Shown here: positions 1 to 64,000 of the stretch, piece by piece
Layout of the letters: each line of letters starts with the position of its first letter
Numbering within the stretch: position 1 is the stretch's first letter
From: Deltaproteobacteria bacterium
Lineage (GTDB): Bacteria > Bdellovibrionota > Bdellovibrionia > Bdellovibrionales > Bdellovibrionaceae
Assembly (NCBI GenBank): GCA_017302835.1
Contig: JAFLCC010000003.1
Span: 248,001 to 312,000 of the forward strand
DNA: 64,000 nucleotides
Direction: 5' to 3'
The notes under the pieces: generated by a model
What the model saw: only the letters and a program-made list of their open reading frames with translations
The model's database searches: none
Told to the model about the DNA's origin: nothing
Translations under genes and position numbers: made by a program

Positions 1-90
1 CCAGGATTTTATATCATTTTTCATAATCAAATTTTCGAGGTTCCAAAGGTAAGAAAAAATAAATCCAAAGGCACCTTCGAGAAAGTTTAA
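1..90 (+). CDS. C-terminal fragment of an unidentified protein
   Basis: An open frame enters from the left edge and ends at a TAA at 88-90, giving 29 residues ending in a Lys-rich tail (PKVRKNKSKGTFEKV). It has plausible protein composition and would be convergent with the lipoprotein gene that ends 27 bp further on. There is too little sequence to assign a family. Because it rests only on an open frame at the edge, it could be chance. Confidence 0.4.
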   Translation, partial: PGFYIIFHNQIFEVPKVRKNKSKGTFEKV

Positions 91-116
91 TAAACTACAA
101 GTGAGTTAGAATCTAT

Positions 117-572
117 CTAAGGACTTACGGAAAGAACTTTCCAATCCAACTTTTTAGTCAGTTTCACAGTTAATGTTTTTTCTGAGTAGTCATTAGGATT
201 GGCCTTGAGCTCTTTATAAACAAGAGCCAGGGCTTCGGGGCCATTAAAGTTTGTTTCACGATTTTCATTTTGTTTAGAAAAAATTATTTTTAAAGTATTT
301 CTCACCGCTGGCGGAGTTAATTTGACCTTTATCTGAATCGTCGTTTCATCACCTGATTCAAATATATTTTCTATGTCAAACTGAGCTTTTGTTATTAAAG
401 TGTCCACAAATTTTTTATGAAATAGAGGCTTTTTCTCTAAGGAAGACTTGCCTTCATCCATCAATTCCACTTCGATTTTTTCTTTAACGGCGTTAAGAGC
501 TAGATCTTTTTTTGTATTCCAGATGCAGGAACCAAATGTCATCATCAAAAATAAAAGAATTAAGTATTTCAT
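117..572 (-). CDS. Small predicted lipoprotein, function unknown
   Basis: 151 aa. The N-terminus is a lipoprotein signal peptide: a short hydrophobic stretch (LILLFLMMTFGS) followed by Cys16 in the lipobox-like FGSC. The mature part is charged and mixed alpha/beta, with no motif I recognise. There is no clear Shine-Dalgarno sequence before the ATG, so the start rests on the signal peptide. It lies downstream of the toxin-antitoxin pair on the same strand with a 58-bp gap, which is probably incidental. Envelope location is inferred from the lipobox; the function is unknown. Confidence 0.7.
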   Translation of the reverse strand: MKYLILLFLMMTFGSCIWNTKKDLALNAVKEKIEVELMDEGKSSLEKKPLFHKKFVDTLITKAQFDIENIFESGDETTIQIKVKLTPPAVRNTLKIIFSKQNENRETNFNGPEALALVYKELKANPNDYSEKTLTVKLTKKLDWKVLSVSP

Positions 573-630
573 ATGGAGTTGAGTCTAATGCTATTTGTGA
601 AGAATAGGCAAGCATAGGATAGGAGTTACA

Positions 631-939
631 TTATGCAGACTTGAGATCGACTGTATATTGCAATTTAGCAGCTCGGAGCATATCTTGGATTGAAAGCTTG
701 ATGAGGGTGGCCTCTGGAACTTTAAGTAGTTTTGCTATCTTAGCTGCACGCTCAGGGCTTACAAATTTTCGCTCCTTTTCAATATCGCATAAGTTGGCGC
801 GGGAAAGTTTGAGACGTTTGGCAAAATTAATCTGCGATAGGCCATCGGCCTCGCGAAATGCCTTTAAAAATAATCCAACAGTCATAGGACCAAATTTAGA
901 TTCAAGAGATTCTATACCTAAAAGATTCTTAGTACTCAT
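631..939 (-). CDS. XRE-family antitoxin (HigA-like) of a type II toxin-antitoxin pair
   Basis: 102 aa. Residues about 20-80 form an XRE/Cro-type helix-turn-helix: FLKAFREADGLSQINFAKRL, then LSRANLCDIEKERK and SPERAAKIAKLLKVP. This is the usual antitoxin and DNA-binding domain. It is the second gene of a pair and its start lies inside the preceding toxin frame (929-939 shared), the toxin-first order seen in higBA-type modules. It is expected to neutralise the toxin and bind its own operator; a dyad suitable for this sits at 1224-1244. The family call is secure; the HigA name rests on gene order and is not proven. Confidence 0.85.
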   Translation of the reverse strand: MSTKNLLGIESLESKFGPMTVGLFLKAFREADGLSQINFAKRLKLSRANLCDIEKERKFVSPERAAKIAKLLKVPEATLIKLSIQDMLRAAKLQYTVDLKSA

Positions 940-1216
940 GTTTATTTACCTCAATCACTTCTATAAATTCGATGGTTTCGTCACTTTGTTGGACATAAAT
1001 GGCTCTGTAAGCCTTGTTTAAACGCACAGATCTTTGACCTTGCCTATTACCTTTTTGGGGTTCATCGTGGAATCCTGGCGATTTTCGAGTATCTCGAAGG
1101 CCAGCAAGCTTAACTGACGAAACCCAGGCAAAAAATTTGCGTTCAATATTTTCTGGTAATAGATCGATTTGTTTTGCGACCTTCTTGGACCAGAAAGCTT
1201 TAAAAATATCGGACAT
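929..1216 (-). CDS. RelE/HigB-like mRNA-interferase toxin
   Basis: 95 aa, basic and of typical length for RelE/ParE-superfamily toxins. The N-terminal helix (SDIFKAFWSKKVAKQIDLLPENI) is followed by the basic central part (GNRQGQRSVRLNKAYRAIYVQ) where family members carry catalytic or RNA-contacting Arg and Lys residues, and it ends in the beta-strand-like FIEVIEVNKHEY. It overlaps the downstream XRE gene, as expected for a translationally coupled toxin-antitoxin pair. Ribosome-dependent mRNA cleavage is the family activity and is inferred here. The start codon lies only 5 bases past a good -10 hexamer, so the transcript may be nearly leaderless. Confidence 0.8.
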   Translation of the reverse strand: MSDIFKAFWSKKVAKQIDLLPENIERKFFAWVSSVKLAGLRDTRKSPGFHDEPQKGNRQGQRSVRLNKAYRAIYVQQSDETIEFIEVIEVNKHEY

Positions 1217-1221
1217 AATTG

Positions 1222-1250
1222 ATTGTACTCCATATTGAAGTACATTGCAA
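1222..1250 (-). promoter_or_regulatory. Toxin-antitoxin promoter with overlapping palindromic operator
   Basis: Read on the minus strand there is TTGCAA (1250-1245), a 17-bp spacer and TACAAT (1227-1222): a good sigma-70 promoter just upstream of the toxin ATG at 1216. A perfect 6-bp inverted repeat, TGTACT/AGTACA with a 9-bp spacer (1224-1244), covers the spacer and part of the -10. That is where an autorepressing antitoxin would be expected to bind. Promoter spacing and dyad are seen directly; the regulatory role is inferred. Confidence 0.65.
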
Positions 1251-1401
1251 TAGAAAGATATTCAATGCTTTGGTTTGCTGAGTGAGTTGGCCAGCCTATT
1301 TTCAAACAGAATCTTAGAGTTTTTGCTTGAAAATGTAGGATCTTGTGCTTAGGTTAATTAAAGATTTGATCTTAAAATTGAAAGAACTAAAAGGAGAAAG
1401 T

Positions 1402-2448
1402 ATGGCTACTTTAGATGCTAACCCCGTTGGGATTCTAGGTGTGGACTTTGTTGAGTATGCGGGGCCAACAAGTTTTTCATTTGAAAATTTATTTAAACAA
1501 ATGGGTTTTTTAGAAATAGCTAAATCAGATAGCCAGAAATTACATCTGTACAGGCAAGGTCGAATCAGTTTTATTCTTAATCAGGATCCAAATTCATTTG
1601 CAGAAAATTTTGCATTAAGACATGGTCCGTCTATATGTTCGATGGCTTTTAAGGTTCAAGATGCTACGGCGGCATTAAAGTTGGTGCAATCTCGAGGAGC
1701 GCGTGTTTATGAAGGCAAGGAAGGGAAAAAGCTAGTCAATATCCCTGCAATCTATGGGATAGGAGATTCCTTAATTTATTTTTTAGATGAGAAAAATAAA
1801 ACGGAAGTTTATGAAAAAATATTTAAACTCGCTTTTCCTTTAGCTGAACCTAAAGGATTTGGTATGGTCAATGTCGATCATTTTACTAACAATGTTCCTA
1901 AAGGTGAAATGGATAAATGGTGTGATTTTTATTCTCACATTTTTAATTTTAAAAATGTGCGATATTTTGATATCAAGGGGAAACAAACGGGATTACTTTC
2001 CAAGGTGATGCGATCACCCTGTGGTACTTTTTCCATACCTATTAATGAACCTACGGAAGGGAAATCTCAGATTCAAGAATACTTAGAAGAGTACAAGGGA
2101 TCAGGAATTCAACATTTGGCTTTGATTACCAATGATATTTTGAGCACTTTAGAAGTGAGTAAAAATCAGAAATTAGAATACTTGACTCCTCCTCCTAGGT
2201 CTTATTATGAGCTTCTTAAAGATCGACTTCCCATCGTGACAGAGGAAGTAAAAAAATTGGAAGACAATGCGGTGCTAGTGGACGGGGATCATGATGGCTA
2301 TCTATTGCAAATCTTTACTAAAAATGTGATCGGTCCTATATTTTTTGAGATCATTCAAAGAAAAAACCATTTTGGTTTTGGTGAAGGAAACTTCCAAGCT
2401 CTTTTTGACGCTATAGAAAGAGATCAAAAACTTCGTGGTTATTTATAG
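1402..2448 (+). CDS. hppD: 4-hydroxyphenylpyruvate dioxygenase
   Basis: 348 aa, normal length for bacterial HPPD. It converts 4-hydroxyphenylpyruvate plus O2 to homogentisate and CO2, the second step of tyrosine breakdown. Two vicinal-oxygen-chelate halves are visible. The Fe(II) facial triad is recognisable as His160 (VNVDHFTNNV), His238 (GIQHLALIT) and Glu316 (FFEIIQRK). The frame is open further upstream to a GTG at 1345, but the ATG at 1402 has AAGGAGA just before it and gives the family-standard N-terminus, so it is preferred. hmgA follows 51 bp downstream. It is a cytosolic enzyme, likely cotranscribed with hmgA. Confidence 0.95.
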   Translation: MATLDANPVGILGVDFVEYAGPTSFSFENLFKQMGFLEIAKSDSQKLHLYRQGRISFILNQDPNSFAENFALRHGPSICSMAFKVQDATAALKLVQSRGARVYEGKEGKKLVNIPAIYGIGDSLIYFLDEKNKTEVYEKIFKLAFPLAEPKGFGMVNVDHFTNNVPKGEMDKWCDFYSHIFNFKNVRYFDIKGKQTGLLSKVMRSPCGTFSIPINEPTEGKSQIQEYLEEYKGSGIQHLALITNDILSTLEVSKNQKLEYLTPPPRSYYELLKDRLPIVTEEVKKLEDNAVLVDGDHDGYLLQIFTKNVIGPIFFEIIQRKNHFGFGEGNFQALFDAIERDQKLRGYL

Positions 2449-2499
2449 AGAACTGAGTATAAAGAGTGTATTCGTTGAATTTTAATGAAGGAGGTTGTT

Positions 2500-3609
2500 G
2501 TGCATCAGTATCAACAAGGTCGATTTACAACCCAAGGACATAAGGGGATTCCTGATAATCATTTTGAAGAAGAGCAAGGTCGCAAAGGGTTTTTTGGTCC
2601 CGTATCTCACTTGATTAAGCCTCAACCTAGTACTCGATGGAAATACATCGAGGGTCCTCTGAAGCCCCATTTGTATGATTTAGTTGAAATAAGCAAGCAT
2701 TATAATCAATGGCAAAGATTATTTTATAATACGGATGCAGGTGTTTATCAACTTTGGCTTCCTAAAAAAAATCCTGATGAAATCAAATCTTTTCGAAATG
2801 CTGATGGGGATACATTGTATTTTTGCCATAAAGGGTCTGGGGAAATATTCACAGAGTATGGTTTGTTAAAATATTCTCCGGGGCAATACATTTTAATGCC
2901 AAAGTGTTGCCAGCATACTTTTATAACTTCAGAGGAATCACAATTCTTAGTCATTGAATCGAAAACGAGTGGTTACAAAGAACCAGACCGAGGTATGGTA
3001 GGTCGAAATGCTTTTTATGATCCTGCGGCCTTTGGTAAACCTGATTTGGATTTGATGCAGGCACGAAAAAAGGAACTTAATTTAATTGTAAAGACCATTG
3101 AGGTTAAACGAGCTGGAGCATTAACAAAATTTTTATATGAGGATTGTGTTTACGATACCGTCGGTTGGAAGGGCGATTTTTTTCCTGTGACATTACATAT
3201 CCATGATATGATGCCCATGTTGTCGGCTCGAGTTCATCTTCCCCCCAGTGCCCATACGACTTTTGTTGCCAGTGGGTTTGTTGTTTGTACCTTTTTGCCA
3301 AGACCCTTGGAATCAGATACGGATGCCTTGAAGGTTCCTTTTTATCACCAAAATATAGATTTTGATGAGGTGTTATTTTACCATGCTGGGGATTTTTTCA
3401 GTCGCGATAATTTACATGCTGGAATGGTGACTTTGCATCCAGCAGGATTTCCCCATGGCCCTCATCCCAAAGCGGTTCAAAATGTCCATTCGAAAACTCA
3501 TACCGATGAAGTAGCCGTGATGATTGATACCCTTCAACCACTTCATGTAGATACTATTATGGAAAAAGTGGAGTTAACAAATTATTGGCAAAGTTGGATG
3601 AAAAAATGA
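2500..3609 (+). CDS. hmgA: Homogentisate 1,2-dioxygenase
   Basis: About 369 aa, shorter than the roughly 430-440 aa enzymes of Pseudomonas and animals. It opens the homogentisate ring to maleylacetoacetate. The N-terminus (HQYQQGRFTTQGHKG) matches the family opening, and the metal region shows FYHQNIDFDEVLF, then VTLHPAGFPHGPHP. His283, Glu290 and His319 are the probable Fe ligands by comparison with human HGD. AAGGAGG at 2488-2494 sits 5 bp before a GTG at 2500, which fits better than the ATG at 2485 that precedes the Shine-Dalgarno sequence. The stop overlaps the ribD ATG (ATGA). No maleylacetoacetate isomerase or fumarylacetoacetase gene is nearby. Confidence 0.9.
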   Translation: MHQYQQGRFTTQGHKGIPDNHFEEEQGRKGFFGPVSHLIKPQPSTRWKYIEGPLKPHLYDLVEISKHYNQWQRLFYNTDAGVYQLWLPKKNPDEIKSFRNADGDTLYFCHKGSGEIFTEYGLLKYSPGQYILMPKCCQHTFITSEESQFLVIESKTSGYKEPDRGMVGRNAFYDPAAFGKPDLDLMQARKKELNLIVKTIEVKRAGALTKFLYEDCVYDTVGWKGDFFPVTLHIHDMMPMLSARVHLPPSAHTTFVASGFVVCTFLPRPLESDTDALKVPFYHQNIDFDEVLFYHAGDFFSRDNLHAGMVTLHPAGFPHGPHPKAVQNVHSKTHTDEVAVMIDTLQPLHVDTIMEKVELTNYWQSWMKK

Positions 3610-4901
3610 GTCTTGTAAAGGATATCATTGATATCCGAGCCAAAATTTTAGTAAAACGGTTTCATCTTGAAAATGAGTTTTTAAATCTAGATAAAAATAA
3701 TTTGAGAGTTACTAATCCCTGGTCAACCTTAGACGCTATGATAGTTGCTATTCTGGAAGCATACAGAGGTGCTGTACACGTTGCTCCTAATCCTATGGTA
3801 GGCTGTGTGATTCTAGATAAAAATGGGAACTTTTTATCAAAAGGTTTTCATCATTTTTTTGGTGGTCCTCATGCAGAGATAGAGGCTATCAAAGATATTC
3901 CTGTAAAGACTTTGGAAGGAGCGCATGTGATTGTGACTCTAGAGCCCTGTGCCCATGAGGGACAGACTCCTTCCTGTGCTAAAACTCTGGCTCAAATGCC
4001 CATTGCCAAAGTAACCTATGGGTTGAAGGATCCAAATCCTTTGGTAGCAGGGAAAGGTGCTGCCATTTTAAAACAAGCGGGTAAAGAAGTTTCTATCTAT
4101 ACTCCTGAAAGTTTCGATCACGATTTAAATACCGAGCTTGAAGAATTGGCAGAGAATTTTTTACTGAATTATCGAGAAAGCAAAGCGTTTGTCGCTTTAA
4201 AGTGGGCTCAAAGTCTAGATGGGAAACTGGCCATATCAAGCGGAGAAAGCCAATGGATCACGAACCTCTTATCAAGAGATTACTCACAATATTTACGAAG
4301 TATTTATGACGCGACAATGGTAGGTGCGAATACCATATTAATGGATAATCCTCAGCTCAATATACGTCGCCATGGAATCAGTAAGGAAAATAAATTAATT
4401 ATTTTTGATCCTAAAGCGCGGGTGTTTGTAAATAGGGGCAAATTAAAATTTTATCAGTCACATCAACAGAAAAATATTTATTATTTAATTGATAAAGAAT
4501 ATTTCAAAAACTTGAATCAGAATCAGAATCAGAATCAGAATCAGAATCAGAATCAGAATCAGAATGAAATACTTTCAAGGGAAAATTCAATTGAAATCGA
4601 AGAGCAAATAATTAAGATTGAAAAAAAAGATTCTCAGTATGATCTAAATCAAATCAATAAGTTACTTTTTCAAAAGGGAATAAAATCTATTCTGCTTGAA
4701 GGTGGAAGTAAGACCCTTCAGTATTTTTTAAGTTCTCATCAGGCGAATCGGGTTTATGCTTTTATTGCTCCTATGATTCTTGGAAAAGGTCAAAGTTACT
4801 CAGAGTCCATTGAGCTATCGAAAATGGAGGATAAACTTATTCTTAAGAATTCTAAAAATATAAATTTTGAAAATGATATTTTACTAACAGGAGTTTTTTA
4901 A
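3606..4901 (+). CDS. ribD: Riboflavin biosynthesis bifunctional deaminase/reductase
   Basis: 431 aa. The N-terminal half is the zinc pyrimidine deaminase: PNPMVGCVI, HAE at 89-91 and PCAHEGQTPSC at 114-124. The C-terminal half is the NADPH-dependent reductase (KWAQSLDGKLA, VGANTILMDNP, LLEGGSKTL). It carries out two successive steps from the GTP-derived pyrimidine toward riboflavin. Oddities: about 40 extra residues before the usual RibD start, and a (NQ)8 run encoded by the AATCAG repeat at 4515-4562 in the middle of the reductase domain. The ATG overlaps the hmgA stop (ATGA), implying coupling. No other rib gene and no FMN-riboswitch-like leader was seen nearby. Confidence 0.93.
   Translation: MSLVKDIIDIRAKILVKRFHLENEFLNLDKNNLRVTNPWSTLDAMIVAILEAYRGAVHVAPNPMVGCVILDKNGNFLSKGFHHFFGGPHAEIEAIKDIPVKTLEGAHVIVTLEPCAHEGQTPSCAKTLAQMPIAKVTYGLKDPNPLVAGKGAAILKQAGKEVSIYTPESFDHDLNTELEELAENFLLNYRESKAFVALKWAQSLDGKLAISSGESQWITNLLSRDYSQYLRSIYDATMVGANTILMDNPQLNIRRHGISKENKLIIFDPKARVFVNRGKLKFYQSHQQKNIYYLIDKEYFKNLNQNQNQNQNQNQNQNQNEILSRENSIEIEEQIIKIEKKDSQYDLNQINKLLFQKGIKSILLEGGSKTLQYFLSSHQANRVYAFIAPMILGKGQSYSESIELSKMEDKLILKNSKNINFENDILLTGVF
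4515..4562 (+). repeat. (AATCAG)8 tandem hexamer inside ribD
   Basis: Eight perfect copies of AATCAG, followed by a partial AAT. It encodes Asn-Gln repeated eight times. The unit length is a multiple of three, so copy-number change would lengthen or shorten a flexible linker without shifting the frame. Perfect identity between copies suggests recent slippage. Confidence 0.97.
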
Positions 4902-5278
4902 TGGAGAAATTGGTTAATGACAAAAATCTGTGGGTTAGATCAGAGGATGGAATTATTTTTGGGGTTTGCAGTGGAATTGCCCCTATCTTTGGTCTAGATG
5001 TTGTTTTGCTTCGTATTATATGGTTAGCGTCAGTATTAATTTTTGGCGTTGGAATCCTCGCCTATCTAATATTGGCCATTGCATTGCCTCGCGTTGATCA
5101 AATTGAAAAAGCCCAGACTAGGAAAGTTCTAGGAGTGTGTGCTAGGATATCGAAAAGATACGACATGGAAGTGGGATTAGTCCGAAGTGGATTTCTGACA
5201 CTCATGTTATTGTCTGCGGGGTTGGGTGGTATCGTGTTCTACGTTATTCTACACTTGATAGTCCCGAAAGAAGGCTAA
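4901..5278 (+). CDS. PspC-domain membrane protein with tandem PspC-like units
   Basis: 125 aa. The first unit reads VRSEDGIIFGVCSGIAPIFGLDVVLLRIIWL followed by a transmembrane segment ending in ALPRVD. A second, degenerate copy follows (KVLGVCARISKRYDMEVGLVRSGF, then a hydrophobic stretch and LIVPKEG). PspC proteins are inner-membrane components or sensors of envelope-stress responses. No pspA, pspB or pspF is nearby. Its ATG shares one base with the ribD stop (TAATG), so it is probably the fourth gene of the hppD-hmgA-ribD unit. The stress role is inferred from the family only. Confidence 0.8.
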   Translation: MEKLVNDKNLWVRSEDGIIFGVCSGIAPIFGLDVVLLRIIWLASVLIFGVGILAYLILAIALPRVDQIEKAQTRKVLGVCARISKRYDMEVGLVRSGFLTLMLLSAGLGGIVFYVILHLIVPKEG

Positions 5279-5304
5279 GCCGGGAGTTTTTTTAAAAAAT
5301 AAAT

Positions 5305-5514
5305 ATGGGAGATGGCAGTAGTCACTCGATAATTGATATGATTCAAAGTATGGGACTAAATAGAAAACTATCAGATCACGAAATAGAAATCATCACCGCA
5401 GAAGTACAGAATCTCATTAAAAATGAAGAATCCATGGAATACTTACTTTCTCTGATTCAAAAAAAAGAAATACTCGAAGAAAAAGATTTTACCTATTTAA
5501 AAGAAATATCTTAG
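5305..5514 (+). CDS. Small hypothetical protein
   Basis: 69 aa, acidic and predicted helical, with no recognised domain (IDMIQSMGLNRKLSDHEIEIITAEVQNLI). It begins 26 bp after the PspC-domain gene in the same direction and could be the last gene of that unit. The nearest purine-rich stretch (CGGGAG at 5281-5286) is too far from the ATG to be a convincing ribosome-binding site. Coding-like composition and position support it only moderately. Confidence 0.45.
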   Translation: MGDGSSHSIIDMIQSMGLNRKLSDHEIEIITAEVQNLIKNEESMEYLLSLIQKKEILEEKDFTYLKEIS

Positions 5515-5685
5515 GAAGTCTAGTTCTGATTCCAATAATGAACTGAGTGATTAGGGTAAGTTCAACTCAAAAACTCACTTCCCAAATTTTTTAAAAGGGC
5601 GATTTTTTATAGAAAGTGGCTTCCGCGCAGGTTCTATTTCACCACAAGACCAAGTAAGAAGATATCGTAATCGAAATTGCTATGG

Positions 5686-7092
5686 TTAGAATCCAAGAGC
5701 TTTATTTAATTCGAAAACACGTTTATTCAATGCTCTAACCGGATGTTCTGGAGATGCGATACCGCTGATTACATTAAGATCAGAATCGTATTCCGCAAGC
5801 ACTGTGTTCATTTCTGCTTTTTTTAATTTTTCGAACAATCTAAACATTTTGCTCATTTCGGTCCTTAAATTTCGATTCAGATTGCGTGATCTCAGGCGAC
5901 TAATTTCTCCATTAAATTCTTTGTCCGAATACTGTCTTAATAGCATTAGACCTACATAGTCATCTTTTTTCTCATTTTCTACTCCGCGGATAAGTGGAAA
6001 TAAATGAGTGAATAAAGCCTTTCCCAACCAATGACCGACTGTGTATTTAGAATTAAAATCTACATCAAAATCAGGGCTATGCAGCTCCGAAAAAGCAACA
6101 CCTAAATGCGAGTACTTAATTCTAAATAAATCAAGATTTCTATCGTAATTGCTTAAGCCTTTATTATAAATGTCATCCAATGCTTTTATAGGAATATTGC
6201 CAGAAAAGTTGTCTCTGTCCCGTGCCAATAGCTGAAAAAAAAGACCAATCACGGCCTCTCTGCTTTTAGTATTAGTTAATATGGGGAATTCCAAAATATC
6301 GTCTTCAAATTTAAATTCACGCAAAAAATCGACAAAATCGATTGCAATGCCAATACGAGCGCGTAAAGGAGCTTCTTGTTCTTTCGTAACAAGGATGTCG
6401 GTTGCATGATGAGCTATATCATGGACAATTTCTTTTGGTTGAAATGGCGAAGTGTTGTCATAAAAAAATCTCCTAATATAAGATTCTGCATAGGTCCACT
6501 TTTCATGTTGAGTAGAATTCCGAGAGATGACATCTGAAATCTCATCTGCCAAGCGTGCAGAGATTTCTTGATACCCTTTCCGCTTAAGAAATTTATTTAT
6601 AACTCTGATTCTTTGATTGAATAAGGCGCTATTCGGCGCAATCATAAAGTTGTCTTCCATGATTCTAAATCCAAAAAAAGCAGCAAGCTTTGGACCTAAG
6701 GTTGAAATAATCCAAGTTGGATCGCTTTGAACACCAAAATAGTCGGTTGCCCCGTTAGATCTCCAGGTTTTTCCAATTTTTCGCAGGATATAGTAGCCTT
6801 CACCTTGACGTCCCACAAGAATGGGGGCGCTGGCGTCGACAGCACGACTTAGGGGAAAAGCTCGAAAGTTCGTATCAACGATAGGCAGCTGAAAAGTTGG
6901 ATCAGAATCCAAAAATGGTTTTCTAAATGATTCTTTTAGTCCGAAAATACTTGTGGCAGGCACTGAAGTGCGGGGACTTTGTTTTGTATAATAGAAAATA
7001 CATTTGTCAAAATGGTCAGATAATCCAAATGCGGGAATAGTAGCGTACAAAGAAACAATAATTAAAATTAAGTTTAGCTTATTGACCAACAA
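5686..7092 (-). CDS. Exported protein of unknown function
   Basis: 468 aa. A type I signal peptide is clear (LNLILIIVSLYATIPAFG, cleavage likely after AFG). The mature protein has no family I recognise. A His-rich HDIAHHATDIL segment falls near the middle and could bind metal, but it does not match a known metallohydrolase pattern. The second half is strongly helical with many Arg/Lys and Leu. It is a stand-alone gene with gaps on both sides: 171 bp downstream and 350 bp upstream. Periplasmic or secreted location is inferred from the signal peptide. Confidence 0.75.
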   Translation of the reverse strand: MLVNKLNLILIIVSLYATIPAFGLSDHFDKCIFYYTKQSPRTSVPATSIFGLKESFRKPFLDSDPTFQLPIVDTNFRAFPLSRAVDASAPILVGRQGEGYYILRKIGKTWRSNGATDYFGVQSDPTWIISTLGPKLAAFFGFRIMEDNFMIAPNSALFNQRIRVINKFLKRKGYQEISARLADEISDVISRNSTQHEKWTYAESYIRRFFYDNTSPFQPKEIVHDIAHHATDILVTKEQEAPLRARIGIAIDFVDFLREFKFEDDILEFPILTNTKSREAVIGLFFQLLARDRDNFSGNIPIKALDDIYNKGLSNYDRNLDLFRIKYSHLGVAFSELHSPDFDVDFNSKYTVGHWLGKALFTHLFPLIRGVENEKKDDYVGLMLLRQYSDKEFNGEISRLRSRNLNRNLRTEMSKMFRLFEKLKKAEMNTVLAEYDSDLNVISGIASPEHPVRALNKRVFELNKALGF

Positions 7093-7442
7093 TCTAGAAC
7101 CCCTTTCAAGGCAAGATGAAGATTCTCAGTTTAATTACTTCCACTTGTACTAATTTAGAGCAATAAAAAAGCCATTTTAATAGTACTTCGGATCCCTTAG
7201 GTGATTTTCTGTCAGTGTTAAGTCCATGAAAATTAATAGCTATTTGAATTTATTTTCGAGTTTAATAATCATTTTTTTTAGTTTTTTGTAGCGAAGTGAT
7301 AATATGTCACCCTTCATGTCATCTTTTGAGACACCTGTTTTCTTTAGTATTAAGGAATTTCTATAGGGTTTTTGAGGATTAAAATTCAAAAGAGCTCTAA
7401 TCGGTGTGCCTAAAATAAGTAAATGGTTAATTGCCTTTTAAA
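7093..7442. other. 350-bp intergenic gap with a start-less open frame
   Basis: It holds the upstream region of the 468-aa exported protein gene. On the minus strand, 7437-7240 is an uninterrupted 65-codon frame just after the phosphoesterase stop. Its C-terminal part looks protein-like (KDDMKGDILSLRYKKLKKM). It has no ATG or GTG near its beginning and no Shine-Dalgarno sequence; only an internal TTG or a late ATG could start it. It may be a gene remnant or chance. I see no tRNA or strong terminator hairpin. Confidence 0.4.
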
Positions 7443-8366
7443 CTAATCAGAGTGATAACTTCTGTTTTTCCAAATTCCTGTAATCGATGGCGAAGTTGAG
7501 TCTTCGCGGCCTAAATTGCCGAGTCCATATTCATCTTCAATCAATTTTAAGAGCGCGGCATGACCTATTTTAGATGAGAATTGACTACCAGGGATAATTT
7601 GGGAGCCAATCAAAACCGTATAAATCTGATTAGATAGTGAAAAAAAACCACTTTCATCAAAAGTTATAATAAACAAAATATCTTCGAGAGCCTCTGGATG
7701 TGTTAGTAAATTACCGAATTTTGCGGTTAGCCAGCGACCGGCATAATCAACGTTTGTGTCATGACCATCATTTATTAAATTTGGAATATACATTGAAAAA
7801 TTGGGAAGGTTTCTACTCGTAAAATCTGAATTAAAATTTTGATCACTTTCAATGAAAGCGCATCTTTTAGGATCACGTGTGACATTTATAAAGCTCATAA
7901 AAGGAACATGTTTACGAACATAATTTTTTGATTTTTTTCCGGTAAAACAATTTCCAGGGTAGTCCTCAGCATAAACTCGCCAGCTGAGGCCCTTTCTTTC
8001 AAGTAAATCACCTAGATGAAAAGCATTCAAATCGATTGGAGAATCACTGGTAACTCCTAAGGTAGACCCGGCAATCATCGCGATATAGTTTCCCTGAGAG
8101 GGATGGGTCGAGGCGATCATTTGGGTCATCGAAGCTCCATATTTGGAAATCCTAAAAAAATCTTTCTGTTCCATAACTTTTTTGAAGTCCGTATTTTCAA
8201 ATACGATCCAAACCACTTTCTTAAAATGACTTCCTGGAACTGTCTGCGAGGAGGACTCAATTTGAAGTGGAACCTGAGCTGGTGATTGAGAGGGAAGTAA
8301 CATTAAAACAGTCGTTAATAAAACCAAGCCCATCCGTAACAAGTTGGCATTGATAAATTTTTTCAT
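7443..8366 (-). CDS. Secreted phosphoesterase-family protein (acid phosphatase / phospholipase C-like)
   Basis: About 307 aa. A signal peptide (MKKFINANLLRMGLVLLTTVLML) is followed by the alkaline-phosphatase-superfamily phosphoesterase fold: VVWIVFENTDF, where family members have xMEN, then ASTHPSQGNYIAMIAGS, the GHDTNVDYAGRWL segment and ITFDESG. These correspond to metal and substrate residues of AcpA/PlcC-type enzymes. The longest frame starts 27 bp earlier, but AAGGA lies 5 bp before the ATG at 8366 and the signal peptide begins there. It follows the aro block with a 52-bp gap and could be read through from it. The substrate is unknown. Confidence 0.85.
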   Translation of the reverse strand: MKKFINANLLRMGLVLLTTVLMLLPSQSPAQVPLQIESSSQTVPGSHFKKVVWIVFENTDFKKVMEQKDFFRISKYGASMTQMIASTHPSQGNYIAMIAGSTLGVTSDSPIDLNAFHLGDLLERKGLSWRVYAEDYPGNCFTGKKSKNYVRKHVPFMSFINVTRDPKRCAFIESDQNFNSDFTSRNLPNFSMYIPNLINDGHDTNVDYAGRWLTAKFGNLLTHPEALEDILFIITFDESGFFSLSNQIYTVLIGSQIIPGSQFSSKIGHAALLKLIEDEYGLGNLGREDSTSPSITGIWKNRSYHSD

Positions 8367-8418
8367 AAATTCCTTTCCGTAAATTTCATTCATTTTCTGA
8401 GAAACGAGTGCTTTATTT

Positions 8419-10344
8419 TTAATTGGATAACCCTACTTCGGTAAGCAGTAGGCTCCAGAAATGTCGTTGTTTTTCAGCTTGGACTAAAAACATTTTCTCA
8501 CCAGATAAATAAATAGCTTTGTGGGACTTGGCATAGGCCCGAGCTAACGAATCTTCTCGGTAATTTAAATCGATAATATACTTTGGACTCATATTTAGAT
8601 TTGGCATAGTTGCTTGAGGACCTCCAGCCCAAATAAGAACATCGATATCAATGTGTGGATTTCCTGGGTTTTCATTCGCATCTTTGGTCTGATTTCTGGG
8701 CGCGCCCTCGCGGATGGAGTATTCAATAGCTTGGGGAAAAGTTTTCTTGATAACGGGTAAAGTTCCTCCTCCTCCCCAAATCAATACCTTCAAATTTTGA
8801 CTTGATTCGTGAGTTGTTACGGCAGAAGCTAAAGCGGCAAACCCTTCTAAGTCGGTATTGATTCCCTCAAGAAGATTCTTTTCTGGAAAAATAAAAAGAG
8901 TATTGAGTGAAGCTAGGTCTTTATGAGTTAACGGATGAGATTTATCATAAACGTGATTGGCCACCAATGAGTAAGCCTTACGCTTCAATGGAGAAGTGAC
9001 CGCTGCAGCGATAAGACCTAGCTGTATGAGAAAAACCATGGCCCTATCAAATTCATCTTCACTCATATCTATAGCCAATACGGGAAAATGATATTTAGAA
9101 AAAAAATTTTCTTGTTCTAAGGGGGTTCTAGATAAGTTGACGGGACTGCCAAGAACGGCGGCAAAGTGCTTACAAGTTGAGATTTGACTAAGCCATTGAT
9201 AAAGTGAAGGCTGATCGAGGGCTGTTCCTTTAGTTGAACTTTTCCAGAAATTTATTTTTTGACGGCCTTTCATCCATTGACGAAACCAAGTCCAGCGACC
9301 TGTCTTTGATCGAGGCAAAATGGATCTGTTTGTTGGGTCATTCTGTTGCCATTCCCACAATTGCTGCAAATCGGAAAATGATTCTATCATTGGAGAGGCT
9401 TTTAAATGAGTTTCTTTACCAGAAAAAACGGAGAGTCTCTCTAAAAATTGAGTTAAATTTTCTTGGGGCAAATAATCGTGCAAGGAAATAATTGTAGGTT
9501 TTAGTTTATTTAAATTAAGAGGAGAACCTAGTTCGAGTGCCCAATCCAAATCCATAGAGATAGCTTGAGAAGTCAAGGCTATTGAATTTTTGAAATTTAT
9601 AAAATTCTTTTCGCTTTCTATGATTTTAATTTTATCACGAAAGCTTAAAATAAAATGTTTAGGAGAAATGGTCATATAAAACAATTTAAACTCTTCAAAA
9701 GGAAGTAAATCGTCACGAAATTCAAAACCAGATTCTTGAACCTTATACAGATAAGCCCACATTCGATTTAATTCTTTTGTCAGAGTAAGGTAACTAGAAT
9801 TCTGCATGTTAAATTCAATGGGTATTTTAAAAAGGGATTTTTCTGTGTCATTTTCTGTTCTGATACCTTCGGGCATCAGATAGATTTCATCATGGTGGAT
9901 TTCAAAAGCGGCTGCTCTGAGTTGAGCTCTTTGAAAGAACTCAGCTAAATCAGAAACTTCTGGATCTAATCTTGGGCGATCAAAGAAGATGCGTCCATAC
10001 TCATCCGCTGGCCTTTGAATCCATATTTTGTGAAGGTGAGGAGGGATTTCCTTTACTGGAAATCCACCACCAAGAGTTAAGACAAACTGTGGATGTTGAA
10101 GGATTATCTTTTTAAAAACGTCGAGCTCATATTTTCGGAAGGTAGCTTCACCTTCGATTTCAATAATGGATGAGATGGTTTTTCCTAGATGTGATTCTAT
10201 TTCCTGATCTAAGTCTAAAAAAACAAAAGATGAATCTTTCCAATAGTTTTTAAGCCGATCGCGAAAAGAGGTCTTCCCAACCCCACGTTGCCCAAAAACA
10301 ACGATTTGTTTTGAATGAAACTCAATTAATGGAACTCTGTTCAT
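8419..10344 (-). CDS. Trifunctional shikimate kinase / 3-dehydroquinate dehydratase / shikimate dehydrogenase (AroK-AroD-AroE fusion)
   Basis: 641 aa with three consecutive domains. Residues 12-165 are shikimate kinase: Walker A GQRGVGKT 18-25, DLD 44-46, FRKYE, LGGGFP 91-96. Residues about 180-390 match type I dehydroquinate dehydratase: EFR 208-210, FR 235-236, MDLD 264-267, catalytic His289 (SLHDY), Schiff-base Lys315 (HLKAS), Arg355, and TALDQ 374-378. The His-Lys distance (26) and Arg-to-TALDQ distance (19) match E. coli AroD (27 and 19). Residues 394-641 are AroE: SRTP 405-408, Lys454 (TSPLK), NTD 496-498, WGGGG, Gln622. The ATG overlaps the aroB stop (ATGA). Together they cover dehydroquinate to shikimate-3-phosphate. 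Substitutions such as the degenerate SxSP motif and the missing Glu86 equivalent leave the activity of each domain to be tested. Confidence 0.88.
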   Translation of the reverse strand: MNRVPLIEFHSKQIVVFGQRGVGKTSFRDRLKNYWKDSSFVFLDLDQEIESHLGKTISSIIEIEGEATFRKYELDVFKKIILQHPQFVLTLGGGFPVKEIPPHLHKIWIQRPADEYGRIFFDRPRLDPEVSDLAEFFQRAQLRAAAFEIHHDEIYLMPEGIRTENDTEKSLFKIPIEFNMQNSSYLTLTKELNRMWAYLYKVQESGFEFRDDLLPFEEFKLFYMTISPKHFILSFRDKIKIIESEKNFINFKNSIALTSQAISMDLDWALELGSPLNLNKLKPTIISLHDYLPQENLTQFLERLSVFSGKETHLKASPMIESFSDLQQLWEWQQNDPTNRSILPRSKTGRWTWFRQWMKGRQKINFWKSSTKGTALDQPSLYQWLSQISTCKHFAAVLGSPVNLSRTPLEQENFFSKYHFPVLAIDMSEDEFDRAMVFLIQLGLIAAAVTSPLKRKAYSLVANHVYDKSHPLTHKDLASLNTLFIFPEKNLLEGINTDLEGFAALASAVTTHESSQNLKVLIWGGGGTLPVIKKTFPQAIEYSIREGAPRNQTKDANENPGNPHIDIDVLIWAGGPQATMPNLNMSPKYIIDLNYREDSLARAYAKSHKAIYLSGEKMFLVQAEKQRHFWSLLLTEVGLSN

Positions 10345-11354
10345 TTTTTCAATTCCGAAAGGGCATTGATTTTGATTTCTTGAACACAAGGTTTGCCGAT
10401 GTCTTTTAATAAGACAAAGCGAATCGTGCTGTTGTGGTTTGCTTTCTTATCCTGCCGAAGCTGTCGCTCTAGCTGTGGAGTTTTTCTTAAGAGTCTTAAG
10501 GCCTCTTGTTTTGAAATTAAATGATTTTGAATCAAAGAACTGTCTTGAATTTGTTGATAACTTTTTAAATTTAAAGTGTTGAATTTTAAAGAAAGCTCAA
10601 GGGCCAAACGGAGCCCATAGTTCACGGCGACTCCATGGGGCAGGTTATGAATGGACTCGAGAACATGACCATAGGTGTGACCAAAATTTAAAAAAAATCT
10701 TATTCCTTTAGTTTCGAAAGGATCTTTTTTCACGATTTTATATTTATATTTTATCAGCTCTGGCAAAATTTTCCAAAGTGCGTCCTCATTAAAAGAACTC
10801 AGACCTGAAGTTTTTTTCCACAAGTTACCGCCCTCAAGTAAGATGGTCTTTAAAACTTCACCCATTGCGTCTTTGACTCGTTCTTGGGGTTGGGTCAAAA
10901 GAAGAGACTTAATTAAATAAATTTTATTTGCTGGATAAAAAGTACCCATTTGATTTTTATAACCGCCGACATTGAGAGCTGTTTTTCCTCCATGGGAAGA
11001 GTCGATGGCCGCAAGCCAAGTGCTGGGAATATGCACTAGAGGAACGCCTCGCTTAAAAACACTAGCCATGAAACCAGCAAAATCACCAAGGCTGCCCCCG
11101 CCTAAGGCGACTAGAGTAATGTTTTTGGTTTTTGTTTTTTCGATTAATTTTAAAATAGAAATAAAATGTTTTTCAAAAGGCTTAAGTTGTTTGAGCTCCT
11201 CTCCGGCTCGAACGCCAAGACGATGAGGAAAGGTTTCAATCCAGGTCTTGGTCGCTGCATTTTTTAAAAGAAATTGATCAAAAATAAGTACAGGGTGATC
11301 AGCAAGAGTGGTTGAGTTTGGAAACTTCTCTGTGAAAATGAGTTTTGATTTCAT
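10341..11354 (-). CDS. aroB: 3-dehydroquinate synthase
   Basis: 337 aa, slightly short of the usual 350-370. It converts DAHP to 3-dehydroquinate with NAD and a divalent metal. Family signatures are clear: VALGGGSLGDFAGFMAS for NAD binding, HIPSTWLAAIDSSHGGKTALN, KNQMGTFYP, a metal-binding GEVLK, and FGHTYGHVLE. It sits between the aminotransferase (6-bp gap) and the AroK-AroD-AroE fusion (4-bp overlap), so its product is used directly by the next gene's product. Assignment is secure. Confidence 0.95.
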   Translation of the reverse strand: MKSKLIFTEKFPNSTTLADHPVLIFDQFLLKNAATKTWIETFPHRLGVRAGEELKQLKPFEKHFISILKLIEKTKTKNITLVALGGGSLGDFAGFMASVFKRGVPLVHIPSTWLAAIDSSHGGKTALNVGGYKNQMGTFYPANKIYLIKSLLLTQPQERVKDAMGEVLKTILLEGGNLWKKTSGLSSFNEDALWKILPELIKYKYKIVKKDPFETKGIRFFLNFGHTYGHVLESIHNLPHGVAVNYGLRLALELSLKFNTLNLKSYQQIQDSSLIQNHLISKQEALRLLRKTPQLERQLRQDKKANHNSTIRFVLLKDIGKPCVQEIKINALSELKK

Positions 11355-11360
11355 AATGCC

Positions 11361-12569
11361 TTACTTTTTAATTTGGTCAGGGTTCCCATTTAATGTGAAA
11401 TAATTAATAATTCTTTGTAGCCCCTTATCTAATAAAGTATCTGAAATGGTCACAGAAAATCTAAGATGGTACTCACAGCCAAAAGAAGAACCAGGAACCA
11501 GAGCCACTCCGAATTGATTTAAAAGTTCATCACAAATTTGCGAGGAAGTTTTTGATTTATCAAGAACTTCCATCCACACATAGAAGGCTCCCTGTGAAGA
11601 AAACAACTTAATACCTGGACAGGTTTGTAAGATTGAAATAGCTCGTTGGTGTCGAATTTTAATGAGTTCTTTCAATTCATTTACATATTGATTTTCATTT
11701 TGCAGAGTTTTTTCAAGAGCAATTTGTATAAAATCAGGCATACAGGTTAATGTTTGACTTTGAAAATCAGTAAGCTTGTTGATGATTTCGGAACTTGCTA
11801 TCACCCACCCAAGCCGCCACCCTGTTAAAGCAAAACTTTTAGAAGCACCATGAACGAGGATCACTCGTTGATGATGTTCTTTATCTAAAACATCTAGTAA
11901 ATGAGGACAGCGAGAGTCATCAGAAAAAATTAACTGGTTATAAATATCGTCGCAAATAACCATAAGGTCAGGATGGGCCGCAATCACCTCTGCTAATTCT
12001 ATAAGTTCGGATTTTGAGTAAATAGCACCCGTTGGATTTTGTGGAGAATTTAACAGTAAAATTTTTGTTAAAGCCTTCGTTTTTTTTGAAAGCTCGTTTT
12101 TTAATTTTGCAGCAGTTAATTTATAATTTTCTGAAGCCGAGCAAGGAATGACTTGAATTGAAGCTCCTGATAGTTTTGCCAAGGTGACATAGCTTACCCA
12201 GTAGGGGGATGGAATGATCACTTCACAAGTTTCATCACCTAAAATTTGGAAAAGAGAATACAGACCAAATTTGGATCCTGGTGAAATAACTACATTTTCA
12301 GAAGACCAATTTTGTTTATATAGTTGGTTCATCCATGTGGAAATTATTTTTCTTGTGCTCGCTAAACCTTGAGCAGAGCCATATTTAGAATCATGGGTGT
12401 TTAAATAATTGATAACTTCCTTTTTGGTGCTTGAAGGTGGTTTTGAATCCGGTTCTCCAACAGAACCTAAGACAATATCTTCACCGTTTTTAATTTGATT
12501 TTGTGCTTTCAGAGTGGCATTCATGGTGGCTGAGGCGACTAATTGATTAGCTCTTTTTGAAAAAATCAT
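11361..12569 (-). CDS. Class I/II PLP-dependent aminotransferase (aspartate/aromatic type)
   Basis: About 403 aa, fold type I. Visible motifs are SPGSKFGLYSLFQIL, NSPQNPTGAIYS, CDDIYNQLIF (Asp and Tyr contacting PLP), HGASKSFALTGWRLGW with the Schiff-base Lys, and a C-terminal HLRFSVTIS where the Arg would bind the substrate carboxylate. The longest frame begins at a TTG inside the aroC end. The ATG at 12569 has AGGA 8 bp upstream, lies 10 bp after the aroC stop, and is preferred. Flanked by aroC and aroB, it probably transaminates 4-hydroxyphenylpyruvate or phenylpyruvate with Glu or Asp. That specificity is inferred from context; aspartate aminotransferase is the alternative. Confidence 0.88.
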   Translation of the reverse strand: MIFSKRANQLVASATMNATLKAQNQIKNGEDIVLGSVGEPDSKPPSSTKKEVINYLNTHDSKYGSAQGLASTRKIISTWMNQLYKQNWSSENVVISPGSKFGLYSLFQILGDETCEVIIPSPYWVSYVTLAKLSGASIQVIPCSASENYKLTAAKLKNELSKKTKALTKILLLNSPQNPTGAIYSKSELIELAEVIAAHPDLMVICDDIYNQLIFSDDSRCPHLLDVLDKEHHQRVILVHGASKSFALTGWRLGWVIASSEIINKLTDFQSQTLTCMPDFIQIALEKTLQNENQYVNELKELIKIRHQRAISILQTCPGIKLFSSQGAFYVWMEVLDKSKTSSQICDELLNQFGVALVPGSSFGCEYHLRFSVTISDTLLDKGLQRIINYFTLNGNPDQIKK

Positions 12570-12579
12570 TTTACATTTC

Positions 12580-13629
12580 CTAAACTTTGTCTTGCCGCTG
12601 CCACAAAACATGGTCAGTGATGACCAAGGCAGCCATGGCTTCTAAAACAGGGATCGCTCTTGGAATAATACACGGATCATGTCTTCCTTTTTTTGCTGTA
12701 TCTAAAACAGTGGCGGTGGGTTTAAAAAAAACTCGAAACAAAATGGTCTCGCCGGTACTAATACCTCCACGAATGCCTCCATAGTGGGATTGGTCCGTTT
12801 GCAAATGAAATTCAGATCCTTCGGTTTGGCTGACATCATGACCAGCACCGAGCTCAACTCCGGCAGTGGCGCCTATACTCATAAAGGCGGCAGCTAAATC
12901 AGATTTAAGTTTGTGAAATACGGGTTGCCCCAAGCCAGCAGGAGGATTTTGAATCACCAGGACGGCTTCGCCGCCATAGGATTTGCCATCTTTTTTAGCT
13001 TGCAATAAAAGAGTCTCAATTTTTTTATCTAAATCAAGATCAGGGCAACGTGAAGGGAAAGCATCGATTTTTTCAGAAGAAATCAGATTTTTTAGAATTT
13101 GTTCTGAATCTTTAGCAGTCAAGGAAATGGGCCCAATTTGTTTAGAAAAAGCAAAAATATTAATTTGCGGAAATTTTTGCTTTAAAAACATCTTGGCAAC
13201 AGCGCCGCCCATCACTCTGGCCAGGGTTTCACGCCCTGAGGACCTTCCGCCACCACGAGGATCTGTGTGACCAAATTTTACTTTCCAGGTATCATCGGCG
13301 TGACCAGGCCTTGGTTTCTGAGCGATTTCTTTATAATCATGGGATCTGGCATCTTGATTTCTAACAAACATGGCTATGGGCGTCCCTAGGGTTTTTCCTT
13401 CATAAACTCCACTTAAAACCTCTGGAATATCTAATTCTTGGCGATCGGAAACAATGGAGATGTCATTTACTTTTTGTCCTGGCCGACGACGGCTCAATTC
13501 TTTTTTTAAAAAAGTCTCGTCAAAAATAATTTCTGAAGGGCATCCATCAATAACAACACCCAGTCCGGTGCCATGACTTTCCCCAAAACTCAAAATTTGA
13601 AATCGATTACCAAAAATACTTCCACCCAT
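12580..13629 (-). CDS. aroC: Chorismate synthase
   Basis: 349 aa, typical length. It converts EPSP to chorismate with reduced FMN. The N-terminal GNRFQILSFGESHGTGLG, the RRRPGQ motif, the GHADDTWKVKFG and RGGGRSSGRETLARV segments and the C-terminal KKGRHDPC are all diagnostic. It is first in the aroC-aminotransferase-aroB-aroKDE block. No strong Shine-Dalgarno sequence precedes the ATG, but the N-terminus aligns with the family start. The 51-bp gap to the M48 gene behind it makes a separate promoter possible. Confidence 0.96.
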   Translation of the reverse strand: MGGSIFGNRFQILSFGESHGTGLGVVIDGCPSEIIFDETFLKKELSRRRPGQKVNDISIVSDRQELDIPEVLSGVYEGKTLGTPIAMFVRNQDARSHDYKEIAQKPRPGHADDTWKVKFGHTDPRGGGRSSGRETLARVMGGAVAKMFLKQKFPQINIFAFSKQIGPISLTAKDSEQILKNLISSEKIDAFPSRCPDLDLDKKIETLLLQAKKDGKSYGGEAVLVIQNPPAGLGQPVFHKLKSDLAAAFMSIGATAGVELGAGHDVSQTEGSEFHLQTDQSHYGGIRGGISTGETILFRVFFKPTATVLDTAKKGRHDPCIIPRAIPVLEAMAALVITDHVLWQRQDKV

Positions 13630-13680
13630 AGAAAGTATCTGAGCATATTTTGAAAGGCGAGGGAATCATATAATCAAGGA

Positions 13681-14664
13681 TTATCCTTTTTTACGAAGCG
13701 CTTCAGAAATAAAAGACTCACCAAAGGAATAAATTTCTTTGGCTAGGTTTACCAGGGGATCTTGGCTTGATTTAAAATTGTTTTTATATTCTTCATAACT
13801 TTTCATAAAATCATCTTTGACTTTCGTTTGAGACTCTTCACTTCTGCGAATGTAATTACCTGATTTAATTTTGGAATAGTCCCCGGAATCGTGCCATTTT
13901 CTTAATTCAGAAATTCTGAGTACTAAAAAGGGATGGCTTAGGAAAATTAAATTTAAAATTTTAAAAAAACTATCTCCTAGATCTCCACTTTCCTGATACT
14001 CTTTGGCTTGCATTTCAAATTCCTCTAAATTGAATTTGGATTTTTCCATGGCACCAGCTAATTTAAATAAAACGGTGAGTGAAACTTCCAAATCTTGACT
14101 AGCTAAAAGTCCAGCTCGATCTGCAGATAACTCTGATTTTCTGTCCCATTCTTTTAATGCTAAGACCAGGGGGAGAGTGGCAAATTGAAAAAGAGACGGA
14201 AAGAAACCAGTTAAGATCCATTGGAGGATCCAATTAATGGTTTTATATAAAGAATGTCCTGAAATAATATGACCTAATTCATGGGCTAAAACGGTTCTTA
14301 TTTCATCACCAACCAATCGATCAAGCAAGGCAGTGTTAATAACAATAAATGGTTTCTCAATCCCAACAGCCATAGCATTGATGCGGGCATCTTGTATCAA
14401 GTAGAGTTCTGGGACAGGACAATCAAGGATTTCACAGGCTTTTTTTAATTCCTCATACAAATCAGGTCGTTGGTTTTCATTAATTCTGACGGCGCTGGCT
14501 AAAAAAATGAGTCGAAGAGGTTTGTCTCTGAGAAAGCCAAAAATTTTCTTAATCAAAAGATCAATTCCTGGTATTTTTCTTAGAGCATTCAGAGCGGCTC
14601 TATCAGAAGAGTGTTCAAAATTTATGGAACTTATATCTGGAAAAACTTGATAGGGTTTTGTCAT
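13681..14664 (-). CDS. M48-family metallopeptidase
   Basis: 327 aa. Zinc site HELGH at 128-132 (VLAHELGHIISGH), with the third ligand Glu178 in SELSADRAG. Hydrophobic segments around 143-172 suggest membrane association, as in HtpX and Ste24 relatives, but the N-terminus lacks the usual paired transmembrane helices. The C-terminal third is charged. It lies 12 bp downstream of the Ser/Thr kinase gene and completes a TPR-kinase-protease unit between the two aro blocks. Membrane protein quality control is the common role of the family; a link to kinase signalling here is inference. Confidence 0.9.
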   Translation of the reverse strand: MTKPYQVFPDISSINFEHSSDRAALNALRKIPGIDLLIKKIFGFLRDKPLRLIFLASAVRINENQRPDLYEELKKACEILDCPVPELYLIQDARINAMAVGIEKPFIVINTALLDRLVGDEIRTVLAHELGHIISGHSLYKTINWILQWILTGFFPSLFQFATLPLVLALKEWDRKSELSADRAGLLASQDLEVSLTVLFKLAGAMEKSKFNLEEFEMQAKEYQESGDLGDSFFKILNLIFLSHPFLVLRISELRKWHDSGDYSKIKSGNYIRRSEESQTKVKDDFMKSYEEYKNNFKSSQDPLVNLAKEIYSFGESFISEALRKKG

Positions 14665-14676
14665 AAAGTCCTCAGG

Positions 14677-16470
14677 CTAGGCAACATTGTTTAAGAGATC
14701 ATCGAGTTCTTTTTTAGCTTCTATGTGAAGTCTATATTCTGTCTCTAAATCTTGCATGGAATCAACAACTCTTTTCAAAATAAGAGTGTCATCGACAGTT
14801 TGGGTATTTAATTGTAAATTCATTAAAAGAGACTCCGCTTTTAAAATGGCAAATGACAGTTGATTGAAGGAGGCTTCGTTTTTAAAGAGAAAATTTGAAT
14901 GTACATCTAAATCCTTTTGATAGATTTGTCTTAATTTTTCAAAAGTGGAATCAATTTCTAAAATTGATTTGAGCAAACAAACTAAAGTAGATTCAATTTG
15001 TAATTTAACTTCTTGGGAATGTATCTGATTCCAGAGGCGATGGCTCGTTCGAAACAAATTGACTACATTTTTTCTATAGTTATCATGAATCAAGCTTTTA
15101 TAGGTTGAAAGCATCGAATCAATTAAAGCTATATTCAGTTTTCCAGGATTATTTGTATTTCGAAATATGGGCTTTACGCTTTCTGAACGAAGATAGAATA
15201 AAGAGAAAAGAAAAAAAGCAATAGTCACCCAGAAAAAATGAGGACTGTATTGTAGGCCAACCCATGTTCCCAAGATCAAATTTCCCATGAGAAAAAGGCT
15301 CATATTTTTAGGGGCAGCTCCAAAAAATATTTTTGGAGTGACCACCTCCGTGACAATACCTGTGTTTAGTAAATCTATCCCAATTTTATCTTGTAATTCA
15401 GAATTTATTCTCACAAAAGGTAACAAACCCTCCTTGCACTCATTTATTTTGGCCATGCTTAATGATGTGGGCGTAAAAAATTTTTGAATAAAATCAGAGC
15501 TTGATAGTTCATATCCATTCCTAATAAAAAGTAATGAAGTTGATTCTTTTTCTGTTTCTTGAGAAACAAGACAGCCTAAACAGGAACCTGATGGTAAAGC
15601 GTTTTCATTGCCACAAATGAAGCAATATTTTTCCTCATTTTGTTCATTGGAGAGGGCTGTTGGAGCTTTTAAAAAATCCAACAATGTTTGTGCGGTCAGA
15701 AAACGATTTGCAGCGTAGAAGGCGGTCGATTTCTTTATGATTTTGCTTAAAAACGAATCCGCTTTTGGTTCAATTAACTTGGGATCAAAACCATTTTCAA
15801 ATTGACTGACTACATGATTTAAAGAACTTTGGATGGCTTTTCTTCCTGTCAAAGCATAGTACATGGTTAGCCCTAAGGAATAGATATCCGTGCGACAGTC
15901 ATAGGGGTTATTTTGGATCACTTCAGGAGACATGTAATCCAATGTCCCATTCATGGAGATAGTCATAGACGATGTATTTTGCCCATAGACTTTGGCGGAT
16001 CCAAAATCTGCCAAAACAGCATCACCAGTCTTTCTAAACAAAATATTTTGTGGCTTGATATCTCTGTGAATGATTCCATTTTGATGGGCTATCACTAATG
16101 CATCTGCCATTTGTTCCATTATTTTCTTTACTAAAACAGGGTTCAAGGCTCCTTTTTCTTTTACAAGATCAGATAAACTTCCTCCGTCTATAAATTCCAT
16201 AGCTAAAAAAAGCCAGTTGTCCTCTTCAAAAAAATCAAAAAGCTGAATCACAAACTGATGGTGAAGTTTTCTTATGGTTTGCATTTCACGTTTTACTTTT
16301 TCTTTTATCTTCTCAAAGGCACCCGGTGGAGGATAAAAACATTTAACGGCGACTATTTGATTTAGGCTCAAATCGCTAGCTTTATAAACAGTAGAATAAC
16401 CACCACGGCCAATTTCAGCTAAGATCTCATAGCGATTATTGATGGTCTTACCGATGAGTTGATCTGCCAC
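14677..16470 (-). CDS. Membrane-anchored Hanks-type Ser/Thr protein kinase with zinc ribbon
   Basis: 597 aa. The kinase domain occupies about 14-268: GRGGYSTVY glycine loop, Lys43, HRDIKPQN with catalytic Asp137, DFG at 155-157, and an SPEV segment in place of APE. A four-Cys ribbon follows (CFIC 283-286, CLGC 297-300). A hydrophobic hairpin at about 390-430 is probably the membrane anchor, and the last roughly 150 residues are long helices with coiled-coil character. The start is GTG, immediately after the TPR gene stop, with AAGGAG 6 bp upstream. No PASTA repeats and no adjacent PP2C phosphatase were seen. The substrate is unknown. Confidence 0.92.
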   Translation of the reverse strand: MADQLIGKTINNRYEILAEIGRGGYSTVYKASDLSLNQIVAVKCFYPPPGAFEKIKEKVKREMQTIRKLHHQFVIQLFDFFEEDNWLFLAMEFIDGGSLSDLVKEKGALNPVLVKKIMEQMADALVIAHQNGIIHRDIKPQNILFRKTGDAVLADFGSAKVYGQNTSSMTISMNGTLDYMSPEVIQNNPYDCRTDIYSLGLTMYYALTGRKAIQSSLNHVVSQFENGFDPKLIEPKADSFLSKIIKKSTAFYAANRFLTAQTLLDFLKAPTALSNEQNEEKYCFICGNENALPSGSCLGCLVSQETEKESTSLLFIRNGYELSSSDFIQKFFTPTSLSMAKINECKEGLLPFVRINSELQDKIGIDLLNTGIVTEVVTPKIFFGAAPKNMSLFLMGNLILGTWVGLQYSPHFFWVTIAFFLFSLFYLRSESVKPIFRNTNNPGKLNIALIDSMLSTYKSLIHDNYRKNVVNLFRTSHRLWNQIHSQEVKLQIESTLVCLLKSILEIDSTFEKLRQIYQKDLDVHSNFLFKNEASFNQLSFAILKAESLLMNLQLNTQTVDDTLILKRVVDSMQDLETEYRLHIEAKKELDDLLNNVA

Positions 16471-17082
16471 TTAAAACTCCTTGTCTAACCGTTCTAAAGT
16501 TTTAACCGCCGTTTGATGAAAGTAGTCATTATTTTTGTACATGGTTAAAAACATTTTAAGGTGTACTTTGGATTCAGAGTATTGTTTAAGTGCAAATTCG
16601 GACATACCCGCATGATAGACCGCTTGATAGTTTTCGGGCCAGTATTTGAGAACTAAATTCATTATTGGACCTGCGGATTTATCATCTCCAGAATCAGCAA
16701 TGGGATGACCCACATTAAAGACAATGCCTGCTGCTTGGGCTTGGCTTTGTTGAGGCACAGACATAATGATTTGATCAGCTTCTTCAATTCGGGCCGCTAA
16801 AATATAGCAAGCAGCTTGGTAACCTCTGCCTTCCACATTTGATGGAGGTGGATCCTTTTTCATTAGGGTATCGATCTCTAGAGTATTGCAAAATTGTTTA
16901 TTCTTTTTAAACCAATCATTGCCGCCTGTGAAAGGCATGACAATTTCAGGACTACCACGAGTGTAAACAATTTTCGCAGGGAGAGGAGTGGACACTTCTG
17001 GTTTTTTAATGGAGACATGAGAGACTAAAATATAACCCGTCAAAGCAAAATGTAAAATACTCAGAAAAAAGATCTTTTTCAT
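16471..17082 (-). CDS. Exported/anchored TPR-like protein
   Basis: 203 aa. A hydrophobic N-terminal segment (KKIFFLSILHFALTGYILVSHV) is a signal peptide or anchor. The C-terminal half carries TPR-like helical pairs (WPENYQAVYHAGMSEFALKQ, then SESKVHLKMFLTMYKNN). It directly abuts the kinase gene, whose GTG follows its stop codon, so the two are cotranscribed. It may present partners to the kinase or protease at the membrane, which is inference. The ATG at 17082 begins the signal sequence. Confidence 0.75.
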   Translation of the reverse strand: MKKIFFLSILHFALTGYILVSHVSIKKPEVSTPLPAKIVYTRGSPEIVMPFTGGNDWFKKNKQFCNTLEIDTLMKKDPPPSNVEGRGYQAACYILAARIEEADQIIMSVPQQSQAQAAGIVFNVGHPIADSGDDKSAGPIMNLVLKYWPENYQAVYHAGMSEFALKQYSESKVHLKMFLTMYKNNDYFHQTAVKTLERLDKEF

Positions 17083-17151
17083 ACTGGAAACCTCTCGGGA
17101 AAATGCTATGAAACTTGAGAGGAGTCTTCTATCTAAGCTCTAAGAAAAGTT

Positions 17152-18348
17152 CTAGCAGTCTAAACCAAGGACTTGCCAAAACTCGGGAAAACTTTTGCTC
17201 ACGACTTCTGGGTGTTTTATTTTAATTGGAAATCCTTGGGATAAAATCAAGGATGCGGCAAATGCGAGTCGGTGATCATGGTCTGTATCATACTCGAATG
17301 GCTGGGCATTTGGTTTGCTTTTTTTTGCAGGCTGAATGATCATACCATCGGTAAGAGGAGTATTTTCTACGTTAATAGCATTCAATAAATCGGCTATTTT
17401 GGCAATGCGATTTGATTCTTTATGAATCAACTGGGGAGCACCAAAGAGTTTTGAAGGTGTCGAGGCAAAAGCACACAAGACAGCAAGTACGGGAAATAAA
17501 TCGGGACAAGAATTTAAATTAGCGTCTAAGCCTTTAAAGTGTTTGACGGGAAAAATTTTTAAAACTTGTTCATTTTCATTTAAAAGAAAAGGTATTTCCA
17601 TACGTTTAAAAAAATCCAAAAACTCGATATCGGGTTGAAGGCTTGGGTAAGGAAACTTTTCAAATTGTGCTTCTCCGTTTAGAACAGAAAAGGCGGCTAC
17701 GGCAAATAAAGAGCTTAAATCACTTTCAGCCTGGTAACTATTAACCTCTACTTGGCTTTTGGCAGGGATGACTAATTTATTTTCCGAAAACGTAATTTTC
17801 ATTCCTAAAGCTTTTACAAGTTTAATAGTCATTTGAAGATAACCTTCACTCATCGGAGATCCTATCATTTTTAAATTTAAATCTTGATTTAGATTCCAGG
17901 CATTCAAGAGAATTCCAGAAGCAAACTGACTAGAGACATTGCGATGAACCTCCAGTGGCTGAGAAAGATTTTTCCAACCCTCGGAATGCAATATCATGCG
18001 ATCTTTTGAAAGATCATAAAGAACTCCCAATTTAGACAATAAATCTAAAAGATCTTGTTGTGGCCTCTGGAAAAGTCTTTCGCTGCCTTTTAAAATATGT
18101 TTTCCTGGGATGCGGCTTAGGCGCAGGCCTAAAAAGCGAAGAACCGTTCCCGCGGCTCCACAATCGAATTCTTGACAAAGATTTAAGGGTTCATTTTTCA
18201 GCTGATGAATGGCGTGAACCATTTTGACAACATCATCACAGTTGGAAGATCCTTCAATTTTTAATTTTTGAGAATAAGAAGAGCAAATTAAAGCTCTATT
18301 CATAATGGACTTAGAAGCAGGGATAATTCCTTTAAAATGAAACTTCAT
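17152..18348 (-). CDS. aroA: 3-phosphoshikimate 1-carboxyvinyltransferase (EPSP synthase)
   Basis: 398 aa, a little shorter than the common 420-440. It joins shikimate-3-phosphate and PEP. Recognisable parts are PASKSIMNRALICSSYS, FDCGAAGTVLRFLG (where many enzymes have NAGT), SERLFQRPQ, SSQFASGILLNA, and the ESNRIAKIADLL and DHDHRLAFAASL catalytic stretches. The start ATG is 1 bp past the aroF stop, so tyrA-aroF-aroA form one tight unit. The degenerate NAGT motif is worth noting for glyphosate-type sensitivity but does not weaken the assignment. Confidence 0.94.
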   Translation of the reverse strand: MKFHFKGIIPASKSIMNRALICSSYSQKLKIEGSSNCDDVVKMVHAIHQLKNEPLNLCQEFDCGAAGTVLRFLGLRLSRIPGKHILKGSERLFQRPQQDLLDLLSKLGVLYDLSKDRMILHSEGWKNLSQPLEVHRNVSSQFASGILLNAWNLNQDLNLKMIGSPMSEGYLQMTIKLVKALGMKITFSENKLVIPAKSQVEVNSYQAESDLSSLFAVAAFSVLNGEAQFEKFPYPSLQPDIEFLDFFKRMEIPFLLNENEQVLKIFPVKHFKGLDANLNSCPDLFPVLAVLCAFASTPSKLFGAPQLIHKESNRIAKIADLLNAINVENTPLTDGMIIQPAKKSKPNAQPFEYDTDHDHRLAFAASLILSQGFPIKIKHPEVVSKSFPEFWQVLGLDC

Positions 18349-18349
18349 T

Positions 18350-19399
18350 CTATTTAGTTACTTTCATTTGAGGGATGCTTGTTTGCACATTTCTTCCCAT
18401 GATTTTTCCCATTCCTACAATTTTTTCCATTAAAGACTCAAAGTCACTAGGCAACAGGGCTTGGGGGCCATCGGAAAGGGCTTCTTCGGGCTTATCATGA
18501 ACTTCGATAATTAAAGAATCAGCACCGGCAGCCATTCCTGCCAAGGCCATAGGGGCCACTAGGTAACGATGACCTGTACCATGACTGGGATCCACAACCA
18601 CTGGAAGATGAGTTAAACTTTTGAGAATGGGCACCACGTTTAAGTCCAAAGTGTTTCGTGAAAACTGAGTATCAAAGGATCTAATTCCTCGCTCACAAAG
18701 AAGCACCTTGCTGTTTCCACCCGCCAAAATATATTCGGCACTCATCAACCATTCTTCGACAGTGGCGGACATTCCTCGTTTGAGTAAAATAGGTTTGTCA
18801 ATTTTTCCGAGCTCTTTGAGCAAAGCAAAGTTCTGCATGTTTCTGGCGCCTATTTGAATGATATCCACATAATCCAACATCATTTTTAAGCCATCATAGT
18901 CCATGGCTTCGGAAACAATAGGCAAACCAGTTTCCTTTGAGGCCATTTGTAAAATTTTGAGTCCATCCAAACCCATTCCCTGAAATGCGTAGGGGGAGCT
19001 TCGAGGTTTAAAGGCACCGCCGCGAAGGACTGTGGCTCCCGCTTTTTTGACAGCTTTTGCGATGCGCATGGTTTGATTTTCACTTTCGACGGAACAAGGA
19101 CCAGCCATCACATTAAAATGTTTGGGGCCAAATAAAACCCCCTTAATATTAAATTCGGTCCCTTGTGGCTTTGCCGCTAAGGCGGCTAATTTAAACGGCT
19201 TTGAGATTCTGAGAACACTCTCGATTTCTGGAAAAACTTCAAATGAATTTAAAGAAATTTTCTCTGTTTTTCCTAACACGCTCACCGTCATCTGCTCACG
19301 TCCTTCGACAATATGAGGACTAGCGCCCAATTCTTTTATCTTATTTAAAACATCTTGGATATTTTCTGGCTTTAATCCTCTTTTAATAATGATGATCAT
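18350..19399 (-). CDS. aroF: 3-deoxy-7-phosphoheptulonate synthase (DAHP synthase, type I-beta)
   Basis: 349 aa. An N-terminal ferredoxin-like or ACT-like regulatory domain (residues 1 to about 75) precedes the TIM barrel, as in the Thermotoga-type enzyme. Signatures are AGPCSVES, GGAFKPRSSPYAFQG, QIGARNMQNFALL, LLKRG and DPSHGTGHR. It commits PEP and erythrose-4-phosphate to the shikimate pathway. The N-terminal domain would allow feedback control by an aromatic amino acid or chorismate/prephenate; this is inferred from relatives. Its ATG overlaps the tyrA stop (ATGA). Confidence 0.95.
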   Translation of the reverse strand: MIIIIKRGLKPENIQDVLNKIKELGASPHIVEGREQMTVSVLGKTEKISLNSFEVFPEIESVLRISKPFKLAALAAKPQGTEFNIKGVLFGPKHFNVMAGPCSVESENQTMRIAKAVKKAGATVLRGGAFKPRSSPYAFQGMGLDGLKILQMASKETGLPIVSEAMDYDGLKMMLDYVDIIQIGARNMQNFALLKELGKIDKPILLKRGMSATVEEWLMSAEYILAGGNSKVLLCERGIRSFDTQFSRNTLDLNVVPILKSLTHLPVVVDPSHGTGHRYLVAPMALAGMAAGADSLIIEVHDKPEEALSDGPQALLPSDFESLMEKIVGMGKIMGRNVQTSIPQMKVTK

Positions 19400-20652
19400 G
19401 GCTGTTTCCTTTTTTTGTATATCTTTTCGTAAATAAACTGTGCTTTGATAAATAATTCCTTCAAATGGCTTTGTTGAGAGGACGATCCTTCAACCACCTT
19501 TCTCACATATTGAAAATTTTTTTCAAACTGAGTCATGGCCGTTGTGATAAATTGATTATTTTTTCTAATAATAGGCTCCCACATTTTATAATCAGATCCA
19601 CTGAGCCTTAAGAAATCTCTGGCAGAACTTGGAATCAAAGAATACAAGTCATCGGTATAATTTTTATCCAAGGTTATTCCATAAACCATAGATAGGAGTT
19701 GAGTCAAATGGCTTGAATAAGCCAATCGTTCATTGTGCACTTCCCATGGTGTGATGACAACTTCAGCTCCTAATTTTTTAGCAAGAATTTGGGAGGCTTC
19801 CAGCGCTAGATTATCTACATTTTCAGAAGGTGAAAGGCATAGGGTTTTTCCATAAAACAAATCACCTTGTGCGGCTTGGTATCCGCTTAGTTCTTTTCCT
19901 GCTAATGGGTGAAAACCGATAACATTGTCTATGGGTTCTTGAACGCTTCCCAGATTTAAAGTCAGCACGTTCTTTTTAGTTACGGCTTTCCCAAATTCAG
20001 CATTCTTATCGATGGGGGCTGCTAAAAAAATCACATTTAACTCGTCAGAAAGCTTGTTGGTGAGATTGTCAATTGAAACTAACTGGAATTTCGATTGAGT
20101 TTTACTTTCATTCCATTTTTCGAACTCGATCTTGTCGAGGTGCGGGTCATGGATCAAAAAGTTCCATTCGGGAAAGGATTCCTTAAGTGCTAAGGCTATG
20201 GAGGCGCCAATGAGTCCAAATCCAAAAAAACCAAAAGACCCTTTCTTTTTAAGAAGCGAGTTGGGCGAGGATTCTGAAATAAGCGATCGTGCCTTTTCAA
20301 TATTTCTAAAAAAATCAATCATTTTTATAAATAAGGATTGAATTTCAGAATCATTTAAAAAATGACGTTTTGTTTTTGTTGTTTTTTCTATAATTTGTTG
20401 TTCTCTTAATGGATCATAGACATCAATTAAATTATTTTTTTTCCATTCACCAACTTTAAATACTAAAGAAGCTCTTTTGTCGAACAATTGAATTAGTTGC
20501 TGGTCTATGAAATCAATTTCATTTCGCAGTGATTGCAGAGAAATTTCTTTGGTAGGATTGGTAGGAGACGATTTTTTATTATCAATCATTTTTCTCATCT
20601 TGTTCCAAGGTTTTGTTTTAACTGGGTTTGTATTATATGTACTTTCGGACAT
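19396..20652 (-). CDS. tyrA: Bifunctional chorismate mutase / prephenate dehydrogenase
   Basis: 418 aa. An AroQ-type chorismate mutase helix bundle (LRNEIDFIDQQLIQLFDKRASLV, residues about 40-125) is followed by an NAD-dependent prephenate dehydrogenase (GFFGFGLIGASIALAL, VIFLAAPI, GFHPLAGKE, catalytic-type HNERLAYSSHLTQL). It turns chorismate into 4-hydroxyphenylpyruvate, the substrate of the hppD product at 1.4 kb. The first 35 residues are polar and unlike the family; starts at 20598 or 20589 are possible alternatives, and no clear Shine-Dalgarno sequence decides. A TATAAT hexamer (minus strand, 20695-20700) lies about 43 bp upstream, suggesting the operon promoter is there. Confidence 0.92.
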   Translation of the reverse strand: MSESTYNTNPVKTKPWNKMRKMIDNKKSSPTNPTKEISLQSLRNEIDFIDQQLIQLFDKRASLVFKVGEWKKNNLIDVYDPLREQQIIEKTTKTKRHFLNDSEIQSLFIKMIDFFRNIEKARSLISESSPNSLLKKKGSFGFFGFGLIGASIALALKESFPEWNFLIHDPHLDKIEFEKWNESKTQSKFQLVSIDNLTNKLSDELNVIFLAAPIDKNAEFGKAVTKKNVLTLNLGSVQEPIDNVIGFHPLAGKELSGYQAAQGDLFYGKTLCLSPSENVDNLALEASQILAKKLGAEVVITPWEVHNERLAYSSHLTQLLSMVYGITLDKNYTDDLYSLIPSSARDFLRLSGSDYKMWEPIIRKNNQFITTAMTQFEKNFQYVRKVVEGSSSQQSHLKELFIKAQFIYEKIYKKRKQP

Positions 20653-20720
20653 GTAAAAAAAAATTCAATACCTTTGGTTTAATATTCATCTGTTATTATA
20701 TTTTATTTTCATTTCTAAAA

Positions 20721-20784
20721 GTGTTTTATTTTAAGTCGTTTAGTTTTTCTTTGTTTAGCGGTTTAACAAAAAATTGAAACAATA
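20721..20784 (+). repeat. Diverged 64-bp repeat, copy A
   Basis: It aligns without gaps to 22547-22610 at roughly 70-75 percent identity by eye. Shared blocks are TTTATTTTAAG, then CG, GTTT, and GGTTT-ACAA-AA. Copy B precedes the prepilin gene and has a TTTGACA block, where copy A has TTTAACA. It is probably a duplicated promoter region. Confidence 0.5.
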
Positions 20785-20843
20785 ACACTCTTGTTCAACA
20801 ATGGCAGGTAATTTCTTAAAGTACTTTTTCCGCTAGGGAATCA

Positions 20844-21281
20844 TTAGATCAAAATATTAGTTTGGCAACTTGATTGCAGTGTAATCAAGTTGCGTGTCCC
20901 ATTAATGCCAGCACTATCAGAATGACAAGTGAGGCAATTATTTTTAAAAATAGCCAGATCCCCTGTTCCCATAAGTTGATTGTAAGTGATAGAGTCAGGT
21001 AAATTTAAATTTTCAGGAATTTCCTCATCTGGATTGCACACAGCATTTGCTTTTGCAAGGGGAGTGACTTCTTCAAAGGCTAAAGAAAGCGAATCAGAAG
21101 CATTTGCTTTGTCAAAAACGAGGATTTGTGAGTTATTACTAATCATAACAGTTGTCTTGGTATTATTACAAATTGTATCATTTAAGATTCGATAGACTGT
21201 TGCATCAGGGATCCTTACACCATTAAATAAAAATGCTAAATTTTTGAATTTATAAACTGGATCTAAAGTAGTGGATGTCAT
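20844..21281 (-). pseudogene. Remnant of a cytochrome-c-like exported protein gene
   Basis: A 145-codon frame ending in a heme-type CLTCH motif (FKNNCLTCHSDSAG) and stopping about 20 residues later, far short of a full cytochrome c domain. The frame stays open 12 codons upstream of the first ATG with protein-like sequence, and there is no signal peptide although a heme motif implies export. Both ends therefore look eroded. No Shine-Dalgarno sequence precedes the ATG. The last codons lie in a hairpin (20865-20893). An intact small redox protein is less likely. Confidence 0.55.
20865..20893. repeat. 11-bp perfect inverted repeat (hairpin)
   Basis: Arms 20865-20875 (GCAACTTGATT) and 20883-20893 are perfect complements around a 7-base loop. 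It lies inside the 3' end of the cytochrome-c-like remnant. No T-tract follows on either strand, so it is not a classical intrinsic terminator. Confidence 0.7.
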
Positions 21282-21375
21282 TTTAATAGATTTGATTTTT
21301 ATTTGAAGGTCTGAATATTATCAAAATTCTCATCGATGATGATCAATTCAGGATAAAAAGAAGCACTAGAAAAAA

Positions 21376-22353
21376 CTAGGGACTTGGGGGTGTAATAATT
21401 TTGAGGTTTTCTAAAAAATATACTACTTTTGGAAGGATTTCTTCTGGGAAATTGACGAGATCATGTTTTGTAATTGTTTCAGCCAATCGTTCTCTTGCGT
21501 ATTTATCAGTAATCTCTCCTAGTTGGGTATTAAGATCTTTTAAATAAATAATTTGGGACAACCTAGAATTTTGTCGCGAGGTTGTGAAATCCTTTAGCAA
21601 GGAGTTCTTTTGTTTGTTCGAGTACCGCTCTCGTTCAAAAGTAAGTTCCATAAATCGTAAAATATTTCTTAAGTTTTTTCGAACTTGGTGAACTTCATCA
21701 ACTTTTACATCTGTGGCTTGCTTAATAATAGATTCAGTTTGTTCGATGATTTGTTTAAAATAAGCAGAGCTTGAAGTAAGTGAAGCTGGTGAGCTGTCTC
21801 TGATAAGTTTTTTGAAATCGATTTGGCTTAGACTTTCCTTAAGTTTAATAATTTTAACTATAACATTTTGATGGGCCTTCATTTGTTGGGATGCCTTCAC
21901 TTGCGTTGTTTCAGGATCATCTTTTGATTCGTTGGGATCAGTTTCTAAATAGTCTTTAACTCCACCTAGTTTTACAACAAACATATTAAACTTTTCAGGA
22001 ATAGAATGATCTGTGGAGAACAATTCAAAGGCAGATCTTAAAAGGGATGAGGATTTTCTAAGATCGCTCAACTCCTTGATTTCGATCTCAGTCAATTCAT
22101 GCTGAGGTGTGGATTTAATTCTTTCGAGAAGGGTTTTAAGGCGTTTGATAGTCAAATCGTTTAAATCAGTTAAAAATTGGTTGTAGGTCATTGTTAATAT
22201 GTGCTTGGATTCTTTTTGGTTAACTAATTGAAGAGTAAATTCATTTGGAGGCAGTGTTTTAAGATATTGGGTTAAGCAAGAGAATGACTCCGCGCTGAGT
22301 GATAACGAAATATAACTGACCGTAAGAAACAGAAAAATACCTTTATTCCTCAT
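21376..22353 (-). CDS. Exported helical protein, possibly CHAD-like
   Basis: 325 aa. The signal peptide GIFLFLTVSYISLSLSAES has a likely cleavage site after LSA. The remainder is predicted to be almost all helix and rich in Lys, Glu and Leu. The segment EVHQVRKNLRNILRFMELTFERER, followed later by LKDLNTQLGEITD, resembles the HxxR repeats of polyphosphate-binding CHAD domains, though only one such unit is convincing and CHAD proteins are normally cytoplasmic. I would call it unknown with a weak CHAD resemblance. It is divergent from the prepilin gene across a 327-bp gap. Confidence 0.65.
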   Translation of the reverse strand: MRNKGIFLFLTVSYISLSLSAESFSCLTQYLKTLPPNEFTLQLVNQKESKHILTMTYNQFLTDLNDLTIKRLKTLLERIKSTPQHELTEIEIKELSDLRKSSSLLRSAFELFSTDHSIPEKFNMFVVKLGGVKDYLETDPNESKDDPETTQVKASQQMKAHQNVIVKIIKLKESLSQIDFKKLIRDSSPASLTSSSAYFKQIIEQTESIIKQATDVKVDEVHQVRKNLRNILRFMELTFERERYSNKQKNSLLKDFTTSRQNSRLSQIIYLKDLNTQLGEITDKYARERLAETITKHDLVNFPEEILPKVVYFLENLKIITPPSP

Positions 22354-22680
22354 TTTATAAACACTCCATTATATTTTACTATTTAGGGTAAGTAGCAATT
22401 CTAAGGCCTTAAATGCCATTTCCTATTAATTTGTATACCAGCTCTGCCCTCCTAGTCAGTTTGTGTGGCGCCCTTTTGTTTAGTAAATGAACATGAGGGT
22501 GACAATATACAAGAAATAAAAGCAATCTTTCATTTTCTTTTTTAAGGTGGTTTATTTTAAGACGCTTTGGTTTCCACTGTTAAAAGGTTTGACAAGAATT
22601 AGAAAGAATATGGCTTAATAAAACTATCTATGCAGTGCTTGGATCTTGTTAATTGAGATATTGTTCGAGATAATGAAAGA
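22354..22680. other. 327-bp divergent intergenic region
   Basis: It separates the helical exported protein (-) from the prepilin (+). It contains copy B of the 64-bp repeat (22547-22610). Inside that copy is a TTTGACA block that could be a -35 element for the prepilin gene, although no strong -10 at standard spacing is obvious. I saw no small ORF with a ribosome-binding site and no RNA gene. Confidence 0.45.
22547..22610 (+). repeat. Diverged 64-bp repeat, copy B
   Basis: Partner of 20721-20784. It lies about 70 bp upstream of the prepilin start and contains TTTGACA near its right part. Similarity to copy A runs ungapped through the whole segment and fades on both sides. Confidence 0.5.
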
Positions 22681-23895
22681 ATGATATTTAAGTTGATCAA
22701 AAATTTTCGCGGTATTTCACTTGTTGAGGTATTGGTTGCTTCCGGTGTTGCCATCGTGGCTCTTCTGGCTTTTACGACGATGCTGATCAATCAACAAAAA
22801 GAAACAGAGGCTCTTTCGCAAAAGTTAGCGACCCTTGATTTAGAAAGATTTATACTTTCGGCAAGTGCTTCTGGTGATATCTGTACCAAAGATTTTACTG
22901 CAAATAGCGCAAGCTTTACGTTTCCTACTGCTAATTTTCCTCCGCAAGGATCTATTGCTGTTAACAATCTATATTTGTCGGCGACATCGATCCAAGTTAT
23001 CGCAACGGCTGGATTGCCCGTAAAAGGTTCAGGAGCTTTTCAAATCAAAGATATATTGCTTTCTGATATTACAGGTACTCCTGGCAACTATATGGCCATT
23101 ATGAAAATTTCTTTTCAAGGGGGAATTCGACCTATTAAGCCGCTTGATTTTTCTCTAAAGTTATCAGTTAGTGTTGCTGGCCAGAATACGGTTATTGTTG
23201 GGTGTCCAGGTATCGGCACTGCGGGTACAATACCCCTCACCAATTTTCAGATTTTTAACTTACCTGGGAACTACACCTTTATGGTCCCTCCAGGAGTTGC
23301 AGCAATTTTAGTCGAGGCCTGGGGCGGAGGCGGAGGCGGCGGAGGATCCTCTTTTGGCGCTAATGCTGCCGGTGGAGGAGGTGGCGGCGGCGGCGGTGGA
23401 TATGGAAAAGCCATTATTTCTGTAACGCCAGGGCAAGTTTTTCCTCTTGTTGTCGGTGCTGGTGGACATGGAGGTATTGGGTCCGGTGTTGTCTGTTGTG
23501 TTAATGGGGGCAATGGTAGCGATGGCGGCAATTCAACATTTGGAGCAGGACCTTTATTGCAAGCAACCGGAGGAATTGGAGGCAAAGGACCCATTTTTGT
23601 AGCAATTCATAGTGCTGGTCAAGGAGGGGCCGGAGGGAGTGCTAATGGTGTTGGTTCCGTTTTTGTTGCTAAGGGGGGTAACGGTGGAACAGCGCCCTGG
23701 ACATACCTATCCAATCTGAGCTGCTCAGGAGCCAGCGGAGGAAGTGCTGGTGGAGGCGGTGGCGGTGGAGGAGGTCAACTAGCACCAGGATCGGCACCAG
23801 GTGGAGGCGGCGGTGGTGGAACCAAATATGATGATCTAATTAAGGCCTATTCTGGCGGCGCAGGAGCCGTTGGTCAGGTCAATGTTTGGTGGTAA
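22681..23895 (+). CDS. Type IV prepilin-like protein with glycine-rich C-terminal domain
   Basis: 404 aa. The class III signal is textbook: NFRG (Gly11) then ISLVEVLVA with Glu at +5 and a hydrophobic helix to about residue 37. Residues 38-185 form a pilin-like globular part. From about 192 there is PGNYTFMVPPGVAAILVEAW followed by long poly-Gly tracts to the end, resembling glycine-rich tail or adhesin domains (PxGVxxIxVExWGxGG). It is likely assembled or displayed by a type IV pilus or type II secretion machine after prepilin peptidase cleavage. No assembly genes are adjacent. GC content rises sharply in the glycine-rich half because of GGN codons. The gene ends 5 bp from a convergent AraC gene. 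Confidence 0.85.
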   Translation: MIFKLIKNFRGISLVEVLVASGVAIVALLAFTTMLINQQKETEALSQKLATLDLERFILSASASGDICTKDFTANSASFTFPTANFPPQGSIAVNNLYLSATSIQVIATAGLPVKGSGAFQIKDILLSDITGTPGNYMAIMKISFQGGIRPIKPLDFSLKLSVSVAGQNTVIVGCPGIGTAGTIPLTNFQIFNLPGNYTFMVPPGVAAILVEAWGGGGGGGGSSFGANAAGGGGGGGGGGYGKAIISVTPGQVFPLVVGAGGHGGIGSGVVCCVNGGNGSDGGNSTFGAGPLLQATGGIGGKGPIFVAIHSAGQGGAGGSANGVGSVFVAKGGNGGTAPWTYLSNLSCSGASGGSAGGGGGGGGGQLAPGSAPGGGGGGGTKYDDLIKAYSGGAGAVGQVNVWW

Positions 23896-23900
23896 TCTAG

Positions 23901-24695
23901 TTAAAAGTTTCGATAATCACTGGGTAGCTGTCCAACGATTTTTTTGAAAGTATCAATAAATTTAGAAAGGGAATTGTATCCCACCTCTAAGGCGATTTCT
24001 GTAATTGTCATCTGTGTTTCTTTTAATAACTGTCTTGCTTTATCCATTCGAATCAGAATTAAATAATCTTTTGGAGTTATCCCTGTCTCTTTTAAAAAGA
24101 GGCGGCTTAAATTTCTTTGACTCAGACCACTTTCTTTTGAAAGCTTGTCCATGGAAATTCCAGAAATATTTACGTCCAATAGTTGAATTGATTTCTTGAT
24201 CCTTTCGTCCCCAATTTTACCTTCAAGGTGCTGAAGGGCCATGTGATTTTGCTGAAGACCAGCACCTTGTATCGATTCAATTAATGTTTGTATCAAGGCT
24301 GAAATAAAATACTTTACCCCTTCCATTTTGGGGTGGATTAGCAGATGAAATAATAATTCTTTGGCAAGGGAATTACAGGGCATGGAAAGAGTTGGAAATT
24401 TTTTTGTGCTCTGTTTTTTCCATAACTCATCTTGAATTAAACAAATCACTCTTTCACCAGACCCTTGGGAGGTAGAAGAAAAACGATGATCGATCTTTGG
24501 TGGGACGTAGAGCATTCTTCCTGGGCCTGCTTTAAAAAACTTATGATTATGCTCAACTTTGATTTCCCCTTGCAAAGGGAGAAAAAATTCATGCTCCTCA
24601 TGAGTATGTCGACCAACCTCATGGCTGGGAATCTTTTGGTGTATAATCATGACTCCAGGAAAATGAACGATGATATCTTTAAACTTGGTAACCAT
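23901..24695 (-). CDS. AraC-family transcriptional regulator with N-terminal cupin
   Basis: 264 aa. The N-terminal 90 residues are a cupin-like sensor (HEVGRHTHEEHEFFLPLQGEI, KAGPGRMLYVPP). The C-terminal 100 residues carry the two AraC helix-turn-helix motifs (SMDKLSKESGLSQRNLSRLFLKETG and TITEIALEVGYNSLSKFIDTFKK). AAGGA lies 5 bp before the ATG. It is divergent from the DUF4143 ATPase; the 106 bp between them hold two inverted repeats, 24724-24744 (TATTCTA/TAGAATA) and 24770-24804. The ligand and target genes are unknown. Confidence 0.92.
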   Translation of the reverse strand: MVTKFKDIIVHFPGVMIIHQKIPSHEVGRHTHEEHEFFLPLQGEIKVEHNHKFFKAGPGRMLYVPPKIDHRFSSTSQGSGERVICLIQDELWKKQSTKKFPTLSMPCNSLAKELLFHLLIHPKMEGVKYFISALIQTLIESIQGAGLQQNHMALQHLEGKIGDERIKKSIQLLDVNISGISMDKLSKESGLSQRNLSRLFLKETGITPKDYLILIRMDKARQLLKETQMTITEIALEVGYNSLSKFIDTFKKIVGQLPSDYRNF

Positions 24696-24769
24696 AAAAT
24701 CCTTGATTCCTTCCTTCGTTGTCTATTCTAACAAAAATAGAATAAAGATCGTTATTAAAAAAATGTTGT

Positions 24770-24804
24770 CATACTCCATTATTTTTAATAAAATACGGAG
24801 TATG
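24770..24804 (+). promoter_or_regulatory. Inverted repeat overlapping the start codon of the DUF4143 gene
   Basis: CATACTCC (24770-24777) and GGAGTATG (24797-24804) are perfect 8-bp inverted arms around an AT-rich, itself partly palindromic 19-bp spacer. The right arm contains the ATG at 24802 and the GGAG just before it. A protein bound here, or an RNA hairpin, could block translation or transcription. The autoregulation idea is inference. Confidence 0.55.
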
Positions 24805-25950
24805 TACCCGCGTTTTTTTAACTATATGAAATCACAAAGTTTTTTTCTTCTTGGACCAAGGGGCACAGGGAAGTCAACATGGTTAAGAGCCCAGTTTCCA
24901 GAAGCTCTTTATATAGATTTATTATCAGAAGGGCTTTTTCAAGAATTTTTACGGCACCCAGAATCTCTAAGGGAGCGAATCTTGGCCCAAGCTAGACCAA
25001 AGGATTGGGTTATCCTTGATGAAATACAGAGAGTGCCGGAGTTATTGAATGAGGTACAAAGATTAATGTCTGAACGACAGCAAAAATTTATCTTAACAGG
25101 GTCAAGTGCTCGAAAGCTAAAAAAAAATCATGCAAATTTGCTTGCTGGTCGTGCCATGACTAAATTTTTTTCTCCGTTGACGGCCACTGAATTAGGGGAT
25201 CATTTTGATATTCATCACTCTTTGAAGTTTGGTCATTTGCCCATGACTTTTAGCACAGAGTCACCAAGGGATTATCTAAAAAGTTATGTTGGAACTTATC
25301 TCAGAGAAGAGGTTCAGCAAGAGGCTTTAGTTAGAAATCTTTCCGTTTTCGCTTATTTTCTGGAGGTTCTTGCCTTTTCCCAAGGACAGGTTGTCAGTGT
25401 CAGCGCAATGGCTACTGACTGTGGGGTCGATCAAAAAACCGCAGAGGCCTATATCCAGCTCACTGAAGATCTATTGATAGCCCACAGGATTCCGGTCTTT
25501 CAAAAAAAATCAAAAAGAAAAATGTCGGTGAAACCTAAATTTTATTATTTTGATGTCGGAGTTTACAGAGCCTTAAGAAAAATTGGACCCTTAGATTCAG
25601 ACGAAGAGATCCAGGGAGCGGCTATTGAAACACTTATCTTTCAGGAGATCCGTGCTCAAATTCACAATTTAAATTTGGATTTGGAAATATTTTTCTATAG
25701 GACTCAGAATAAAATAGAAGTGGATTTTATTCTCTATGGTGAAGATGGATTGTTTGCAATTGAAGTCAAGCGCAATCATCGAATTCAACCAGAAGACTTG
25801 AAGGGACTTGCACTCGTTCACTTGGATTATCCCAAAGCAAAACTATTTTTGATTTATTCAGGAAATGAAGAACGTGTTATAAATGAGTCTATTCATGCGG
25901 TTCCTATTCAGAAATTTTTAAAAGAATTACCTTCCTATTTACAGGGATAA
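24802..25950 (+). CDS. AAA_14/DUF4143 ATPase
   Basis: About 382 aa from the ATG at 24802, where the protein opens as family members do (YPRFFNYMKSQSFFLLGPRGTGKSTW). It has Walker A GPRGTGKST, Walker B VILDEIQRVPELL, sensor-type LTGSSARKLK, then the DUF4143 C-terminal domain with a PD-(D/E)XK-like signature (EVDFILYGEDGLFAIEVKR). The longer frame from 24670 overlaps the AraC 5' end and is unlikely. These ATPases are widespread stand-alone genes of unknown role that transfer easily. The start codon is embedded in an inverted repeat. Confidence 0.88.
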   Translation: MYPRFFNYMKSQSFFLLGPRGTGKSTWLRAQFPEALYIDLLSEGLFQEFLRHPESLRERILAQARPKDWVILDEIQRVPELLNEVQRLMSERQQKFILTGSSARKLKKNHANLLAGRAMTKFFSPLTATELGDHFDIHHSLKFGHLPMTFSTESPRDYLKSYVGTYLREEVQQEALVRNLSVFAYFLEVLAFSQGQVVSVSAMATDCGVDQKTAEAYIQLTEDLLIAHRIPVFQKKSKRKMSVKPKFYYFDVGVYRALRKIGPLDSDEEIQGAAIETLIFQEIRAQIHNLNLDLEIFFYRTQNKIEVDFILYGEDGLFAIEVKRNHRIQPEDLKGLALVHLDYPKAKLFLIYSGNEERVINESIHAVPIQKFLKELPSYLQG

Positions 25951-26106
25951 CCCCTGTCCTATTTAAAGAGCTGACCAAAAAGGGAAGTTTCTTTGGCCAA
26001 TTTGGACAAGTCGAATTAATTTAAACTATGTATAACCCTGCTCAGACAGTAACAAACAGAAAAACAATTAAGTTATTTCTGAAGAATGATGAGAGGGAAC
26101 AGTAAA

Positions 26107-27060
26107 ATGAAAAACATAATGAATGTAAGTCTAGCAATGATGGCGATCTCAACAACAAGTTGTGCAGGCCTTGTGAAATCAGAAGTTAAAGAACATGAGG
26201 GAAGAATTATTGAATTTAAATCGGACAGCAATGGTTTTGATACCAAAAGTTTTTTCTATGAAGGTGAAAAAGAAGTGATTGCCTTCGATTCACAGTTCAC
26301 TCCCGAAATAGCGAAACAGTCAATAGCTTATCTTAGAAAGTACACCACAAAACCCATAAGCTGGTTGGTGATCACACATCCTAATCCGGATAAATTTAAT
26401 GGGGCTTCCGTGTTTAAGCAAGAAGGGGCCAAGATTCTTGCTTCAGAAAACACAGCCAAGGCGATTCCTGACGTTCATGCGTATAAGGAATATTATTTTG
26501 TTGAAATGGCAAAAATGTTTCCTAAAGGTCAATACCCACAGCCTACTTTGATAGATCAAACATTTATTGGAAAAATGGATTTAGTCCTTCAAGGAGGAGA
26601 ACGAATTCAATTTCAAGAGTTGAGTCATTCAGGAGTGAGTAGCACACAAACGGTAGCTTATATCAAAACGGCACAGACCTTAATCGTTGGGGACCTAATT
26701 CATAATCAGGCCCATGCATGGTTAGAAGGTGGTATTGTAAAAGGGAAACCAACTCCCAACATTGAAGAGTGGATTTTAGATCTTCAAGAGCTTGAGTCAT
26801 TATATCCAAAAAGTACCAAAGTGTTGGGTGGGAGGGGAGTTTCTTTGGAGTTGAAAGAATCAGTGAAAGAACAAACCAAATATCTGAGAATAGCTCGGGA
26901 ACTGGTTCGTCAACAACTCAATGAAATGGATCCTAAGGACAGTCAGTTTTATAAAGTTCTAGCTCAGAAATTTCAGAAACAATTTCCAAACTACACATTG
27001 CCCTATATGATCGAGTATGGAGCCTATGGACTCGTACAAAGTGAACTGAGTGTTAAGTAA
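26107..27060 (+). CDS. Metallo-beta-lactamase-fold lipoprotein with altered metal motif
   Basis: About 317 aa. The N-terminus has a lipoprotein-type signal (MNVSLAMMAISTTSC). The MBL fold is recognisable from FDSQFTPE, WLVITHPNPDKFNGASVF, LSHSGVSST and TLIVGDLIHNQ. The signature HxHxDH is replaced by HPNPDK, so the second and third ligands are Asn and Lys, and the final His-type turn is GGRG. The metal centre is probably incomplete and hydrolase activity doubtful. The start at 26107 is preferred over 26086 because the hydrophobic signal begins there and AGAGGGA precedes it. It is convergent with the Fic gene. Confidence 0.75.
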   Translation: MKNIMNVSLAMMAISTTSCAGLVKSEVKEHEGRIIEFKSDSNGFDTKSFFYEGEKEVIAFDSQFTPEIAKQSIAYLRKYTTKPISWLVITHPNPDKFNGASVFKQEGAKILASENTAKAIPDVHAYKEYYFVEMAKMFPKGQYPQPTLIDQTFIGKMDLVLQGGERIQFQELSHSGVSSTQTVAYIKTAQTLIVGDLIHNQAHAWLEGGIVKGKPTPNIEEWILDLQELESLYPKSTKVLGGRGVSLELKESVKEQTKYLRIARELVRQQLNEMDPKDSQFYKVLAQKFQKQFPNYTLPYMIEYGAYGLVQSELSVK

Positions 27061-27080
27061 ACCAGCCAAGTAAAAATTAA

Positions 27081-27117
27081 CTTCATGTCTAGGTTACATA
27101 GTCATTTAGACATGAAG
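27081..27117. terminator. Hairpin between convergent genes
   Basis: An 11-bp perfect inverted repeat, CTTCATGTCTA/TAGACATGAAG, with a 15-base loop. It sits between the stops of the MBL-fold gene (+) and the Fic gene (-). There is no clear T-tract and the stem is only moderately GC-rich. Position suggests a bidirectional terminator. Confidence 0.5.
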
Positions 27118-27129
27118 AAGAGAAGAACT

Positions 27130-28233
27130 TTACAATAAAGAATAGCTGGTATTTCTTCCGCCGCCGGGGTTTTTCTTTAAAATTTTATTTTTTAAGAGTT
27201 CATCGATATCTCTTGAGGCCGTGTCTTGTGAACATTTGGCAAGTAAGGCCCATTTTGAAGATGTTAGATTGCCATTGAAACCATCTAATAATCGATTGAT
27301 AACTTTTCTTTGTCTGTCATTAAAATTTACATGTAAATGTGTTTCCCAAAATGTGGCTTTTTTTAAAACGGTAGAGAGTATGAATTCTGAATTTACAAGC
27401 GCGCGATCCAAGCAAGAAAGAAACCAATCTAACCAATCTGTAATGTTTAAGCTTCCTTTTTGTGTTGATTCTAAAATACTGTAATATTCTTTGCGCTCGG
27501 TATTTATTTGTGTGGACATACTGTAAAAACGTTGTGGGCTATCTTCAGACTTTGCTAAGAACATGTCTGCAATAGCCCGGGCTATACGACCGTTACCGTC
27601 CTCAAAGGGATGAATTGTGACAAACCATAGATGGGCAATGCCAGCACAAATTAAAGAATCTTCCATTTTTTTGCAATTCGCCCAGTTTAAAAACTGTCGC
27701 ATTTCTTTTTTGAGTTTTTTTGCGTTGGGTGCTTCAAAATGAATTTTAGATTTACCAATTGGCCCAGAGATAACTTGCATTGGGCCATTTGAGTCATCGC
27801 GCCAATTGCCAACTATGATTTTTGTCATGCCGCTTCGACCGGTTGGGAAAAGAGCCGCATGCCAGCTGAAAAGCCTTTCCTCTGTAAGTGGTTGCATGTA
27901 TTTTAGAGTCGCATCAAGCATCATTTCAACTACGCCTTCTATGTTACGGTCGGATTTAACTAGTCCAACGATATCCATACCCAGCTTTCGAGCGATGGAA
28001 GACCTGACTTGGTTTCGATCTAAGACTTCCCCTTCAATTTCGCTCGTTTTTAGAATATCTTCGGTCAATGTTTGAAGAACGGCCTCTTCTTGAATTTTAA
28101 AACCAAGTCGCTCCATTTTCCCAATAAGTCGACCTTGTTTTAAACGAACTTGTTCCAATCTTAGATTAAGATGGTCTTTGTCCCATGTAAAACTAGGCCA
28201 ATTTTTAAGTTTGTGAATATAGGTTATGTCCAT
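27130..28233 (-). CDS. Fic-domain protein (Fic/DOC AMP-transferase-like) with DUF4172-type N-terminus
   Basis: About 367 aa. The N-terminal YIHKLKNWPSFTWD region is typical of DUF4172, followed by an inhibitory-helix-like stretch and the Fic core with the catalytic HPFEDGNGRIARAIAD. The C-terminus looks like a winged helix (NLTSSKWALLAKCSQDTASRDIDELLKNKIL). It is expected to transfer AMP or a related group to a target protein and perhaps to bind DNA through its C-terminal domain. GGAG 6 bp before the ATG at 28233 favours this start over the GTG at 28266. That Shine-Dalgarno sequence lies inside a perfect 12-bp palindrome. Confidence 0.92.
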   Translation of the reverse strand: MDITYIHKLKNWPSFTWDKDHLNLRLEQVRLKQGRLIGKMERLGFKIQEEAVLQTLTEDILKTSEIEGEVLDRNQVRSSIARKLGMDIVGLVKSDRNIEGVVEMMLDATLKYMQPLTEERLFSWHAALFPTGRSGMTKIIVGNWRDDSNGPMQVISGPIGKSKIHFEAPNAKKLKKEMRQFLNWANCKKMEDSLICAGIAHLWFVTIHPFEDGNGRIARAIADMFLAKSEDSPQRFYSMSTQINTERKEYYSILESTQKGSLNITDWLDWFLSCLDRALVNSEFILSTVLKKATFWETHLHVNFNDRQRKVINRLLDGFNGNLTSSKWALLAKCSQDTASRDIDELLKNKILKKNPGGGRNTSYSLL

Positions 28234-28234
28234 T

Positions 28235-28285
28235 TTATCTCCGCATTTTATGCGGAGATAATACACCTATTCTCCGCAAATTTGC
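28235..28285 (-). promoter_or_regulatory. Palindromic operator array over the Fic ribosome-binding site
   Basis: TTATCTCCGCAT (28235-28246) and ATGCGGAGATAA (28250-28261) form a perfect 12-bp inverted repeat with a 3-base centre. A further direct half-site TCTCCGCA lies at 28271-28278 and runs into the palindrome GCAAATTTGC (28276-28285). The array begins 2 bases before the Fic start codon and contains its GGAG. Autoregulation by the Fic protein's winged-helix domain, or an RNA hairpin hiding the GGAG, would both fit. Confidence 0.65.
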
Positions 28286-28300
28286 AAATTTAATAACTAA

Positions 28301-28462
28301 AAGGGCCTGTAACAAAATAAGGTATGCAATTTGGTTTAAAGATTTTTGGCCAGACCGAGGCGCAACGACGAGGGTTTGGCACCGCTAAATTGAGGAGGAG
28401 CAACAATGGTATGGACAAAAAGATTAAACCAAATTGCATACCTTATTTTGTTACAGGCCCTT
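28301..28462. mobile_element. MITE-like element, 162 bp with 39-bp terminal inverted repeats
   Basis: 28301-28339 and 28424-28462 are perfect inverted complements (39 bp, beginning AAGGGCCTGTAAC). Imperfect complementarity continues about 17 bp inward, leaving a centre of roughly 50 bp. Outside the arms AACTAA/TTAGTT continue the symmetry after a 2-base slip. No transposase is encoded and no convincing target-site duplication was found. Inside the element AGGAGGA precedes an ATG at 28406 that opens a 30-codon frame running out to 28498, perhaps a relic of a transposase start. The parent IS family cannot be named from the sequence alone. Confidence 0.75.
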
Positions 28463-28481
28463 AGTTGGTCTCGGAAGTTTG

Positions 28482-29021
28482 TTAAGGGCAATTTTTAATA
28501 TCATCAACGAGAGCATCCATGTAAGAGCTTTGCACTTTAGAATAACTCTCTACAAGTTGAGAATGTCGGTTGTAGCGAATAATAATCCCCTCTTTTTTGT
28601 TGATAAAAAATATAGAAGTTGAAATAAAATCTTTTTGGCAGCGATTTGGTAATACTTCTTCGAATTTCAGATGAGAAAACTTTTGTTCCTTTAAAAAATC
28701 TATTTTGGATTCTCTCGAATCCAAATCTGGAACGAAAGTTATCCCTTTCACTTTCTGTGTTCTTGAGTCAAATGTAATTGCTCCCAGTTGGGTGCCATTA
28801 AAACTATTATCGTAGATCCATAGCTCATCTTTTTTGTATTCACGGTATTCAGAAGCCTTACCTAGTTTTTTTTCGACAGAGGATTTTAAATCTTCAAAAT
28901 CAACTGAATCAAGTTTTATGGAACTATAAGAAGGAGGTGGGGGATCTTTAATAATATATGTTCTACATCCCAATACACTTATCCATAAAAGCAACATGAT
29001 TAGGATATTACTTTTTCCCAT
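28482..29021 (-). CDS. Predicted lipoprotein, function unknown
   Basis: About 179 aa. The lipoprotein signal is NILIMLLLWISVLGC with the Cys in a canonical lipobox. The mature region contains DPPPPSYSSIKLDSVDF, then a fold reminiscent of SmpA/BamE-like modules in its KKLGKASEYREYKKDELWIY pattern, but this is weak. The ATG at 29021 has AAGGA 8 bp upstream and overlaps the end of the preceding gene by 14 bp, so the two are coupled; a GTG at 29027 is the alternative. The 3' end lies 20 bp from the MITE-like element. Confidence 0.72.
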   Translation of the reverse strand: MGKSNILIMLLLWISVLGCRTYIIKDPPPPSYSSIKLDSVDFEDLKSSVEKKLGKASEYREYKKDELWIYDNSFNGTQLGAITFDSRTQKVKGITFVPDLDSRESKIDFLKEQKFSHLKFEEVLPNRCQKDFISTSIFFINKKEGIIIRYNRHSQLVESYSKVQSSYMDALVDDIKNCP

Positions 29022-29427
29022 TGTCACAATCCTTTTTATATTTAAAGTTAACTGAATACTTTTTGATCAGCCACTCGTAGGCTTGAATGTTTTTTGATTT
29101 TAAAAAATTTGGATCTTTCAGAAAAAAAAGAAAACTTTCAGCAAAGTCTTCCTCGGGTGAATCTTTGGCTCTTGAGCTAACAAAATCTCCCTTTCTAGAA
29201 GAATCTCCACTTAATGATTGTTTCCAACCCATCTGATCTTTAAAAGAAAGTCTTTCTGCATTATTTAAGTAGAGATAACTAACATGACCACATTTTAACA
29301 AACAACTAGTGTCGGTTTGTTTTAATTTTGATTTTCGAAACCATTTCAAACATTCTAAATCTACGTTCGCAGATACTGTATATGAAATCAAAAAAAAAGA
29401 AAAAATTATTTTAGGCATATCTATCAT
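29008..29427 (-). CDS. Small exported protein with EDFAES motif
   Basis: 139 aa. Signal peptide PKIIFSFFLISYTVSA. The mature part has four Cys residues in its N-terminal half and a C-terminal stretch SPEEDFAESFLFFLKDPNFLKSKNIQAYEWL. This pattern is seen downstream of HExxH in several secreted zinc peptidases, where the Glu helps bind zinc. No HExxH is present here, so it may be a truncated or repurposed relative; this reading is tentative. The start may be ATG 29427 or 29418. It is coupled to the following lipoprotein gene. Confidence 0.65.
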   Translation of the reverse strand: MIDMPKIIFSFFLISYTVSANVDLECLKWFRKSKLKQTDTSCLLKCGHVSYLYLNNAERLSFKDQMGWKQSLSGDSSRKGDFVSSRAKDSPEEDFAESFLFFLKDPNFLKSKNIQAYEWLIKKYSVNFKYKKDCDNGKK

Positions 29428-29467
29428 ACTCAGTTTAAGAAAATAATACTGTCAAGAAAGTATTGTT

Positions 29468-30298
29468 TTATGGCAAGGTATCAAGAAAGGCTTGGGCTAA
29501 GTAGGATAAAGAATCTTTGCTTCGATGAAAAGCATAAAGATCAAAGTGAGGTAAGTTTATTTTTTTATGAGTCTGAATCAAGTTTTGATGATGTTGCTTT
29601 TTAAAAAGAAAATCAGGAATCAGAGCGGTTCCTAATTCGGCTTCAGCCATTTGCAGTAAAAGGTTCCAGCTTTGAATCACATTAAAATGAGCATTTGGAA
29701 TTCGTTTTTTACAAGCTAATCGGAGGGCTAAAACTTCGGCTCCTTTATCGCCGACCCAAAAGTGATTTTCACGGAGGCATTTCTTACCTGAGACTAAAAT
29801 AAATTTTCCAGAATGAATTAATTTTCTTTCAAAACGCACAAAGCTGCCATCTTCAATTCCAAATCCAATATCTATATCTAGCGAGTTTAAAAGATGTTCT
29901 AAGGCAGCTGAGTTACTAATGAAAATCTGAGGTTCAACTCGGGGATGAGACTTTAAGAATTTAATTAAATACTGATTTATAATGCCACTGGCAATACTTG
30001 AGGAGATTCCAATTTTTAAAGGTCCACCATCTTGTAAGGGCCGAATTTTTATAGAATTTGAAATTTTTTCAAATTCTATAAAAAAATGAGCTGCTTCTTT
30101 AAATAGAAGTTCACCAGCATTTGTAAGTTGAAATTTTCTTCGTGCGTGGAGAAGAAGGGGAACTTCAAGGTGTAATTCCAATGATTTAATAGCTTGGCTG
30201 ATGGCAGAGTGCGAGACCCGATTCATTTCAGCAGATTTTGACAGACTGCGATTCTGGCAAGCATCGCAAAAGTATTTAAGATGATATGGATTAAGCAT
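29468..30298 (-). CDS. LysR-family transcriptional regulator
   Basis: 276 aa, slightly short. The N-terminal winged helix-turn-helix (HLKYFCDACQNRSLSKSAEMNRVSHSAISQAIKSLE) is typical, followed by a periplasmic-binding-protein-like effector domain (GPLKIGISSSIASGI, LDIDIGFGIEDGSF). It is divergently transcribed from the Dabb/HAD pair with 114 bp between them, the usual arrangement for a LysR regulator and its target. A GTTAATTTAAC dyad at 30307-30317 is next to its start. The effector is unknown. Confidence 0.9.
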   Translation of the reverse strand: MLNPYHLKYFCDACQNRSLSKSAEMNRVSHSAISQAIKSLELHLEVPLLLHARRKFQLTNAGELLFKEAAHFFIEFEKISNSIKIRPLQDGGPLKIGISSSIASGIINQYLIKFLKSHPRVEPQIFISNSAALEHLLNSLDIDIGFGIEDGSFVRFERKLIHSGKFILVSGKKCLRENHFWVGDKGAEVLALRLACKKRIPNAHFNVIQSWNLLLQMAEAELGTALIPDFLFKKQHHQNLIQTHKKINLPHFDLYAFHRSKDSLSYLAQAFLDTLP

Positions 30299-30306
30299 AA
30301 TTGTAA

Positions 30307-30317
30307 GTTAATTTAAC
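30307..30317. promoter_or_regulatory. Possible LysR binding dyad
   Basis: GTTAA-T-TTAAC, an 11-bp inverted repeat with one central base in the divergent intergenic region. It contains the T-N11-A type symmetry of LysR sites only loosely, and AT-rich DNA makes chance occurrence plausible. Confidence 0.3.
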
Positions 30318-30412
30318 ATATATTGTAATAATAATGAAGTATTAATTTTATAGATTTAATTTATAAAGTGCAAAGCGATGAATAAAAAAAAATGAAAACG
30401 AGGATTAGATAA

Positions 30413-30952
30413 ATGAAGCAAAATAAGAAGTGGGTAAGTTTTACTGTGAATTGTATTTTAATGGGGAGCTTGATATTGTCAGGAAAAATATTTTCACAAG
30501 TTTCAAATAAACTGCAAAATGTGCAGAACATGAATAGGAATCATTATGGTCGGTTGACGGAGGCTCAGTTTAACCCAGGAATAGTCAGACATTTTGTGGC
30601 TTTCAAATTTAAAGCAAATATAGATCAAGTCCAAATAAATAAGGTGATTTTAAATTTTTTAGCTTTAAAAACTCTTTGCGTAAGAAACGGGAAACCCTAT
30701 ATTTTATCAATTGAAGCTGGAAAGGCCAATAGTTTTGAAGGGGCAGACCAGGGAAAACAAATTGGTTTCTTAGTAACCTTCAAGTCAGAAGGGGATCGAA
30801 ATTACTATGTGGGCCAGCCATTGATTCCAGAAAGTGAAGTGGATTTTTATGATCCAGCTCATTTAAAATTTAAAAAATTTGTTGGACCTCTTCTGGAAAC
30901 ACCTGTAGTACCAAATGGAGTTTATGTTTTTGATTTTACCCTAGGAAAGTAG
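30413..30952 (+). CDS. Exported Dabb (stress-responsive alpha/beta barrel) domain protein
   Basis: 179 aa. A hydrophobic N-terminal signal (FTVNCILMGSLILSGKIFS) precedes a Dabb domain: GIVRHFVAFKFKANID, ILSIEAGKANS, then FLVTFKSEGDRNYYV and DPAHLKFKKFVGPLL. Dabb domains are small ferredoxin-like dimers, often of unknown or enzymatic role (olivetolic acid cyclase-type). GAGG precedes the ATG. The HAD phosphatase gene begins 5 bp after its stop, so they are cotranscribed and likely controlled by the divergent LysR gene. Confidence 0.8.
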   Translation: MKQNKKWVSFTVNCILMGSLILSGKIFSQVSNKLQNVQNMNRNHYGRLTEAQFNPGIVRHFVAFKFKANIDQVQINKVILNFLALKTLCVRNGKPYILSIEAGKANSFEGADQGKQIGFLVTFKSEGDRNYYVGQPLIPESEVDFYDPAHLKFKKFVGPLLETPVVPNGVYVFDFTLGK

Positions 30953-30957
30953 TTGTG

Positions 30958-31530
30958 ATGTCTTTAGATATTCCAGTAAAAAATTTTAAAGCGTTTCTTT
31001 TCGACTGTGATGGAACTATTGCCGATTCGATGCCTCTGCATTTTATAGCTTGGCAGAAAGCCTTAGCACCATGGAAAGTGGAGTTTCCTGAAGAGTTGTT
31101 TTACGCGTGGGCTGGAGTGCCAACAGCAAGCATTGTAGATAGATTAAATAAACAATTTGTAATGGAGCTGCCCATAGAAGAAATTGTAAATTCACGGGAA
31201 CAATTTTATTTTGAACTGCTACCAGAAATCAAAGCACGTCCGGAAGTGGAGGAAGTGATATTGTCTCAATATGGAAAACTTCCTATGGCTGTTGTCTCTG
31301 GAAGTCCCAGGGAATCAGTTTTGAAAACGCTCCGGACTTTAAATCTATTGAATTATTTCAATGAAATCATTTGCTCGGAAGATGTCCCCTTAGGAAAGCC
31401 TCACCCGGATTGTTTCTTGCTAGCGGCGAGTAAACTTAAAGTCCCCCCTCAAGACTGCTTGGTGTTCGAAGATGGTGCGGCAGGAATTCAAGCAGCCAGG
31501 TCCGCAGGCATGACCTTTGTGTTGGTTTAA
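30958..31530 (+). CDS. HAD-superfamily phosphatase (beta-phosphoglucomutase / YqaB-like)
   Basis: 190 aa. Motif I is LFDCDGTIADS, motif II is VVSGSPRES, the motif III Lys is in LGKPHPDCFLLAA, and motif IV is VFEDGAAGIQAA. The cap is the small helical type found in YqaB, PgmB and related sugar-phosphate phosphatases. GTG at 30955 and ATG at 30958 are adjacent; the ATG is preferred. It likely dephosphorylates a small sugar or polyol phosphate. A mutase role is possible but less supported. Confidence 0.88.
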   Translation: MSLDIPVKNFKAFLFDCDGTIADSMPLHFIAWQKALAPWKVEFPEELFYAWAGVPTASIVDRLNKQFVMELPIEEIVNSREQFYFELLPEIKARPEVEEVILSQYGKLPMAVVSGSPRESVLKTLRTLNLLNYFNEIICSEDVPLGKPHPDCFLLAASKLKVPPQDCLVFEDGAAGIQAARSAGMTFVLV

Positions 31531-31559
31531 AGTCTAAAAGATCATTACTATAAATTCAT

Positions 31560-31586
31560 TAAAGTTCAATTCATGAATGCCGAAAG
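31560..31586 (+). promoter_or_regulatory. Sigma-28 (FliA)-type promoter for the Cache protein and chemoreceptor
   Basis: TAAAGTTC (31560-31567), 11 bp, GCCGAAAG (31579-31586). This matches the flagellar sigma consensus TAAAGTTT-N11-GCCGATAA at nearly all positions with exact spacing. The start codon lies 40 bp downstream with AAGGAG before it. It implies coexpression with late flagellar genes. Confidence 0.75.
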
Positions 31587-31625
31587 GTGGAGGGTCTATT
31601 TTATGTTAACCATAAGGAGAATTAA

Positions 31626-32120
31626 ATGAAAGTGAAATACTTGCTTATATTTTTGATGGGTTCCCTCTGTTTTACAGTAAATGCGGAAGAGAATTGTACA
31701 AAAGAAAAGAAAAAAGCTTTATGTAAAGAGGATACAGTCAAAGAAAGAGTAGATTGGTCATGTAAGCTTCTTGCTGAAAAAGGAGAGGACGCCGTTAAGG
31801 AGATAAAAAAAATGCGTTTTGATTGCTGTGGCGAGCCGAATTATGTATGGATTAATGACCTAAGTCCTAAAATGATTATGCATCCAATTAAGCCCCAATT
31901 GGATGGAACTGATCTGAGTAAAAACGCGGATCCAGCGGGTAAACTCTTGTTTGTTGAGTTTGCAAAAGCGGTAAAAAAAGATCCTAAGGGTAGTTGGGTT
32001 GAATACAAATGGACAAAGCTAGGCGAAGCCGATGCCACACCAAAAAAATCTTGGGTGAGAGGTTGTAAACCAAAAGGCGGTAAAGAAGATTGGGTTGTAG
32101 GTTCTGGAACCTGGTACTAA
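31626..32120 (+). CDS. Periplasmic single-Cache-domain (sCache_2-like) protein
   Basis: 164 aa. Signal peptide KVKYLLIFLMGSLCFTVNA. The mature protein is one Cache module: YVWINDLSPKMIMHPIKPQLDGTDL, then PAGKLLFVEFAKAV, WVEYKWTK and DWVVGSGTWY, the usual sCache_2 signature. There is no transmembrane segment or signalling domain, so it is a free periplasmic ligand binder. The chemoreceptor gene follows 30 bp later behind a shared sigma-28-type promoter. It may feed a small-molecule signal to that receptor; the partnership is inferred from the operon. Confidence 0.85.
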   Translation: MKVKYLLIFLMGSLCFTVNAEENCTKEKKKALCKEDTVKERVDWSCKLLAEKGEDAVKEIKKMRFDCCGEPNYVWINDLSPKMIMHPIKPQLDGTDLSKNADPAGKLLFVEFAKAVKKDPKGSWVEYKWTKLGEADATPKKSWVRGCKPKGGKEDWVVGSGTWY

Positions 32121-32150
32121 AAACGCGAATTCGATGAAGAAGAGGTAACG

Positions 32151-34145
32151 ATGAGGCTTTTTTCAAAACTTAATTTTTCTATGAAATCAAAGGTGATGTC
32201 GATTACTATTGGCGGGGTTTTTATTTGCTCAACCGTATTGATTTTATATGTCAGTCATCTTTCTGAAAAAGCTCTCACGGCTCAAATTTTGTCAAATTTA
32301 AATGGGCTGTCTTCTTCGAAATCCAATGAAATTTCAGACTCACTTAAAAAGTTACAACGAGACATAAAAAACTTATCAGACTCCAAATTTATTCAAGATG
32401 CTTTGGTTTCTTATGAAAGCGTTGCTTATGGAACTGGTCTTGATTTAGAGGAAGATTCAAATATTTCTGGAAGTGCTTATTTTAAAACCATTGAGAATAA
32501 GTATCTTGAGACTTTTCATGATTATTTAAGTTCATTGCCACTTAAATCATTTGCATTAATAATGAAAAATGGATTTACAGTGGCTACAGTGGGTGACGAG
32601 CTGTTGTTAGGTAAAAATATCTTAAAAGGATCAATGAAAAATAATCCCATTAATGAGTGTCTAAAATCGGCTCTCTCGACTGGTTTTCATTTTACTGGTA
32701 TTGTCACTGAAAATGGAAAGAACAAACTATACTTTTGTCAAAGTATAAGTTCCAAATACGATCGGGATGGGTATCAAAAAAACGCACAGATGGGAATTCT
32801 AGTTGCTTTGCTAGATTGGAATGTTTTAGCAAGAATAAAAGATTTTCATGAGGGGCTGGGTGAAAGCGGTCAGCTTTATATTTCTGACAATGGAAAAGTA
32901 ATTACCCCTCCAAGACATTTAAGAGATAGTGATTTAGACTCATTGATGTCAAGGTCTTTAAAAATTTCTACTGTTGAAAATACCGGAACAGATTCTCCCA
33001 TAAAAACTGGATTTTTAAATGAAGAGATTTTGTTTGTGTCTAAAAAAATTGAAATTACTCAAAACGTTGATTGGCATCTTATCGGTCAAATTTCAACAAA
33101 GGAAGCCCTTGCTAGCGTTGTTAATCTTAAAAATTGGTCTTATATCGTCTTAGTGATAGGTTTGGTATTAATCTCATTAATTAGTTGGTATATTGTTACC
33201 AAAATAATTAATAAATTTGTCATTACGGGAAGTGAAGTCAGTAATTGCTCAAGTATTGTAAACACAGCATGTAGTAAATTCACTGACATTTCAGCCACGG
33301 TAACAAGCAGCTCTCAGCAGCAGGCATCTTCACTTCATGAAACATCAGCGAGTGTCGAAGAAATGAATGCCATGGTCGGAAAAACATTAGAAATTTCGAA
33401 ACAGACTTCTGAAAAATCAACTATGTGTACTGAAAAAGCACTCGAAGGAGAATTTAAGATGTCGACGCTTCTTGAGTCTGTTAACGAGGTCGGCAATAAA
33501 ACATCTGAGTCCTTTGAAAAGGTACAAACAACTAGTTTAAACAGCTTGAATGAGGTACTTCAGGCGTTTACAAATATTGAATCTAAAACGAAAATGATAA
33601 ATGAAATTGCCTTTCAAACGAAGCTGTTAAGTTTCAATGCCTCTGTAGAAGCGGCACGTGCCGGAGAACATGGTAAAGGGTTTTCAGTTGTAGCGCAGGA
33701 AGTGGGGCAATTGGCCAATTCAGTCAATAAATCGGCCAAGGAAATTGACCAACTTCTTGGTATAACTCGGTCGCGAATTTCAGAAATGCTTATCGAAACA
33801 AAGAAAACTATGGACAAGGCGATTAAAGATTCTAAAGACACTGTTGAATCCACCTATTTACATGCAGAAAAAGGATTGCAATTTTTTAAAGAACTTTCGA
33901 GTCTTATCAAGCAAATTAATGAGGAATCTTTGGCAGTTTCTGGTGCTGCTGATGAACAGTCAAAGGGAATCGGGGAAATAAATAAAGCAATTTTGCAAAT
34001 TTCTCAATCAAATGAAAAGAATGTGAGTATGGTTTTTCAACTTGAAGAGCAAACCAAAAATCTTGTTAAATCAAGTCAACTACTCGATGACTCCTCAAAT
34101 GAAATGAACCAAATCATCTTTGGTTCATTGAAAAATGTTGCTTGA
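32151..34145 (+). CDS. Methyl-accepting chemotaxis protein, dCache-like sensor, no HAMP
   Basis: 664 aa. TM1 is near residues 15-31, the periplasmic region runs to about 325 with Cache-like repeats (SFALIMKNGFTVATVG, GESGQLYISDNGKVI), and TM2 is NWSYIVLVIGLVLISLISWYIV. No HAMP-like P/E pattern follows TM2. The cytoplasmic coiled coil has the conserved tip INEIAFQTKLLSFNASVEAARAGEHGKGF and VVAQEVGQLA. It would couple periplasmic ligand binding to CheA/CheW, which are not in the window. GAGGTAAC lies just before the ATG. It is cotranscribed with the soluble Cache protein. Confidence 0.94.
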   Translation: MRLFSKLNFSMKSKVMSITIGGVFICSTVLILYVSHLSEKALTAQILSNLNGLSSSKSNEISDSLKKLQRDIKNLSDSKFIQDALVSYESVAYGTGLDLEEDSNISGSAYFKTIENKYLETFHDYLSSLPLKSFALIMKNGFTVATVGDELLLGKNILKGSMKNNPINECLKSALSTGFHFTGIVTENGKNKLYFCQSISSKYDRDGYQKNAQMGILVALLDWNVLARIKDFHEGLGESGQLYISDNGKVITPPRHLRDSDLDSLMSRSLKISTVENTGTDSPIKTGFLNEEILFVSKKIEITQNVDWHLIGQISTKEALASVVNLKNWSYIVLVIGLVLISLISWYIVTKIINKFVITGSEVSNCSSIVNTACSKFTDISATVTSSSQQQASSLHETSASVEEMNAMVGKTLEISKQTSEKSTMCTEKALEGEFKMSTLLESVNEVGNKTSESFEKVQTTSLNSLNEVLQAFTNIESKTKMINEIAFQTKLLSFNASVEAARAGEHGKGFSVVAQEVGQLANSVNKSAKEIDQLLGITRSRISEMLIETKKTMDKAIKDSKDTVESTYLHAEKGLQFFKELSSLIKQINEESLAVSGAADEQSKGIGEINKAILQISQSNEKNVSMVFQLEEQTKNLVKSSQLLDDSSNEMNQIIFGSLKNVA

Positions 34146-34173
34146 AAAATGATTCTTAAAAAATTATTTTGAA

Positions 34174-35040
34174 TTATTTTTTTACAGTAAAAAGTTTATC
34201 ATCTATATTTGTAACTGATATAATAAATTGATTTAAAAAATTACTAAAATTTGAACTATAATCAGGTAAAAATTTCGCAGTAGAAATCTTATTTCCATTT
34301 TCATCAAAATATTCAATTCCTGGAAATTGATTATTATTGAAAGGTTTATAGGCAAGAAATAAAGTTTTTGTAAATACTAATTTGTTGTTTTCATATGCAA
34401 AAAAAGACATTTTCAAATTTTGAATTTCAAAACCATCTCTACTGCTTGGAAATTGATAGATGAGGGTATGAAGGATCGTCGTTTGTTCACTTAGTTTCGC
34501 AGAAAACACGATTTGATCTTCCTTTTTAATCCATTCAAAGAGGGCCTCTTTAAGAAAGATTTTTGCTTCTGAATACTTAGAAAAATTTAACTCAGGAAAT
34601 TTAAAATTGAGTAAATCTTTAAGAAGAGAAGCCAATAACGGATCATGAGCTTTCATTTCTTTTAATAGGGTAAATTCAAGCCGGTAATTTTGAATGGACT
34701 GTCCACATTCTGCAAAATCAATAGTGATCTGAATTTTCTTTTTCTTGATAAGTTCCACCCTCGGGATGTAGGCATGGGAAAATGGAGCATCGCAAATACT
34801 TGAAGCTGCATATTGCCAGTAAGTTGTGAGTTGACGGTTCGGAAAACTGTCATGGAGTCTTTTCATTTTACTGTTAAAGTTAGAAGACAGTAAGTTGTAA
34901 TAATAAAAGGCATCAGCAATATTTTTCGGAAAGACTTCCGCCTGCGCCTGATTAAAAAACTTGGCAATTTCGAAAAAAAGTAGGAAAGCTATTAGAAAAA
35001 AGTTCTTTTTATTGAGGTCTGAAGTCTTGAATAGATCCAT
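34174..35040 (-). CDS. Exported protein of unknown function (third gene of a secretin-like operon)
   Basis: About 288 aa from the ATG at 35040. A hydrophobic signal (KNFFLIAFLLFFEIAKFFNQAQA) follows a short charged N-terminus. The body has no recognised domain and ends in KLFTVKK. Any in-frame ATG (35097, 35049 or 35040) overlaps the preceding gene, and none has a good Shine-Dalgarno sequence, so translation probably depends on coupling; the exact start is uncertain. The mature part contains two Cys that could form a disulfide. It is likely periplasmic. Confidence 0.65.
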   Translation of the reverse strand: MDLFKTSDLNKKNFFLIAFLLFFEIAKFFNQAQAEVFPKNIADAFYYYNLLSSNFNSKMKRLHDSFPNRQLTTYWQYAASSICDAPFSHAYIPRVELIKKKKIQITIDFAECGQSIQNYRLEFTLLKEMKAHDPLLASLLKDLLNFKFPELNFSKYSEAKIFLKEALFEWIKKEDQIVFSAKLSEQTTILHTLIYQFPSSRDGFEIQNLKMSFFAYENNKLVFTKTLFLAYKPFNNNQFPGIEYFDENGNKISTAKFLPDYSSNFSNFLNQFIISVTNIDDKLFTVKK

Positions 35041-36091
35041 TGAGCACATCCAATAAAATTTGTTCAATATCGTTTCGGGCTTCAGGGTAATTTCCATTGA
35101 TCAATTTTAATCGAATGTCCTCAAGTTGCCGTGAAAGTTTAGAGTATCGTTGTCCCGATGTGATCACTTCCGTGGATGGAAAAAATTCAATTATCTTTTT
35201 TAAAATTGAAGATATGACATTGGCGTAGGCATAATTTAAAAAATACCCACTGTAATAACTATCAAAAGTTTTTTTGGAAATAAGTTCTTTATCAACTCCT
35301 TGAAAATACTTTTCGCCTTCTTTGCTGATATCAGCATAGAGTAGAACACTGTTATTAAAAATTCTTGTGAAATAAGAGTTATAAAAGTCATAGGAAAAAG
35401 AAAATGGATTGAGTTTAACGGAGATAAATACTCTTTCTGTGTTTTTTTGTTCTATAATCTCAATAATTTCTTGATCAGAAAGAATCATTTTAATTTGTGT
35501 TGTCTCATAACCAAGATAAAGATATTTCTGGATGGAGTATTTAAAAATGACCCGACCTTGATGATCTGCTAATTCGTAGGTTTTATTTAATTCTTGATTT
35601 TCAAGAGAAAGCTTCCTTTTGAAATCAAGAACTTCTTTCTTAGTAAGAGGTTTTAAATTCTTTCCTTCTTGATAAAGTCTTTCTTGAAACAAGAACTTGT
35701 TGTCACATCCTGTGTAAGTAATGAATTCAGATAGGTTCTCTAAACTATGAGGAGTTGTTAGTTGGTTCTGGTAGCTAATAGTGCTGACAACGGTATTTTT
35801 AGAGGGAGTCGTCTTGCTGCAACCAGTGGCATCTTCAGAAATAAAATGAATTTCATTAGAGTTAGTTTGGTTATAGGAATAATTGTCAGTCATTTGTTTC
35901 ATTTTTAATTTTAGATCCTTGAAAACTTCTGCTTCAATATCTTCTGAAAAACGATTTATGGTAGCATGAGAGTCATTCAATAGATTTAAGACAGATTGTA
36001 TATTAAAGCTCTCTCCAAAAGAATACAGACTGGTTAATAGACAAATAAAAAGAACTAAAATAGGAGCAAGTCTACTTTTATTACCTTGCAC
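35009..36091 (-). CDS. Exported protein of unknown function (second gene of a secretin-like operon)
   Basis: 360 aa. Signal peptide LAPILVLFICLLTSLYSFGES. There is no recognised family. It has a Cys pair (DATGCSKTT and YTGCDNKF) and a helical C-terminus (KLSRQLEDIRLKLINGNYPEARNDIEQIL) with TPR-like spacing. It overlaps the preceding gene by 11 bp and the following gene by at least 32 bp, so the three are tightly coupled and probably act together in the envelope. Confidence 0.72.
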   Translation of the reverse strand: MQGNKSRLAPILVLFICLLTSLYSFGESFNIQSVLNLLNDSHATINRFSEDIEAEVFKDLKLKMKQMTDNYSYNQTNSNEIHFISEDATGCSKTTPSKNTVVSTISYQNQLTTPHSLENLSEFITYTGCDNKFLFQERLYQEGKNLKPLTKKEVLDFKRKLSLENQELNKTYELADHQGRVIFKYSIQKYLYLGYETTQIKMILSDQEIIEIIEQKNTERVFISVKLNPFSFSYDFYNSYFTRIFNNSVLLYADISKEGEKYFQGVDKELISKKTFDSYYSGYFLNYAYANVISSILKKIIEFFPSTEVITSGQRYSKLSRQLEDIRLKLINGNYPEARNDIEQILLDVLNGSIQDFRPQ

Positions 36092-37559
36092 CGTTCACTC
36101 CTGATGGATCTGCATAAGGAGTGATAAACTGCTTTTTGTAATCGCGGTTATCTTTAATGAAAAATTTTAAATTTTTTATATATCTTAATTCCGGCTGACT
36201 TTCGGTGTCAGCTCCAATTTCTAAAATTAATCGAGGAGATAAACATAATTTTCCATTTTGCTTACATCGATTGTCAAAATCATCTACAAAATTATAAAAT
36301 ACGGGTTGAGAAGCCAAATCCTGGGCTTGAATTTTTTTATCAAGAACAACTAAATTATCAAAATCAGGGTTGGTTATCCGAAGAGTTAGATACTTATCAT
36401 AGTTGGACTGAGTTAAAAATTTTGCATCAAGCTGGAGCCCTGTTTTTTTACCATAGGAATCCAAGATCCCGCCATCGACCTTGTAAGCTAAAACATGACT
36501 CATCAGATCTTGGAGACTGTTGTCGTCTCCAAGGGGAAGAGCTTTGATTTCAGCTTCGGTGAGAGAATAATCCTTTGTCAGAGAATTTTGATTTTCATCC
36601 ACAAGTTCTACAGATATTGAAAAAAGAAGATTTACCTCCGAGGAATCAGCCACTTTATCTCTAAAAAAGATGAGGCTTTCTTTGTCTGATTTTGACTTCA
36701 TATAAACGCTATTGACGGCAAGAATTCTGGTTTTTCCAGGCTCGAGGTCAAAGTTCATCGATCCTAAATTAAAGGCTGCCAGCAGGGAATTAGGTTCGTT
36801 AGTTGGTTGAGAATACCTGATACTTAAATTTTTAAAACGAACCAGTTTATTTTCTGAAACAAAAACTTTTCCATATACCGAAAAACCGACGGTTTCTTTA
36901 TCTGTATTGATGGACTTATCATTGGCTCTGTACAGAATTGAACTGCTATCCGTATTTAAATCATCCTCGCTTCTTTTTAAAAGCGCCCAGCTAGCGGCTT
37001 TATGAGACCAGGCTTGTGTTTTAGAAAAGTCGAAGGCCAGTTTGAAAATACTGGAAGCTAGATTTCCAAAATTAAAATCGAATTTAATTCCGCCAAGCAG
37101 GGTGTTTCCTATATTAACGGTATCCAAATTTGATTTTTTTCGATCTTTATTGTAGGAACCTCCAAGGCTAAAGCGAAAGAGATCCAGGCCTTGAGTTTCA
37201 ACGGCATGAACTTGCACAAAAACGATGACTTGTCCTCCCACATTTTTCACAAAGGTCGGTTTTTTATCTAGCTTTAGGATTCTCGATTTTAAAGCATTTA
37301 GAGTTTTTGAATCAGCAGAATAGAAAATAACCTGGTTATCATCACTGGAGGCTTGAAGAATATCTGGATAGAGAGGTACGCCTGTTTTGTAGACTTCAAT
37401 AAGTAACTTATTTCTTAACGAAGCGGCTGAGATATTTACGGGAGAATAGTAGCAGACTTGGTCGCACTCAATAGAGTTGGTTATTTCACTGGCAGAGTTA
37501 GAACAGGTCATAAAAAGAGAAATTAAAAATAAACATAAAGTACTGATTTTCGTAGTCAT
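36081..37559 (-). CDS. Exported secretin-like protein (first gene of a three-gene operon)
   Basis: About 492 aa. Signal peptide KISTLCLFLISLFMTCSNSAS; GGAAGG 4-5 bp before the ATG at 37559 favours it over 37589. Residues about 45-115 resemble a secretin N1-type domain (DNQVIFYSADSKTLNALKSRI, LKLDKKP), followed by VIVFVQVHAVE and, later, a LEPGKTRILAVNSVY segment like the secretin C-domain that follows the gate. The last roughly 150 residues have no family I recognise. The match is by pattern only; a conserved secretin signature is not complete. It could be an outer-membrane or periplasmic scaffold. Confidence 0.6.
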   Translation of the reverse strand: MTTKISTLCLFLISLFMTCSNSASEITNSIECDQVCYYSPVNISAASLRNKLLIEVYKTGVPLYPDILQASSDDNQVIFYSADSKTLNALKSRILKLDKKPTFVKNVGGQVIVFVQVHAVETQGLDLFRFSLGGSYNKDRKKSNLDTVNIGNTLLGGIKFDFNFGNLASSIFKLAFDFSKTQAWSHKAASWALLKRSEDDLNTDSSSILYRANDKSINTDKETVGFSVYGKVFVSENKLVRFKNLSIRYSQPTNEPNSLLAAFNLGSMNFDLEPGKTRILAVNSVYMKSKSDKESLIFFRDKVADSSEVNLLFSISVELVDENQNSLTKDYSLTEAEIKALPLGDDNSLQDLMSHVLAYKVDGGILDSYGKKTGLQLDAKFLTQSNYDKYLTLRITNPDFDNLVVLDKKIQAQDLASQPVFYNFVDDFDNRCKQNGKLCLSPRLILEIGADTESQPELRYIKNLKFFIKDNRDYKKQFITPYADPSGVNGAR

Positions 37560-37726
37560 AGACCTTCCCAAATTAAATGTAATCATCAAAAATAATCAAA
37601 GAACTTTAGTTTATTATTCTTAACAATGTCCACCTTAGAAATTTGGACAGCTTGTCAAGATTGATCGCGCCGAAGTGTCAAAATTAGCTTTGAAGGATAG
37701 GCTTGTCATTGTGTTAAGAAGTTACT

Positions 37727-38503
37727 ATGGTAATTCAGATGATTGAAAATGTGATTGTTTTTACAGATGGAGCCTGTAGCGGGAATCCTGGCCCAGGGGG
37801 CTGGGCAAGCATTATATGTTACGATGGCAAAGAAGTTTTAGAATTGGCTGGAGCGAAGAAATCGACAACAAATAATCAAATGGAAATGTTCAGTGTTCTT
37901 GAGTCGTTAAAAGAGGTACTTGAAAAAAAAACTGGGATACAAAAAGACACTCGAATCCATATTTATACTGATTCTACTTATGTGATTAATGGTGCTACCA
38001 AATGGATGTGGGGTTGGTCTAGAAAAAATTGGATGAATTCAGAAGGTAAGCCGGTAGCCAATAAAGAAATCTGGGAGCAATTTTTTTTTCATATTAAAAA
38101 TAATCGGCAAAGAATAAATTGGAATTATGTGCGGGGGCATACGGGAGTTATTGGCAATGAAAGATGTGATGAAATAGCGGTGTCCTATTCTCGTGGTGAT
38201 GAGATTTATTTGTATCAAGGAGATTATGAGGATTATCCTTATAAAATATTTCCCTTGCCAAAGGTGGAACTTTTACCGGAGCCAAAGTTTGGGAATAAAA
38301 CAAAAGTTGGTGATAACGCAAATGGTACTGCTACGGTCGCTTATTATCTAAGTTTTATTAATGGTGTTGTTAGTCGACATCCAACTTGGAGTGAATGTGA
38401 AATGAAAGTTAAAGGACAACCGGGTGCCAAATATAAGAAAATTAAAGATCCCCTTGAAGAACAACTCACTTTAAAAGGTTGGGGTTGTGAAAATAAAAAA
38501 TAA
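37727..38503 (+). CDS. rnhA: Ribonuclease HI with C-terminal viroplasmin-like domain
   Basis: 258 aa. RNase H residues 8-160 show FTDGACSGNPGPGGWAS, NNQMEM, IYTDSTYVI and RGHTGVIGNERCDEIA, which carry the DEDD catalytic set. After a linker, residues about 205-250 (YYLSFINGVVSRHPTWSECEMK, then QPGAKYKKI) resemble the caulimovirus viroplasmin / RNase HI hybrid-binding domain. That domain usually lies at the N-terminus in other RNases HI; here it is C-terminal. The enzyme removes RNA from RNA-DNA hybrids. ATG 37727 and 37739 are both possible starts. Confidence 0.92.
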   Translation: MVIQMIENVIVFTDGACSGNPGPGGWASIICYDGKEVLELAGAKKSTTNNQMEMFSVLESLKEVLEKKTGIQKDTRIHIYTDSTYVINGATKWMWGWSRKNWMNSEGKPVANKEIWEQFFFHIKNNRQRINWNYVRGHTGVIGNERCDEIAVSYSRGDEIYLYQGDYEDYPYKIFPLPKVELLPEPKFGNKTKVGDNANGTATVAYYLSFINGVVSRHPTWSECEMKVKGQPGAKYKKIKDPLEEQLTLKGWGCENKK

Positions 38504-38538
38504 AAAATCTAAGGGCAGTTTTTAATCAAGTCATGTTT

Positions 38539-39159
38539 TCAAAATTCTAAAGTGGCTGAGCCGACGGGGCCAGTGACAGTCATTTTGATTTCTTTAAAAG
38601 ATTCAATATTTTTTACGGCAACTGGAAAAATAACAGAATAGGGTGTTGCAAATCTATTGTGATAGGCATAGATTCCTTGGATTTCTTCAGTAAGCAATTT
38701 TATTTTTTTTGTTTTACCTTCATAACGTTTTCCACCCACATCTAGAAATATTTTCCAAAGAGTTTGGTTTTTATGTAAATCATCATGTTTTCTTTCTGGA
38801 GTGAAAAAACTGACAAAAAACTCTGTCTCTTTTTTTAATTTTTCTTCCGATTTTACCTTTTCTTGGGTGTATTTGTTTTCATCCCACAGATAGAGCCGTG
38901 CCATTTGATCCATTTGAGCTGCAGCCACTTTTGAAGTTATCAGAGTAGCCGTGATATCCATGGAGTTGTATAGACCTGAATAAATTTGTTTTTGTCTGGT
39001 GTGGCTTGAAAGGACGTTCTGAAATTCTGATTCAGAGATAAGTTGAATACTGGGTGAGATGGCATCTTTGGTCGTTGTGCAGGAGATGATTCCTGCACCT
39101 GAAAAGAATAGAAATAAAATGGACTTTCTTAAAAATTTTAATAGTCTAAATAGCTTCAT
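38539..39159 (-). CDS. Predicted lipoprotein, function unknown
   Basis: 206 aa. Lipoprotein signal ILFLFFSGAGIISC followed by TTTKDA. The mature protein has a helical region with many charged residues and a C-terminal beta-rich part (YSVIFPVAVKNIESFKEIKMTVTG) resembling a small immunoglobulin-like or DUF-type fold, with no named family. It shares 4 bp (ATGA) with the end of the upstream hydrolase gene, so the two are cotranscribed. Confidence 0.72.
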   Translation of the reverse strand: MKLFRLLKFLRKSILFLFFSGAGIISCTTTKDAISPSIQLISESEFQNVLSSHTRQKQIYSGLYNSMDITATLITSKVAAAQMDQMARLYLWDENKYTQEKVKSEEKLKKETEFFVSFFTPERKHDDLHKNQTLWKIFLDVGGKRYEGKTKKIKLLTEEIQGIYAYHNRFATPYSVIFPVAVKNIESFKEIKMTVTGPVGSATLEF

Positions 39160-40022
39160 TTCATAAACCCTTCGAGAAACTTTTTTAAATCCTTATAGAC
39201 ATTTTCCCTATGAATATCATTAAACATTTCATGTCTTGCGCCTTCGCCATAAAAAAGAATTCGCTTTTCTTTACTGCTTATCTTTTGGAAAAAATTCTTT
39301 GCAGCCTCCACAGAGACGACGGGGTCTGACTCTGAAATTTGAATCAGAGTCGGAATTTTAATATTTGCTGCGTGGGAATTTATAACTTCAAAGGCTTCGA
39401 TCATTCCTAAATAGATACCAGAGGATATTAAATCATGTCGAAGCGTGTCCTTTTCAAATTCTTTTATAACGGCAGGGTCTCTGGTTAACATGGGGTTGCT
39501 GATTTCATTCCAAAGGGTGTACTTGGGAAAGACTAAGTTGAGTATTTTAGAGGCGGTATCTTTATAGGCAGGAACAGGAAGCGAAAATCCAAATAAAGGA
39601 GCGCTCAACGCCTGTGCCTCAGGTTTGAAATCAGGATGAGATATAAAATATTTATTTTGAATCAACGCCCCCATGGAATGGGCTAAATAAACGGTGGGAA
39701 GATTTTCAGAATTTAGTTTTTCTAACTTGCTAATGAAAACTTCAAAATCGTATAAATAATCATTGAAAGATTCGACATAGCCCCTTTTTCCTTCGCTCCG
39801 CCCATGGCCACGCAAGTCCCAAGCGGTGAAGTTAATATTTTCATTTCTGAAAAAATGAATCAGTCGATGATAGCATTCGGAGTGCTCACCATGTCCATGG
39901 GTAATGACAACATGGAGTTTAGGATCTGGGACGATCCAAGTTTGAAAAAAAATCTGGGTTTCTTTATAGCTATTAAAGAAACCTTCTTTTTGAATATATT
40001 TATTTTTGTCATCAGCTTTCAT
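39156..40022 (-). CDS. Alpha/beta hydrolase, lysophospholipase / monoacylglycerol lipase-like
   Basis: 288 aa. Serine-hydrolase elements are clear: oxyanion-hole HGHGEHSECYHRL, WDLRGHGRSEGKRG, the nucleophile elbow AHSMG, a late Asp in SESDPVVS and the catalytic-type His in GARHEMFND. This set matches the Hydrolase_4 group (PldB, monoglyceride lipases). No signal peptide is seen, so it is probably cytosolic. It may recycle lysolipids or prey- or host-derived glycerides; the substrate is inferred from the family. It lies 12 bp downstream of nadB. Confidence 0.88.
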   Translation of the reverse strand: MKADDKNKYIQKEGFFNSYKETQIFFQTWIVPDPKLHVVITHGHGEHSECYHRLIHFFRNENINFTAWDLRGHGRSEGKRGYVESFNDYLYDFEVFISKLEKLNSENLPTVYLAHSMGALIQNKYFISHPDFKPEAQALSAPLFGFSLPVPAYKDTASKILNLVFPKYTLWNEISNPMLTRDPAVIKEFEKDTLRHDLISSGIYLGMIEAFEVINSHAANIKIPTLIQISESDPVVSVEAAKNFFQKISSKEKRILFYGEGARHEMFNDIHRENVYKDLKKFLEGFMK

Positions 40023-40033
40023 TAAGAACTAGT

Positions 40034-41671
40034 TTAACTTAATCCTCTTAAAAGAATAGTATTTTGTGGTTTAGTATTTAGGTCCTGTTCTGGACTATAA
40101 AATGGATAATCCAGATTAAAGTGGATGCCTCGGGACTCGGTTCTTTTGAGGGCGCATTCAACAGACAAATCGGCAACAATAGCAATATTCCGCAGTTCGA
40201 GGATATCACTATGAATTCGGTACTCAGAGTAATACTCTTTTACTTCTTGAAGGATATTTTTAAGTCTTGCCTGGGCTCTTAACAGGCGTTTGGTAGAGCG
40301 AACGATCCCCATATAATTCCACATTAGTTGGCGGATTTCAGCCCACATGTGATGGATCACAATCATCTCATCATCATCTGGCTTTTCTGGATAATGCCAA
40401 GGCCGCGGTGGGTGATCGAACAAAACACTAGGATTCTGTTGGATGCTGAGATAACAATTGTGAGCCATGGCCAAACATTCTAGTAAGGAGTTTGACGCCA
40501 AACGATTGGCTCCATGCAATCCGGTGCAGGCAGCCTCGCCAAGACACCAGAGATTTTTAATGTCCGTTTGTCCATTTTCATCAGTGAGGACCCCACCACA
40601 TAAGTAATGTGCCGCGGGAACAACAGGTATTGGTTTCTTTGTTAAATCAATTTGAAATTCTAAACATTTTTTATAGATGGCTGGAAACCGTGAAGTTAAA
40701 TAATTTTTATCTAGATGAGTCATATCAAGGTAAACGCAGGGGTCCCCTGATTTTTTCATCTCCGCATCGATGGATCGGGCGACAATATCCCTGGGAGCAA
40801 GGGATCCAAGCGGGTGGTATTTTTTCATAAAAGCCACGCCTGTGGACGTCTTAAGCTCTCCGCCTTCTCCCCTTAAAGCTTCAGAGATCAGAAAATTTCT
40901 TGAGTCTGCATGATAAAGGCAGGTTGGATGAAATTGCATAAATTCTAAGTTAGCGACTCTTGCCCCAGCTCGATAGGCCATGGCAATTCCATCACCAGTA
41001 GCCCCACTCCAGTTGGTAGTGTAGAGATAAACTTTTCCCGCACCTCCCGTGCAAAGAATAACTTCTTTAGCTAGAAAGCTATGAACTAAATTGGTGGTTT
41101 TGTTTAAAGCATAACAACCAACACAGCGGGAGGGAGACATATCATAAATATCGATTTGTTTATTTAAGATCAGATCGATAACGAAAGTTTTTTCATATAT
41201 TTTAATGCGAGGATTTTCTAAAACATTTTTAAATAATTGAGTGTGAATATGCAATCCTGTTTGATCTTCAAAGTGTAATATCCGTCGTTGGGAATGGCCC
41301 CCTTCTTTGGTCAGATCAACCTCCAAAGAATCAGTAGATTCAGTCAGTGAGTCTTTCTTCTTCTTATCAAAGCTAACTCCCCAGTTTGCCAATTCTTCAA
41401 TTCTATCAGGAGCTTGAGTTATATAATTTTCGACCGTGTTCCTGCTGCAAAGACCGGCTCCGGCCATCAAGGTATCCTGTATATGGGAAGCGAAACTGTC
41501 TTCTGAGGAAATCACGGCAGCAATCCCACCCTGGGCCCAGGTCGAGTTAGCAGATGTCGAAGTGTCTTTGGTCAAAATGGTGACTGAACCAATAGAAGAA
41601 AGTTTGAGTGCGGAAGCTAAGGCTGCTAGGCCCGATCCAATTATCAAAAAATCAGATTTGAAATCACTCAT
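40034..41671 (-). CDS. nadB: L-aspartate oxidase
   Basis: 545 aa. It oxidises L-aspartate to iminoaspartate for NAD synthesis. FAD-binding SDFLIIGSGLAALASAL, the TWAQGGIAAVIS motif, EFMQFHPTC, SEALRGEGGEL, APRDIVARSID and the C-terminal GLHGANRLASNSLLE are diagnostic of NadB within the succinate dehydrogenase flavoprotein family. The frame extends 29 codons further upstream, but AAAGGA 5 bp before the ATG at 41671 and the FAD motif position fix the start. nadA and nadC are not in the window. Confidence 0.95.
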   Translation of the reverse strand: MSDFKSDFLIIGSGLAALASALKLSSIGSVTILTKDTSTSANSTWAQGGIAAVISSEDSFASHIQDTLMAGAGLCSRNTVENYITQAPDRIEELANWGVSFDKKKKDSLTESTDSLEVDLTKEGGHSQRRILHFEDQTGLHIHTQLFKNVLENPRIKIYEKTFVIDLILNKQIDIYDMSPSRCVGCYALNKTTNLVHSFLAKEVILCTGGAGKVYLYTTNWSGATGDGIAMAYRAGARVANLEFMQFHPTCLYHADSRNFLISEALRGEGGELKTSTGVAFMKKYHPLGSLAPRDIVARSIDAEMKKSGDPCVYLDMTHLDKNYLTSRFPAIYKKCLEFQIDLTKKPIPVVPAAHYLCGGVLTDENGQTDIKNLWCLGEAACTGLHGANRLASNSLLECLAMAHNCYLSIQQNPSVLFDHPPRPWHYPEKPDDDEMIVIHHMWAEIRQLMWNYMGIVRSTKRLLRAQARLKNILQEVKEYYSEYRIHSDILELRNIAIVADLSVECALKRTESRGIHFNLDYPFYSPEQDLNTKPQNTILLRGLS

Positions 41672-41787
41672 GAGTTCCTTTAAAAAACCCTTGCTTGATT
41701 CTTTCCGAATATTAAAAGTACAATAAATCAGAATCAGAAGGACGTAGTTAATTGGCAAAAGTTTTAAAGTGAATATAGGAATTAAAT

Positions 41788-43770
41788 GTGAGTAAAGTCA
41801 AATTGATCTTAGCGGTAATAGCCGTATCAGCGATTTTTCTGGTGGGTATTTATACTCGTATGGAAGAATTATTATTTGCTGATAAATTAGATCAAATGGA
41901 ATGGCAAATTAAGAATCAAGTATCTAGTCTTACTTTGGCCTACCAGGCGGATGCTAAGTTTCTACAAAAATGGGTCCATATTATCAACGATGAGGGCACA
42001 AGGAAAATTAATTGGAATTCAATGAGTCCCTATTTTGCAGTAGCTCAGTTAAATGCAAGGCTTCAAGTCATTGAGTGGTCATTTAGGGAGAAGTCACCTG
42101 TTTCTAGTTTAAGCAAGGAAAATCTAACTCAGTTAATTAATTCATTCCATGTGAAAATTGGAGATAAAGAGCTGAAATATATTATTTATAATGATCCAGA
42201 AAAGAAAAAGATTTTTTTAACCTTGGTGCCACAAAAAGATAAATTATGGGTTTTTTTAAGTCTGGGTGAAAATTTGCAGTCTATTATGGATGTGCAAAAA
42301 ACATCGCCCTATATGATCACTTTGATTAACTCAGATTTTTTAAGCTTGGCTCATGTCAAATCAGAGTATGTTGGTCAAAAAATTTTTGAGAACAAACTTA
42401 TTTCAGAGATTAAAACTGGTTCCAAAGCTTCAACCAGTGGCTCTTTTAAAATCTCATCAGGCGAAGAGTTTTTTGGGTTTTATGAGAAAATTCCAGATTT
42501 GGATTTGTATGTTTACACCCAGGCTTCCTTAAGCGAGCTCTTAAGCAATAGAAATTCAATTAAAAATCAATTCGTATTTTTTTCAGTTGGGTTTTTAATT
42601 ATTATTATTTCTTTGATTTTGCTTTTAAATAGAGGACGCAAAAACCCAAACTTAATTGCCAGAGCTCCCGTAACTTCCGTGGCAAAACCTTCCGTTTCGG
42701 GTGTAAGTGTCAATGCAAAACCTGAAGATCTTGATCAATCCAGAGTGGAAAATTACATGAACATGGCGTCTGTAATTGGCCATGAAATCAAGGCACCCAT
42801 TGTAAAAATATTAAATTTAACAGCAACAGCTTTAAGTCAATCCGAGAATTTAAATGAAAAAGATTCTTTGAATAAAATTCAGTCGGAAGTTCGATCCGCA
42901 AAGGAAATTGTAGATAAATTACTGATGTTTTCAGGCGAGCAAAGTGAAAATAAAATAGAATCGAAAGTAGATATTCCTTTAATGAAAGCCTTGAAGTCCT
43001 TGGATAAATTATTTTCTGAAAAATCAATTAAAATTGAAAAGAATTTTCAATTTGCTTCACCTATTTTAGTGGACGTCAATCGCATGACTGTGGCTTTTGA
43101 AAATATTTTTAAGAACAGTGTGCAAGCTATGGAAAGAATGTCAGTAAAAATTATTTCTATCAAAACTTATCAAAAAGAAAAAAGCATATTTATTGAAATC
43201 ACTGACAACGGCGAAGGGATTGAAAAAGAAGACTTAAGCAAAATATTTGACCCCTTTTTCACAACAAAGGATTCTCATAAAAACTCTGGGCTTGGGTTAT
43301 CGACAACTTTGGCAATCATAAAAAATCACCAGGGAAGTGTCGTTGTCGAGTCCGTAAAAGGGGCTGGTACAACAGTGAAAATAGAATTTCCGCAGCTGAC
43401 TCAGCAGCAAAGTAAGGAATCCGTGAATCATAGTAAAATTGCTTTGGTCAAATCGGAGAATAAAGAAGTACCACCCAAAGAACCACCAGTTCTTGAGGTC
43501 AAAGAATTAAAGGCCATCGTGTTGCCTAAGGAACCATTGCTTTTAGATATTGAACCTATTAAACCGTTGGATTTAAATGTCAATGTGGATGAGATGTTCG
43601 AGATGCAAGAAGAACCAAATCCACTTATTGAAGAGCCGCCGCCTTCTTCAGAACCTGTTTTAGTTCCTCAATTTATTGTCCCTCCGCAGGTGTCGCCTAA
43701 GAAATCTTTAGAAAAAGAGAGCGATAGTTTCAAAGTTCAAATTAGAAAACCCAAAGGTGGAAACTCATGA
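41788..43770 (+). CDS. Membrane sensor histidine kinase
   Basis: 660 aa. TM1 is near the N-terminus (LILAVIAVSAIFLVGIYT), a sensor region of about 230 residues follows, then TM2 (FVFFSVGFLIIIISLILLL). The kinase core has the His in VIGHEIKAPI, the N box IFKNSVQAM, DNGEGIE, and the F/G2 boxes DPFFTTKDSHKNSGLGLS. The last roughly 110 residues are Pro/Glu-rich and probably disordered. The GTG start has AGGA 7 bp upstream. It overlaps the next gene (ATGA), whose receiver-like domain may be its partner. It is divergent from nadB. Confidence 0.92.
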   Translation: MSKVKLILAVIAVSAIFLVGIYTRMEELLFADKLDQMEWQIKNQVSSLTLAYQADAKFLQKWVHIINDEGTRKINWNSMSPYFAVAQLNARLQVIEWSFREKSPVSSLSKENLTQLINSFHVKIGDKELKYIIYNDPEKKKIFLTLVPQKDKLWVFLSLGENLQSIMDVQKTSPYMITLINSDFLSLAHVKSEYVGQKIFENKLISEIKTGSKASTSGSFKISSGEEFFGFYEKIPDLDLYVYTQASLSELLSNRNSIKNQFVFFSVGFLIIIISLILLLNRGRKNPNLIARAPVTSVAKPSVSGVSVNAKPEDLDQSRVENYMNMASVIGHEIKAPIVKILNLTATALSQSENLNEKDSLNKIQSEVRSAKEIVDKLLMFSGEQSENKIESKVDIPLMKALKSLDKLFSEKSIKIEKNFQFASPILVDVNRMTVAFENIFKNSVQAMERMSVKIISIKTYQKEKSIFIEITDNGEGIEKEDLSKIFDPFFTTKDSHKNSGLGLSTTLAIIKNHQGSVVVESVKGAGTTVKIEFPQLTQQQSKESVNHSKIALVKSENKEVPPKEPPVLEVKELKAIVLPKEPLLLDIEPIKPLDLNVNVDEMFEMQEEPNPLIEEPPPSSEPVLVPQFIVPPQVSPKKSLEKESDSFKVQIRKPKGGNS

Positions 43771-45272
43771 AAATTCGTGAATTTAGTTCTCAGTTTTGTA
43801 CCCTGGTTTTTACTAAAGATATGAACCTTGGTTCTTCCATCAAAGTCAATCTAGGCAGAGCTGGATATGAAGTTTTTTATTTAGAAAATGAAAATAATTT
43901 ATTACAAACAATATCAGAGGCCCAGCCTCATGTGGTCATTCTTGATCTGAATTCGATTCAGACTCTATTGAATGCGCTTATTGAAAAAATCAATACAATG
44001 AATTCGGAGATCAAAATTATTTTTATCTCAAATAGTGAACAGTTTCAAGTTCTCTCTGGGTATTCAGAATTTAATGTTTATGATATCTTAGCGCTTAATT
44101 TACCTCAGTTGGATAGCCGTGTTTTGTGGGCTGTGGATCGCTGTTGTGAGATGCTTTACTTAACTTACAAAAATGAACAAATTTTTTCAGAATTAACTTT
44201 AGCGAAAGAAGATCAGAAAAAATCCTTAAGTCAATTGACAATAATGAGTGATTTTAATGATTACAAACCCTGTTTTGAATTAATAGAGAATCTTAAAAAG
44301 TCGGAAAGTAAAGACGATGTGATACAGATTTTATTTCAAAATTTAAGATCTTTTTCATGTTTGTATTTTAAGTTTCTCTCGAGTCTAAACTCTTTTGTTT
44401 TAACAAATGTATCACCTCAATCGGAGTTGACAACAGAAGGAGTTGGATGTGCTCTTCCTCAGGAAGAGACAAAAGATCTGATTCCCGAGTTAATATTGAA
44501 TATTATACCTCCCACTTTGAATAACTTGATTGAAAAGATGTTCAAATTTCAAAAGATAGGAATTCAATTAAATTTCGATAAAGAAAATTTGGATGGTATT
44601 TTTGTTTATGACCTAGATTTCGGCAACGAAGAGTCTCAAGAAAACAATTTGAAGAAGGATAAACTTTTTCTCTTACGAAATTACCTCAGCGTGACAGCGC
44701 TGTATTACTCATATTTTTCCTTAGATAAAAAATTGGAATTTATTGAAACTCTGGATCCATTAACAGAAGTTTATAATAAAAGATTTTATGATAAAAAGAT
44801 TTATGACGAATTTGAGAGGGCCAAAAGATTAAAACAAGGCTTGTCTTTAATTAAAATATCTATTGATGACTATGCTGAGATTGAAAAATCCCTTGGTTTA
44901 AGCAGCCGCGATCAATTAATTAAATCAATTGCCGGCGTGCTTAATAAAACAAGCAGAACTAATGACCTCACCTGTCGAACGTCTGAGAATGAATTTTCGA
45001 TCATTCTGCCCCATTGTGGAAAGAAGGGGGCGACACTCAGAGCTGAAAGATTAAGACGATTGATTGAAAATCAATCGATGCTTGATAGTGGTTTAAAAAT
45101 TACAGCAAGTCTTGGAGTCAGCGAGTATCCTACCTTATCTCACAATGTGGCGACTTTAAACGATACGGCTGAAAAGGCTAGAAACTTTATCCTATCTAAG
45201 GGTGGAAATAGAATTTGTCTTTATAAAGTTCCTGCGGATTTTGTGCCTGAATTTAATATTGAAGAGAGCTAG
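43767..45272 (+). CDS. Receiver-like / degenerate GGDEF protein
   Basis: 501 aa. The N-terminus resembles a response-regulator receiver (EAQPHVVILDLNSIQTLL) but lacks the usual acidic cluster. A middle region with no recognised fold precedes a C-terminal GGDEF domain (DPLTEVYNKRFYDKKIYDEF, LKITASLGVSEYP). The signature loop reads SENEF instead of GGDEF, so diguanylate cyclase activity is doubtful; it may bind GTP or c-di-GMP or act as a scaffold. Coupled to the histidine kinase and followed 8 bp later by alr. Confidence 0.85.
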   Translation: MKIREFSSQFCTLVFTKDMNLGSSIKVNLGRAGYEVFYLENENNLLQTISEAQPHVVILDLNSIQTLLNALIEKINTMNSEIKIIFISNSEQFQVLSGYSEFNVYDILALNLPQLDSRVLWAVDRCCEMLYLTYKNEQIFSELTLAKEDQKKSLSQLTIMSDFNDYKPCFELIENLKKSESKDDVIQILFQNLRSFSCLYFKFLSSLNSFVLTNVSPQSELTTEGVGCALPQEETKDLIPELILNIIPPTLNNLIEKMFKFQKIGIQLNFDKENLDGIFVYDLDFGNEESQENNLKKDKLFLLRNYLSVTALYYSYFSLDKKLEFIETLDPLTEVYNKRFYDKKIYDEFERAKRLKQGLSLIKISIDDYAEIEKSLGLSSRDQLIKSIAGVLNKTSRTNDLTCRTSENEFSIILPHCGKKGATLRAERLRRLIENQSMLDSGLKITASLGVSEYPTLSHNVATLNDTAEKARNFILSKGGNRICLYKVPADFVPEFNIEES

Positions 45273-45280
45273 GGAACACC

Positions 45281-46426
45281 ATGGATTTGTTTCGAAAAAC
45301 ATTTGCTGAGATTGATCTTCAGGCCCTTGAAAATAATATAAATTGGATTAAGGATCAATTTCCAAAAAATTCTTTTTTTTGCCCAATGGTAAAAGGAAAT
45401 GCTTACGGTCATGGTGATTATATTATTGCTAAGTCTTTAAGTGGGATGGGCATTCCCTATTTAGGGGTTTGCTTGATTGAAGAAGCTTTGTGGCTGAAGC
45501 GAGCCGGAATTGAAACGCCCTTGGTTGTTTTCAGAGGTTTTGATAATGAAGGGGCAAAAGAAATTATTGCTAATGACTTTATCCCTATTGTAAGTCAGTG
45601 GGAACAATTAGAGTATCTGGAGAATAACATCAAGGATAAGTCGATTTTAATTCATCTTAAATTTGATACGGGGATGAATCGTCTGGGTTTTTCAGAAAAG
45701 GACGCTAAAAAAATTTTTGATCGGTTATGGAAGAACAAAAAATTAAGATTAAAAGGCATTTTAACTCATCTTTATTTTGGCGAAGACTTTTTAGTTGAAG
45801 AAGGTCATTCACAACGTCAAATCAAGGCTATCATGGGAATTGCTAAAATCTTTAAGTGCTATAATCCAGTTCTTCATGTGTTTAACACTGCAGGGATTGT
45901 GGGAGCTTATTTAAAACCTCAACCAGAATTCCATACTTTTGGATTGCGACCTGGCCTTTTAATTTATGGCTATGCAGCGCCAATGTTAAATCACTCACAG
46001 CCTTTTGATTTTTTAAAACCAGTGATGAGTCTCAAATCTCATGTCAGCGATATTAAGATGATTTCAAAGGGGCAAGGCATTTCTTACTCCCATACTTGGA
46101 AGGCTACAAAAGACTCAATTATTGGGATCATTCCCATCGGCTATGCAGATGGGGTTCATCGCTTACTTTCCAATAGGGGGGAAGTGATTGTTAAGAATTA
46201 TAAAGCTCCAATTATAGGAAACATTTGTATGGACTATCTGATGGTTGATCTGACGGAGATTTCGCAAATACAGCCGGTTCGTAAAAATGAGACGGTTATT
46301 TTGCTGGGGCAAAGCGAGGATCGTAAATTATTTATTGGAGCCCAAGAAGTAGCGGCTAAGGCACAGACGATTACCTGGGAAATTTTGACCAGCATAGGAA
46401 TAAGAGTTCCTCGACTTGTTATTTAA
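45281..46426 (+). CDS. alr: Alanine racemase
   Basis: 381 aa. PLP-dependent conversion of L- to D-alanine for peptidoglycan. The Schiff-base Lys is in CPMVKGNAYGHGDY, LKFDTGMNRLGF is the conserved barrel loop, the catalytic Tyr is in ISYSHTW, and GYADGVHR and GNICMDYLMVDLT are standard. It starts 8 bp after the GGDEF-protein stop. A hairpin (46432-46464) follows its stop and probably separates it from the mla genes. Confidence 0.96.
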   Translation: MDLFRKTFAEIDLQALENNINWIKDQFPKNSFFCPMVKGNAYGHGDYIIAKSLSGMGIPYLGVCLIEEALWLKRAGIETPLVVFRGFDNEGAKEIIANDFIPIVSQWEQLEYLENNIKDKSILIHLKFDTGMNRLGFSEKDAKKIFDRLWKNKKLRLKGILTHLYFGEDFLVEEGHSQRQIKAIMGIAKIFKCYNPVLHVFNTAGIVGAYLKPQPEFHTFGLRPGLLIYGYAAPMLNHSQPFDFLKPVMSLKSHVSDIKMISKGQGISYSHTWKATKDSIIGIIPIGYADGVHRLLSNRGEVIVKNYKAPIIGNICMDYLMVDLTEISQIQPVRKNETVILLGQSEDRKLFIGAQEVAAKAQTITWEILTSIGIRVPRLVI

Positions 46427-46431
46427 GGCCA

Positions 46432-46464
46432 TGAAGGACGGACGTTGTGAAGTCTCGTCCTTCA
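46432..46464 (+). terminator. Hairpin downstream of alr
   Basis: TGAAGGACG-GAC pairs with GTC-T-CGTCCTTCA: a 9-bp stem, one bulged base and three more pairs around an 8-base loop. It lies between alr and mlaE. No T-run follows directly, so termination strength is uncertain. Confidence 0.5.
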
Positions 46465-46508
46465 GACATCAGTTGTCAAAATAGAGATTGGTTAATATTA
46501 TAATCCTA

Positions 46509-47285
46509 ATGGTAAACGCATTCAAAGATTTTATAACAGAAACGGGAATGATGATGATGTTTTTATCTTCATCATTGCGGTTATTATTTGTTAAACCAAA
46601 TAGATTCTCTGAAGTTATCAAACACATGGAATTTATTGGAAATAAATCTGTAGGAATTATTTCATTAACTTCGCTTTTTACGGGGTTAGCTCTATCTTTT
46701 CAAGTCTATCTTGGATTTAAAATTATAAACGCTGTTAATATGGTAGGGCCAACTGTAGCTCTTGGAATCACTCGTGAGTTAGGCCCTGTTCTGACTGGTT
46801 TGATCGTCGCGGCTAGAGCTGGTGGAGCTATGGCCGCGAGATTGGGAACGATGCGGGTGAATGAACAAATTGACGCCTTAGATGTCATGGGCATTAATAC
46901 CAGACAATACCTGATTGCTCCGCGTATTGCTGCGGCGATTCTTTGCATGCCCATGTTAACGGCAATTTTTGATTTTATTGCGATGGTTGGAAGTTATTTT
47001 CTAGTGGTTCATTTAGTTGAGCTTGATGAAGCCATTTTTTTGCAAAAGATTCGTGAAACTCTAGAAATGAGACATATTATGGAAGGTCTAATTAAATCAG
47101 CTGTATTTGGTTTAGTCTTTGGTTTAATTTGCACCTTTAGGGGATTTTATACAACGGGGGGAGCGAAGGGTGTTGGCGAGGCAACCAATCGTGGAGTTGT
47201 TATGAGTATGGTATTGATCATTGTTTTAGATTACTTCTTAACAAATATTATTAGGCTCTACTATATAATTCAAGGGGTAGGTTGA
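46509..47285 (+). CDS. mlaE: MlaE-type ABC permease
   Basis: About 258 aa. Membrane subunit of a retrograde or anterograde phospholipid transporter. Family motifs are FTGLALSFQVYLGF, GITRELGPVLTGLIVAARAGGAMAARLGTMRVNEQIDAL and FRGFYTTGGAKGVGEATNRGVV, with five or so transmembrane helices. The frame is open upstream to a TTG at 46488, but the ATG at 46509 gives the usual length; neither has a convincing Shine-Dalgarno sequence. It overlaps mlaF by 4 bp. Confidence 0.93.
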   Translation: MVNAFKDFITETGMMMMFLSSSLRLLFVKPNRFSEVIKHMEFIGNKSVGIISLTSLFTGLALSFQVYLGFKIINAVNMVGPTVALGITRELGPVLTGLIVAARAGGAMAARLGTMRVNEQIDALDVMGINTRQYLIAPRIAAAILCMPMLTAIFDFIAMVGSYFLVVHLVELDEAIFLQKIRETLEMRHIMEGLIKSAVFGLVFGLICTFRGFYTTGGAKGVGEATNRGVVMSMVLIIVLDYFLTNIIRLYYIIQGVG

Positions 47286-48040
47286 TGGAATCAGCCGTTA
47301 GGTTATCCGATGTGAAAAAAACCTTTGATGGTCATGATTATGTTTTAAAAGGAATGAGTCTTGAGATACCTAAGGGTTCTTTGACGGCTATTATCGGTTT
47401 TTCAGGAACGGGAAAGTCAGTCATGTTAAAACATATATTGGGATTATTTAAACCCAGTTCTGGAAAAATTGAGGTTCTTGGAACAGATATTTCAACATTA
47501 AATCCTGATCAATTAACCAAATTTCGGTGTCATTTTGGTGTTTTGTTTCAGTCGGCGGCCTTGTTTGATGACATGACGGTTTTAGAAAATGTTTGTTTTC
47601 CATTAATTGAACACAAACGAGAAATTCCCATGAAGAGAGTGCTTGAAATTGCAGAGGAAAAATTAAGATTAGTTGGGTTGGATACGAAACATTTTCAAAA
47701 ACTACCAAGTCAGATAAGCGGAGGCATGCAAAAACGAACGGGTCTGGCGCGGGCTTTAGCCCTAGATCCAGAAATATTAGTTTATGATGAACCAACAACA
47801 GGTTTAGATCCCATTCTTACTGAAATGGTTGATAATCTAATACTAGAAACGCATAAACATATCAAAGGAACCACATCTATAATGGTGAGTCATGATCTTT
47901 TTGCAGCTTTTCGAATTGCCGATTATGTCGCCATGTTAGATGCTGGACGTGTTTTATTATTTGGAAAACCCGAAGATTTTTATAAGAGCGAAATTGAACT
48001 GGTGAAAAAATTTGTAGCTAAAGGAATGAAACATCAATGA
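47282..48040 (+). CDS. mlaF: MlaF-type ABC transporter ATPase
   Basis: 252 aa. Walker A GFSGTGKSVMLKH, the Q loop in LFQSAALFDDMTV, signature ISGGMQKRTGLARAL, Walker B ILVYDEPTTGLDP and the switch His in MVSHD are all intact. The SGGMQKR form of the signature is characteristic of the Mla/Mkl subgroup. It powers lipid movement through MlaE/MlaD. It overlaps both neighbours by 4 bp. Confidence 0.95.
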   Translation: MMESAVRLSDVKKTFDGHDYVLKGMSLEIPKGSLTAIIGFSGTGKSVMLKHILGLFKPSSGKIEVLGTDISTLNPDQLTKFRCHFGVLFQSAALFDDMTVLENVCFPLIEHKREIPMKRVLEIAEEKLRLVGLDTKHFQKLPSQISGGMQKRTGLARALALDPEILVYDEPTTGLDPILTEMVDNLILETHKHIKGTTSIMVSHDLFAAFRIADYVAMLDAGRVLLFGKPEDFYKSEIELVKKFVAKGMKHQ

Positions 48041-49416
48041 AGTTTTGGAGTACCTCAGAATTTAAAGTAGGGGCTTTGGTTGTTTTCGTCGGAGGACTCA
48101 TCGGGGTCATGTCGATGCAAGTGAGTGATGATCCTAGTTTTATGGGAAGATCCAGAAAAGCTTGGTTTCTTTTAGATAATGCGGCGGGATTGATTAAAAA
48201 TTCAGGAGTTAAAACAGCAGGGATTCCCATAGGAATTGTTAAGGATATTAAATTACAAGACGGCAAAGCGCGAGTGGATATTAGTATCCGATCGGATATT
48301 CCTTTAACCACGTCGGCATCTGTTGAAATTAAATCAATTGGAATACTTGGTGATAAACATGTGGAAGTTTTCCCTGGCTCTCCATCAGATACCCCCCTTG
48401 CTGATTCTGGGCAAATTCTTATTGTTAAGGACAAGGGTTCTTTGGATAATGTGATGGCCCAGGTCGGTGATATTGCAGGGTCTTTAAAAGACGTTGCTGT
48501 TGTTCTTAAAGAGTCCATATCTGACGACGGAACTCAAAAACATGTTTTGGGTCGAATTGTAAAAAATATTGAAAAAATCACGGTGGATATCAGCGAGATC
48601 ACATCTGAAAATAAAGAACAAATTGGTGAAATTGTCGATCAAGTTAATGATGTGACGAGGACTCTTGATGAGTTGATTAATGACGAAACGGATGAAGGGT
48701 TAAAGAAAACCTGGAAGAAAACACTGGTTCGCTTAGATAGCGCCATGAAAAATATTGATGAAATTTCCGCTAAAATTAATAAAGGTGAAGGGACTATTGG
48801 TAAACTCATTAATGATGAAACAACAGTTGAAGAGCTAAACACCGCCATTCAAGGGGTGAGTGGATTGTTTGATACCGCCGGCCGTATTCAAACTGGCTTT
48901 GATTATCACGCTGACTATCTTTCAAATGTGGGATCAACAAAATCAAATATTGGTATTGTGATACAACCAGGTCTTGATAGATACTATTATTTGGGAATTA
49001 TCGATGATCCGGCCGGTGTTGTAGATAGAGAAGAAGCCACTGTTTCCAGCGGTGGAAGTGTGATTTCTGATACGAGTACGGTAAAGAGATATAAAAATAA
49101 AACAAAGTTTTCAGCATTATTTGCTAAAAACTTTTACGATTTTACGTTGAAGGCAGGTTTAATTGAAAATGCTGGTGGTTTTGGTTTTGATTATCATTTT
49201 CTAAATAAAAAACTAAGATTTAGCTTTGAGGCCTTTAATTTAGAAAAGGCAAACCTAAGAGTTTCGGCTCGGTATAATTTATTCCATGGCCTTTACCTCA
49301 TTGCTGGCCAGCAAGATCTTTTAAATAAGGATAATCAACAATCCTCCTATCTTGGTGCTGGATTGTTTCTTACTAATGATGATTTAAAGCTGCTTTTAAC
49401 AAAATCTCCTTTTTAA
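48037..49416 (+). CDS. mlaD: MCE/MlaD-family lipid transporter subunit with barrel-like C-terminus
   Basis: 459 aa, more than twice the E. coli MlaD length. The N-terminal TM (FKVGALVVFVGGLIGVMSM) is followed by one MCE domain (NAAGLIKNSGVKTAGIPIGIVKDI, KSIGILGDKHVEVFPG), a long amphipathic helical stretch (about 150-285), and about 170 residues of alternating amphipathic strands ending in TNDDLKLLLTKSPF. The terminal Phe and strand pattern resemble an outer-membrane beta-barrel. This suggests a single polypeptide bridging inner and outer membranes; the barrel reading is inference. Confidence 0.88.
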   Translation: MKFWSTSEFKVGALVVFVGGLIGVMSMQVSDDPSFMGRSRKAWFLLDNAAGLIKNSGVKTAGIPIGIVKDIKLQDGKARVDISIRSDIPLTTSASVEIKSIGILGDKHVEVFPGSPSDTPLADSGQILIVKDKGSLDNVMAQVGDIAGSLKDVAVVLKESISDDGTQKHVLGRIVKNIEKITVDISEITSENKEQIGEIVDQVNDVTRTLDELINDETDEGLKKTWKKTLVRLDSAMKNIDEISAKINKGEGTIGKLINDETTVEELNTAIQGVSGLFDTAGRIQTGFDYHADYLSNVGSTKSNIGIVIQPGLDRYYYLGIIDDPAGVVDREEATVSSGGSVISDTSTVKRYKNKTKFSALFAKNFYDFTLKAGLIENAGGFGFDYHFLNKKLRFSFEAFNLEKANLRVSARYNLFHGLYLIAGQQDLLNKDNQQSSYLGAGLFLTNDDLKLLLTKSPF

Positions 49417-49509
49417 AAGACGGTTAGCAGTCAGCGTCGCGCAAAGACAAAAATAAATTTACTAATGCTTTTATAGTTTAGAAAAGATAAACCATTTTTC
49501 GAGGTAGGT

Positions 49510-51030
49510 ATGTACAAAAGAGCATTAGTTAGTGTTTCCAACAAAGAGGGTCTTGTTGATCTCTTAAAACCTTTAGTAAAGCAAGGTCTGAGCCTAGTTT
49601 CAACGGGTGGAACCGCCAAATTTTTAACAGAAAATGGATTTAAAGTAACGGATGTTTCAGAGGTGACTCATTTTCCAGAAGTGATGGATGGGCGGGTAAA
49701 AACTCTTCATCCAAATGTGCATATGGGGTTACTAGCAAGAGGTGATAATCCAGAGGACTTGCAAATTTTAAAAAAATTTAATGTTGAAATGTTTGATCTC
49801 GTCATCGTTAACTTATATCCCTTTGAAGAGTCACTAAAGAAAAATCTATCTTCAATAGAAATGATTGAAAAAATAGATATTGGTGGTCCCTCCATGTTGC
49901 GATCTGCAGCAAAAAATTTTTCACGCATTTCTGTGGTTTGTGATCCAAAAGACTATTCAGAAGTTTTAGCAAAAAGTTCTCAGGATCTTGAATTCAAAAA
50001 AAAATTAGCAGCTAAGGTTTTCTATCATACAAGTCAGTATGATTCATTAATTGCTTCCTATTTAGATCCAGAAAATAAAGATTTTTTAATTGTCTCGGGA
50101 AGATTGGTTAAAAAACTGAGGTATGGAGAAAACCCATCGCAAGAAGCCTATTGGTATCAAAATATAAATACCCGAGGCGGTTTTCAGGATTATGAGATGA
50201 TTCAAGGAAAGGAATTATCCTATAATAATTTATTAGATTTAGACTCTGCATTTAAATTGTGTTTAGAAATTGGAGGATTGAATGCTGTTGCCGTTAAACA
50301 TAATAATCCTTGTGGTGTCACTTATGGAATAAACAGCGACCAAATTATTCAGAATTTAGTTAAAACAGATCCCGTGAGTATTTTTGGGGGAATTGTGGCC
50401 TGCAATTTCGAAATAGGCAAATCTCATGCTGAAAAATTGAATGAAATATTTTTAGAATGCATTATTGCCCCTTGCTTTAGTCCAGAATCCCTAGCTGTTT
50501 TTGAGAAAAAAAAGAATTTAAGGCTCATTCGATTTAATATGGATTTTATAAAAACAGTTAAGTGGCATCAAAAAAATATAAAATCCATTTTAGGTGGGAT
50601 TTTAATTCAAGATGAAGATAGTTATCTCGCGGAAACTGCTTCCTGGCAGTTTTTCGGTCAGAAGCCAGAAGCAAAGTTGGCTCAGGATATGTTGTTTGGA
50701 GAAAAAGTTTGTGGTTTTTTAAAGTCCAATAGCATTGCCTTAGTTGATTCAGGTAAAACAATTGGTCTGGGAATGGGGCAAGTAAATAGAATTGATGCCG
50801 TTGAGCAAGCCATTGGTCGAGCCCTAAAATACCATCAAATCACAGAAAATACGGTATTAATTTCTGATGCCTTTTTTCCTTTTAAGGATTCAATCGAGCT
50901 GATCGCAAAAAACAAAATTAAATGGGTCTTGCAACCTGGTGGAAGTATTAAGGATAATGAAGTCATTGAAAGAGCCAGGGAACTGGATGTTCAATTAATT
51001 TTTAGTGGCAAAAGACATTTTAGACATTAA
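49510..51030 (+). CDS. purH: Bifunctional AICAR transformylase / IMP cyclohydrolase
   Basis: 506 aa, normal length. The N-terminal IMP cyclohydrolase (ALVSVSNKEGLVDLLKPLV, LVSTGGTAKFL, VMDGRVKTLHP) and the C-terminal AICAR formyltransferase (RYGENPSQEAYWY, VKHNNPCGV, FPFKDSIE, QPGGSIKDNEVI) carry out the last two steps of purine synthesis. GAGGTAGGT precedes the ATG. It heads a co-directional run with the GYF/TPR gene 12 bp downstream. Confidence 0.96.
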   Translation: MYKRALVSVSNKEGLVDLLKPLVKQGLSLVSTGGTAKFLTENGFKVTDVSEVTHFPEVMDGRVKTLHPNVHMGLLARGDNPEDLQILKKFNVEMFDLVIVNLYPFEESLKKNLSSIEMIEKIDIGGPSMLRSAAKNFSRISVVCDPKDYSEVLAKSSQDLEFKKKLAAKVFYHTSQYDSLIASYLDPENKDFLIVSGRLVKKLRYGENPSQEAYWYQNINTRGGFQDYEMIQGKELSYNNLLDLDSAFKLCLEIGGLNAVAVKHNNPCGVTYGINSDQIIQNLVKTDPVSIFGGIVACNFEIGKSHAEKLNEIFLECIIAPCFSPESLAVFEKKKNLRLIRFNMDFIKTVKWHQKNIKSILGGILIQDEDSYLAETASWQFFGQKPEAKLAQDMLFGEKVCGFLKSNSIALVDSGKTIGLGMGQVNRIDAVEQAIGRALKYHQITENTVLISDAFFPFKDSIELIAKNKIKWVLQPGGSIKDNEVIERARELDVQLIFSGKRHFRH

Positions 51031-51042
51031 ACTAGAGTCATT

Positions 51043-52809
51043 ATGGCGAATGAAGTAAGAGATGTAAATCCTAAAGAGAAAATGTGGTTGGTAAGAGCTT
51101 CAACAAAGATTCAAGGTCCATATAGTTTAGATGATATTGTTCAGTTATTAATGTTTAATCAAATTTCTTTTGTGGATGAGATTCGCAGGCCCAAGTCTCG
51201 GTGGAATTTTATAAGAGAGTACCCTTATCTTGTCGAAATAATTAAATCAAAAAGGGATGCTATTAACAATGAGCAGACGAAAACGAATCCCGTAACAACT
51301 TCAACTCAAATCACGCAAACAGCTTCCAATGCAGGACTTCCCAGTAAGGTGATAGAAGTCAATTTTGATGAGATTAAAGATATTGAACCCTTAAAAGAAA
51401 CACCATTTAGTTTTTCACCCAAAGGAAAAACAATCTCTGTGACGTCAGGTAAGTCATTTGGTTCTTTGGAAGATGAAAATGTAAAATCACAGATGTCTAC
51501 GAACCACAAAAAAATGAAGTCAAAAGTTATCTTTTTTAGTCTAGCCATTGTTTTTATCATGGTGGGTTTTAAAGGACTTCAGAAGTATCAGGAAGTGGGG
51601 AAGGTAAAAGAAAAAATAAATCAGATATCCAGATTATACAATTTAAAACTATATGAAGATGCCTTTCGTATTTATGAAGAGCTTAAAGAAAATAATGAGT
51701 TATCGAATGAAATAAAAAGCCAAATAAATGCTGCCCGAATTACTTTCGGTAAAGAATCCTCACAAGTCAGAAATCAAGTTCTTAAGTCACTTGACAAAAT
51801 TTCAGATATTAAGAAGAAAGGCGAACTTTTAAGCTTGGTGGGATTGAGTTATCAATTTGAAGGTGATTTTTTTAAAGCTGCTGAATTTTATCAAAACTCG
51901 GCTATTCAAGACCCAAACAATGAATCAGCGGTGTTGAATTCCTTAGGCTTAGAAATTTTAAAAAATAAAGATTTTGTTAAATACAATCAAACTAAAAAAA
52001 ATGCTTTAAATTTTTATAAGCACTTAGCCGATGTGAGGCCAGAAAATTTTGAAAACATTAATTACTTTCAATTTTTAAAAGCCTTGTTTAATTTAGAATT
52101 AAAGGAAGATTTAAAAGAAGAAATTTCGATAAATGTAAATGAACTTTTTGCTATTAAAAATAAGTCATCTTTTTTAAAAAATGAAATTCAGGTTGTCAGT
52201 ATTGGTTTAAAAAAATCTGAGGGATCCCTCACTGATAATGATTACATTGAGCTTATTGAGTCACTGCCAAAACAAGGGAAAAAATTTGCAAGAAATCCTT
52301 CCGTCAATTGGAGCTTAACAGATTGGAGCTTTTTGGAAGATTTATGTGATAAAATAGTGGGTCAGGAAAATCAATTAATGCCATTGCTATTCAAAGCCTA
52401 CTGCTCTCTTGAAGCTGGTCAATATGAAAAGGTCGAAACCTTATTAAGTAAATCATTGCTGCTTGCCAAAGGGAGCAATCATCATGATTTGATGCAATTA
52501 CATCTGGCTTTTATCAAAGGTGAGACGATCAAAATTGATAGCCTGCTAAAAAAGACAGATTTAAGTAACTTTGCGGTGACTCATTATTATCGAGGAATGC
52601 ATTGTTTAAATAATAAAAATAATACTTGTGCTAAGGAAGCTTTCACAAATCTGTTGAATAGTTTTTCAAATTGGGGATTTTTAGCCCAATTGGGTTTGTA
52701 TTTAGCAGACAATAAAACCTCAAAACAAAATATATATGAGGGAAGTCGCAAGGAACCTATGTTTTTACCCCTTTTGTTGGAGCGGTCCCTTTTCGAGAAT
52801 AAAGAATGA
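51043..52809 (+). CDS. GYF_2-domain membrane protein with TPR-like C-terminus
   Basis: 588 aa. The N-terminal GYF_2 domain (MWLVRASTKIQGPYSLDDIVQLLMFNQISFVDEIRRPKSRW) normally mediates protein interaction in the cytoplasm. A low-complexity linker leads to one transmembrane segment (KVIFFSLAIVFIMVGFKGLQ, about residues 165-185). The remaining roughly 400 residues are helical with TPR-like repeats (LYEDAFRIYEELKENNELS, GDFFKAAEFYQNSAIQDPNNES). The topology suggests periplasmic TPRs. The stop overlaps the next gene by 4 bp. Its role is unknown, perhaps as an envelope scaffold. Confidence 0.82.
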   Translation: MANEVRDVNPKEKMWLVRASTKIQGPYSLDDIVQLLMFNQISFVDEIRRPKSRWNFIREYPYLVEIIKSKRDAINNEQTKTNPVTTSTQITQTASNAGLPSKVIEVNFDEIKDIEPLKETPFSFSPKGKTISVTSGKSFGSLEDENVKSQMSTNHKKMKSKVIFFSLAIVFIMVGFKGLQKYQEVGKVKEKINQISRLYNLKLYEDAFRIYEELKENNELSNEIKSQINAARITFGKESSQVRNQVLKSLDKISDIKKKGELLSLVGLSYQFEGDFFKAAEFYQNSAIQDPNNESAVLNSLGLEILKNKDFVKYNQTKKNALNFYKHLADVRPENFENINYFQFLKALFNLELKEDLKEEISINVNELFAIKNKSSFLKNEIQVVSIGLKKSEGSLTDNDYIELIESLPKQGKKFARNPSVNWSLTDWSFLEDLCDKIVGQENQLMPLLFKAYCSLEAGQYEKVETLLSKSLLLAKGSNHHDLMQLHLAFIKGETIKIDSLLKKTDLSNFAVTHYYRGMHCLNNKNNTCAKEAFTNLLNSFSNWGFLAQLGLYLADNKTSKQNIYEGSRKEPMFLPLLLERSLFENKE

Positions 52810-53441
52810 AAATCCTTCTATATATTGTACTGTGCTACTCCCTTTTTGTAAGTGCTAATAAGGACGTCGTAATTGATAAAATAGAGATAAGTAGATCGGC
52901 AAAAGATTTTAAAATTCCCACAAAGCTTTGGGATTTGCTTTTAAACCCAGAGTCGCGCAGTGATAACTCTTTAAATAAAGAGATTCCTATTGTTGTCTGG
53001 CTTCCTATGAGTGTAAAGCTTTCAGCACCAGTAGAAGGGATTTTGAATAATTTAAATTCAGAAATTTCTTTTTCAATGGGTGGTGGGGAGATTGACCTTA
53101 ATCATTTTGTTAAGGGACAGAAAGGGTCTTTTTATATAAAATTTCTTTTGGAGGAGTTTCAAGATCTAAGTGATTTTAAAGTTTATTTTTATAGTCGATC
53201 CTTAAAAAGAAAAATTGATGGAGATGTTTTTGGTTCAGGGTGCAATGTTTTTTTTGACGTAACTAAAAAATTTATTAGTATAAATTCCAAAGAGGGGATA
53301 AAGGTTAATATAACTGAAAATAGACATTTGTCAGTTATTGGGGGAAGATTTATCCTAGCAAGAAAAAATCAAGGGAAAATTTACCTCAGCCAAGTTTCTT
53401 TTTTCGATTCAACTAAAACAGAATATTTTTGTCAGGAATAA
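52806..53441 (+). CDS. Exported protein of unknown function
   Basis: 211 aa. A short signal peptide (KILLYIVLCYSLFVSANK) precedes a beta-rich protein with two Cys residues in its C-terminal half, one late (FGSGCNVFFDV) and one near the end (EYFCQE), which could form a disulfide. No recognised domain. The start overlaps the GYF/TPR gene stop by 4 bp and the YhaM-like gene follows 1 bp later. Because it is translationally coupled to the GYF/TPR protein, a periplasmic partnership is plausible but unproven. Confidence 0.72.
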   Translation: MKILLYIVLCYSLFVSANKDVVIDKIEISRSAKDFKIPTKLWDLLLNPESRSDNSLNKEIPIVVWLPMSVKLSAPVEGILNNLNSEISFSMGGGEIDLNHFVKGQKGSFYIKFLLEEFQDLSDFKVYFYSRSLKRKIDGDVFGSGCNVFFDVTKKFISINSKEGIKVNITENRHLSVIGGRFILARKNQGKIYLSQVSFFDSTKTEYFCQE

Positions 53442-53442
53442 A

Positions 53443-54402
53443 ATGGATAGAATTCAAATTAAAGACTTAAAAGATAAAGATCAGGTAACGAGTATATTTT
53501 TGGTTAAAGAGAAGAATATGGCTTTAGGAAAAAATGGCAAGCCATTTATGACAATTTTATTGGGTGATAATAGTGGAACTATGGATGCTCGAGTGTGGGG
53601 GCAGGTAGATGAGTTTAGCAAAGAATGCGAAGTAGGAAATCTTATTCAAGTGAAGGGTCACGTTCAGTTATTTCAGAACAGAAAACAATTCATCATTGCA
53701 AAAATAAATAGGGTGGATGAAAAAGAGTTTAATCTTGGCGATTTTATTATGAAGTCGAGTTTTTCATCTGAAGATATGTATCTTGAGGTTTTAGGTTTTG
53801 CAAAGGATGTAAAAAGTGAGCCGATCAAACAATTAATTTTTTCTGTTTTGGAAGATCCAGAAATCAAAACCATGCTCTACAAAGCCCCAGCCGCAAAAAC
53901 AATACATCATGCCTGGTATGGGGGGTTACTCGAACATATTGTTTCAATTTTGAAAATTTTAAAACCGCTTGCTGAACACTATTCATTTATGAATCGAGAT
54001 TATCTCTATTTTGGTGCTATTTTTCATGATATTGGAAAACTTTGGGAATTACACTATGAGGAGTCATTTGGTTATACAGATCGTGGCCGGCTCATTGGTC
54101 ATATGGAAATAGCTTGTGAATTAATTGATAAAAAGTGTGCAAAGATTTTAGGTTTTCCAAATGATTTAAAGGACATTTTAAAACACATTGTTTTAAGTCA
54201 CCACGGGAGATTAGAATACGGCTCTCCCAAACGACCTAAATTTTTAGAAGCTTTTTTAGTTGCTTATATAGATGATCTCGATAGTAAAGTTAACCAAATC
54301 CACACTTTTATCGAGTCAGAAAAAGCAAGTGGTGAGAAATGGTCCAGATTTAATGAATCTTTTGAAAGATATTTTATGCTTGAAGATAGGACTCAGAGCT
54401 AA
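53443..54402 (+). CDS. yhaM: YhaM-like 3'-5' exoribonuclease (OB fold plus HD domain)
   Basis: 319 aa, close to Bacillus YhaM (about 314). The N-terminal OB fold ([27 protein letters not shown]) is followed by the HD phosphohydrolase domain: [25 protein letters not shown], then [18 protein letters not shown] and DDLDSKV. It degrades RNA (and possibly DNA) 3'-5' with a divalent metal in its family. It starts 1 bp after the previous stop and ends 2 bp before cysE. Assignment is good by architecture. Confidence 0.9.
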
Positions 54403-54404
54403 AC

Positions 54405-54905
54405 ATGTTAGATTTTTTATATGCTTATAAAAGATACGACCCTGCAGCTAAAAGTATTTGTGAAATATTTTTTCTTTACCCTGGCCCAAGAGCCTTATTT
54501 TTTCACAGAATCGCCCATCCATTTTATAATTTAGGTTTTTTCTTTTTAGCCAGATTTATTTGTGAGATCTCTAGATTTCTGTCAGGAATTGAAATTCATC
54601 CGGGGGCCAAAATTGGAAAAAGATTAGTAATTGATCATGGTATGGGTTTGGTCATCGGTGAAACGGCAGTGATTGGTGATGATTGCATATTGTTTCACGG
54701 AGTCACTCTCGGTGGAGCTAAATTTGAACCCATTAAACGTCATCCAACCTTGGGAAATAATGTTTTAGTTGGAACTGGAGCTAAAATTCTTGGCCCTATT
54801 TCTATTGGAAATAATGCCAAAATAGGTGCCAACAGTGTCGTTACAAAGGATGTAAATGAGAACGAGGTCATTGTTGGCTGGGACCGTCTCATAACAAAAC
54901 ATTAA
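54405..54905 (+). CDS. cysE: Serine O-acetyltransferase (short form)
   Basis: 166 aa, lacking most of the N-terminal helical domain of E. coli CysE (273 aa), as in several short bacterial forms. The left-handed beta-helix and catalytic region are clear: [64 protein letters not shown]. It makes O-acetylserine for cysteine synthesis. The stop codon lies inside the sigma-28-type promoter of the next gene. Another O-acetyltransferase specificity is possible but less likely given the DHG-MG-VIGETA motif. Confidence 0.9.
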
Positions 54906-54929
54906 AGGTTTCGTACATTCCGCCGATAA
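54903..54929 (+). promoter_or_regulatory. Sigma-28 (FliA)-type promoter for the HD-GYP gene
   Basis: TAAAGGTT (54903-54910), 11 bp, GCCGATAA (54922-54929): the -10 is a perfect match to the flagellar sigma consensus and the spacing is exact. The -35 begins within the cysE stop codon. The HD-GYP start codon lies only 8 bases past the -10, so the transcript would be essentially leaderless. Confidence 0.78.
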
Positions 54930-54937
54930 AGCTATTT

Positions 54938-55933
54938 ATGAAGAATCATGTGGAAGGTTTAGTTTCTATAAGCATTGAGGACATTGTCCAAAATGTCACT
55001 CTACCTGGTGATGTGTATTTAAAACTGGGAGAGAACAATTTTGTCATCATTGGCAGAGAGGGCTCTAAAGAGCAATTCAAAGAGCTTCATTTTTATGATA
55101 AAATCAAAGTGAGCCCAGAAGTATTTGTAAAAAAACTAGACTTAAGAAAATTTACTTCTTTGCGGGTCCTTTCTTCAAATGAAATTATGAAAAATGACAA
55201 AGTTTCCACTGAAGCTAAAATGAATGTCTTGTCAAAAACATTGAACAGTATTTTTACTTCTATAAATCATTTAGGATTTAATCATGAGGCTCTTGGACAT
55301 TCTAAATTTGTTGCTAATTCGATCATTAAGCTTATTGAACAGACTCCCAGATTGTCATCATTAATGAATGTTTTAAATGGCATCTCCGAGGATTTAGTAA
55401 AGCATTCCATGGCTACGAGTTTGGTCTCAGTCATGATTGCCCAATCTAAGAACTGGAATAATCCATCAATATTAGAAAAAATGTCCTTGGGAGGTATATT
55501 ACACGATGTTGGCCTGAAGGAGTATCCTAAAAGCTTTCTCGATAAGCCGAGAGTTGAGTATACGGCAGAGGATTTGGAATATTATCAAAAGCATCCTTTT
55601 CGTGGGGTCGAAATTTTAAGAACGGTTGAAAATATCCCTCAAGAAGTCATGGCCATTGTTTATGAACATCATGAAAATGCGATTGGGCAGGGGTATCCAC
55701 GGGCTTTGAGGGATGTACGGTTACATCCTTTTTCGAAGGTAGTTGCCTTGGCAGACACTTTCTGTGAGGTTTCAATCGCGGGAACTCAGAATCCCCTTGT
55801 TCGAAGCCCAGAAGAGGCCATTTTTTATATTGAAAACGATTTGGGGCAGCCATTTAACAAAGAATGTTTTAACGCTTTAAAAAATATCCTCATGTTTGGA
55901 ATTAGGAAAGCCTCAGTGAAGATAGTTTCCTGA
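54938..55933 (+). CDS. HD-GYP domain protein (c-di-GMP phosphodiesterase)
   Basis: 331 aa. The N-terminal 100 residues are an unassigned, PilZ-sized region. The HD-GYP core keeps the expected residues: KHS (His156), LHDVG (189-190), HPFRGVEIL (His219), EHHENAIGQGYP (His244, His245, GYP 252-254) and LADTF (Asp273). It should hydrolyse c-di-GMP. The sigma-28-type promoter links it to motility. No Shine-Dalgarno sequence separates promoter and ATG, so translation may be leaderless, or start at the GTG for Val5. Its 3' end overlaps the convergent acyltransferase gene by 21 bp. Confidence 0.9.
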   Translation: MKNHVEGLVSISIEDIVQNVTLPGDVYLKLGENNFVIIGREGSKEQFKELHFYDKIKVSPEVFVKKLDLRKFTSLRVLSSNEIMKNDKVSTEAKMNVLSKTLNSIFTSINHLGFNHEALGHSKFVANSIIKLIEQTPRLSSLMNVLNGISEDLVKHSMATSLVSVMIAQSKNWNNPSILEKMSLGGILHDVGLKEYPKSFLDKPRVEYTAEDLEYYQKHPFRGVEILRTVENIPQEVMAIVYEHHENAIGQGYPRALRDVRLHPFSKVVALADTFCEVSIAGTQNPLVRSPEEAIFYIENDLGQPFNKECFNALKNILMFGIRKASVKIVS

Positions 55934-56959
55934 GTAATAGTTTAGATATTTCATATAAGACTCTTCCCCCATGTGCTTGATCACTTCCTCTTTGGGGGAA
56001 GTCAGAAAATCAGTTATAATAAGGCCGTCAATAGTGTTGAAATCAGGATCGAAATTAAAGCTGAGGTATTTGGTGTTGAATTTGGCATAGCTTTTTAAGA
56101 GTGAAGGAATAACCATTTGGTCATATTTTTTTACCCACTCATCTAATTCCGAAAAACTCTTTAAACTTTCAGCCGTATTTTTTAAGTCCTTATCAAATGA
56201 AGACTTTAGCTTTACAGGCTTTCTGGCCCTGACGAAGGAGCTTAATTCAGATTTATAGTTATGATTTAGAAAATAAATCATGAGTAATTTTGAGTTAGTA
56301 GAGTAACTATTTGAAATGCTCACAGGGCCCATTAAATAGCGATAATGTGGGTTTTTAGCGAGAAAGGATCCAATACCCTTCCAGATAGAGTCCAAGGCTC
56401 TAAGAGCGGCACGGCCAGCCTCTTCATCAACAAAAGAGCGACCCATTTCCATGGAATCCATTAAATGAGAATGTATAAGTCCTTCATATTTAAATAGGGA
56501 GTGGGTATATAATCCATCTATTCCAATGGTATTCATAATTTTGTCTATCAGTCCAACGCGGTAGGCGCCCAGCACTCTCTTGGTGTCTTCTTCAATCGCA
56601 ACGATATGATGATAGAAGGAATCAAATTCATCAATGTCACATGCTTTTCCGGTGCCTTCGTTGACAGTTCTAAAGACCTTTTCTCTGAGTCGACCAATCT
56701 CTAGCATCATGTCAGGTATTTGATATCCTTGAGCCATGTAGACTCCAATATTTGTTTTGCCATTAGGAGAAGAATAGATAAGCGTCATCTTCCTTATATT
56801 TTCAATTAAGACATCCTTGGGAACAGGTTCGATGAGATTTTCAACTGGACGATGTTCATATTTTTTTTTAAATCGTCCTATCAAAGTATAAGTAACTCGC
56901 TTAAAAAGACGCTTAAATTTTTTAGAAACTCTTAGGGATTTAATTTTAATCGTTTCCAT
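55913..56959 (-). CDS. Hemolysin/OlsB-like GNAT acyltransferase
   Basis: About 348 aa. The central region is a GNAT fold of the hemolysin / ornithine-acyltransferase group: MLEIGRLREKVFRTVNEGTG, DIDEFDSFYHHIVAIEEDTKRVLGAYRV, then LMDSMEMGRSFVDEEAGR. Family members transfer acyl chains from acyl-ACP to ornithine or other amino groups in lipid synthesis. The upstream frame is open to 57133 but would lie inside hrpB; the ATG at 56959, 31 bp after the hrpB stop, is preferred although its Shine-Dalgarno sequence is weak. The lipid product is unknown. Confidence 0.85.
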   Translation of the reverse strand: METIKIKSLRVSKKFKRLFKRVTYTLIGRFKKKYEHRPVENLIEPVPKDVLIENIRKMTLIYSSPNGKTNIGVYMAQGYQIPDMMLEIGRLREKVFRTVNEGTGKACDIDEFDSFYHHIVAIEEDTKRVLGAYRVGLIDKIMNTIGIDGLYTHSLFKYEGLIHSHLMDSMEMGRSFVDEEAGRAALRALDSIWKGIGSFLAKNPHYRYLMGPVSISNSYSTNSKLLMIYFLNHNYKSELSSFVRARKPVKLKSSFDKDLKNTAESLKSFSELDEWVKKYDQMVIPSLLKSYAKFNTKYLSFNFDPDFNTIDGLIITDFLTSPKEEVIKHMGEESYMKYLNYYSGNYLH

Positions 56960-56990
56960 GGGGCCATATAAATAAGCCAAGGAATTGAAG

Positions 56991-59540
56991 TCAATTGATT
57001 TCCACAGTAGGGTCCTCAGGCCAAGCGTGTCGAGGGTATCTTCCGCGCATTTCTTTACGAATTTCAGGGTAGGATGATTTCCAAAAACCAATGAGGTCTT
57101 TGGTAATTTGTATGGGTCTTCCATTGGGGCCAAGGAGAATAATTTTTAAGTTATATTTGGTTCGACCAATAGAAGGATGAATTTTAATCCCAAAAAAATG
57201 TTGTAACTTACTTTCCAGTTGTGCCTCATTATTTTCATAATTAATACGAAAACTCTTTTTACAAATTTTATCTTCCCAAACCAAAGGAGCGTCGATAGTA
57301 TAAATTTCAACCAAATCCATAGGCAAATGATTTGTGATGAAATAGAACCAATCTTTATTGATGACATCCTCTAAGCTTTGTTCTCCAAGACAAACATCGG
57401 CAACGATGGAGTGCCAGTTAAAACTCGTGGTTGCTGAAATTTTTTGAATGCTCATTAAAAAACTGAGGCGACGAAAAAATAAATTGAGGCTAGGGATTTT
57501 TTGTTTAAATGTTTCAAAGTCCTTGAGGATAACGGACTGGAAAACCTTTCCTTTATCTTCAAGTCCAACCTCCAAGCCTTCGATTGATTTTAATATTAAA
57601 TTTTTAAAAAGGATATTTTTAGTTTTGAAAACTTTCTGTGTTTCTTTATTTAAGTCAAAAGATTCTGTTATCTGAATCTGAGATTTTAATAGAAGTTCTA
57701 TTCTTTCATAGGATATAAAATGGACCCAGCTAGAAACTAATTCTCCTTTGGGCGTTTTAAAGTTTTTCAAACTTAAAAAATATTCATTTTTGGAGTAAAA
57801 TAGAGATTTAAATTGAGTTTCATAAATAGCACTCTCGGTTCCAAATTTATTTACAGCAGTATTCAAAAAGGAAAGATCTTTATTTTTGCCCTCTTTTCTT
57901 CTTTTCTGAAGATTTTCAATAAACACATAATCGATTATAAATCTTATCTGTTCAAGAACAGAGGTGACTTTAAATCCTGGATCCAAAATATCAAAAATAT
58001 TTTTCATATTTTTTAGATTCATATTAGAATTTAATTGATACAAAAAATTTTGTTTTAGAGATTTGGCTACAGATTCAATGGTCTTATATAAATGTGGTTT
58101 TCGAGAAAATATTTCAAACCTAAGTATTAAATCTGAAAAAAAATAATCAGGAACAGAATCAACCATTTCTTTTTGTGAGTCAGGCAAAATATCTTTTTCT
58201 TGAAGTAACGCTACTAACACACAAGCTTCATACAGAATATTAAAATTGTTCCCAAATAAAAGGATGAGGCCAAAATGATATTCGATATTTAAATTTAAAA
58301 GTAAAAGCCCCAATGAAGTTGGTTTATAACTCGAGATTAATTTTTTGGAAATTAGCTCTTCTGTTGTATTTTGCAAAACTTCTTTTGAAGGGAAATCAAA
58401 CCAGGAAAACTGACTGAAATAATGATCGCTACTAACTCCTAAATGGCTTAAAAACAAAAGAGGCAAAGTTAAATCAGATCTTAAAATTTCTGGTACGGAA
58501 TACTCTGCCATCGATTTTTCATCCATTGGCATCCAAAGTTTATAAACCGTTCCCGGTCCCTGACGATGGGCTCTACCTTGGCGCTGTTCTGCTGAAGCCA
58601 ATGATATTTTTCTTAAATTCAGTTCTTGAGTCGACGTCTTAAAGTCATAATCTGAAATTTTAATTAATCCAGAATCAATGACTGTATTGAGGTTCTGAAT
58701 AGTGATCGAGGACTCTGCGATATTTGTTGAGAGGATTATATTTTTTTCATAAGAATTATTTTCTATGATCCGACTTTGTTCAGATAAAGAGAGATTCCCA
58801 TGTAAGACCTCAATATGATAATCTTGGGCCCAAGCTTGAATTAAGAGTTGGTTTTTGATTTTATTAATTTCACCTTGTCCCGGCAAAAAGACTAAAATTT
58901 GATGACTCTGTTTTGTGACAGCTGTTTTTACCGACTCGATAATCTTATTTACGCAAAGGTTATCGAAAGCCAGTTTAAACGGTGTTTTTGAATAGATTGT
59001 TTCAAGTGGGTATTTCGGAAGTTCAAGTTGATAAATTTGGCAATTTGGTAAATAAGTTTTAATCTTATCGGTATCTAAGGTTGCTGATAAAATCATAAGT
59101 TTGATAGGGGAGCCTAATTCCTGCCATTCTTTGATAATTCCTAAACACAGATCCGTCCAAAGATTTCGCTCATGGAACTCATCCAGAATAATCAAATCAA
59201 TTTTATTTAAGTCTTCTTCGGCGAGCAGTTTTCTTGCGAGTAAAGCTTCAGTTAAAAAAATGATTTCAGTTTGGGAGTCATATTTTTTATCAAATCGTAC
59301 GTGGTAACCAATTTTTTTACCCAATACCCATTCTTGTTCAGCGGCAATTCTGTGGCTTGCGCTTATCGCAGCAATTCGACGTGGTTCAAGAACGACGATT
59401 TTTTTAAAAAACTTATTTAAGTAAGGAGGAATGCGAGTGGTTTTTCCAGAACCTGGACTTGCTTTGATCACTATGTTTTGAAACTGGGTTATGAGTTCAC
59501 TGATAGGAACCAAGTGGCTATCAATAGGAAGCGTTTCCAT
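56991..59540 (-). CDS. hrpB: ATP-dependent helicase HrpB
   Basis: 849 aa. DExH-box motifs: KASPGSGKTTRIPPYL (I), LEPRRIAA (Ia), ILDEFHERNLW (II), LSATLD (III), STNIAESSITI (V), QRQGRAHRQGPG (VI). The HA2/OB region and the HrpB-specific C-terminal domain (LLGPNGRPIQITKDLIGFW, RGRYPRHAWPEDP) complete the protein. It is an RNA-helicase-like ATPase of poorly defined role in many Gram-negatives. The start follows the RsmI-like gene by 8 bp, so the minus-strand run of four genes is probably one transcript. Confidence 0.94.
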   Translation of the reverse strand: METLPIDSHLVPISELITQFQNIVIKASPGSGKTTRIPPYLNKFFKKIVVLEPRRIAAISASHRIAAEQEWVLGKKIGYHVRFDKKYDSQTEIIFLTEALLARKLLAEEDLNKIDLIILDEFHERNLWTDLCLGIIKEWQELGSPIKLMILSATLDTDKIKTYLPNCQIYQLELPKYPLETIYSKTPFKLAFDNLCVNKIIESVKTAVTKQSHQILVFLPGQGEINKIKNQLLIQAWAQDYHIEVLHGNLSLSEQSRIIENNSYEKNIILSTNIAESSITIQNLNTVIDSGLIKISDYDFKTSTQELNLRKISLASAEQRQGRAHRQGPGTVYKLWMPMDEKSMAEYSVPEILRSDLTLPLLFLSHLGVSSDHYFSQFSWFDFPSKEVLQNTTEELISKKLISSYKPTSLGLLLLNLNIEYHFGLILLFGNNFNILYEACVLVALLQEKDILPDSQKEMVDSVPDYFFSDLILRFEIFSRKPHLYKTIESVAKSLKQNFLYQLNSNMNLKNMKNIFDILDPGFKVTSVLEQIRFIIDYVFIENLQKRRKEGKNKDLSFLNTAVNKFGTESAIYETQFKSLFYSKNEYFLSLKNFKTPKGELVSSWVHFISYERIELLLKSQIQITESFDLNKETQKVFKTKNILFKNLILKSIEGLEVGLEDKGKVFQSVILKDFETFKQKIPSLNLFFRRLSFLMSIQKISATTSFNWHSIVADVCLGEQSLEDVINKDWFYFITNHLPMDLVEIYTIDAPLVWEDKICKKSFRINYENNEAQLESKLQHFFGIKIHPSIGRTKYNLKIILLGPNGRPIQITKDLIGFWKSSYPEIRKEMRGRYPRHAWPEDPTVEIN

Positions 59541-59548
59541 AGGATGCC

Positions 59549-60223
59549 CTAATGTTTTGTTGGAGTTAAAAGTAAAATAAATTCAGCCTTTTTTGGTAAA
59601 GTATTAAACTTAATTTGAGCCGGTGTTCCTCTGAACACCATTTCCTCTTCCGTTGCTAGATTCAATGCGAGAATAATAATATTTTGTGGAAAATATTTTT
59701 CCAAATCAGACAAGGTTCTATGTAATCGATAAGGAGTGTCCATGACCACAATGGGTCTTTTGTTTTTATTCATGTCATGAACCAAATCTTGCCATTGAGA
59801 ATCTCTGGTTTCAGTATCTTGACTTAAAAAGCCGCGAAATAAAAACTCAGTTAATCTTAAACCAGATAAACTGATGAGGCCCATTAAACTAGAAGGCCCT
59901 AAGCAATTTTTAATTTCAATTTCTTTATTTCGACATAAAGAAACCAAGTCACTTCCTGGATCACAAAATCCTGGTGTACCACAGTCTGAGACTAAAGCAA
60001 CGAGATGAGATGAGCACAACTCGCAGAGCCTTTTCACATCATCTGGTGTGGAGTGTTCATTCAGGAGTTCATATTTTTTTCCTGTAATTTGGTGAAATTT
60101 CAATAAAGTGGAGGTTTCCTTCGTCGACTCGCAAATAATATATTCAGCTTTTCTAAGTATATCTAAAGATTTTAAGCTGATTTCATTGAAGTCCCCAATG
60201 GGGGTGGCAATAAGATATAGCAT
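59549..60223 (-). CDS. rsmI: RsmI-like tetrapyrrole-methylase-family methyltransferase
   Basis: 224 aa, about 60 shorter than E. coli RsmI, lacking most of the C-terminal extension. SAM-binding and family motifs are LYLIATPIGDFNEISLKSLDIL, YIICESTKETSTLL, ALVSDCGTPGFCDPGSDLV, GPSSLMGLISLSG and FLFRGFL. RsmI 2'-O-methylates C1402 of 16S rRNA. The shortened form may be a related group, so the symbol is tentative. It abuts the HAD gene with no gap. Confidence 0.85.
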   Translation of the reverse strand: MLYLIATPIGDFNEISLKSLDILRKAEYIICESTKETSTLLKFHQITGKKYELLNEHSTPDDVKRLCELCSSHLVALVSDCGTPGFCDPGSDLVSLCRNKEIEIKNCLGPSSLMGLISLSGLRLTEFLFRGFLSQDTETRDSQWQDLVHDMNKNKRPIVVMDTPYRLHRTLSDLEKYFPQNIIILALNLATEEEMVFRGTPAQIKFNTLPKKAEFILLLTPTKH

Positions 60224-60979
60224 TTATCCTTCTTCTAATAAGTAATTGATAATCGTGGCTACCTCAGAAGGAGGAGGCTCTTTTCCTGAATGGGTGCTTT
60301 CAAAAAAGACAATCTCAATTTCAGGAAGCTCTTTTTTAATTAAATTGATATTCACGGGCTCATTCTCAAATAAGTAAATTTTTGAAAATTTATCTTTATC
60401 TAAAGTTTTAAACCAATCACATTTAAACTGGGCATCGTCCATTTCTTTGAAAGGCTTCAGAATCAAGGTGGCAGAATCATCATTTAAAGGGAAATCCCAT
60501 TTTAGCAGAACCTCCTTGGAGCCTTTTTCCATTCTTGCCACATCACGTCCTGTTAAATAGGCAATGGGTATTTCTAAATGATAAAGCTGGTTGACGAAAA
60601 AGGAGGCTCCCTCATAGGGAACATCATAATGAACGAATTCATTAGAAAAGAATTTATCAATCCAAGCAGATCTGACATAATCAAAAAGTTCATAGTGGTC
60701 ATGATCGACCCCAGCTCGTTGAAGAACTTTAATAAAGCCCCAGTCATTTCGAAGAGTTTTAATATTTCTGAAATAAGAGTTAACCTCAGGGAATCGCCTA
60801 ATAAATTCAGGAGTTTGAGAGATTTCAATTAATACCTTTTCCATCCGAGGAGAGACATCAAATAAGGTCGAGTCTAAATCAAATACAACCAGAGGCTTCC
60901 GTGGACTATTCAAGGAAAGATTTTTAATTTGAAGTAGGATTTGTCTTGGAGAAAGTATTTTATTTTGATTGTGCGTCAT
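60224..60979 (-). CDS. HAD-superfamily hydrolase
   Basis: 251 aa. Motif I is VVFDLDSTLFDVSPR, motif II is AYLTGRDVAR, and the motif IV-like region is LFENEPVNINLI, which lacks the usual paired Asp. It resembles acid-phosphatase-type HAD proteins of unknown substrate. It is first in a minus-strand unit with the RsmI-like gene (adjacent stop/start) and hrpB, and divergent from phnD. Confidence 0.8.
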   Translation of the reverse strand: MTHNQNKILSPRQILLQIKNLSLNSPRKPLVVFDLDSTLFDVSPRMEKVLIEISQTPEFIRRFPEVNSYFRNIKTLRNDWGFIKVLQRAGVDHDHYELFDYVRSAWIDKFFSNEFVHYDVPYEGASFFVNQLYHLEIPIAYLTGRDVARMEKGSKEVLLKWDFPLNDDSATLILKPFKEMDDAQFKCDWFKTLDKDKFSKIYLFENEPVNINLIKKELPEIEIVFFESTHSGKEPPPSEVATIINYLLEEG

Positions 60980-61107
60980 ATATTCGTTTCATTTGATTAA
61001 ATGATTTTGGATTCAGCCATGGAAGATAAATAAAAGCAAAGAGTTTTGTTGGATTTTACATTTTTTTTTGGTAGCTTCCGTCCAAACTATACGGAGAAGT
61101 TCATAAT

Positions 61108-62013
61108 ATGAAATATATTTCTTTAGGTTTGATGCTTTTTGTTTTATTCAGTATTGGTTGCACCAGTCAAAAAGCAGAGTTAGGGAGTAGTGAAAACCCA
61201 ATTAAATTCTATTTTACACCTTCCATTGATGCCAAAGTTTTGGAAGCAAATTCTAAGGTATTCAAAAAATATTTAGAATCTCAGACTCCTTATAAATATG
61301 AAATTTCAGTTCCTCAATCTTATGTGGCGGTCGTAGAGTCTTTTGGAACTAAAAAGGCTGACATTGCTGCTCTAAATTCCTTTGGATATTTACTGGCCCA
61401 CGAGAAATATGGAGCTGAAGCTAGGCTTGTCGTTCTTCGCCATGGATCAGCAACATATCAATCGCAGTTTGTGGTAAAAAAAGATAGTGCAATTAAAAAA
61501 CTTGAAGACTTAAATGGGAAGGTGATTTCTTTTGTCGATCCTTCTTCAACCTCTGGTTATTTGTTACCCATGAAGACGCTTAAAGATAAGAAAATTGTTC
61601 CAAAGGAAACCATTTTTTCCATGAAACATGATTCGGTAATCACCAAGGTTTATCTAGGAGAAGTCGACGCCGGCGCTACTTTTTATTCTCCACCGAGTGA
61701 GGGAAAAATGGAAGACGCAAGGAGATTGGTGCTGACCCAATATCCAGATGTTGAATCTAAGGTGAGAATTTTGGAGCTATCTGAACCTATTCCCAATGAC
61801 CCTATTGTCTTTCGCAAGGAAATGGATGAAGAGATGAAGAAAAAAATTACAGAGGTTTTATTAAAATTTGTTGCTACGGAAGAGGGAAAAAATGCTTTTA
61901 AGGAAATGTATGGAGTCACCGATTTAAAAGTGACCACGGACAAAGACTATGAATCGGTAAGAAATATGCTTTCATCCATTGGGAAGTCAGCCCAAGAGTT
62001 ATTGGTAAAATAA
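61108..62013 (+). CDS. phnD: Phosphonate/phosphite-type ABC transporter substrate-binding lipoprotein
   Basis: 301 aa. Lipoprotein signal LMLFVLFSIGC. The mature domain matches PhnD: NPIKFYFTPSIDAKVL, VVESFGTKKADIAALNSFGYLLA, QFVVKKDSAIKKLEDLNGKVISFVDPSSTSGYLLP, and VDAGATFYSP. It captures a phosphonate, phosphite or similar oxyanion in the periplasm for PhnC/PhnE. CGGAGAAG lies upstream of the ATG. No C-P lyase, phosphonatase or phosphite dehydrogenase is in the window, so the ligand is uncertain. Confidence 0.92.
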   Translation: MKYISLGLMLFVLFSIGCTSQKAELGSSENPIKFYFTPSIDAKVLEANSKVFKKYLESQTPYKYEISVPQSYVAVVESFGTKKADIAALNSFGYLLAHEKYGAEARLVVLRHGSATYQSQFVVKKDSAIKKLEDLNGKVISFVDPSSTSGYLLPMKTLKDKKIVPKETIFSMKHDSVITKVYLGEVDAGATFYSPPSEGKMEDARRLVLTQYPDVESKVRILELSEPIPNDPIVFRKEMDEEMKKKITEVLLKFVATEEGKNAFKEMYGVTDLKVTTDKDYESVRNMLSSIGKSAQELLVK

Positions 62014-62016
62014 ATT

Positions 62017-62826
62017 ATGGCAGATAATATTTTAAGTATAAGGGCTTTGGAAAAAACATACCCAAATGGAGTGCGCGCGCTAAAAGGAATTTCCTTTGAT
62101 GTCAAAAAAGGCGAGTTTCTTGTGGTGATTGGACTTAGCGGTTCCGGGAAATCTACCTTACTTCGATGTATAAATAGACTTCATGATCCCACTTCTGGGG
62201 AAATTATATTTAAAGGAAGTATTGATAGTCACCTTCATAGTGAAAAAGATAAGCCTCTAGATATTGCAAAGGCACAGGGAGCTGAAATTAAAAAAATCAG
62301 AACTAAAATTGGAATGATATTTCAACATTTTAATTTAATTCCAAGGCATTCAGTGATGTCCAATGTACTCATGGGAAAATTAGGTCAAATGTCAACGTGG
62401 AAGTCAATTTTTGGTTTGTTTTCAAAAGAGGATAGGGAGCAGGCTTTAAAATATTTAAATCTTGTTGGTATTGCTGAAAAGGCCAAAATCAGAGCTGACC
62501 AACTTTCTGGTGGGCAACAACAGAGAGTGGCTATTGCCAGAGCGTTAACACAAAATCCTCAGTTGCTTTTGGCTGATGAGCCTGTGGCCTCACTCGACCC
62601 TGCTACTTGCCATGTCGTCATGGATTATTTAAAAAAAGTAAATCAAGAATTAGGGATCACCATTATTTGTAATCTCCATTTTTTAAGTTTGGTTCGTCAG
62701 TATGCCACTCGGGTGATTGCCCTGAAAAATGGAGAACTGGTTTATGAAGGAAGTCCCAGTGAAATCGACGAAGCCTGGTTTGAAAAAATTTATGGTGAGG
62801 GTTCCAAAGAAGTCCATATAAACTAA
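62017..62826 (+). CDS. phnC: Phosphonate-type ABC transporter ATPase
   Basis: 269 aa. Walker A GLSGSGKSTLLRCINRL, Q loop IGMIFQHFNLIPRHSV, signature LSGGQQQRVAIARAL, Walker B LLLADEPVASLDP. The RHSV.NVL.G segment is typical of PhnC. It starts 3 bp after the phnD stop and ends 9 bp before phnE. The ATPase drives uptake of the PhnD-bound ligand. Confidence 0.95.
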   Translation: MADNILSIRALEKTYPNGVRALKGISFDVKKGEFLVVIGLSGSGKSTLLRCINRLHDPTSGEIIFKGSIDSHLHSEKDKPLDIAKAQGAEIKKIRTKIGMIFQHFNLIPRHSVMSNVLMGKLGQMSTWKSIFGLFSKEDREQALKYLNLVGIAEKAKIRADQLSGGQQQRVAIARALTQNPQLLLADEPVASLDPATCHVVMDYLKKVNQELGITIICNLHFLSLVRQYATRVIALKNGELVYEGSPSEIDEAWFEKIYGEGSKEVHIN

Positions 62827-62835
62827 GGAAGTAAA

Positions 62836-63864
62836 ATGAATTCATTTTCAATTAGAAGATCTGTATTTGACGGTTTAACTTTCGGTTTTTTACTCTGTGT
62901 GGTTTTGATTGCTATGACCAAGCCAACTGATGAAGAGTGGTTGAATTTATCAAAAAACTCGTTAATTGTTGTTGGTTTTTTCTTTGTTTCCATTGTTATT
63001 AGTAATTTTTTGAATAAAAAATCAATTAAGACATTGGGTGAAACGTTGTTTGAACCAGCCTATAAAAAAGTGAATTCTCAAGAAGTACCTTGGTATGTAT
63101 CATTTTCTCATTGGCATCTATTTATCTTATTATTCACACTTTTTGCCGTGGGTATCAAAGTGACCGATTTTTCAGTATTTAAATTATTAGATATAGATGG
63201 TTATAAGGGCGTCAAAAGAATTTTTGCTGAGCTGTTAAATCCAAATTTTCAACTTTTACCCCATGCTGTTTTACGAATGTTTGAAACTTTCTTCATGGCT
63301 TTTCTTGCAACAGCCTTTGCGATACCCATAGCTTTTGTACTCAGTTTTTTAGCAGCAAAAAACATCATGAGGCATCCCCTTGCTTTTTTGGTTTATTTAT
63401 TTCTAAGAACGATGCTAAATATTATTCGTTCCGTAGAGGCTTTCATGTGGGCTATTATTTTTTCAGTTTGGGTAGGCATTGGTGCGGGCGCTGGGATGCT
63501 AGCATTGATGATTCATTCGATTGCGTCCCTTGCTAAACAATACTCTGAAATCGTTGAGACGGTTTCAGATGGTCCCATTGAAGGTATTCAATCCACCGGA
63601 GCCTCCAAACTACAAACTATTTGGTATGCCATCGTTCCCCAGGTGGTCCTGCCCTACATTTCATTTACGGTCTATCGTTGGGATATCAATGTGCGCATGG
63701 CAACCATCGTAGGCTTCGTAGGCGGGGGCGGAATTGGTAAATTATTGATTGCTTATCAAGGACAAGCTATGTGGCGTGAAATGGGCTGTATCTTTTTTGT
63801 AATCGCTATTGTGGTCTGGTTATTAGATCAGGGTAGTAGTTATATCAGGGAAGCTCTAAAATAA
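62836..63864 (+). CDS. phnE: Phosphonate-type ABC transporter permease
   Basis: 342 aa, about 70-80 longer than E. coli PhnE because of an N-terminal extension with two extra hydrophobic segments (SVFDGLTFGFLLCVVLIAM and SLIVVGFFFVSIVISNFL). The C-terminal two thirds carry the BPD permease domain, with ETFFMAFLATAFAIPIAFVLSFLAAKN and the EAA-type loop EGIQSTGASKLQTIWYAIVPQ. It forms the membrane channel with PhnC/PhnD. The 3' end overlaps a convergent frame by 20 bp. Confidence 0.93.
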   Translation: MNSFSIRRSVFDGLTFGFLLCVVLIAMTKPTDEEWLNLSKNSLIVVGFFFVSIVISNFLNKKSIKTLGETLFEPAYKKVNSQEVPWYVSFSHWHLFILLFTLFAVGIKVTDFSVFKLLDIDGYKGVKRIFAELLNPNFQLLPHAVLRMFETFFMAFLATAFAIPIAFVLSFLAAKNIMRHPLAFLVYLFLRTMLNIIRSVEAFMWAIIFSVWVGIGAGAGMLALMIHSIASLAKQYSEIVETVSDGPIEGIQSTGASKLQTIWYAIVPQVVLPYISFTVYRWDINVRMATIVGFVGGGGIGKLLIAYQGQAMWREMGCIFFVIAIVVWLLDQGSSYIREALK

Positions 63865-64000
63865 GCTGAGAAATAACATCTTCATGAGAAATCAATCCGT
63901 GATTCTCGTACTCAGGGAAATTTAGAAATCTGTATCCCGAGAATCTATAAAATTGTAACAATTTTTTTGAGGTATAAGTAAAATACTCAGATAAAGGTTC
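63845..64000 (-). CDS. C-terminal fragment of an unidentified protein
   Basis: An open frame enters from the right edge on the minus strand and ends at TGA (63847-63845), giving 51 residues with protein-like composition (LLQFYRFSGYRFLNFPEYENH, then GLISHEDVISQLILELP). It overlaps the last 20 bp of phnE tail to tail. No family can be assigned from this piece. Confidence 0.5.
   Translation of the reverse strand, partial: EPLSEYFTYTSKKLLQFYRFSGYRFLNFPEYENHGLISHEDVISQLILELP

Follow-up and report, generated by a model that had tools for sequence, protein, structure and literature searches.

The AROM protein of fungi and protists joins five shikimate-pathway domains in the order DHQS-EPSPS-SK-DHQD-SD; bacteria mostly have single-domain enzymes (PMC6851490, PMC9074039). 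In a 64,000-nucleotide stretch of a Bdellovibrionaceae genome, hereafter the window, one gene had been predicted from its letters to encode the last three of these domains in the same order: shikimate kinase (K, AroK), type I 3-dehydroquinate dehydratase (D, AroD) and shikimate dehydrogenase (E, AroE). The locus thus raises three questions: whether the gene, here called aroKDE, encodes these enzymes, whether the cell has any others for the same steps, and whether the order shared with AROM reflects common descent.

A three-domain gene in an aro cluster

The open reading frame occupies exactly the interval originally given for it, 8419-10344, and its strand, which had been left unstated, is minus, with the ATG at 10344 and the stop at 8419. 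The proposed coupling to aroB (B) is visible in the sequence as an ATGA at 10341-10344 that is shared by the aroB stop and the aroKDE start. Genes for steps 1, 2, 6 and 7 of the shikimate pathway lie in the same cluster (Table 1). Between aroC and aroA (A), at 13681-17082, we recognised by eye an HtpX-like protease, a serine/threonine kinase and a TPR protein. Elsewhere in the window, 3585-4901 encodes, again by eye, a RibD-like protein whose reductase part contains a (QN)n run that may be a repeat prone to slippage.

Table 1. Shikimate-pathway features of the window and larger fusions in related genomes
Feature	Location	Strand	Basis
aroKDE, trifunctional: shikimate kinase - type I 3-dehydroquinate dehydratase - shikimate dehydrogenase (predicted)	8419..10344	-	ORF and translation, 641 aa
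Shikimate kinase domain, residues about 10-170	9835..10317	-	Pfam SKI E 7e-14; 20-orthologue alignment
Type I 3-dehydroquinate dehydratase domain (predicted), residues 172-392	9169..9831	-	Isolated-domain fold; profile match to 2ocz
Shikimate dehydrogenase domain, residues about 392-641	8422..9171	-	TIGR00507; Shikimate_dh_N; VIA 2hk7
aroB, 3-dehydroquinate synthase	10341..11354	-	Pfam DHQ_synthase E 4e-28, DHQS_C E 8e-22
Class I/II aminotransferase (aspartate/aromatic type), within aro cluster	11361..12611	-	Pfam Aminotran_1_2 E 1.5e-67
aroC, chorismate synthase	12580..13629	-	Pfam Chorismate_synt E 3e-106
aroA, EPSP synthase, upstream in cluster	17152..18348	-	Pfam EPSP_synthase E 1e-52
aroF, DAHP synthase	18350..19399	-	Pfam DAHP_synth_1 E 2e-76
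Chorismate mutase - prephenate dehydrogenase	19396..20652	-	Pfam CM_2 E 2.5e-17, PDH_N E 9e-11
A-K-D-E tetrafunctional fusions (predicted)	Loci L031, L034, L035, L036, L037, L038		
AroB-AroA fusions, Bradymonadales	Loci L151, L152, L200, L201, L202, L204, L206, L207, L212		

The identities proposed for the outer two domains held. The kinase domain is the sole one of the three to exceed a curated cut-off (SKI, E 7e-14). The dehydrogenase domain is matched by NCBIfam TIGR00507 (E 5.5e-14, with a score far below the curated cut-off) and, in its substrate domain, by Pfam Shikimate_dh_N (E 9e-5, below cut-off), and NCBIfam NF006802, a model of AroD/AroE fusions, covers residues 207-630 (E 2e-12), scoring 46.7 bits where the cut-off is 598. 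With SKI as the one exception, then, scores fall below curated cut-offs, indicating that the domains are strongly diverged. In VIA structure comparison the dehydrogenase domain best matches the Aquifex enzyme 2hk7 (Z 21.2).

Residue conservation was read from an alignment of 20 aroKDE orthologues at 31-48% identity. Invariant in the kinase are K24 (P-loop), D46, R70, G92, G94, R123 and R143, and the alignment displays the full kinase signature: the P-loop (G21/K24), shikimate-binding Asp and Arg, the GGG motif (G92-G94) and the lid Arg. T450, P452, K454, N481, D498 and Q622 are invariant in the dehydrogenase, which has both a substrate-binding and a dinucleotide domain and whose catalytic pair K454/D498 we take to be equivalent to K65 and D102 of E. 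coli AroE.

The middle domain

A search of the middle segment with Pfam DHquinase_I (PF01487), suggested in the original prediction as a check, gave no match in the aroKDE protein. Nor does the family rank among the 25 that the 20 orthologues match most frequently, and no examined genome of the order Bdellovibrionales contains a match. PF01487 is a threshold on sequence and no functional criterion; the AroD assignment rests on fold and residues.

A profile built from the 20 orthologues over residues 172-392 found as its best PDB match the dehydroquinase 2ocz (E 9e-4), followed by further type I dehydroquinases. Modelled alone with AlphaFold2, these residues form an eight-stranded (beta/alpha)8 barrel (pLDDT 90), the TIM barrel that had been expected of the segment. 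VIA comparison of this model placed type I dehydroquinases, including the AROM and plant domains, in all of the best 41 rows (Z 15.1-12.8), ahead of the first barrel of another kind, a pyruvate kinase (Z 11.6). Type I AroD of Salmonella works through the Schiff-base lysine K170 and the catalytic H143, plus Glu46, Arg48, Arg82, Arg213 and Gln236; K315 and H289 of aroKDE are presumably the counterparts of K170 and H143. E208, R210, D212, R236, H289, K315, R355 and Q378 are invariant in the 20 orthologues, with equivalences taken from the 2ocz profile alignment for E208 to H289 and the lysine region and from motif position for R355 and Q378. Together, the confident fold, the structure comparison and the invariant catalytic residues predict that the middle domain is a type I dehydroquinate dehydratase using His289 and Lys315, as first proposed. 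Since catalytic and binding residues of all three enzymes are invariant across the orthologues, no domain appears to be decaying.

A sole copy, fixed across an order

The window had been noted to lack a separate aroD or aroQ, and this extends to the whole host genome (99.98% complete). Its one SKI match and one Shikimate_dh_N match both fall within aroKDE, neither DHquinase_I nor DHquinase_II matches anywhere in it, and a genome-wide search for other recognisable aroK, aroD, aroQ or aroE genes found none, so the gene is not a redundant copy. Because aroKDE is the sole candidate in the genome, it must perform steps 3-5 if the path from DAHP to the conversion of prephenate is to be complete. Some relatives seemed to carry a second shikimate kinase; we rejected these candidates, as the extra SKI matches are short P-loop matches.

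The fusion was found in 128 of 148 relatives, all 128 among the 141 genomes of Bdellovibrionales and none among the seven sampled outside the order; Bdellovibrio bacteriovorus (NZ_CP102930.1) is one of the carriers. The type II enzyme AroQ occurs in 4 of the 13 Bdellovibrionales genomes without the fusion and in 0 of the 128 with it. Three of the four are the sole sampled members of one family, in which separate aroF, aroA, aroE, aroC, aroK, aroB and aroQ genes form one cluster (L156, L157, L158 in G078, G083, G072). Grouping the AroB of this family with the Bdellovibrionales type is rejected (p-AU 3e-5), which suggests that the fusion was replaced there by separate genes, with an AroB from another lineage. 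The other nine genomes of the order without the fusion lack AroQ as well. Aromatic amino acid synthesis may be missing from five almost complete genomes of the order and class (G069, G073, G141, G142, G143), which lack KDE, AroQ and AroE. In one genome without KDE (G121), a strong SKI match in a 691-aa ORF was discarded as a shikimate enzyme, the remainder resembling threonine synthase by eye.

A second order, Bradymonadales, also has the K-D-E fusion: Lujinxingia vulgaris and 19 others among 116 relatives carry it, at 21-23% identity, and the main dehydratase active-site residues are kept there too. Scanning a genome collection with the 20-orthologue alignment through one P-loop pattern, with thin sampling outside the two orders, returned at least 80 loci; the same scan with the single aroKDE protein returned no match because its peptide patterns are genus-specific. 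We read the fusion as a long-established, fixed character of both orders. One Bdellovibrionales-type aroB-aroA-aroKDE-aroC locus lies on a contig labelled Planctomycetota (L114, JAFGQW010000125.1), probably a mislabelled or mixed bin.

Proposed function

We hold with high confidence that aroKDE is a predicted trifunctional enzyme and the only one for steps 3-5, that its fusion is old and fixed, and that the B-A-K-D-E order was most likely assembled independently. In the middle barrel Lys315 would form a Schiff base with 3-dehydroquinate, and His289 would serve as acid/base in its dehydration. The product, 3-dehydroshikimate, would be reduced in the C-terminal domain by means of Lys454/Asp498, and shikimate would be phosphorylated by the N-terminal P-loop domain. 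Intermediates may pass between the domains. As the cell's only enzyme for steps 3, 4 and 5, aroKDE would work with separate AroF, AroB, AroA and AroC proteins from the same cluster.

One domain might instead be non-catalytic, a scaffold or sensor only, with another enzyme doing its step. The middle domain, the most diverged and without a family-model match, would be the natural candidate, and there is a precedent in Candida albicans Aro1, whose dehydroquinase is inactive and is replaced by the type II enzyme Dqd1 (PMC9074039). Yet none of the seven dehydratase active-site residues varies across the order, and the main ones are also kept in Bradymonadales; moreover, the genome has no AroQ or second AroD, and within the order AroQ is confined to genomes without the fusion. 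We therefore regard a non-catalytic domain as very improbable. An artefact, whether read-through of neighbouring genes, mis-assembly or a decaying copy, is barely conceivable, given uninterrupted ORFs of similar length in more than 100 assemblies made independently, some of them closed chromosomes, for example that of B. bacteriovorus.

Gene order and larger fusions

In most relatives the locus reads aroB-aroA-aroKDE-aroC, the AROM order followed by the last enzyme (the tally counts loci, and some genomes enter twice). In the lineage of the window aroA has moved away, leaving aroB adjoining aroKDE. Eight genomes (G006, G025, G076, G081, G085, G093, G095, G101) have an in-frame A-K-D-E fusion, interrupted in G101 by a contig end; the proteins have 978 to 1138 residues. 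In one of them (L031) the end of AroA runs into the P-loop with neither a linker nor a start codon between, and both there and in L034 Pfam finds EPSP_synthase, SKI and Shikimate_dh_N in a single chain. A further candidate, L033, was rejected, its aroA being in a different frame.

Bradymonadales have fused the other end of the series. An AroB-AroA gene of 732-793 residues was checked in nine genomes, and in three loci (L200, L201, L202) it directly precedes aroKDE, leaving one gene boundary short of the AROM order. Genomes with AroB-AroA also carry another AroB-like gene, about 620-680 aa long (e.g. L208). Taken together, the K-D-E, A-K-D-E and B-A fusions mean that all four AROM junctions are fused somewhere in bacteria. 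Short of the five-domain AROM chain, the window protein joins three domains, some relatives join four (A-K-D-E), and Bradymonadales divide the five between a B-A and a K-D-E chain. A Bradymonadales relative (L209, G235:C182:24000-31000, ORF 1571-4702) encodes a predicted tetrafunctional protein of 1044 residues in a different order, D-E-A-K, with a normal DHquinase_I match (E 6e-19), and its aroB ends inside the start of the D-E-A-K gene. This order is independent, showing that large shikimate fusions arose in bacteria more than once.

Descent relative to AROM

The original prediction left it open whether the gene bears on the origin of AROM or on convergence, and proposed domain trees against AROM. 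We built these for AroB, AroA and AroE, and AROM grouped with these bacteria in none. Bdellovibrionales and Bradymonadales form one clade in each (100/99 for AroB, 100/99 for AroA, 100/97 for AroE), and AROM falls outside it every time. Forcing AROM into the clade was rejected for AroA (p-AU 0.0075), not for AroB (p-AU 0.275) and not for AroE (p-AU 0.311), where the test is weak, with 133-136 AROM residues usable. The trees thus favour convergence, and shared descent with AROM is contradicted for AroA.

The competing account is that fusion and operon do share descent with AROM: a partly fused bacterial B-A-K-D-E operon would be the source of the eukaryotic gene and its order, AroA would have been replaced later, and the bacteria would keep AROM-like assembly steps. 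The identical five-domain order speaks for it, as does the fact that each of the four junctions is fused in one or another of these bacteria. Five genes have 120 possible orders, and a match to AROM is unlikely for one random draw (1/120); these odds are weakened because the comparison is post hoc and bacterial aro operons are non-random. AROM (6hqv) is also the best whole-protein Foldseek match (E 7e-20) of the full aroKDE model (pLDDT 89, pTM 0.90), and the AU tests leave room for shared descent in AroB and AroE. Against this, AROM joins plants and gammaproteobacteria in the AroA tree at 99/96 and is separated by a 100/99 branch in the AroB tree, and the bacterial AroB and AroA profiles rank several bacterial enzymes over AROM. 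DHquinase_I covers AROM yet misses the middle domain of aroKDE. The predicted placement of AroD and AroE likewise resembles that of plant DHQ-SDH (412 residues, 3.4 Å, Z 19.6) and disagrees with AROM (rmsd about 18). Shared descent therefore seems to us very unlikely. The position of AROM outside the bacterial clade, the rejection for AroA and the independent D-E-A-K protein make independent assembly the likelier source of the shared order, and we take it as the likeliest reading.

Implications

In Bdellovibrionales the dehydroquinate dehydratase step is missed by standard family models, and pathway surveys may consequently score these predators as auxotrophs for aromatic amino acids. A survey of soil Bdellovibrionaceae describes amino acid auxotrophies as widespread (PMC10665431), to which the chorismate step may or may not contribute. 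Two things lay beyond the reach of the original prediction: the fixation of the fusion throughout an order, and the completion of the AROM order by aroA and aroB in relatives. B/A/KDE, B/AKDE and BA/KDE form a natural series to set against pentafunctional AROM, with an independent D-E-A-K elsewhere. The series allows a test of whether the B-A-K-D-E order is functional or a coincidence, and whether or not fusion helps flux. In work on Chaetomium AROM, as cited in PMC9074039, throughput was no better than that of the separated domains.

Comparison with known systems

We found no earlier description of a K-D-E fusion in the open-access papers searched, and a brief mention in subscription papers or annotations is possible. 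In a survey of multi-domain EPSP synthases, two domains were usual for the bacterial ones (PMC9394408). Bacterial AroK-AroB fusions (NF010556, NF010627) resemble aroKDE in joining an N-terminal kinase to another shikimate enzyme, but their partner is AroB; this type is found in Myxococcota relatives and is absent here. The Chlamydia-type AroD/AroE fusion (NF006802) is colinear with aroKDE over residues 207-630 but has no kinase. Plant DHQ-SDH (AroD-AroE, PDB 2gpt/2o7s) has the same D-E order and, in our model, the same relative placement of the two domains; it too lacks a kinase domain, and its identity to aroKDE is about 16-17%. AROM/Aro1 (PDB 6hqv, 7u5s, 7tbv) differs in having five domains in one chain, where the window protein has three with aroB and aroA as separate genes, in its 14-16% identity, in the packing of dehydratase and dehydrogenase in the model and in an AroA of different lineage. 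The proposed correspondence with its last three domains nonetheless stands, in domain identities as in order: both have kinase, type I dehydratase and dehydrogenase in succession, and adding the neighbouring aroB and aroA gives the full B-A-K-D-E order.
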